Positions 1 to 25,556 of a stretch of DNA of 25,556 nt are shown here, piece by piece; the stretch's first letter is position 1; each line of letters starts with the position of its first letter. The DNA comes from a virus, in the IMG/VR virus record IMGVR_UViG_3300022723_000073, positions 1 through 25,556 of that record. The stretch is one strand, 5' to 3'. A program made the translations under genes and the position numbers. Below the pieces are notes generated by a model. It did not search any database. It saw only the letters and a list, made by a program, of their open reading frames with translations, and was not told where the DNA came from.

Positions 1-1
1 C

Positions 2-58
2 ATCGAGCTCGACTCTCCCCCTACGGGAAAAAGAAGCCCAGTACTCGAGGGCCTCTGA
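2..58 (+). CDS. C-terminal end of an upstream gene (partial), probably the tail of the gene at the window's right end
   Basis: Reading from base 2 gives 18 residues ending in the TGA at 56-58, 18 bases before the next start codon. On its own this is too short to identify. The gene that starts at 24928 is still open at the last base with two bases of a codon left over. Base 1 completes that codon (Ala) and the frame then runs into this segment. If the molecule is circular, these residues (starting IELDSPPTGK) are the C-terminus of that winged-helix-like protein, making it about 228 aa. The frame match has a one in three chance of being accidental, so this is an inference. Confidence 0.45.
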   Translation: MELDSPPTGKRSPVLEGL

Positions 59-76
59 CGGTACCCGGGGGATCCG

Positions 77-412
77 GTGAGCGCCCGATCCCAGCTCGAG
101 AGGGTCCAGCGGCGCCTCGAGGAGGTCCGCAAGAGCCGGGAGGGGGCCGAGAAGGACGGGAAGTGGACCGCGGCGAGCACGTTCAGTCAGCAAGAGGACC
201 GGCTGACCCTCCGCGCGCTCGAGCTCGAGGCCGATCTGGCCGAGGAGGAGGCGGATCGGGAGCTCGAGGCCGATCCGGAGGCGCTGATCGCCGCGATCAA
301 GGGCTTCGCGATGGACCTCCCGGCCTACCTGCTCGACGACCTGATCGCCGCGCTCGAGGAGACACGCCGCTGCGCCTCTCCCGAGACGTGGGCGCCCTCC
401 GGGGAGAGCTGA
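77..412 (+). CDS. Putative terminase small subunit
   Basis: This 111-aa, strongly charged, mostly helical protein sits directly before the large terminase gene, with 3 bases between the stop and the next ATG. That is the usual place of TerS, which recognises the packaging site and hands DNA to the motor. The first 60 residues are a heptad-rich Arg/Glu stretch that could form the coiled coil or oligomerisation core. A short helical tail follows (LPAYLLDDLIAALEE). I do not recognise a clear N-terminal helix-turn-helix, so the call rests mainly on position and composition. The GTG start has a GGGGGA ribosome binding site 4 bases upstream. It could instead be an unrelated small protein ahead of terL. 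Confidence 0.6.
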   Translation: MSARSQLERVQRRLEEVRKSREGAEKDGKWTAASTFSQQEDRLTLRALELEADLAEEEADRELEADPEALIAAIKGFAMDLPAYLLDDLIAALEETRRCASPETWAPSGES

Positions 413-415
413 CCG

Positions 416-1945
416 ATGGTCGCGACCCCCGAAGCCCTCGAGGCGCTCCGCGGGATCCGGGACCGAGCTCGAGAGCTCCGTCGGCACTGGAACGAGCGCC
501 GACTGCTCTCGGTGGAGTGGTTGCCGCACCAGCTCGAGCTCCTCGAGGACCCGAGCCTCTACAGGCTCCTCCGGACGGGAAACCAGCTCGGGAAGACCGA
601 GGTCGGGCTCGCCGAGGTCCTCTACGCGGCTCGAGGCGAGCACCCCTACCGCAAGCCGACCCGGGAGGCCGGCGAGTACTGGGTCGTTTGCGCCTCGTGG
701 GGTCAGTCGCTCGCGATCCAGCGCAAGCTCTACGCGCTGTGCCCTCGCGACTGGTTGAGGCCGGGGACGGCGTTCTCGCGGGAGCGGGCGTTCGGTGGGC
801 GCTACCCGAGCGTCTCGATCCGGCACGCGTCGAGCACGCCTGGTGACGAGCGGTGGTCGGTCGTCCGGTTCAAGACCACCGGCCAGGAGACCCTCGATCT
901 CTCGGCCGACACGATCGACGGTGCGCTGTTCGACGAGCCCCCGCGGAGCGAGACCGTCTACAGCGAGGTCCAGAAGCGGGTCCAGGCGAACAACGGCTGG
1001 ATCCTGCTCACGCTCACGCCGATCGGGGCGGACGTCTCGTGGCTCCGCGACCTCGTCCGCAGTGGCGAGATCCGCGAGCACCACGCGCGCCTCGAGGCGG
1101 AGCTCCTAGTGCCGGTGGGCCGCACCGAGCCGCTCCGGATCCGAGACAAGGGGGGCCACCTCCACCGGTGGGATCAGGCCTGGATCGACGTGGTTGTCCG
1201 CCGGACCCCCGAGAGCGAGCGCGAGATCCGGATCGACGGCGAGTGGGACATCCGGCCCGTAGACGCCTACTTTGGGGGCGTGTGGGTTGACTCGAGGGAC
1301 ACGATCACGCTCGATGACCTGGAGGCCGAGCGCGAGGGATGGGACCCGGAGCTCGACGGCGTGATCGCCTGCCTCGGGATCGACCACGGCCACCGGCCCG
1401 GGAAGCAGTACGCGTGCCTGCTCGAGGTCGACGACCGGGACCCCGCCCGGCCCTCGATCGACCTGGTCGACGAGTACACCGATGCCCTCGGCCTGGCCGA
1501 TCCCCGCCGGGACGCTCGAGGGATCCTCGAGATGCTCGAGCGTGCCGGGTGGCAGTGGCGCGATCTGGCGTTCGCCGGTGGCGACAGGGACCACATGCCG
1601 GGGACCGAGCACCGCAAAAGCAACCGGGACCTGGAGCTCGCGATCCGGGCCGAGCTTGGCCTCCACGACCTCCCGCTGCACCCGCGGATCCGGACCGTGA
1701 AGCGAGGGGCCGGCCGCGGCAAGGGGTCCGTCGTGCTCGGGTGCAAGTTCCTGTGGCGAGCGATGGCCGATCGGAGGTTCCGGGTCTCGAAGCACTGCGT
1801 CAAGGCGAGGGGCGCGGTTCGACGGTTCCGGCTCCGGACCGTCGACGACGAATGGAAGGACGTTGTTGACGGGATCCGCTACGGGCTCGATCCGTTCGTG
1901 TTCTACCGAGCGGGCTCGAGTGCGGTGTCCGTCCGGTTCGGCTGA
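416..1945 (+). CDS. terL: Terminase large subunit (packaging ATPase and nuclease)
   Basis: This 509-aa protein is the expected length for TerL, the motor that cuts concatemers and pumps DNA into the procapsid. The ATPase half has a Walker A loop at residues 53-61 (RTGNQLGKT) and a Walker B ending at D173-E174 (ALFDE), followed by the coupling-type segment LLTLTPIG near 197-204. The nuclease half begins around residue 318. It has an RNase H-like first strand with D323 (LGIDHGH), acidic residues in GGDRD near 388-392, and C-terminal acidic residues in KDVVDGIRYGLD (481-492). The linker between the halves, about residues 287-308, is encoded by a 65-bp stretch that recurs exactly at 21802-21866. 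The start is ATG just after the preceding stop. A TGA stop at 1943-1945 forms part of the next promoter-like motif. Confidence 0.95.
   Translation: MVATPEALEALRGIRDRARELRRHWNERRLLSVEWLPHQLELLEDPSLYRLLRTGNQLGKTEVGLAEVLYAARGEHPYRKPTREAGEYWVVCASWGQSLAIQRKLYALCPRDWLRPGTAFSRERAFGGRYPSVSIRHASSTPGDERWSVVRFKTTGQETLDLSADTIDGALFDEPPRSETVYSEVQKRVQANNGWILLTLTPIGADVSWLRDLVRSGEIREHHARLEAELLVPVGRTEPLRIRDKGGHLHRWDQAWIDVVVRRTPESEREIRIDGEWDIRPVDAYFGGVWVDSRDTITLDDLEAEREGWDPELDGVIACLGIDHGHRPGKQYACLLEVDDRDPARPSIDLVDEYTDALGLADPRRDARGILEMLERAGWQWRDLAFAGGDRDHMPGTEHRKSNRDLELAIRAELGLHDLPLHPRIRTVKRGAGRGKGSVVLGCKFLWRAMADRRFRVSKHCVKARGAVRRFRLRTVDDEWKDVVDGIRYGLDPFVFYRAGSSAVSVRFG
1274..1338 (+). repeat. 65-bp exact direct repeat, copy 1 (inside terL)
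   Basis: Bases 1274-1338 are identical to 21802-21866 on the same strand. The flanking bases differ on both sides (T against C before, A against T after). In terL the segment encodes the linker peptide GGVWVDSRDTITLDDLEAER plus EG. The second copy lies in a small right-arm ORF in the same reading frame. Confidence 0.97.
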
Positions 1946-1951
1946 TAGGCT
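1943..1951 (+). promoter_or_regulatory. Extended -10 promoter candidate before the portal gene
   Basis: The motif is TGATAGGCT: an extended TGN plus a TANNNT-type -10 hexamer at 1946-1951. It overlaps the terL stop codon and lies 17 bases before the portal ATG, leaving room for a short leader with the GGAGG site. No convincing -35 is visible. Nearly the same nonamer recurs at 8334, 16238 and 16475, each at a gene junction. Confidence 0.45.
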
Positions 1952-1968
1952 GGCCCCGGAGGTCCTTC

Positions 1969-3456
1969 ATGGCCGAGCTCCCGATGCCGTCCGACCACGT
2001 CGCCGGCCGCTGGTACGAGCAGCGCCGGCGACGCGCGCTCCTCGAGGGCGACTGGCTCGACCTGCTCTACTCTCGAGCTCGCCTGCTCGTCGGGAACCTG
2101 CGCCGGGAGGCGTGGGGGTTCTTGGACATGAGCGCGAACCCGCTCCGCCAGCTCGCCGACCAGTTCGCGACGCTCTACGACCACGAGCCGGCCGTCCGTC
2201 ACCCCGAGCAGGGCGACGGCGTGCTCGAGGTCATGGATCAGGCCCTCGGCGACAGTGGCTATTGGGCGTTCATGCAGCGAGTACAGCGCGACGCCGTGGC
2301 CTTGCGGGACATGTTCGTCCGCTTCGACATCGACGACGACGGCGAGCTCGTCTATGACCAGGTGTGGCCCGACTACGTGCGCGACGTCCGCTACGATCCG
2401 AGCGGTCGTCGCCTCAAGCGGTTCCCATTCTTGCGTCTCCGCCCCGACCCGAAGACCCAGCGCAAGCGCTGGTTCTGGGACGTGCTCGAGGTCGTCGACG
2501 GGGTCGGGACGTGGCGGGTGGTCGAGGACGTCGGCGGGAGCATCGGCGAGCGGGACTACAGCCGAGCGTTCCTCCGGGACGCGGCCGGCAACGCGGCTCC
2601 TCGAGGGGGCCTGACCGGCGACCTCTACCCCTACCGTCGCGGCGACGGGACCGCGTTCATTCCGGTGGCCCGCTACCGTGCCCAGCTCCTCGGCGCGAGG
2701 CATTGGGACTGCAAGACCTGGGTCGAGGTCGTCGAGGGGACCCTGAACGTCGCGGTCTACTGGTCGTTCTGGGGTCACGTGCTCCGGGCTGCATCCTGGC
2801 CCCAGCGCTACGTGATCGGCGCCCACGTGAAGGGGGTCGGGGTCCAGGGTGCCGGCCATGGCGCGCGCACCGAGATCACGACCGACCCGGCCGTCCTGCT
2901 CAAGCTCACGAAGGACGACGATTACGAGGGCCAGCCGATCGCTGGCCAGTTCGGCACCGCGGGAGACCCGGCCGCGATGGCTGCGTCGATCTCGGTCTAC
3001 GAGGCCCGGATCGCCGCGGGGGTCGGGGTCTCGCCGAGCGACCTCACCCGCACGAGCGGAGACCCCCGGAGCGGGTACGCGCTCGCCGTGAGCCGCGAGG
3101 CCCAGCGCGAGCAGCAGCGCAAGCTCAAGCCAGCGTTCCGGCAGGGCGATCGGGTGGCCCTCGAGGTGATCGCCGCGCTGCTGAACCTCGCGACCGGCCT
3201 CGAGCTCCCCGAGCGTGGCTGGCGCCTCGACTACGTCGCGCTCCCCCTCTCGGCCGAGGAGCGCCGGGTCCTCCGGGAGGAGACCCTCGAGCTCCTCGAC
3301 CGGGGGTTCCTCGATGAGGTCGAGGCCATGCGGCGACTCTCCGGGCACACGCTCTCGAGGGCCGATGCTCGCCGCGAGCTCGAGCGGATCCGCGCGCAGG
3401 CCGAGACCGAGGACCAACCACCGGCGGAGTCCCCGCCGACCGACCCCGGAGTGTGA
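1969..3456 (+). CDS. Portal protein
   Basis: This 495-aa protein is encoded right after terL and before a scaffold-like gene and the capsid gene, which is the standard portal position. Portals form the dodecameric ring at one capsid vertex through which DNA passes and to which the tail attaches. The segment at about residues 360-390 (GDPRSGYALAVSREAQRE) resembles the conserved region before the long stem helices of portals. The C-terminus is rich in Glu, Arg and Leu and ends in a disordered, proline-rich tail. The upstream GGAGG at 1958-1962 supports the ATG at 1969. The call rests on gene order, size and this local resemblance rather than on a full family match. Confidence 0.85.
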   Translation: MAELPMPSDHVAGRWYEQRRRRALLEGDWLDLLYSRARLLVGNLRREAWGFLDMSANPLRQLADQFATLYDHEPAVRHPEQGDGVLEVMDQALGDSGYWAFMQRVQRDAVALRDMFVRFDIDDDGELVYDQVWPDYVRDVRYDPSGRRLKRFPFLRLRPDPKTQRKRWFWDVLEVVDGVGTWRVVEDVGGSIGERDYSRAFLRDAAGNAAPRGGLTGDLYPYRRGDGTAFIPVARYRAQLLGARHWDCKTWVEVVEGTLNVAVYWSFWGHVLRAASWPQRYVIGAHVKGVGVQGAGHGARTEITTDPAVLLKLTKDDDYEGQPIAGQFGTAGDPAAMAASISVYEARIAAGVGVSPSDLTRTSGDPRSGYALAVSREAQREQQRKLKPAFRQGDRVALEVIAALLNLATGLELPERGWRLDYVALPLSAEERRVLREETLELLDRGFLDEVEAMRRLSGHTLSRADARRELERIRAQAETEDQPPAESPPTDPGV

Positions 3457-3459
3457 CCC

Positions 3460-4098
3460 ATGGACGACGACGACCTCGAGAAGGTCCCGAAGCAGCGGCT
3501 CTCGGAGGTCCTCGAGAAGCTGCGCGTCGCGAACGCTCGTGTCGGCGAGCTCGAGCGTGAGGTCCGGACCCAGACCGAGCGCGCGAACAAGGCCGAGGAG
3601 ACCGGTCGCTCGGCGAGCCAGCTCGCCGACCGGGTCGCCGAGCTCGAGAGCGACCTGAAGGCCGAGCGAGCCGCGCGCTCCGAGGATTCGGCGATCACGC
3701 GCGCCGGGTTCACCGATCCGGAGCTCGTCCGCTTCGAGTACGGCCGCGTGAGCCGCGATCTCGGGGAGGATGCGCCCCCGCTCTCCGAGTGGCTCGAGGG
3801 GGTCAAGGGTGACACGGCGAAGGCGCCCCCGGCTCTCCGGGCCGCGCTCGAGGCCGCGGGTGGTACAGCCGACCAGGGCGACGGCGACGGCGACGGCGAG
3901 ACGATGCGCAAGGGGACCACCGGCCGCGGGGGCGACGCCGAGGACGGCCAGGGGTCCGGCGGGACCTCGAGGGGCCGGAACGCGCGACTGAAGGAGATCA
4001 ACGCGAAGCACCGCGTCGGTTCCGCCGAGTGGGCCGAGGAGGCCGCCGGGGTGCTCGGGGACGAGCACCCCGCGGTGAAGCGAGCGCGCGCCGGTTGA
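3460..4098 (+). CDS. Putative capsid scaffolding protein
   Basis: This 212-aa, highly acidic and charged protein lies between portal and major capsid genes. Residues 1 to about 75 form a coiled-coil-like heptad region (LSEVLEKLRVANARVGELER and onward). The middle, around 140-180, is a Gly/Asp/Thr-rich flexible stretch including DGDGDGDG. The C-terminus is short and basic-helical (GRNARLKEIN...AVKRARAG). This layout of acidic coiled coil, flexible linker and basic helical tail is typical of phage scaffolds, which guide capsid assembly and then leave or are degraded. I see no serine-protease motif, so it does not look like a protease-scaffold fusion. The stop overlaps the -35 element of the capsid promoter. 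Confidence 0.7.
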   Translation: MDDDDLEKVPKQRLSEVLEKLRVANARVGELEREVRTQTERANKAEETGRSASQLADRVAELESDLKAERAARSEDSAITRAGFTDPELVRFEYGRVSRDLGEDAPPLSEWLEGVKGDTAKAPPALRAALEAAGGTADQGDGDGDGETMRKGTTGRGGDAEDGQGSGGTSRGRNARLKEINAKHRVGSAEWAEEAAGVLGDEHPAVKRARAG

Positions 4099-4124
4099 CC
4101 CCTCTCCGGGCAACGGGCTACCCT
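4095..4124 (+). promoter_or_regulatory. Promoter for the major capsid gene
   Basis: A good sigma70-like pair is visible: TTGACC at 4095-4100, an 18-base spacer, and TACCCT at 4119-4124. It starts on the stop codon of the scaffold gene and gives a leader of about 135 bases before the capsid GTG. A dedicated promoter for the most abundant virion protein is expected. Confidence 0.6.
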
Positions 4125-4133
4125 CCTCGCGTG

Positions 4134-4152
4134 GGGGGCGTGCCCCGCCCCC
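4134..4152 (+). promoter_or_regulatory. Stem-loop at the 5' end of the predicted capsid mRNA
   Basis: GGGGGCG (4134-4140) pairs with CGCCCCC (4146-4152) around a 5-base loop. If transcription starts about 7 bases after the -10 element, this all-GC hairpin is at the very 5' end of the message, where such structures are known to protect mRNAs from decay. The remainder of the leader up to 4267 contains no ORF I can support. Confidence 0.45.
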
Positions 4153-4267
4153 GGGTGCCGCCGACCTGAACGGGCGGGGTCGTAGAGCGGGAGTCGGCCC
4201 ACCGCCATCGCCGCCGGATGCAACGGGCGCCCCAGGGCAAGGCAACGCAACCCTCTGGAGGCTCCCC

Positions 4268-5197
4268 GTGGACACCACGACCACCCTCGCCGACCAGTTC
4301 CAGTCCGAGGTCGTCACGGCCGAGTACGTGATGACCATTGCCGACCGGAACGCGCTCCCGCAGCACCCCGCCCTGTTCTACGCTGGCTCCGTCGACGCGA
4401 GCGGCTCGCTCGTGCGCAAGGTGCCGCACATCGGTCTCGGGGGCGCCGACCAGCCGGCCGCGACCTCCGAGGGCTCGAACATCACGCTCTCGAGCATCAC
4501 GGACGGATCGACCACGATCACCGTCTCGCGCTACTCGAAGGGCTACGAGACCTCCGATCAGGTGCGGATGGTCCAGAACAGCGACAAGGTCGGGATGCAG
4601 CCGCTCTCGCGTGACGCGCTGCAGGCGTTCTTCATGCGCCTCACGAACTTGATCGCCAACGTGGCGGACGACTTCACGACCACCGGCGGGCCCGGCTCGG
4701 GGAGCGATCTCACGGTGGCGAGCGTGCTCGCGATCATCGGCGCCGTTGCGGCAAACAACATCTCCGGGATCGCCGGCTACATGGGCCTCCTCCACGGCCA
4801 GCAGTGGTCGGACCTGATCGTCGACGGTGGGACCAGCCTCACCGGCGGGACGCAGGAGCGGAACCCCGAGCTCGCCGCGCTGCAGTCGCTTCGGGGTCAG
4901 GCGTTCTTGAACAGCTGGCTGGGCGTGGACTGGTACCTCTCGAACCAGGTCCCCACGGCGAACGCCGGCGCGGACCGGGCGGGGGCCGTGTTCGGCTATG
5001 GTGCGGTCATGTGGGCCGATGGTCGTCATCAGGGTGTCGACCTGAACCCTCAGGATCAGTTCCTGCTCGGGGACGGCCGCGTGCTGTTCGAGCGATCCCG
5101 GAACGCCCACGGCGCCGAGACGGCCTACATCATGCACGGCTACGCCGGCGTCTCGAAGGGCATCGAAGCCGGGATCACGATCGTCTCCGACGCGTGA
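4268..5197 (+). CDS. Major capsid protein
   Basis: This 309-aa protein follows the scaffold gene and has its own promoter and long leader. It is predicted to be the shell subunit. The composition fits a capsid protein: an N-terminal helix (TTTTLADQFQSEVVTAEYV), then alternating beta and loop segments. A long central helical region includes DQVRMVQNSDKVGMQPLSRD and a hydrophobic Gly/Ala-rich stretch (VASVLAIIGAVAANNISGIA, about residues 155-175). The C-terminus is beta-rich and ends YIMHGYAGVSKGIEAGITIV, like the end of HK97-fold coat proteins. The GTG start has CTGGAGG 6 bases upstream. Its codon use is more restrained than its neighbours', with fewer CTCGAG words, as expected for a highly expressed gene. 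The exact capsid family is not identified. Confidence 0.82.
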   Translation: MDTTTTLADQFQSEVVTAEYVMTIADRNALPQHPALFYAGSVDASGSLVRKVPHIGLGGADQPAATSEGSNITLSSITDGSTTITVSRYSKGYETSDQVRMVQNSDKVGMQPLSRDALQAFFMRLTNLIANVADDFTTTGGPGSGSDLTVASVLAIIGAVAANNISGIAGYMGLLHGQQWSDLIVDGGTSLTGGTQERNPELAALQSLRGQAFLNSWLGVDWYLSNQVPTANAGADRAGAVFGYGAVMWADGRHQGVDLNPQDQFLLGDGRVLFERSRNAHGAETAYIMHGYAGVSKGIEAGITIVSDA

Positions 5198-5230
5198 TCT
5201 CGAGCGGCCTCGAGGCCGATACCAGCGCAG

Positions 5231-5310
5231 GGGGGAGGGGCCAGGGACCCGGGGAACCCCGACAGAACCGCCCGACGGGGGCCCTGGCCCCCCGAGGGCA
5301 CCCCTCCCCC
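5231..5310 (+). terminator. Nested GC-rich inverted repeats after the capsid gene
   Basis: Two perfect inverted repeats are nested here. GGGGGAGGGG (5231-5240) pairs with CCCCTCCCCC (5301-5310), and GGGGCCAGGG (5237-5246) with CCCTGGCCCC (5282-5291). They overlap by four bases, so the two stems compete. There is no T-run, so this is not a classical intrinsic terminator. It may partly terminate, block 3' decay of the capsid message, or control translation of the next gene, whose start is at 5321. Confidence 0.4.
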
Positions 5311-5320
5311 GGAGTGACCC

Positions 5321-6127
5321 ATGACGACCCGTCGCAAGCCGACCCGCAAGGGCTCGAGCTCGAAGACCGCGCCCACCGAGGCCGCGGCTCCCCCGGCGCC
5401 CCCGCCGAGCCGTCGCCAGCGCCGAGCGCGGCAAGCGGCCGTCCCCCTCGGGGTCGAGATGCCCCAGGTCGGGGTCTCGCGCCAGGCCGAGCCGACCACC
5501 CGAGCGGCCCCTCAGCCGGCCTACTACCTCGTGTTCAACCGCGACCGGTGGGACTTCATCGGGGGGCGGGTGGTCCCTCAGCTCTCGAAGGCGAAGATCC
5601 TCCCCGGCGCGAACGGGGTCGGGGTCGACCGTTCGGGAAAGCCTCTCCCGGGCATGATGCTCGCGCAGATCGAGGAGAACGGTCACCAGGTGATCCCGTG
5701 GGACGTCGACGGACCGGGCACGTCCTACCTTCGTCGCGACCCGGCGACGGGGGGCTGGTATTCCCGGTGGGAGCGCGTGTTCCCGGGCTCGAGCGCGGTG
5801 CACAGTGACACCGAGGGCTACGCCGAGTGGCTCGAGGGCCTGATCGATCGCGGGGTCCTCGAGCCGGCCCCGATCTACGTGCTCGAGCGGCTCCTCGGTC
5901 GCTACCAGGGCCTCGCCGCGGAGACGTCGAACAAGCCGGCTCGCGCGAACGATCACGCCGGGTACCTGCAGGCGATCGAGGTGATCGGCTTCGAGCTCGA
6001 GGCCGCTCGAGCGGAGGAGGAGGTCCCCGAGCTCGAGCTCCAGGCCGAGGAGACCCCCGAGCTCGAGGCCGGGACCCCCGACCTCGGCACCGGCGAGCCC
6101 ACGACCGCGCCCCCGTCGGAGGGGTGA
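5321..6127 (+). CDS. Head-associated protein of unknown function
   Basis: I do not recognise this 268-aa protein. Residues 1-65 are disordered, basic and Pro/Ala-rich (TTRRKPTRKGSSSKT and onward). Residues 67-215 look folded, with aromatic and beta-rich motifs (YYLVFNRDRWDFIGGRVVP, GWYSRWERVFPG) and a helical segment around EWLEGLIDRGVLEP and YVLERLLGRY. The last 45 residues are an acidic Glu/Pro tail. Its place directly after the capsid gene suggests a decoration, head-completion or internal head protein. The disordered N-terminal part includes an 89-bp stretch (5369-5457) that is repeated exactly at 25185-25273, where another frame is translated. The ATG follows a GGAG 7 bases upstream. Confidence 0.75.
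   Translation: MTTRRKPTRKGSSSKTAPTEAAAPPAPPPSRRQRRARQAAVPLGVEMPQVGVSRQAEPTTRAAPQPAYYLVFNRDRWDFIGGRVVPQLSKAKILPGANGVGVDRSGKPLPGMMLAQIEENGHQVIPWDVDGPGTSYLRRDPATGGWYSRWERVFPGSSAVHSDTEGYAEWLEGLIDRGVLEPAPIYVLERLLGRYQGLAAETSNKPARANDHAGYLQAIEVIGFELEAARAEEEVPELELQAEETPELEAGTPDLGTGEPTTAPPSEG
5369..5457 (+). repeat. 89-bp exact direct repeat, copy 1
   Basis: Bases 5369-5457 are identical to 25185-25273 on the same strand, and the flanks diverge immediately. Here it encodes the peptide running from TEAAAPPAPPPSRRQ to VPLGV in the disordered N-terminus of the head-associated protein. Confidence 0.97.
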
Positions 6128-6130
6128 CCG

Positions 6131-6562
6131 GTGCCGCTGTTCGACTACAGGTGCGACGTGTGCGGCTTCGAGATCCACGACGAGCTCGCGCAGTCGGCCG
6201 ACCAGGTCGAGCGCGACTGTCCACGGTGCAAGCTCGACCGGCCTCGGTCTGTTCGGATGCGCCGGCTCCCGGTCCGCTTCGGGATCCGGATGGCCGGGCC
6301 GAGCTCGAGGACCTCGGGGGCTCGGGACGTGACCCCGTGGGGCGCCGAGCACGTCGAGGCCCTCCGCTCGGGGGACGTCGAGGCGACGCGCGAAGTGCAC
6401 TACGACGTTGCTCGCCGCTCGGGGATCTCGAGGGAGCGAGCTCGGGACATCACGGCAACCTCGGCCGAGGAGGGGGTCAAAAAGACCGCCGAGCACACCC
6501 GGACGGTCCAGGACCAGCCGGGAGGGGCATCCGCGATGCCCGGGGAGGCCGCGAGTGGCTGA
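6131..6562 (+). CDS. Small zinc-ribbon protein, FmdB-like
   Basis: The 143-aa product opens with PLFDYRCDVCGFEIHD and a second pair CPRC near residues 35-38. This is the two-CxxC zinc ribbon typical of FmdB-type regulatory proteins, which also occur in phage head gene clusters. The rest is basic and charged, with a helical region around residues 78-125 and a poorly structured end. The GTG start lies 3 bases after the previous stop. The gene overlaps the next one by 8 bases. In this position it could be a head-protein chaperone, a minor virion protein or a regulator; the sequence does not decide. Confidence 0.75.
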   Translation: MPLFDYRCDVCGFEIHDELAQSADQVERDCPRCKLDRPRSVRMRRLPVRFGIRMAGPSSRTSGARDVTPWGAEHVEALRSGDVEATREVHYDVARRSGISRERARDITATSAEEGVKKTAEHTRTVQDQPGGASAMPGEAASG

Positions 6563-7325
6563 TCTCTACAGCTTCGACCGCGAGGAGCGGTACCTCCTGA
6601 TCCGCGGCGAGGACTTTTCCTTGACCGCGACCTGGTCGCGCGATGGCGCGATCGTCACGCCGTCGCCCGGGACCGTCCGGGTCCGTCGTCCGGGGGGAGC
6701 CGACGTTCTCGCGGCGACGGCCTTCAATGTGTCGGCGAACGTCGCGAGCTACACCCTCCCGGCCGCGGCGACGGCCGACCTGGCCCTCGAGGAGGGCTGG
6801 CTGGTCCAGTGGGAGAGCGTGGGGCTCCCCGACGGGTCGACGCGCTCGTTCGTCGCCGAGGCCGCGCTCGTCCGCTACGTCCTCTCCCCGCCGGCGCGGG
6901 TGCAGGATCTCTACCAGCGGGTGGCCCGGCTCGACCCGACCCACCCGAGCCCGCTTGTCTCGAGCAGCATGGACCTCCAGGCCAAGCTCGACGATGCATG
7001 GCGGGAGATCGAGCGCCGGCTCTACGTACAGGGTCGCCGACCCGAGCTCGTGATGAGCCCGACGCAGTTCCGGATCCCTCACCGGGAGCTCGGCCTGGCC
7101 CTGATCTTCGAAGACCTGCGGACCGCGAATTGGGAAGCCTACGGCGAGATCGCCGAGGGCTACCGCGCCCGCTTCGAGCAGGTGTGGGACGAGCTCGTGT
7201 TCAGCTACGACGCGGACGAGGACGGCTTCCCCGACGGGGGCTCGACGCCCACCCGGGTCGGCGCCGACTCGACCCTTTGGCTCACCTCGAGGGGCGGCGC
7301 CTCGGATCCCCAGGGGTCGCCGTGA
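6555..7325 (+). CDS. Head-tail connector protein candidate
   Basis: This 256-aa protein sits where phages encode connector or adaptor proteins. The first 110 residues are beta-rich and look like an Ig-type or beta-sandwich domain (YLLIRGEDFSLTATWSRDG and FVAEAALVRYVLSPP). The C-terminal part (about 115-225) is helical, with QDLYQRVARLD, DDAWREIERRLY and REIAEGYRARFEQVWDEL-like segments. This resembles the helical head-tail adaptors that sit under the portal ring. I chose the GTG at 6555 because the protein then begins VADLYSFD after a GAGG-type site, with an 8-base GTGGCTGA overlap with the upstream gene. The tape measure gene starts the same way. Its last base pair overlaps the next GTG. Confidence 0.65.
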   Translation: MADLYSFDREERYLLIRGEDFSLTATWSRDGAIVTPSPGTVRVRRPGGADVLAATAFNVSANVASYTLPAAATADLALEEGWLVQWESVGLPDGSTRSFVAEAALVRYVLSPPARVQDLYQRVARLDPTHPSPLVSSSMDLQAKLDDAWREIERRLYVQGRRPELVMSPTQFRIPHRELGLALIFEDLRTANWEAYGEIAEGYRARFEQVWDELVFSYDADEDGFPDGGSTPTRVGADSTLWLTSRGGASDPQGSP

Positions 7326-7777
7326 GCCTTGCACCGTCCACACTGGCCCCCTCGGCCATCGTCACACGGATCGAGACCGTGATCGCCGCGGACGCGGACT
7401 GGCACGTCTCGCACCACGCCTATCCGGACTTCCCGCCAGCGAAGGACTCGGGGGACGTCTCGGACCACTCGTTCGCCGTGGGCGTCCTGGGTACCGAGTC
7501 CCTCGAGGGGCGCCAGCGAGCCTCGGTCGGCGCCCACGCCCTGACCGAGCTCCGCGTCCGGTTCCTCGCCGACGTCCAGGCCGACGACAAGCGCGGGAGC
7601 TACACGCGCTACCTCGGCATGGAGGCGGACCTCGTCGCCCTCGTCCTGTCGGTCAACCGGGACCCCGATCTGACGGTGCGCCTCGAGAGCATCGAGCCCC
7701 GTGAGAACCACTCCGAGACCACCCTTCTCGGCGAGGCCGTGTTCGCGGTCCGTCACATGTACCCGCTCACCACGTAG
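7322..7777 (+). CDS. Tail completion or tail terminator protein candidate
   Basis: This 151-aa protein starts at a GTG that shares a GTGA overlap with the previous stop, so translation is probably coupled. The compact alpha/beta composition fits tail completion proteins: an N-terminal helix (SAIVTRIETVIAADADWHVS), then strands such as HALTELRVRFLADV, a helix LGMEADLVALVLSVNRD, and a final strand EAVFAVRHMYPLTT. So does its place just before the tail tube gene. These small proteins cap the tail or join it to the head. The assignment is from context and fold-like pattern only, without a diagnostic motif. Confidence 0.6.
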   Translation: MSLAPSTLAPSAIVTRIETVIAADADWHVSHHAYPDFPPAKDSGDVSDHSFAVGVLGTESLEGRQRASVGAHALTELRVRFLADVQADDKRGSYTRYLGMEADLVALVLSVNRDPDLTVRLESIEPRENHSETTLLGEAVFAVRHMYPLTT

Positions 7778-7786
7778 GAGCTCGCT

Positions 7787-8323
7787 ATGGCCGTCTCCGG
7801 CTTCGTCAAGACCAGCACCTCGGGGAGCATCACGCTCTCCGACGGCACAGCGACGCCCGTCACCCTGACCCTTGCGTTCGACCGAGGGGACCTCTCGATC
7901 TCGGGCCTGAAGGAGGTCCTGAACGAGGACGTCGTCATCGAGCGCCGCGGGCGCTTCGTGAATGTCGCCCACGGGAACCGGATCTACCCCACGTTCACGT
8001 TCTCGTGCTGGGTGAGCCAGTTCAACGACTCCGGCACGGCGCCGGGGAACATCCTGACCTGGATCCAGCGGACCACCGGCTCGGCCTACGCCGCGAACGT
8101 CTCGACGTTCGGGAGCGGCTCGTCGATACCGTTCGCCTGCGATGTCCAGTACGACCTCGAGGGGACGGACTTCGGGGACTCCGCCGATCACCAGATCATC
8201 CTGAACGACTGTCAGCTCCAGATCGACTCGCTGGTCGAGGCGGCCGAGGGGATGAGCCTCTCCGTGTCCGGCGTGGTCCGCGGCGCGGTCGGCGGCGACC
8301 TGGAGATGGCCGAGGTCGCCTGA
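7787..8323 (+). CDS. Major tail (tube) protein
   Basis: This 178-aa beta-rich protein has regular alternating polar and hydrophobic strands (GSITLSDGTATPVTLTLAFD, RIYPTFTFSCWVSQF) and a TGSAYAANVSTFGSGSS-type loop. It ends in SLSVSGVVRGAVGGDLEM. It directly precedes the chaperone pair and the tape measure, which is where siphoviruses encode the tail tube subunit that polymerises around the tape measure. The length is typical. A GAGCTC word just before the ATG at 7787 gives a weak ribosome binding site. A promoter-like motif follows its stop codon. Confidence 0.78.
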   Translation: MAVSGFVKTSTSGSITLSDGTATPVTLTLAFDRGDLSISGLKEVLNEDVVIERRGRFVNVAHGNRIYPTFTFSCWVSQFNDSGTAPGNILTWIQRTTGSAYAANVSTFGSGSSIPFACDVQYDLEGTDFGDSADHQIILNDCQLQIDSLVEAAEGMSLSVSGVVRGAVGGDLEMAEVA

Positions 8324-8333
8324 TCCGTCGACC

Positions 8334-8342
8334 TGATAGGGT
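8334..8342 (+). promoter_or_regulatory. Extended -10 promoter candidate before the tail chaperone gene
   Basis: TGATAGGGT is the extended -10 nonamer, with the hexamer TAGGGT at 8337-8342. It lies 27 bases before the ATG at 8370. It is identical to the motif at 16475-16483 and differs in one base from that at 1943. No clear -35 is visible. Confidence 0.45.
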
Positions 8343-8369
8343 GGCTGGGCAACGCCAGGAGGACCCGCG

Positions 8370-8849
8370 ATGCAGACCCCGGACGAGACCCCAGACCCCC
8401 TTGTCGAGCCCCATGGCCCCGAGCAGCTCGACGATGCAGACGATCTCGGCGAGCTCCCGCTCCTCTTCGGGCGGGTCGTCGAGCTCGAGGCCCCGCTGAG
8501 TCTGACCGAGCGCCTCGACGTGCTCGGCATGCCTCACCAGGGCCTGTCGCCCAACCGGATGGTCGGCGCGGCCCTCGGGCTCTGCTACCGCCGGCTCCGC
8601 AGCGCCATGCAGCGCGAGGGGATCCGCTACTCCGGCAACCCCTCGATCTTCGGGGGCCAGGTGATCGACTTCGTGTGCCAGCGACACGGCGCTCCGTTCG
8701 GCGACGTCGCCACGCTCGGCCGCGCCGCGCTCCGCCTCGTGTTGCACCTCGAGGGCCAGGGGACCGGCCTCCCTGCCTCGAAGCCGGAGGCGGAGGAGCT
8801 CCTGGGAAACTCCGGGAGCACCGAGGAGGGCTCGCCCTCGACGTCCTAG
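8370..8849 (+). CDS. Tail assembly chaperone, G-like short product
   Basis: The 159-aa zero-frame product lies between the tail tube and the tape measure, the location of lambda gpG-type chaperones that keep the tape measure soluble and recruit tube subunits. It has an acidic N-terminus (residues 1-35) and a helical core with LTERLDVLGMPHQGL, ALGLCYRRLRSAMQ and LGRAALRLVLHLEGQ. The last 25 residues are low-complexity (KPEAEELLGNSGSTEEGSPS) and contain the slippery site. The start follows CAGGAGG. The short C-terminal tail after the slippery site is what most ribosomes would make. Confidence 0.8.
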   Translation: MQTPDETPDPLVEPHGPEQLDDADDLGELPLLFGRVVELEAPLSLTERLDVLGMPHQGLSPNRMVGAALGLCYRRLRSAMQREGIRYSGNPSIFGGQVIDFVCQRHGAPFGDVATLGRAALRLVLHLEGQGTGLPASKPEAEELLGNSGSTEEGSPSTS

Positions 8850-9001
8850 AGCTCGAGCGGCTCTGGGGCCAGTTCCCCGGCTGGTTCGCGAGCCAACCCC
8901 CGGACCGTCGCCGTCTCCTCTGGGGTTGGTACCTCGACTACCGGAGCCGCCACCATGCCGCGAAAGGTGTTCAGGGTCCGCGGGGCCGTGGTCGGGGTTG
9001 A
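8370..9001 (+). CDS. Tail assembly chaperone, -1 frameshift fusion (GT-like)
   Basis: A -1 shift at 8804-8810 joins residues 1-147 of the short chaperone to a 63-residue extension read from 8810 to the TGA ending at 9001, giving about 210 aa. The extension looks genuinely coded, with a conserved-looking aromatic block (ELERLWGQFPGWF, RRRLLWGWYLDYRSR) of the kind seen in T-domains that bind tail tube or tape measure proteins. Without the shift, 8850-8954 would be an unexplained gap in a genome with almost none. The extension overlaps the following gene by 47 bases. The coordinates describe a joined product, not one continuous frame. Confidence 0.78.
8804..8810 (+). other. -1 ribosomal frameshift slippery heptamer GGGAAAC
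   Basis: GGGAAAC fits the X XXY YYZ rule in register: the zero frame reads GGA AAC, and slipping back gives GGG AAA. It is the close relative of lambda's GGGAAAG. A small stem, GAGGG (8826-8830) with CCCTC (8835-8839), begins 15 bases downstream and may help pausing. The -1 frame is open from 8675 to 9001. Confidence 0.8.
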
Positions 9002-9389
9002 CTCGACCGCGCTCGACAACGCCATCCGCCGGCTCGAGCGCGACGGCGTCGAAGCCGCGGCCGAGGTGGTCGAGCAGGCGGTCCGCGAGCAGTACGCGAT
9101 CGCGTTCCGCGAGTGGGGCGTGCAGACCGGCCAGGGGCGCGAGTCGCTCCAGGTCGTAGCCGTGCGCGAGGGGACCGGGTTCGCCGTCCGGATCTTCAGT
9201 CGGTACCGGCCTATCCGGTACCAGTCGTTCGACGGACGGCCGCCTACGTTCTGGCAGGTGCTCGTGAGGCGCCCCCTCCAGAAGGTGAAGAAAAAGCTGG
9301 CCAAGCTCTCGGCGGGGGCGATGGCCGACGCGGTCCTCGGTGGCGGTGGTCGCCCGAAGGGCTCTGGACGTGGAGGGTCCCGTGGCTGA
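8955..9389 (+). CDS. Small basic tail protein, unknown
   Basis: This 144-aa protein has a helical first half (LDNAIRRLERDGVEAAAEVVEQAVREQYAIAFRE shape) and a central beta-rich part with GFAVRIFSRYRPIRYQSFDG. The C-terminus is strongly basic and Gly-rich, with VKKKLAKL and GRPKGSGRGGSRG. The helical N-terminus and size are reminiscent of HK97 gp10-type tail completion proteins, but the resemblance is weak. Its position is unusual, because it sits between the chaperone frameshift product and the tape measure, which normally adjoin. It overlaps the frameshift extension at its start and the tape measure gene by 8 bases at its end. Confidence 0.7.
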   Translation: MPRKVFRVRGAVVGVDSTALDNAIRRLERDGVEAAAEVVEQAVREQYAIAFREWGVQTGQGRESLQVVAVREGTGFAVRIFSRYRPIRYQSFDGRPPTFWQVLVRRPLQKVKKKLAKLSAGAMADAVLGGGGRPKGSGRGGSRG

Positions 9390-11280
9390 CAAAGAGGTCG
9401 TCTCGCTCACGTACGCTGGCGACGCCGACCAGGCCGTTGACGAGCTCCAGCGGATCAGCAAGACGGCCGACCGCGAGGGTCGGTCGGTCTCGAAGGACCT
9501 CGGCCGAGCGTTCGTGTCGATCGAGAAGGAGGCTCGGCGCGCCGGCAAGACGATCGGCGACTCCCTGAAGGCCGGCCTCGACCGCGCGAAGGAAGGCGGC
9601 GCGATCGCCGTTAACTCGCTCGGCAAGGTCTCGGCCGCGGCCCTCGCCGCCGGCGCCGCGTTCGCCGCGCTCGCCGCGGACGTCGCGGGCACAGTCGACG
9701 AGGTCGGGACGTTCTCGGCGCTCTCGGGCCTGTCGGCCGAGACGGTCAACGGGCTCCGCCGCCAGGCCGACCTCACGAACAAGGCCCTGAGCGACATCAT
9801 CCCGAAGGACCTCCCGAAGCGGATCCTCGAGACGAGCCAGAACACCGGCGAGGCCCTGAAGGGGTTCGCCGCGCTCGAGATCGAGGTCACGAACGCGAGC
9901 GGCTCGCTCCGGACCGCGGACGAGATCCTCCCCGAGGTCCTCGACAAGCTCGCCAAGATCGAGAGCCCCACCACGAAGGCCGCGATCGCCGTCCAGGTCC
10001 TCGGCGCCGAGGGCCAGCAGATGCTGAGCGCGTTCGCGGACTCGCAGGGCCTCGAGGACGCCGTTGCGACCGCCGAGCGGTTCGGGATCCAGGTCGGGCC
10101 CGACGCCGTCGCCGCCTCGAACGCGTGGTTCAAGGCGACCGCGGACTTGAACCTGGCCTGGGAGACCGCCCAACAGGCCCTCTGGGACGCGTTCGGCGAG
10201 CAGGCCGTCGCCCTGATCAACAACTTCGCTCTCGGTTTCGTCTACCTCACCAGCGTAGCGACGAACCTCGTCGAGGTCCTGAAGGGCAACCAGGGCCTGG
10301 ATCAGGCCCTCGCGGCCGCCAAGGGCGAGGCGTTCGACTTCTGGCAGGTGCAGACCGGGATGGCGAAGGACGTTGACGAGTTCGTCGGCCCGGTCCTCGA
10401 CGAGCTCGGCGCGAAGTACGACGACGTCGGGATCCTGGCGCGTCAGGCCGCGGTCATGGGGAAGACGGCGACGGCCGAGCTCGTGGAGGAGTCGACGGCG
10501 GCGCTCCTCGAGTTCGAGACGGTCGGGACCGAGGTGACGGACAACGTCTCGAAGGCGTTCAACGCAGCCGCGCAGGCGATCGAGGGCGACTGGCAGGCCG
10601 CGATGGAGACCGCGTCCGCCGTCACGCGCGAGGGCATGAAGCAGGCCGGCGACGCCGTGAGCCAGATCCTCGACGTGGTGATCGGGTTCTCGGAGGTCGC
10701 CCTCGACCGTCAGCTTGCGCTCTCCCGGCAGACGGTGGAGGAGGCTCGAGCGTCCGGCCGGTTCACCGAGTCGCAGCTCGACGCGATCGAAGCGCGCGAG
10801 AAGGCGGCGATCCTGGCGTCGTTCGAGCGGACGAAGGGGCTCCAGGTCGCCGCGGCGATCGTCGACGGGATCCGCGCCGGGATCTCGCTGATCCCGGCGT
10901 TCGCGTCGATCCCGTTCGGGCTCGGCGTTCCGCTCGCCCTGGGGCTCGCCGCGGCGACCACCGGGCTCGCCGTTGCCCAGATCCAATCGCAGTCGCCGCC
11001 CCAGGTGTTCCCCGCCGGTGGCGTGGTCGACGGAGGGGCGAAGCTCCACGGCCTCGATGGCGGCGACCACGTGACGGTCGGCGCCCAGGTCGGCGAGGGC
11101 GTCGCGAGCCTGCGCGCCATGTCGGACCGGGACTTCGTCGGGGCCCTCGAGGCCGCGAACCGCGGCGAGCGCATGGGTTCGAGCGGGAGGGCCCGGCTCG
11201 ACGTCCGGGTCACGGTCGACCGCCGCGGTAGGCTACGAGCAGCCGTGGGGCGCCGGAAGGGGTTCGGCAAGCGGCCCTAG
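9382..11280 (+). CDS. Tape measure protein
   Basis: This 632-aa protein has the tape measure signature: long Ala-rich helices with few aromatic or cysteine residues, hydrophobic segments at about residues 80-100 and 487-534, and a Gly-rich tail (PAGGVVDGGAKLHGLDGGDHV) that often contacts the tail tip. It sets tail length; using about 0.15 nm per residue, the tail would be near 90-100 nm. I prefer the GTG at 9382 to an ATG at 9340. It has TGGAGGG 4 bases upstream and gives the start VADKEVVSLTY. It shows the same GTGGCTGA overlap with the gene before as at 6555. A TAGGCT hexamer near its end (11229-11234) may help express the tail-tip gene. Confidence 0.9.
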   Translation: MADKEVVSLTYAGDADQAVDELQRISKTADREGRSVSKDLGRAFVSIEKEARRAGKTIGDSLKAGLDRAKEGGAIAVNSLGKVSAAALAAGAAFAALAADVAGTVDEVGTFSALSGLSAETVNGLRRQADLTNKALSDIIPKDLPKRILETSQNTGEALKGFAALEIEVTNASGSLRTADEILPEVLDKLAKIESPTTKAAIAVQVLGAEGQQMLSAFADSQGLEDAVATAERFGIQVGPDAVAASNAWFKATADLNLAWETAQQALWDAFGEQAVALINNFALGFVYLTSVATNLVEVLKGNQGLDQALAAAKGEAFDFWQVQTGMAKDVDEFVGPVLDELGAKYDDVGILARQAAVMGKTATAELVEESTAALLEFETVGTEVTDNVSKAFNAAAQAIEGDWQAAMETASAVTREGMKQAGDAVSQILDVVIGFSEVALDRQLALSRQTVEEARASGRFTESQLDAIEAREKAAILASFERTKGLQVAAAIVDGIRAGISLIPAFASIPFGLGVPLALGLAAATTGLAVAQIQSQSPPQVFPAGGVVDGGAKLHGLDGGDHVTVGAQVGEGVASLRAMSDRDFVGALEAANRGERMGSSGRARLDVRVTVDRRGRLRAAVGRRKGFGKRP

Positions 11281-11292
11281 TGGAGGTGAGCA

Positions 11293-14200
11293 GTGGCGGA
11301 TCCAGGGTTTGGGCTCGTGGTGGTCGAGGATCGGCTGATCCCGACCCTGTTCGAGGCCAGCGGGGGCCGCGCGGCCGTCTATTCGGAGACCGACCCGGTC
11401 CCGGGCCACCCCGAGCTCGGCGCGACGGACGAGATCCGTCCGATCGTCCTGAACGCCCAGGACGCCGACGTCGAGATCCGGACCATCCGGACCGGCTTTC
11501 CGGGTCGGGACGGCTACTCGGTGGCGGTCCAGCGCGACGGGGACTCGGAGACGAGCCCGTTCAAAGACTGGCAGGGGTGGAACGATCCGGTCCTGTTCAA
11601 GACGGCGATCAGCCCGGAGGGCACGACCCAGGATCCGACCTGGGGCACGGACACGTTCGGCTGGATCTCCCTCGCGAAGCAGCCGGGCTCGGAGCGGCTC
11701 CACGTGTTCGCCTCCGAGGCCGGCGACCCCGCCACCGGCCTCGACGCGCGGAACTGGACCTACGACACCCGGCGGGAGGAGTGGGAGCTTGTCGGCATCG
11801 ACTGGGCCTCGGTCGTCGACGGCGGCTCGAACCCCATCGCGATCGCGTGGGACCCCGAGGGCGAGCGTATGCTGGCGTTCCATGGGCCCGGGACGAGCAA
11901 CGCGACCGCGAGGGGCTGGACGGCCTACCGCGGCGACGAGAACGGTACGTCCTGGCTCGTATACTCGAGGGGGTTCCTCGACCTCGACGAGCTCCCGGCG
12001 GCCGACTACCCGGGCTCTGGCGGCTCGAGGCTCCACGTCGTACCGAAGCTCGGCGCGGACTGGCTCATGGTCTACGCCGACAACATCGGTGGCTTGAACA
12101 GCGAGGCTCGCCAGTTCGTGAGCTCGGACCGCGGGGCGACCTGGCAGGCGGTGCAGGCGGCCGGCGCGAACATCGTGGACGGATCCCGGCACTTCCCGTG
12201 CGCCACCGTGACGGGATTCTGCATTGCGTACGTGAACAGCAGCAATGAGCCGTGCGTGCGGCTCCTCACGTCCGCCCAGACGGACTTCGACAACGCAACG
12301 GAGATCCAGCTCGACGCAACCCCGCGCCTTTGTGATCGTGTCGCATGCGCCACTGATGACGACGGGACCGTCTACGTGGTCGCCCGGGACTCGACGAACA
12401 CCCACGAGTGGCGGATCTACCGGTCGCTCGACAACGGCGCGACCTGGGAGCGCTACACGAACACGGTCCTGAGGGCGCTCTCGTCGGGGGCGAGCTTCAC
12501 GGTCCAGGATGCCGCGTTCGCCGGCGGCTCGCTCTACCTGGCGACGAGATGGGCCACGACCTCGACCACGCATGACGAGGGCGTGGTCCTGCTCGTGTTC
12601 GGCGGGTGGTCGACGGTCGAGGGCGACGGCGGGGGCGTGAGCGTCGGCCGGCGCTACCGGGTCGGGTTCGGCGGGGACGACTCGCTCGGTGGGGCCGCGA
12701 ACCAGCCGGCGACCTTCATCGGCCTCGAGCTCCCCCAGAACCAGAGCTGGTCGCGGTCGGTCGGCGGGAGCCCGACCGAGGACCTCACCCCGGCCGGCGG
12801 GGAGTGGGGCTTCCGGTTGACCGGGAGCGCCTCGGACTCGGCGCTCTACACGAGCTCGGCCGGCACGGCGGCGACCGTGCACCGCACCCAGAGCGTGTTC
12901 CTCTCGACCTTCATCCCGCTCGCCGGCTCCGCCTCCACGGCCGCCGGCGGCGACTCTGGCGGGTTCGTTCTGTCGGCGGTCGACGACGCCTCGAGCCCGA
13001 CCACCGGCTGGGAGGCCGAGATCCGGCTCTACGACGACGGCTACCAGATCCGGGACGTGCACGGCGCCTCGACGCTCGCCAGCGACTCGGCCGCGTGGTC
13101 CGCCGGCGACGAGGTCCACATGTGCGCTCACGTGCGCGACGGGCTCGTCTCGGCCTGGTACCGCGTCGCCGGCGACGACAAGTGGACCGAGATGATCCGG
13201 GACGGCTCCCTCACGTCCAACGCCTCGACGACGGACGGGATCCTCGAGTGGGGCGCCCACGGTGGCGACGACTTCGACGTGATCTTTCGGGCGGTCCACG
13301 TGACCACCGGCGAGCTCGGCAACGGCATCGACCGGCAGACGTCGGTGTTCGAGACGAGCGCGGACGGCACCCGCGGGATCGCTTTTGGGAAGGCCCTCCC
13401 CGCGAACGGCCTCCAGTACCCGAGCCCCCGGCTCACCTTCGACGCGTCGGAGACCTCGACCATCCGACGCGAGTGGGGCTACCTCCAGGGGCGCGGCGGA
13501 CCCGGCCGCTACGACCAGGTGATCGACATCCCGGTCGGGTACACGTACGCGATCGAGAACGCGTGGCCCACGCTCTCGCCGAGCCCCCGCGTGCAGTGGC
13601 GGAGCCAGGACACGGCCACCCAGCAGGAGCTGAGCTTTGATTTCGGCGACAACAAGTGGCACGGGAACGTGCTCGCTCTGTTCGTGATCAACGCCTCGCC
13701 GCGGCAGTGGATCCTCGAGCTCGACGACGCCTCGACCGGTTGGACGACCCTTGGCACGCTCGACCTGGCCCTGGGGACCGGGCTCACCTTCATCCGCGAC
13801 GGCGACTACGTCCGGCCGGACACCGGGACGACGGCGATCGACCGGTACATTCATGAGGACGAGCTCGTCAGGACGGCCGCGTGGTTCACCGACGGGACGG
13901 ACGTACAGCGCGTGGTCCGGAACTCCGGCGGCTACTGGACCGCCCGGAGCGGGGTCCCCAAGGTGCACCTGGAGCTCGAGGACGGGTCCTCGCTCGCAGC
14001 CAGCGGCTCGAGCGGTCAGCTCGTCTCGGGGGCCGGCCTCGCCGTGTTCGCCGTGCCCTCGTCGCCCCTGGCCCGGCGGTACCTCCGGGTCCGGGTCGCG
14101 TCGGGCCAGCTTACGCCCGATGGCGACTACCGCGCCGGCGTGATCGGCGTGGGCCGAGTCGTCGCCGCCGGCGCCGATCCGTCGTGGGGCTGGACTCGCC

Positions 14201-14616
14201 GCGTCGAGCTCTCCCGTGAGCTCTCCCGGCGGACGGATCAGTTTTTGGAGCTCCGACCGACCGGGCCCGCTCGAGCTGTCCTGACGTACTCGTGGCCCGA
14301 CGGCGTGATCCTCCGACCCCTGCACTCCGAGGCGACCGCCGCGGCCGTGAAGTACAGCTCGAGCGAGCCGATCGGCGTCGAGGAGGACGTCCATTCGGCC
14401 CTGACTCAGCTCCTGGTGACCCGCCTCGACCAGGGGCGGATCCCGGTGGCGGTCGTCCCGAAGCTCCCCGATCTCGGCGACACGCTCACGGACCCCTACC
14501 GCTGGCTCTACGGCCGCGTCCGGAGCGAGAACCACGGGATTACCGGAGTGGTAGGCGAGGAGGGATCCACCGAGGTCGTCCGCGTGGACGGGCTCACCTT
14601 CGAGGAGCTCCGCTGA
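11293..14616 (+). CDS. Large tail-tip protein with sialidase-type Asp-box propeller
   Basis: This 1107-aa protein is the largest in the window and follows the tape measure. It is probably the distal tail or receptor-binding protein. Residues about 100-440 contain Asp boxes of the S-x-D-x-G-x-T-W type at 277-284 (SSDRGATW) and 378-385 (SLDNGATW), plus a degenerate one ending at W221 (ENGTSW). These mark beta-propeller blades of sialidase-like or glycan-contacting proteins. Residues about 470-700 look like a concanavalin/LamG-type jelly roll (WEAEIRLYDDGYQIRDVHG, HMCAHVRDGLVSAWYRVAGD). The final 400 residues are beta-rich and end in a baseplate-like segment. I cannot show catalytic residues, so binding rather than hydrolysis is equally possible. 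The GTG start has TGGAGG upstream. Confidence 0.78.
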   Translation: MADPGFGLVVVEDRLIPTLFEASGGRAAVYSETDPVPGHPELGATDEIRPIVLNAQDADVEIRTIRTGFPGRDGYSVAVQRDGDSETSPFKDWQGWNDPVLFKTAISPEGTTQDPTWGTDTFGWISLAKQPGSERLHVFASEAGDPATGLDARNWTYDTRREEWELVGIDWASVVDGGSNPIAIAWDPEGERMLAFHGPGTSNATARGWTAYRGDENGTSWLVYSRGFLDLDELPAADYPGSGGSRLHVVPKLGADWLMVYADNIGGLNSEARQFVSSDRGATWQAVQAAGANIVDGSRHFPCATVTGFCIAYVNSSNEPCVRLLTSAQTDFDNATEIQLDATPRLCDRVACATDDDGTVYVVARDSTNTHEWRIYRSLDNGATWERYTNTVLRALSSGASFTVQDAAFAGGSLYLATRWATTSTTHDEGVVLLVFGGWSTVEGDGGGVSVGRRYRVGFGGDDSLGGAANQPATFIGLELPQNQSWSRSVGGSPTEDLTPAGGEWGFRLTGSASDSALYTSSAGTAATVHRTQSVFLSTFIPLAGSASTAAGGDSGGFVLSAVDDASSPTTGWEAEIRLYDDGYQIRDVHGASTLASDSAAWSAGDEVHMCAHVRDGLVSAWYRVAGDDKWTEMIRDGSLTSNASTTDGILEWGAHGGDDFDVIFRAVHVTTGELGNGIDRQTSVFETSADGTRGIAFGKALPANGLQYPSPRLTFDASETSTIRREWGYLQGRGGPGRYDQVIDIPVGYTYAIENAWPTLSPSPRVQWRSQDTATQQELSFDFGDNKWHGNVLALFVINASPRQWILELDDASTGWTTLGTLDLALGTGLTFIRDGDYVRPDTGTTAIDRYIHEDELVRTAAWFTDGTDVQRVVRNSGGYWTARSGVPKVHLELEDGSSLAASGSSGQLVSGAGLAVFAVPSSPLARRYLRVRVASGQLTPDGDYRAGVIGVGRVVAAGADPSWGWTRRVELSRELSRRTDQFLELRPTGPARAVLTYSWPDGVILRPLHSEATAAAVKYSSSEPIGVEEDVHSALTQLLVTRLDQGRIPVAVVPKLPDLGDTLTDPYRWLYGRVRSENHGITGVVGEEGSTEVVRVDGLTFEELR

Positions 14617-16232
14617 TGGACGCTGAGTACAACGCGTGGTGGCTGCTCGAGTTCCTGATCGACGGCCGGGTCTACCGCTACACCCACGACGCCCTGACCA
14701 TCGACGGCGTCGAGTACCGCGCCGGCTTCGACGACCCGGGCGAGCTCGAGCGCGGGGCGGAGGATGCCGAGGTCTCGATCCTCGACCCCGACGTCGACTG
14801 GGTGACCCTCTCCGCGGCCCTCGAGGGAGCGCCGTGCGAGATCTACCGGTGGGTCGTCGGCGAGAGCTGGGAGAGCCGGACGCTCTACGTCGCCGGCCTG
14901 GCCGTCGGGACCCAGCATGGCCGGCGGGATCAGCCGGTCGCGTGGACGGTCGGCAAGCCGGGGGCCGCGGTGCGCGAGCTCGGCCTCCAGGTGCCCGACG
15001 AGCTCGCGAAGGTGACCGAGGACACGTTCCCCTACTTCGGGAGCCTCGCCGAGATCGTCGACCAGGGCCGCTACTACCCGATCGTGTTCGGCGCTCCAGG
15101 TCGGATCGAGGAGGGCGTCGCCGTGCCCGTGATGCCGGTCCCTATGGCCCAATGGGCGCCGCCGGGCGGGTTCACGGCCGAGGGGAACATCATCATCGTG
15201 ATCTCCGAGCGCCTCGAGCAGGGCGGGATCTCGAAGTTCGGCGACGACGTCCAGCTCGAGAGCGACGAGGCGCCGACCGGCCTCGAGTACGGCCAGAACG
15301 TGGCCGTAGGGCTGACCCGCGACCTGCTTGGCCGCACCCTCTGGACCCTGAACATCGACGACGCCGGCGCGCTCCACCCGCCGAGCGCCGACGAGGACTG
15401 GACCTACTACGTCGGGCTCTCCGAGTTCGGGACCCTGAATGGCCGGCGCGACGCCTACTCGGTGGTCCGGTACATGCTGCAGCGCTGGGCCCTCGAGACG
15501 GTCGACTGGACGCGCTTCGAGCCGATCGCCGACGAGCTCGGGTCCTACCTGGTCGACACCTGGATCGACGACCCGGTCCCAACGCCGTGGGACTGGATCG
15601 AGGAGGTCCTCCTCTCCGACCTGCCGTTCGAGGTCGCGACGAGCACCCGCGGCCGCTACCTCCGGCGCCAGCGCTTCACGCCGGACGGGACCCGCGTGGT
15701 GCTCGAGCGGATCGAGGGGGTCGACGCGATCCGGGTCGGGGGCCGCGAGCGAGATAGCGGCAACGGGCCCCTGAACGAGTTCACGTGCCGCTACCGGCTG
15801 GGCCGGGACGACCAGTGGCTGGGCCGGATGATTCTCACGGGTCGCGACGGCTACCAGGGGGCCTCGACGACGGACCTCACGGCCGGGCTCACGCCCTCGA
15901 CCTCCGAGCTCGTGAAGGTCGTCACGGACGCCAGGTGCTCGAGGAGCTACGCGCGGTTCGGCCTCCGGCAGGCCGATCCGATCGACCTCGAGTGGACGTG
16001 GGACACCGGGACGGCTCAGCGGGTCCTCGAGTGGCGCGTCGCGCGCGACGCGGTCCCGGCGTGGCGGTCGGTCTACTGGATCCGCGGTGGCCACGAGCTC
16101 GAGACTGGCGACGAGGTCTCGATCACCGACGCGGACTTCGGGCTGACCGAGGAGCCGATGATCGTGGAGTCTCCCCCGGTTGTCGGCCGCACCGAGTGGG
16201 CGCGCGTCGAGGTCCGCTACCGCGCGGAGTGA
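14616..16232 (+). CDS. Tail hub or baseplate-like protein
   Basis: This 538-aa protein starts at an ATG overlapping the previous stop by one base (TGATG), so the two are probably translated together. The N-terminus (NAWWLLEFLIDGRVYRYTHD, then YRAGFDDPGELERGAED) is like tail hub proteins that begin with a beta-rich domain recording surface properties. The C-terminal third contains strands of the type RYRLGRDDQWLGRMILT and HELETGDEVSITDADFGLTEEP, which resemble hub or tail-tip proteins that close the tube beneath the tape measure. No lytic or protease motif was seen. The assignment relies on order (tape measure, tip, hub, lysis) and overall character. Confidence 0.68.
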   Translation: MDAEYNAWWLLEFLIDGRVYRYTHDALTIDGVEYRAGFDDPGELERGAEDAEVSILDPDVDWVTLSAALEGAPCEIYRWVVGESWESRTLYVAGLAVGTQHGRRDQPVAWTVGKPGAAVRELGLQVPDELAKVTEDTFPYFGSLAEIVDQGRYYPIVFGAPGRIEEGVAVPVMPVPMAQWAPPGGFTAEGNIIIVISERLEQGGISKFGDDVQLESDEAPTGLEYGQNVAVGLTRDLLGRTLWTLNIDDAGALHPPSADEDWTYYVGLSEFGTLNGRRDAYSVVRYMLQRWALETVDWTRFEPIADELGSYLVDTWIDDPVPTPWDWIEEVLLSDLPFEVATSTRGRYLRRQRFTPDGTRVVLERIEGVDAIRVGGRERDSGNGPLNEFTCRYRLGRDDQWLGRMILTGRDGYQGASTTDLTAGLTPSTSELVKVVTDARCSRSYARFGLRQADPIDLEWTWDTGTAQRVLEWRVARDAVPAWRSVYWIRGGHELETGDEVSITDADFGLTEEPMIVESPPVVGRTEWARVEVRYRAE

Positions 16233-16237
16233 CGGCC

Positions 16238-16246
16238 TGGTAGGCT
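16238..16246 (+). promoter_or_regulatory. Extended -10 promoter candidate before the holin-like gene
   Basis: TGGTAGGCT, with the hexamer TAGGCT at 16241-16246, lies 6 bases after the hub gene stop and 21 bases before the ATG at 16268. It belongs to the TGNTAGGST family seen at 1943, 8334 and 16475. No -35 element is evident. Confidence 0.42.
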
Positions 16247-16267
16247 GCTCCGAGCGGGAGGCCCCTC

Positions 16268-16477
16268 ATGGAGATCACTCACGAAGCCCTGTACACCCTC
16301 GAGACACGCGTCGGCGCGAACACTGCCGAGCTCCAGGGGCTCCGCGAGCTCTCCGAGGGGCGGGAGCGCCAGCTCGAGGCGTTGCGGGAACGGATCGCGA
16401 AGCTCGAGCAGCGCCTGATGGGTGTCGTCGCCCTCGCCGCGGCCGGGCAGTCGTTGTTTGCGTGGTTCACCGGCTGA
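16268..16477 (+). CDS. XhlA-like holin or lysis-accessory membrane protein
   Basis: This 69-aa protein has a heptad-rich amphipathic helix over residues 5-49 (LETRVGANTAELQGLREL, REERQLEALRERIAKLEQRL-type) followed by one hydrophobic segment at about 51-66 (GVVALAAAGQSLFAWF). A coiled coil followed by a C-terminal membrane helix is the layout of the XhlA family, which works with holins and endolysins in membrane permeabilisation. It lies two genes before the endolysin, and both this gene and the next have their own promoter-like motif, as expected for a timed lysis module. It could itself be the holin, since no other small transmembrane protein is encoded on the + strand here. Confidence 0.7.
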   Translation: MEITHEALYTLETRVGANTAELQGLRELSEGRERQLEALRERIAKLEQRLMGVVALAAAGQSLFAWFTG

Positions 16478-16483
16478 TAGGGT
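16454..16483 (+). promoter_or_regulatory. Promoter candidate in the lysis module
   Basis: TTGTTT (16454-16459), an 18-base spacer and TAGGGT (16478-16483) preceded by TGA form a -35 plus extended -10 pair. The TGA is the stop codon of the XhlA-like gene. The ATG at 16501 follows 17 bases later, after a GGAGG site. This is the best-supported member of the TGATAGGGT family. Confidence 0.5.
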
Positions 16484-16500
16484 GGCCGTGGAGGTGTTCC

Positions 16501-17046
16501 ATGCCGGCTGACGAGCCCCAGGCCGCGAAGGGCCCCCTGATCCCGAAGGAGAGCGTCGACGAGATCGTCGAGCAGCTCCAGCAGGCCGGTCTGGACAACC
16601 TCCAGGCGATCCTCCGGGCGTCCGACAAGGGCCAGATCACGCCCGAGGTCCGGGACGCGCTCCTCGAGGACCTGGTCGACGACCTCGGCGAGGCGGTGAG
16701 GCTGGCGCTCGACGTCGTGACCCCGTTCTTGTCGCCGATCGAGGAGCTGACCGACCTCGCGATCGAGGAGGGCGTCGAGGCGCTCGAGCCGCTCCTCCAG
16801 AAGGGCCTCGAGAAGCTCGGCGGAGCGGTCCACGAGCTGTTCGACCGCGACGCGTGGCGGCTCCAGCGCCGGATCGAGCGCAAGGAGCGCCAGCTCGCCG
16901 AGGCCGACACGAAGCGGGAGAGCAACCGCAAGCAGCGCCAGCTGGACCGGCTCGTGACTCTCTACGTCCGGCACTTCAGCGAGGACGCCCACCGCGACGG
17001 GTGGCGCCTCAACCTCGACGGCCAGCCGATCCGCGTGAAGCGGTGA
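16501..17046 (+). CDS. Helical protein of unknown function in the lysis module
   Basis: I do not recognise this 181-aa protein. It is almost entirely helical and charged. Residues 18-100 contain amphipathic helices (VDEIVEQLQQAGLDNLQAIL, LLEDLVDDLGEAVRLALDVV). There is a mildly hydrophobic stretch near 70-85 (LALDVVTPFLSPIEEL) that is too short and polar to be a convincing membrane helix. Residues 115-150 form a basic coiled coil (RRIERKERQLAEADTKRESN). It overlaps the endolysin gene by GTGA and sits after the XhlA-like gene, so a role in lysis timing or a minor virion role are both possible. The start follows GTGGAGG. Confidence 0.7.
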   Translation: MPADEPQAAKGPLIPKESVDEIVEQLQQAGLDNLQAILRASDKGQITPEVRDALLEDLVDDLGEAVRLALDVVTPFLSPIEELTDLAIEEGVEALEPLLQKGLEKLGGAVHELFDRDAWRLQRRIERKERQLAEADTKRESNRKQRQLDRLVTLYVRHFSEDAHRDGWRLNLDGQPIRVKR

Positions 17047-17528
17047 AGGCCCCCGAGCTCGGCGACCTGGAGGGCCAGGTCGCGCGCCTCGAGGCCGAGG
17101 GTCGCCTCCTCGAGGTCGGCGCTCGCTTCCGGTGGTCGCGGACCTCGAGGAACCGGATCGAGACCGCCCACCCGCACCTGGGGCTCCTGTTCGACACGGT
17201 CCTGCGGCACCCTGCGTGCCCGTTCGACCTGACGATCCCGCGCGACGGCGGGGGGCGGAGCGAGGCCCGTCAGGGCGAGCTCGTCGAGGCCGGGCGGAGT
17301 GAGACGATGGACAGCGGGCACATGCGGTCGCCGGCGATGGCGCTCGACGTGATCCCCTACGTCGCCGGCAAGGCTCGGCCCGAGGGCTGGGCCCGGTTCC
17401 ACGAGCTCGCGCGCGTGGTGTTCGCCGTGGGCTTCGAGCTCGGGATCCCGCTCACCTGGGGAGGGCACTGGACCTCGATCCCAGACGGGGCGCACTGGGA
17501 GCTCTCCCGGGCCGTCTACGCCTGGTGA
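17043..17528 (+). CDS. Endolysin, M15 (VanY-like) zinc peptidase
   Basis: This 161-aa protein carries the zinc-binding pattern of M15 L,D- or D,D-peptidases used as phage endolysins. H93 is in SGHMRSP, D102 in ALDVIPY, and H151 in DGAHWEL, with the typical WGGHW at 139-143. These enzymes cut peptide bonds in peptidoglycan. The spacing between the first His and the Asp is nine positions here, against about seven in the common SxHxxGxAxD form, so there is a short insertion and the usual Gly is replaced. There is no signal peptide or separate wall-binding domain. Export would therefore depend on a holin. The GTG start overlaps the previous stop by GTGA. Confidence 0.85.
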   Translation: MKAPELGDLEGQVARLEAEGRLLEVGARFRWSRTSRNRIETAHPHLGLLFDTVLRHPACPFDLTIPRDGGGRSEARQGELVEAGRSETMDSGHMRSPAMALDVIPYVAGKARPEGWARFHELARVVFAVGFELGIPLTWGGHWTSIPDGAHWELSRAVYAW

Positions 17529-17530
17529 CG

Positions 17531-17539
17531 TGCTACCCT
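17531..17539 (+). promoter_or_regulatory. Extended -10 promoter candidate after the endolysin gene
   Basis: TGCTACCCT (TGN plus TACCCT at 17534-17539) directly follows the endolysin stop and lies 27 bases before the GTG at 17567. The hexamer is the same as in the capsid promoter at 4119. It overlaps the left arm of the adjacent hairpin, so the two readings partly compete. Confidence 0.35.
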
Positions 17540-17560
17540 CCCTCCGAGCTTCGAGGGAGG
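17537..17560 (+). promoter_or_regulatory. Hairpin containing the ribosome binding site of the next gene
   Basis: CCTCCCTC (17537-17544) pairs perfectly with GAGGGAGG (17553-17560) around an 8-base loop. GAGGGAGG is also the Shine-Dalgarno sequence for the GTG at 17567, 6 bases further on. Folding would hide the ribosome binding site. In mRNAs read through from the endolysin gene the full hairpin is present; in mRNAs started at the adjacent -10 element the left arm would be missing. Confidence 0.55.
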
Positions 17561-17566
17561 TGCCAC

Positions 17567-18079
17567 GTGCATACCATCAAGACGATCAGCGCCACCGAGC
17601 AGGCCGAGGTCGAGGACACCACGACCGAGAGCCCGCTCTGGCAGGAGAGCTTCCCCGCCAACTTCTGGCAGGAAGGGAAGGCCGTCAAGATCCGCGGCTC
17701 GTGCGTCGTGAACGACAACAACTCGACGGACACCCTCACCCTCCGCGGTCGGTTCGGGGCCGACGGCTCGACCCTCTCGAACGACGACGCGGTCGCCGCG
17801 TCGAACGCGGTCGACGTCGCCGACGGCGACGTGGGTGTCCTCGAGATGACCGGGATCTGCACCGAGGACCCCACCGACTCGACCAAGTGGCGGATCGTGT
17901 GGTCCGGGTTCATCTCCGACGCCGACGCGTCCGACATCCTGGTCAACCACGCGGTGGCCGTCGCGACGAGCATCGCGAAGAACGTCGCGAGCTACTTCTC
18001 GTATTCGGCCGCGTGGTCCGTCGCGCACGCCGACAACGAGGTGGCCGGCAACTCGTGGCTCGTCGAGGAGCTTGTCTAG
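17567..18079 (+). CDS. Beta-rich virion or fibre-like protein
   Basis: This 170-aa protein contains a pattern common in phage fibre and head-fibre beta-sandwich domains: an ESPLWQESFPANFWQEGKAV strand pair, then GSCVVNDNNSTDTLTLRGRF, then further strands ending SYSAAWSVAHADNEVAGN. Such domains usually form trimers on the virion surface and contact the host. I chose the GTG at 17567 over an upstream frame start at 17525 because GAGGGAGG lies 6 bases before it. Its stop codon interlocks with the stop of the minus-strand gene that converges on it, the two sharing CTAG at 18076-18079. It may be a minor fibre; the exact role is unknown. Confidence 0.7.
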   Translation: MHTIKTISATEQAEVEDTTTESPLWQESFPANFWQEGKAVKIRGSCVVNDNNSTDTLTLRGRFGADGSTLSNDDAVAASNAVDVADGDVGVLEMTGICTEDPTDSTKWRIVWSGFISDADASDILVNHAVAVATSIAKNVASYFSYSAAWSVAHADNEVAGNSWLVEELV

Positions 18080-19053
18080 AGCGTCGGGTCGAAGGGATCG
18101 AGCATGGCCCAGACGAGGGGCCGGAAGCGGAATACGTTCGATGCCGCGCCGGCCCCTCCGCCCGGGGTCATGACCCCCACGCGGACCTTCGGGAGGTCCG
18201 TCTGGTTGACCCTGGCGGTCAGGTCCGCGTCGCACGCAACGAACGCGTTCCCGGCCGTGAGGGCGACGGACGCCCTCGAGCGGATGGTGCCGGCGCTGGT
18301 GTTCGCTGTGAACTGCACGAAGCCTCGACGCGTGGTCGCGTCGTAGCCGGTCTTGGCGCTGTCGTCCGTGGACGTCGTCGCGAAGGTGACCTGGTTCCCG
18401 CTGCCGTCGCCGTCGATCCGGACCCCGATGTGGGTGTCGCCGCCGGTGGAGTCGAAATCCGACCCGCCGACGATCACGGCGCACCCGCACAGCGCGGGCA
18501 GGAGCCGGTCGACCTCGAGGAGCACGAAGTAGGGGAACGTCGAGTTGACCGAGATCGGCCGGCCGGTCGTGTCGAGCAGGTCCATCTCGAGGTAGGCGCC
18601 GTCGTCCATGTTCGGGAGGTCGCCGATCGACGCGTCCAGATCGGCGGTGATCCAGCCGTCGTCGTCCTGCGTGAGCGCATTCACAATCGCGCTCGGGTCC
18701 GTGATGGACCCGGAGAGTGTGATGACCTGGGGCCCGTGGCGGGGGCTGTTTCCCTGGTCGTTCGACCGCTCGACGGCCGTCAGGACGACCGACTGGCTCC
18801 CGGTCGAGGCGCTCACGGCGCACTCGCCGCGACCGATCGGGATCTCCACCGTGGTCCCGGGCGGGATCACGTGGTCAGCCGTCCCGGACGAGCTCCCGTC
18901 CGCCGCGTCCGTGAGCTCGACGTAGACCTCGGAGGCGCTCCAGATCCGCAGCGCGGGATGGGGCATCCCGGGGAGCACCACGCGTCGGCGTGTGCCCGCG
19001 GCGGGGAGCGCGTCGCTCGTCGGCGTGTTGCGGGTCAGGGTCACTGCAGCCAT
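18076..19053 (-). CDS. Beta-rich virion-like protein encoded on the minus strand
   Basis: This 325-aa protein is read against the direction of nearly all others. Residues 1-90 look like the small beta domain seen in phage surface proteins (TRRRVVLPG, ALRIWSASEVYVELTDAADG, VIPPGTTVEIPIG, GSQSVVLTAVE). Residues 110-325 are a second beta-rich region of concanavalin or jelly-roll type (TFPYFVLLEVDRLLPALCG, DTHIGVRIDGDGSGNQVTF, RGFVQFTANTSAG). It ends with KVRVGVMTPGGG and a short hydrophobic strand. Given its neighbours it is probably a fibre or receptor-binding protein. The start at 19053 has GGGAGG just upstream on the minus strand; a longer frame reaching 19569 has no support. It is the second gene of a two-gene minus-strand unit. 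Confidence 0.75.
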   Translation of the reverse strand: MAAVTLTRNTPTSDALPAAGTRRRVVLPGMPHPALRIWSASEVYVELTDAADGSSSGTADHVIPPGTTVEIPIGRGECAVSASTGSQSVVLTAVERSNDQGNSPRHGPQVITLSGSITDPSAIVNALTQDDDGWITADLDASIGDLPNMDDGAYLEMDLLDTTGRPISVNSTFPYFVLLEVDRLLPALCGCAVIVGGSDFDSTGGDTHIGVRIDGDGSGNQVTFATTSTDDSAKTGYDATTRRGFVQFTANTSAGTIRSRASVALTAGNAFVACDADLTARVNQTDLPKVRVGVMTPGGGAGAASNVFRFRPLVWAMLDPFDPTL

Positions 19054-19073
19054 GGGGGACCTCCCGGCCCATC

Positions 19074-19463
19074 CTAGCGGTACGGCGCCACGCGCGCCGG
19101 GACCGTGTCCTCGAACGGGGGCTGGTACGTGCGGGCTCGCGGGGCGGTCCGCTCCGGGACCCGGACTCGAGCTCGAGGCGGCGACTCGGCCGGGAGCTCG
19201 AGGCGGGGAGGTCGGAGCGGCGGACGGTACGCCGGCGGGGGCGGGGGCTCTCGAGGGGGCGGGAGGCCGGGCCGAGGAGCCGCCGGGATCGGCGGGAGTC
19301 GTGCCGTGGGCTGCGGGAGGGCCGGGACGGGACGTGGCGGAGGGGCGGGAGGTCGACGCGCCTCCTCGAGCTCCTGGAGGGCCCACCAGGCGAGCCAGGC
19401 GAGCAGGGCCGTCACGGCGCCGGCGGCATAGGCGAGGAGCATCCCAGCGAGCAGGATCGTCAT
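19074..19463 (-). CDS. Membrane-anchored proline-rich protein, spanin-like candidate
   Basis: This 129-aa protein has an N-terminal membrane helix at residues 3-30 (LLAGMLLAYAAGAVTALLAW). A short helical neck (ALQELEEARR) follows, then about 85 residues of proline-rich, basic sequence (PPAPPPRPVPALPQPTA and onward) with almost no predicted structure. The layout is that of a single-pass inner-membrane protein whose extended arm could reach across a cell wall or periplasm, as in TonB or inner-membrane spanins. No lipobox partner is visible, and classical Rz proteins are coiled coils, so this is only a candidate. The first residues after ATG at 19463 are well suited to insertion. The next gene on the same strand begins 20 bases beyond its stop. 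Confidence 0.65.
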   Translation of the reverse strand: MTILLAGMLLAYAAGAVTALLAWLAWWALQELEEARRPPAPPPRPVPALPQPTARLPPIPAAPRPGLPPPREPPPPPAYRPPLRPPRLELPAESPPRARVRVPERTAPRARTYQPPFEDTVPARVAPYR

Positions 19464-19479
19464 GCGTCCCCCTGTCAAG

Positions 19480-19489
19480 AGGGTACGCT
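19480..19489. promoter_or_regulatory. Overlapping divergent -10 elements
   Basis: AGGGTACGCT reads as TACGCT on the + strand (19484-19489), 18 bases before the ATG at 19508. It reads as TACCCT on the - strand (19485 down to 19480), 16 bases before the ATG at 19463. Both hexamers belong to the types used elsewhere in this genome. The two -10 boxes share the central TA, so only one polymerase could open the site at a time. Confidence 0.42.
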
Positions 19490-19507
19490 GGGGGCCCTGG
19501 AGAGTCC

Positions 19508-20128
19508 ATGCCGACGACGTACCCGCACGGTCGAACCTGGGTCGACACCGTCGATCCGACGCAGGGCACCCGGTACTACGACCGGATCAAGGTGACGCCG
19601 GGCGACCTCTGGAGCAACACGTCGACGCAGGCCGTCTGGGTGGCGACGACGCACACGGGGCTCTGGAGCCAGATCCGCCACTCGGTGGCCCGGCTCGACG
19701 CCGACAACGCGATCTCCACGAGCTCGCCGGACCTGCTCGACTTCGCGCCCGGGATCACGCTCGCCGGGGGCCGCACGTACCGCGTGGAGTGGCTGCTCTA
19801 CTACACGTGCACTACGGCCTCGACCGACCTCCTCCTCGAGCTCACCTGGCCGACCGCCGGCGGCGACGCGCAGAACAACGCCATGGCGATCGGGCCCGAT
19901 ACGACGGCCACCGAGATCGACGGGTGCACCTGGACCGCGAACGGGACCATGACCGTCGCGAGCCCCGGGACCCCCACGACCGGGAAGGTCTACGTCCAGC
20001 GGGTCGTCGGCCTGTTCCAGTCGGGGTCGGGTGGCTCTCTCACGCTCGAGGCGCAGGCGAGCGCCTCGGGGCTCTCGGTCCTGAAGGACTCGGCCGTGAC
20101 GTGGATGGATCTCGGCCCGATCCAGTAA
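19508..20128 (+). CDS. Fibre-like protein with C-terminal jelly-roll domain
   Basis: This 206-aa protein has an N-terminal 45 residues of the type used to anchor surface proteins (GRTWVDTVDPTQGTRYYDRI, LWSNTSTQAVWVAT). A beta-rich C-terminal domain of TNF-like or jelly-roll type follows, with FAPGITLAGGRTYRVEWLLY, STDLLLELTWPTAGG, GTMTVASPGTPTTGKVYVQR and GSLTLEAQASASGLSVLKDS. That C-terminal pattern is widespread in phage head- and tail-fibre trimers that bind host surfaces. It is the last gene of the virion block. The ATG at 19508 has CTGGAGA upstream; the longer open frame from 18992 runs through the opposite-strand genes and is not credible. Confidence 0.72.
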   Translation: MPTTYPHGRTWVDTVDPTQGTRYYDRIKVTPGDLWSNTSTQAVWVATTHTGLWSQIRHSVARLDADNAISTSSPDLLDFAPGITLAGGRTYRVEWLLYYTCTTASTDLLLELTWPTAGGDAQNNAMAIGPDTTATEIDGCTWTANGTMTVASPGTPTTGKVYVQRVVGLFQSGSGGSLTLEAQASASGLSVLKDSAVTWMDLGPIQ

Positions 20129-20173
20129 AGGCTCGCGTCCGCTGATCCGATGGGGACCTCACTGGAGGCCCCG

Positions 20174-20380
20174 ATGAAAAAGCACCACCGTCGCAACGTC
20201 CAGAACCAGCTCCGCAACGCCAAGCGCTGGGTCCGCCTCGCCGTGAAGGCCGAGGGCCGCGGCGACGCGAACCTCGCCGCCATCGCTCGAGGCCGCGCCG
20301 CCCGCGCGAAGGCGAGGGCCCTCGCCTCCCTCGAGGAGATCCGGGGGCGCGACCTTCACCCGGCCCAGCATGGAAAGTGA
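20174..20380 (+). CDS. Small very basic helical protein
   Basis: I do not recognise this 68-aa protein. It is rich in Arg, Lys and Ala (MKKHHRRNVQNQLRNAKRW, ARGRAARAKARALASLEEIR), with two likely helices and no hydrophobic core of any size. A nucleic-acid-binding role is plausible from charge alone. The ATG at 20174 has TGGAGG 7 bases upstream, which makes it better than the in-frame ATG at 20150. It is the last gene before the strong promoter and operator region, and its stop is about 10 bases before the -35 element there. Confidence 0.62.
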   Translation: MKKHHRRNVQNQLRNAKRWVRLAVKAEGRGDANLAAIARGRAARAKARALASLEEIRGRDLHPAQHGK

Positions 20381-20392
20381 AGCCGCTCGCTT
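20375..20392 (+). promoter_or_regulatory. Operator candidate, copy 1
   Basis: This 18-base element (AAGTGAAGCCGCTCGCTT) matches 16 of 18 bases of the element at 20397-20414. The two start 22 bases apart, about two helical turns. It ends on the first two bases of the -35 hexamer. It is likely a binding site for one of the HTH proteins of the right arm. Confidence 0.55.
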
Positions 20393-20419
20393 GACGAAGT
20401 GAAGCCGCCGGCTTAAGAT
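20391..20419 (+). promoter_or_regulatory. Strong sigma70-type promoter of the right arm
   Basis: TTGACG (20391-20396), a 17-base spacer and TAAGAT (20414-20419) make the most consensus-like promoter in the window. Transcription would start near 20426 and serve the 80-aa gene at 20451 and probably the genes after it. Two operator-like repeats flank and fill it, so a repressor bound there would block it directly. Confidence 0.75.
20397..20414 (+). promoter_or_regulatory. Operator candidate, copy 2
   Basis: The second copy (AAGTGAAGCCGCCGGCTT) fills the promoter spacer and touches the -10 box. It contains the perfect dyad AAGCCG-C-CGGCTT (20402-20414), suggesting a dimeric repressor; the first copy keeps only the outer AAGC/GCTT symmetry. 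Confidence 0.58.
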
Positions 20420-20450
20420 GTCTGCAGAACACACGAGAGAGGAGGACACG

Positions 20451-20693
20451 ATGTCCATGATGACTGTGACCTTTATGCCCGCCTACCTGCGGGCGTCGCA
20501 CGAGGCAGCCGGCGGCAATGCCGGCTGCTACCCCCATAATGGGGCCATCCGATGCCTCATGGAGTCGGACGACGCCGAGGTGCTCATCGAGCACCTCGGC
20601 GACTGGGCCGAGGTGCGTCCCGCGAGCCGCCTCGAGCTCACGCGGCTCGAGGTCCGCAGCTTCGAGGGCCTGGCCGCCAGCGGCCTCCTCTAG
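20451..20693 (+). CDS. Small protein of unknown function, first gene of the right-arm operon
   Basis: This 80-aa protein starts MSMMTVTFMPAYLRASHEAA. I chose the ATG at 20451, preceded by GAGGAGG, because the upstream in-frame ATG at 20418 overlaps the -10 box. Residues 8-35 are small-residue-rich with a Cys (NAGCYPHNGAIRCLME). The C-terminal half forms a charged alpha/beta unit (DDAEVLIEHLGDWAEVRPA, LELTRLEVRSFEGLAAS). I do not recognise the family. Its DNA contains three successive dyads (20477-20544). It is under the strong promoter with operators and is probably expressed early. Confidence 0.68.
   Translation: MSMMTVTFMPAYLRASHEAAGGNAGCYPHNGAIRCLMESDDAEVLIEHLGDWAEVRPASRLELTRLEVRSFEGLAASGLL
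20477..20544 (+). repeat. Three consecutive dyad symmetries inside a coding region
   Basis: GCCCGC/GCGGGC (20477-20494, 6-base loop) is followed by GCAGCCGGC/GCCGGCTGC (20505-20528, 6-base loop). The third is CCCCAT-A-ATGGGG (20532-20544). All three are perfect. They lie in the first third of the 80-aa gene, about 26-94 bases after its start. Confidence 0.8.
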
Positions 20694-20722
20694 ACCCCCC
20701 CCCTCCGAGACCTGGCCCACAC

Positions 20723-20739
20723 GCCCCCCGATGGGGGGC
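20723..20739 (+). promoter_or_regulatory. GC-only hairpin before the pentapeptide gene
   Basis: GCCCCCC (20723-20729) pairs with GGGGGGC (20733-20739) around a 3-base loop. It lies 29 bases after the previous stop and 12 bases before the next ATG. There is no T-run. It may be an attenuator or a translation-control element. Confidence 0.5.
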
Positions 20740-20751
20740 ACGGAGAAAGGC

Positions 20752-21357
<606 letters not shown>

Positions 21358-21363
21358 CCCCCC

Positions 21364-21383
21364 GCCGGGCGAGGCTGCCCGGC
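21364..21383 (+). promoter_or_regulatory. GC-only hairpin before a very short ORF
   Basis: GCCGGGC (21364-21370) pairs with GCCCGGC (21377-21383) around a 6-base loop, 12 bases before the ATG at 21396. The distance to the start codon and the sequence after the hairpin (AGAAGGAGAGGC) closely match the arrangement before the pentapeptide gene. Confidence 0.5.
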
Positions 21384-21395
21384 AGAAGGAGAGGC

Positions 21396-21470
21396 ATGGA
21401 CAAGGTCGGCGCCGACCTGCACGGCGCCGACTTTTGCGGCCCAGGACCAGTCTCGCGCAGGTTGGCGTAG
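21396..21470 (+). CDS. 24-aa pentapeptide-like mini ORF
   Basis: This ORF encodes MDKVGADLHGADFCGPGPVS plus four residues. The first 15 residues contain two pentapeptide units (VGADL, HGADF). It has a strong ribosome binding site (AGGAGAGG) and the same hairpin-plus-site leader as the full pentapeptide gene just upstream. It could be a degenerate remnant of a duplicated pentapeptide gene, a leader peptide for the next gene, or a real micro-protein. The length gives no statistical support on its own. Confidence 0.35.
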   Translation: MDKVGADLHGADFCGPGPVSRRLA

Positions 21471-21478
21471 AGGTGCGC

Positions 21479-21694
21479 ATGCGACCCGAACCCCGCCCCC
21501 GCGGCCGCCAGCGCCGCTGTACCAACTGCGGCCGCCAGGTCGAGCTCCTCGGGGGCCGCTGGTTGATCTGCGACTCCATCGAGATCCGCGCGGTCGTCGA
21601 CGCCGGCGGCGCGGACGACCGCTGGACCGGGATCGCCCACGATGCCACCAGGTGCTCGGGGCTCCGGATCAGCGGACCCGCTGTTCAGGGCTGA
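21479..21694 (+). CDS. Small zinc-finger-like protein
   Basis: This 71-aa protein has a basic N-terminus (MRPEPRPRGRQRR) followed by CTNCGRQ and later single cysteines in LICDS and TRCSG with a His in between (IAHDATRC). That could form a treble-clef or ribbon-like zinc site, although the spacing does not match a family I can name. The ATG at 21479 has AGAGG upstream. Its stop overlaps the next ATG as TGATG, so translation of the chimeric ORF that follows would be coupled. Confidence 0.55.
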   Translation: MRPEPRPRGRQRRCTNCGRQVELLGGRWLICDSIEIRAVVDAGGADDRWTGIAHDATRCSGLRISGPAVQG

Positions 21695-21933
21695 TGCCCT
21701 CCCCGTCGGCCCCTCTGGGTCGGCGGGGGTATCGCGTCGCCGAGCTCGAGCTGGGCGGCCGTGTGCCTCCCCTGGCAGCTCGCCGAGCTCGGCACCCTTT
21801 CGGGGGCGTGTGGGTTGACTCGAGGGACACGATCACGCTCGATGACCTGGAGGCCGAGCGCGAGGGTGGTTCGGTCGGCTGGACCTCGACCTGGGGGCGG
21901 AGAGGCCCCCGCAGCGCCCGGAGCCCACGATGA
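21694..21933 (+). CDS. 79-aa ORF containing a copied terminase linker
   Basis: This ORF begins at an ATG overlapping the previous stop (TGATG) and ends at a TGA overlapping the next start (ATGA), the coupling style used throughout this genome. That supports real translation. Residues 37-58 are identical to the TerL linker between its ATPase and nuclease domains, because the DNA is an exact 65-bp copy in the same frame. The parts before (PLGRRGYRVAELELGGRVPP) and after (GSVGWTSTWGRRGPRS) resemble nothing I know and are Arg-rich, as frame-shadow sequence would be. It may be a chimera, a decaying gene, or a functional TerL-interacting peptide. Confidence 0.45.
   Translation: MPSPSAPLGRRGYRVAELELGGRVPPLAARRARHPFGGVWVDSRDTITLDDLEAEREGGSVGWTSTWGRRGPRSARSPR
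21802..21866 (+). repeat. 65-bp exact direct repeat, copy 2
   Basis: Identical to 1274-1338 inside terL and in the same orientation, 20,528 bases away. It shares the terL reading frame within the 79-aa ORF. There are no shared bases beyond the ends apart from a few by chance. Confidence 0.97.
21893..21910 (+). promoter_or_regulatory. GC-only hairpin before the HTH gene
   Basis: GGGGGC (21893-21898) pairs with GCCCCC (21905-21910) around a 6-base loop, ending 19 bases before the ATG at 21930. It lies within the end of the 79-aa ORF. It is the third such hairpin in 1.2 kb. Confidence 0.42.
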
Positions 21934-22226
21934 AGCAGTTCTTGACCGACACCGAAGCGCGACACGTCTACGCGACGCTCCTCGAGCTCGCCGGCCTGGA
22001 GGACGGCCGCGGCGCTCAGCAACGGCTCTCGGAGGTCCTCGAGATCACGCCTACCCGGGTGATGCAGATCCGCCGCGGCTACGTGACCCCCGACGCCGTC
22101 GCCGCGCTGCTCGCCAGGCTGGGGGACGGCGAGCTCGAAGACGAGCTCCGCAAGATCGACCGCGCGAAGTACCGGGCGCTCCGCGAGCGCGTGGGTGTGC
22201 TCCACACGTCGGATCGAGACCGCTGA
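21930..22226 (+). CDS. Cro/XRE-type helix-turn-helix regulator
   Basis: This 98-aa protein contains a helix-turn-helix at about residues 29-60. AQQRLSEVLEITPTRVMQIR is followed by RGYVTPDAVAALLARL, which matches the usual pattern of a positioning helix, turn, recognition helix and a closing helix. The N-terminal TDTEARHVYATLLELAG and the C-terminal charged helix could support dimerisation. It is likely to bind the operators near 20375-20414 or the palindrome at 22305-22329, which lies just after its own terminator. The ATG overlaps the preceding stop as ATGA. There is no ligand or protease domain, so it is a Cro-like small repressor rather than a CI-type one. Confidence 0.72.
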   Translation: MKQFLTDTEARHVYATLLELAGLEDGRGAQQRLSEVLEITPTRVMQIRRGYVTPDAVAALLARLGDGELEDELRKIDRAKYRALRERVGVLHTSDRDR

Positions 22227-22246
22227 ACGACCCCCGGAGGACAACG

Positions 22247-22293
22247 AGGCCCCGTGATCTTCCCTCGAGGGGTTGCGGGGCCTTCGTGTGTTT
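22247..22293 (+). terminator. Intrinsic terminator after the HTH gene
   Basis: AGGCCCCG (22247-22254) pairs with CGGGGCCT (22276-22283). The interior contains a smaller CCCTCGAGGG dyad. The stem is followed by TCGTGTGTTT, the most T-rich stretch near any hairpin here. It closes the operon that begins at 20391. Confidence 0.65.
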
Positions 22294-22301
22294 GGTAGAC
22301 A
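22273..22301 (+). promoter_or_regulatory. Promoter candidate for the replication-accessory operon
   Basis: TTGCGG (22273-22278), a 17-base spacer and TAGACA (22296-22301) could drive the SSB-like gene at 22349. The -35 element overlaps the terminator's right arm. A second pairing, TTGAAT (22316-22321) with GACAAT (22340-22345), would start inside the gene and is less likely. Confidence 0.38.
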
Positions 22302-22304
22302 ATG

Positions 22305-22329
22305 TGGGCCGTGCATTGAATGCGGCCCA
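22305..22329 (+). promoter_or_regulatory. 25-bp palindromic operator candidate
   Basis: TGGGCCG (22305-22311) and CGGCCCA (22323-22329) form the outer arms. The centre contains CATT-G-AATG (22314-22322). It lies just after the -10 candidate, covering the expected start of transcription. CATTGAAT occurs again at 22329-22336. This is a likely site for a dimeric regulator. Confidence 0.5.
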
Positions 22330-22348
22330 TTGAATCGGAGACAATCAC

Positions 22349-22867
22349 GTGAGCGACTATCCAAGCGACGACGACGTCCTCCTCGGCGGAGGAGGGCCCC
22401 CCACGTTCAGGTTCGAGACGCTGAACGACGGCGTCCTCGGGACGATCCTGCACTACAAGGTCGAGCAGGCGACGGACATCGACGGCAACCTGCAGACGTG
22501 GGACGACGGCCGGCCTCGGATGCAGGCCGTGGTCACCCTGCAGACCGAGCTCCGGGACCGGGCCATCGACGACGACGACGGCCAGCGCCGCGTGTTCGTC
22601 AAGGGCCGGATGCTGCAGGGGCTCCAGCGGGCGCTCCGCGACGCCGGCCTGACCCGGGCGAAGGACTGCATCGGCGGCATGCTCCGGATCGTCTGGACCG
22701 GCGAGGGCAAGGCGCCGCGCCGCGGCTACTCGCGCCCGAAGCTCTACGACGTGCAGTTCCAGCCGGCCGCCGAGCCGGTCGGCGGCCGCGACACCCGCCC
22801 GGCTCCCTCGACCACCCCGGACCCGACCCCCGACTACAGCGGAGCCGACGATGACATCCCCTTCTAA
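22349..22867 (+). CDS. Single-stranded DNA-binding protein (phage type)
   Basis: This 172-aa protein ends in DYSGADDDIPF. The acidic tail with terminal Ile-Pro-Phe is the hallmark by which SSBs recruit partner proteins. The body (residues 20-140) has OB-fold-like strands (FRFETLNDGVLGTILHYKV, RPRMQAVVTLQTELR, RVFVKGRMLQGLQRALRDAG, GGMLRIVWTGEG) and resembles SSB-like proteins common in phages of high-GC hosts. A disordered Pro/Thr stretch at 145-162 links body and tail. It protects single strands during replication or recombination. The GTG start at 22349 has CGGAGA 8 bases upstream. Its last 17 bases overlap the next small gene. Confidence 0.82.
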   Translation: MSDYPSDDDVLLGGGGPPTFRFETLNDGVLGTILHYKVEQATDIDGNLQTWDDGRPRMQAVVTLQTELRDRAIDDDDGQRRVFVKGRMLQGLQRALRDAGLTRAKDCIGGMLRIVWTGEGKAPRRGYSRPKLYDVQFQPAAEPVGGRDTRPAPSTTPDPTPDYSGADDDIPF

Positions 22868-23036
22868 GGGAGAGCGCGTAGCCGGCGTCCCTCTCTCTGT
22901 GCCTGGGAGGCTGTTCGACGACCACCTCGAGACCCTCGTGATGCGAGCCCAGCGCGTGCTCGAGTGCGTCGAGCAGGGGGACCACGAGGGCGCGGCCACC
23001 ATGCGCGCGACCTGCGAGCCCACTTCGAGGAGGTGA
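22851..23036 (+). CDS. Small protein of unknown function
   Basis: This 61-aa ORF overlaps the end of the SSB-like gene by 17 bases and ends 3 bases before the exonuclease start. The N-terminal 20 residues look unstructured. The remainder is helical (RLFDDHLETLVMRAQRVLEC, VEQGDHEGAATMRATCE). The overlap and tight fit between two well-supported genes favour real translation. No function can be assigned. Confidence 0.55.
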   Translation: MTSPSKGERVAGVPLSVPGRLFDDHLETLVMRAQRVLECVEQGDHEGAATMRATCEPTSRR

Positions 23037-23039
23037 TCC

Positions 23040-24137
23040 GTGGCGCTGCCTGATCCGTGCGACGTCTACCTGGACATCGAGACCCGGCGCTCCCCTCGAG
23101 GGGCTCCAGACTTCGTCAGGGGCTACCCGCCCCCGCTCCCGTTCTTCGAGCTCTGGCAGGACGACGACCCGCCCAAGGTCCGGACCCCTGACGAGGTCAA
23201 GGCCGGCAACCGCAAGGGCGAGACCCGAGAGAAGTACATCGCCGAGCAGGTCGCGAAGGACGAGGCCGCCCTGGCGGCGTGGCGCCTCGAGAGCAACAGG
23301 CGCTACAACGCGCTCCAGGAGGAGCGGGCCCGCAAGGTCGCCGAGCTCGACGAGGCAACGTCGATGGACGCCTTTCAGGGTGGCGAGGTCGGGATGATCG
23401 GCCTGATCCTCGGCGAGGGCGGGAACGCCAAGCTGATCCACCCCCACAACGACCCGGAACTCCCGGACGACCGGCGGATCGCCTACCTCGCGCCGCCGGT
23501 CGACAGCATCACGAAGCGGCTCGAACTCCACCGGCTCGCCGAGTTCCGGAACCTGCAACGCCTCTCCCAGGGGTTGCAGCGCGCGGCCTGGGCCGGCCGG
23601 GACCGCGAGCAGGGCCAGCGAGCCCGGGAGCTCCGGATCCACGCCTGGGGCGGGTGGGACTTCGACTTCCAGTTCATCGCGGTTCGAGCGGCGCTGCTGG
23701 CTCGCTTCGAGAACGCCTACGCGAACCCCCACGACGAGACGCCGCACCTCGACCGCGACCTGGTGTGGCTCGCTTCGAGATTCTGGCACACGGTGCCCTG
23801 GAAAAGCCCAGGGCTCTACGATCCCCGCGACGTGTGGAGCTTCGGCAAGCGCTCGAGGTTCGCTCGAGGCCGACTCGTCCACGTCGCCGAGTTCTTCGGC
23901 GACGAGGTCCCGGCCTGGTACCGAGCGTTCCACCACCGCCGGATCCCCGAGCTGCTCGAGTCGCCTGGCCACCCCTACGCCGGGAGCGACCAGCCGGAGA
24001 TCACGGCGTGGGCGCAGCCTCCCGAGCGCCTCTCGAACCTCGACGTGACCGGCCACGTGTGCCGCCTCGACGTCGAGTGCCTCCGGTACGTCCACGGCGT
24101 GTTCATGGAGACCGGCGTCTGGACGGCGTCGTCGTGA
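23040..24137 (+). CDS. DnaQ-like 3'-5' exonuclease (DEDDh type)
   Basis: This 365-aa protein begins with the exonuclease motif I, D12-x-E14 in VYLDIET. Motif II is GWDFDF at 205-210, with D209 (or D207) as the likely metal ligand. Motif III is H339-x4-D344 in HVCRLDVE, which places it in the DEDDh class. Between motifs I and II, residues 47-105 form a charged coiled-coil-like insertion (VKAGNRKGETREKYIAEQ, AWRLESNRRYNALQEERARK) and then TSMDAFQGGEVGMIGLILGE. That insertion is common in the phage members of this family. It may trim DNA ends during recombination or act with a host polymerase, since no phage polymerase is seen. The GTG at 23040 has GAGGAGG upstream. Confidence 0.8.
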   Translation: MALPDPCDVYLDIETRRSPRGAPDFVRGYPPPLPFFELWQDDDPPKVRTPDEVKAGNRKGETREKYIAEQVAKDEAALAAWRLESNRRYNALQEERARKVAELDEATSMDAFQGGEVGMIGLILGEGGNAKLIHPHNDPELPDDRRIAYLAPPVDSITKRLELHRLAEFRNLQRLSQGLQRAAWAGRDREQGQRARELRIHAWGGWDFDFQFIAVRAALLARFENAYANPHDETPHLDRDLVWLASRFWHTVPWKSPGLYDPRDVWSFGKRSRFARGRLVHVAEFFGDEVPAWYRAFHHRRIPELLESPGHPYAGSDQPEITAWAQPPERLSNLDVTGHVCRLDVECLRYVHGVFMETGVWTASS

Positions 24138-24337
24138 AGCGCCCGCCGAGCCGCCGGCGACAGACGGAGGAGGAGGCCGAGGAGCGCCTCCGCCTCGCGC
24201 GCGTGAGGCGCACACTCCGCCGAGCTCGCAACCGCGGCGAGATCAGCTCGGCCTCCCTCCGCTGCCTCCCCTACTCTCCGCCGGAAACCCACGACGGGCC
24301 CGACGGCTTCGACCTCTTCGGAGACCCCCATGAGTGA
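24134..24337 (+). CDS. Small basic protein of unknown function
   Basis: This 67-aa ORF starts at a GTG overlapping the exonuclease stop as GTGA and ends 8 bases inside the next gene. The N-terminal half is a strongly basic and acidic helix (RRRQTEEEAEERLRLARVRR). The C-terminal half is less ordered (SLRCLPYSPPETHDGPDGFD). Tight coupling on both sides is the main support. No family is recognised. Confidence 0.55.
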   Translation: MKRPPSRRRQTEEEAEERLRLARVRRTLRRARNRGEISSASLRCLPYSPPETHDGPDGFDLFGDPHE

Positions 24338-24608
24338 CCAGCCCACGTCCCGGGCGCCCCAGGTCCGCGCCGACACGGACGCGGCTCGGGTGTTCGGGAC
24401 CCTCCTCGAGACGCGTCGGACCGCGCAGGGCCTCTCGAGGGCCGAGCTCGCCCGGCGCCTCGAGATCGACGTCTCGACGGTGTACCGCCTCGAGACCGGT
24501 GGCCAGCTCCCCTCGGTGTCGATGCTCGTCGGCCTGGCGCACGAGCTCGGCCTGAACCTCGGCGACCTCGAGTGCCTGGCCGACGCCGAGCTCCCGGAGG
24601 AGCCGTGA
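24330..24608 (+). CDS. XRE-family helix-turn-helix regulator
   Basis: This 92-aa protein has a clear XRE helix-turn-helix from about residue 21 to 78. LLETRRTAQGLSRAELARRL leads into EIDVSTVYRLETGGQLPSVS, followed by MLVGLAHELGLNLGDLE. The layout of scaffold helix, positioning helix, recognition helix and closing helices is complete. The N-terminal 18 residues are disordered. It is the second small HTH repressor in the window, and with the one at 21930 could form an opposing pair on the two operator regions. The ATG overlaps the previous gene by 8 bases, and the end overlaps the next start as GTGA. Confidence 0.85.
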   Translation: MSDQPTSRAPQVRADTDAARVFGTLLETRRTAQGLSRAELARRLEIDVSTVYRLETGGQLPSVSMLVGLAHELGLNLGDLECLADAELPEEP

Positions 24609-24931
24609 CCGAGGCCCTGAAGCAGATCAAGCCGTGCGGGCGCTGCGGGAAGCCGATGCACGCCGATCCCACGTTCTACGGCCGGGTGTGCTCGGTCTGC
24701 TACGACGTCGAGAAGAACGGCGAGCGCGCGCGCTCCTGGGGTCGGATCCGCGAGGTCGTGGTCTTCCAGGACGCCCTGATGGAGCTCGCGCTCGCCTCGC
24801 CGACCCTGCTCGAGCGAGCAGCTCGAGCACTGCGGGAGCGCGCCGAGCTCGAGAGCAACGCCGAGCGGTCGTGTGCGTTCCGCGAGGCGGCCGAGCAGCT
24901 CGGCGAGCTCGTCGCCGAGGTGATGGCATGA
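24605..24931 (+). CDS. Small zinc-finger protein with helical C-terminus
   Basis: This 108-aa protein starts VTEALKQIKPCGRCGKPMHA. A CGRC pair near residues 11-14 and a CSVC pair near 30-33 form a likely zinc ribbon or treble clef. The rest is helical and charged (REVVVFQDALMELALASPTL, LERAARALRERAELESNAER). A single further Cys lies in RSCAFRE. Such proteins occur in phage early regions as DNA- or RNA polymerase-binding factors, but no specific family is recognised. The GTG start is coupled to the HTH gene, and its end overlaps the next ATG as ATGA. Confidence 0.68.
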   Translation: MTEALKQIKPCGRCGKPMHADPTFYGRVCSVCYDVEKNGERARSWGRIREVVVFQDALMELALASPTLLERAARALRERAELESNAERSCAFREAAEQLGELVAEVMA

Positions 24932-25556
24932 ACGGCGCGGAGCTTCAGCAAGCGTACGACTGGCTCCGCGCGTGGCCGGTCGACGCGACGATCGCGGACA
25001 TCGCCGAGGGCCTGAACTGGGAGCCGGCTCGAGCTCGGGAGGCCGCGCTCGAGCTGCAGCGGCGCAAGCTGGCCGTGCTCGGGAAGCGGGGGATCCGCGC
25101 CGCCGAGCCGACCGCGGCCGAGGACCCGACCGCCGAGGGGATCGACCCGGAGGCCGCCGCGCCGCCCCCGGCCGACCCCGACGAGCGCCCACCGAGGCCG
25201 CGGCTCCCCCGGCGCCCCCGCCGAGCCGTCGCCAGCGCCGAGCGCGGCAAGCGGCCGTCCCCCTCGGGGTCGACCCACGCCGATCCTCCTCCGGTCCTCG
25301 ACCGAATTGTCCTCGAGGCGCTCGAGCCCGGGGAGATCCGGCAGGGTGAGCGGGCCGGGACCGTCTACGCGCTCGAGGGGACGCCCCCCGACGCTCCCGC
25401 GGTTCGTCAGTCGCCCAAGGTCACCCGGGCGCCGCACGGGGCGCCTCACGCGGAAGCACGGCCAGATCCGGCGCCGCTCCCGAAGCCCGATCCGGAAGCA
25501 CGGCCAGATCCGGCGCCGCTCCCGAAGCCCGATCCGGAAGCACGGCCAGATCCGGC
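24928..25556 (+). CDS. Winged-helix-like protein with proline-rich repeats (runs off the window)
   Basis: The frame is open from the ATG at 24928 to the window end (209 complete codons). Residues 1-50 look like a winged helix: AYDWLRAWPVDATIADIAEG, then ARAREAALELQRRKLAVLGK. Residues 55-120 are disordered and Pro/Arg-rich, and part of this is encoded by the 89-bp repeat read in a different frame from its other copy. A second small folded part may lie at 124-155 (VLDRIVLEALEPGEIRQGER, TVYALEG). The last visible part is a tandem 14-residue repeat, EARPDPAPLPKPDP. DNA-binding is likely; a replication-initiation or regulatory role is a guess, favoured because no other initiator is visible. It may continue across the window join to base 58. 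Confidence 0.65.
   Translation, partial: MNGAELQQAYDWLRAWPVDATIADIAEGLNWEPARAREAALELQRRKLAVLGKRGIRAAEPTAAEDPTAEGIDPEAAAPPPADPDERPPRPRLPRRPRRAVASAERGKRPSPSGSTHADPPPVLDRIVLEALEPGEIRQGERAGTVYALEGTPPDAPAVRQSPKVTRAPHGAPHAEARPDPAPLPKPDPEARPDPAPLPKPDPEARPDP
25185..25273 (+). repeat. 89-bp exact direct repeat, copy 2
   Basis: Identical to 5369-5457, in the same orientation, 19,816 bases away. Here the translated frame is shifted, giving PPRPRLPRRPRRAVASAERG where copy 1 gives TEAAAPPAPPPSRRQRRARQ. What is conserved is therefore the DNA and not the peptide. Confidence 0.97.
25450..25556 (+). repeat. 42-bp tandem repeat at the window end
   Basis: Unit starts at 25452 and 25494 are identical over 42 bases, and a third, partial copy begins at 25536 and reaches the window end. 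The unit is in frame and encodes 14 residues. The true copy number may be larger, because arrays at a contig edge are often collapsed or cut. Confidence 0.88.

Follow-up and report, generated by a model that had tools for sequence, protein, structure and literature searches.

A 2016 study, cited in PMC7192050, reportedly described short-patch double illegitimate recombination in bacteria capable of natural transformation, the patch being flanked by microhomology on either side. As at the locus presented here, short intragenomic segments end up at an unrelated site, where they leave a small heterologous patch. The present case differs from that system in its phage genome, its rather long patches and its weak microhomology. 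Diversity-generating retroelements also copy a short template into a distant target, but the copying seen here is without mutagenesis and reaches the wrong kind of target, and no reverse transcriptase was found among the ORFs scanned. Short-patch illegitimate recombination is named in PMC7192050; PMC8421209 treats microhomology-mediated break-induced replication as a source of templated insertions. In that process, copies of a distant locus are inserted at a junction by polymerase template switching, which resembles the arrangement found here; it was studied there in eukaryotic cells, and a break and a polymerase would have to be presumed here.

The window (the whole stretch of DNA analysed, an IMG/VR virus contig of 25,556 nt) contains a 65-nt stretch that is best read, with a probability of about 70%, as an ectopic copy, recent and without function, of the virus's own terminase gene, pasted between a gene ending at 21694 and a gene starting at 21930.

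The 65-nt repeat and its donor gene

Positions 21802-21866 are identical to positions 1274-1338 over 65 of 65 nt, or over 67 of 68 if the preceding TTC/TTT codon is counted. The initial annotation had reported this exact copy of the terminase gene about 20 kb away, and its report is borne out. Indeed, the repeat is not a product of chance, since the longest exact repeats in Markov shuffles of the window reach only 15-18 nt (order 2) and 16-21 nt (order 5). The source gene had been named correctly as well: the ORF at 416-1945 encodes a terminase large subunit, TerL (phrog_2, E=6e-10), which is 35-57% identical to its relatives. The copied part had been assigned to the linker between the ATPase and nuclease domains, which is reasonable, as it lies between GEWDIRPVDAYF and LGIDHG; by motif reading, the former would be the end of the ATPase and the latter would hold the first nuclease aspartate.

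1274-1338, plus strand: 65-nt repeat, donor (native) copy within the TerL gene (416-1945), in the ATPase/nuclease interval; identity, gapless alignment with the closest relative, coding score of 0.70 in the TerL frame
21802-21866, plus strand: 65-nt repeat, derived copy, intergenic; identity, flanks unlike TerL and non-coding in the frame of the 79-aa ORF

The closest relative, a 31.7 kb contig (L005) whose terminase, portal and major capsid proteins are 57%, 62% and 73% identical to those of the window, was found via the portal alignment; TerL alone and the exonuclease-like gene alone, used as queries, gave no viral relatives. Its TerL sequence RPVDAYYASVWREGIHVRTYQQIEIARDG aligns gap-free with RPVDAYFGGVWVDSRDTITLDDLEAEREG of the window across the copied stretch. 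Because TerL is homologous without a gap there, the terminase copy is native and the copy at 21802 derived, a direction that this alignment makes fairly clear. The 65-nt repeat has no copy in L005, and homologues of p86, p79 and p98 were not detectable there; as this intergenic region is missing from L005, the relatives yielded no empty site. A search of related phages for the same copy had been proposed as a check, and it found none in L005 or in exact-pattern scans of IMG/VR for this repeat and the 89-nt repeat described below; the scans gave no match, hence no independent copy or empty site. A near search of phage DNA gave no match, and in a distant search using the early region, the matches listed were mainly to pentapeptide-repeat sequences.

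In the window, the early genes (single-strand-binding-like, exonuclease-like and pentapeptide; 20635-24137) run in the direction of the late genes, and in L005 (3779-7036) they lie on the opposite strand. Either the early module is inverted in the window or in L005, or else it is misassembled. The pentapeptide-repeat protein gene of the window (20934-21348) contains a 15-bp repeat array.

The recipient region

21694-21933, plus strand: 79-aa ORF holding the copy, judged to be a chance open frame and not a gene (coding scores, no homologues)
21700-21794, plus strand: two strong hairpins directly 5' of the copy, terminator-like and possibly a replication-stall site (fold z-scores)
21930-22226, plus strand: 98-aa gene (p98), weakly like a phage transcription regulator (phrog_638, E=0.04)

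The 79-aa ORF exists as first described: it reads the copy in the frame of TerL, and its ends overlap the TGA and the ATG of its neighbours. These overlaps are real; as evidence, the coupling read from them is weak, since any p98 start codon with AAG behind it necessarily gives ATGA. A codon-usage score was trained on the clear genes of the window, in which the 5th percentile of real coding windows ranges from +0.13 (21 codons) to +0.23 (36 codons). In the frame of the 79-aa ORF, this score is -0.33 bits/codon to the left of the copy and -0.31 to the right. The coding signal is confined to the copy, which scores 0.70, equal to the TerL value, because it is terminase code. A coupled protein-coding gene should carry coding signal throughout and have homologues in related phages; the signal is local, and no Pfam or PHROG match and no relative better than E=1 in phage tblastn was found, few relatives covering the region. 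Furthermore, at the 71% GC of this genome, non-coding frames lack a stop in 44% of 79-codon windows. The ORF is thus judged, on its composition and scores, to be a by-product of high G+C and not a gene; if so, an open and seemingly coupled ORF in such a genome is no evidence of a gene.

It had been suggested that the ORF encodes a peptide that mimics the TerL linker and modulates packaging. Retention of the TerL frame and the overlap with both neighbours would suit such a peptide, but the frame would be retained by chance in one case out of three, stop-free windows are as common as stated, the flanks are non-coding in the ORF's frame and no homologue was found in Pfam, PHROG or phage tblastn. 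As the exact DNA identity of the copies points to youth and not to selection at the protein level, this functional role is highly improbable.

The stretch 21694-21801 folds strongly (RNA z=-3.65; DNA z=-3.33), and its hairpins therefore mark the region as intergenic. The simplest reading is that the recipient was an intergenic terminator-like region and that the fragment was pasted at its downstream edge. In the p98 frame, the coding score is 0.58 in the gene and 0.22 over 21867-21929, so that the signal extends upstream to about 21867. A clean model of an interrupted gene was rejected: excising the 65 nt leaves the upstream open frame out of frame with the coding signal on the p98 side.

The perfect identity of the copies, and the position of the derived one between the hairpins and the next gene, would also be expected of an element acting as DNA or RNA and kept identical by selection, such as a packaging-site copy, a regulator binding site or an RNA decoy. 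Such an element is very unlikely. Indeed, (i) neither repeat has RNA structure beyond that of shuffles (z about 0), and no promoter-like site, Rfam family or tRNA was found in the repeats, (ii) the two copies share a strand, which leaves no antisense, (iii) the 65-nt and 89-nt pairs have no common sequence, and (iv) the element is absent from L005. The packaging-site copy or decoy of the initial annotation found no positive evidence.

A second dispersed repeat and the rarity of such pairs

A second exact dispersed repeat, unmentioned in the initial annotation, links 5369-5457 to 25185-25273 (89 of 89 nt).

5369-5457, plus strand: 89-nt repeat, donor copy that looks native, in the part coding for the N-terminus of a head-region protein (gene 5321-6127, located downstream of the major capsid gene)
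25185-25273, plus strand: 89-nt repeat, putative derived copy in ORF 24928-25554 (no stop before the contig ends), in a frame that differs from the donor's
25451-25556, plus strand: exact 42-bp tandem repeat, 2.5 copies, reaching the contig end

The L005 homologue of the gene at 5321-6127 aligns through its N-terminus with the 3' half of 5369-5457. From this alignment the copy at 5369 looks native, less securely than in the TerL case, the sequence being rich in Ala, Pro and Arg. In the frame of ORF 24928, the flanks score as coding (0.48 and 0.28) and the copy itself scores -0.29; with a coding score to either side of the copy, the ORF has kept its frame. Both copying events run the same way, from a late structural gene to the early region. 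A dedicated copying system, for instance a diversity-generating retroelement, would likewise move short templates to targets within one genome; it has a next to negligible probability, given the 100% identity without adenine-directed mutations, the two unrelated donors, the intergenic target and the lack of a reverse transcriptase among those proteins of the window that were compared with Pfam and PHROGs, in a contig that may be incomplete.

Besides these two repeats, no dispersed exact match in the window exceeds 22 nt. Across 118 comparison IMG/VR contigs or loci (about 1.96 Mb), a convenience sample chosen for relatedness or for a single DNA pattern and not at random, no isolated internal exact repeat of at least 50 nt with unrelated flanks was found. 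In 41 records (about 1.19 Mb), which include the closest relative and further records holding terminase or portal relatives, the long exact repeats were 127-nt repeats at the termini, a single overlapping end, a 45-nt pair and, in G012, a repeated segment with partly matching flanks; 77 further loci (0.77 Mb) contained no exact repeat over 32 nt. The window is therefore an outlier for internal exact repeats in this sample, and the pair is unusual.

This base rate makes two exact repeats in one contig odd, and it could be taken to favour an assembly or library artefact, in which sequence of the terminase and of the capsid region reached the early region through chimeric reads or a faulty join. 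The contig is metagenomic and uncultivated, it terminates in an exact tandem repeat, and chimeric reads at low coverage could have entered it. However, a path wrongly taken at a shared repeat presupposes the repeat at both places and cannot create it, and the comparison contigs show terminal 127-nt repeats but no internal ones of 65 or 89 nt. Furthermore, the frames of TerL, of the gene at 5321-6127 and of ORF 24928 each continue across their own repeat, and swapped partners would break them; as the frames continue on both sides of the repeats, the partners are supported as assembled. An artefact, although the foremost of the rival readings, is thus unlikely, and the assembly join that had been listed among the possible meanings is disfavoured against a real insertion.

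Origin of the copies

Among the readings first proposed, the recombination scar is the best supported, by the exact identity, the unrelated non-coding flanks and the native TerL copy. Exact short copies of distant segments with unrelated flanks are what is expected of templated insertions, and both copies are probably neutral. Most probably, a DNA end or a short single-stranded fragment of the late region primed or annealed at the early region while the DNA was being replicated or repaired, and 65-89 nt were copied before the return, by template switching or by short-patch illegitimate recombination. Replication may have stalled at the hairpins that directly precede the first site; at the second recipient site (25185), DNA folding revealed no special hairpin. 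Junction microhomology is weak: it amounts to 4 and 3 nt for the 65-mer, offset by one base (p about 0.02 for the 4-nt end), and, for the 89-mer, to 3 and 1 nt, so that a single junction out of four is nominally unusual.

The 154 copied bases contain no difference, which by the rule of three gives an estimated divergence since copying of at most roughly 2%; the protein differences from L005 in the best-conserved genes (27-43%) are far above this limit. Given a rare random process, it is surprising to meet two copying events within a contig of 25.5 kb. A recurrent process of the lineage could copy patches of late structural genes into the early region and so seed new intergenic or coding sequence there out of the phage's own genes, with both copies, and possibly the 3491/22018 match described below, as successive products; this is improbable. 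If the insertions are real, they would represent two very young, polarised cases in which an uncultivated phage copied patches to ectopic sites, and a possible route by which phages gain new sequence and mosaic junctions without homology.

A further match, between 3491-3517 and 22018-22044 (26 of 27 nt, with an exact 22-nt core at 3496/22023), joins a putative scaffold gene to the regulator-like gene of 98 aa, and each of them encodes QRLSEVLE in frame. It is not claimed as a third event, as its 22 nt are only slightly above the non-self maxima of 14-20 nt (18 other contigs, compared with the matches between the early and late regions of the window), and it may be due to chance. Finally, the protein encoded at 22349-22867 shares 45% identity with a conserved hypothetical protein that occurs in mycobacteriophages, for example TM4 and ZoeJ (phrog_1911, E=1e-38), a likeness that hints at an actinobacterial host.
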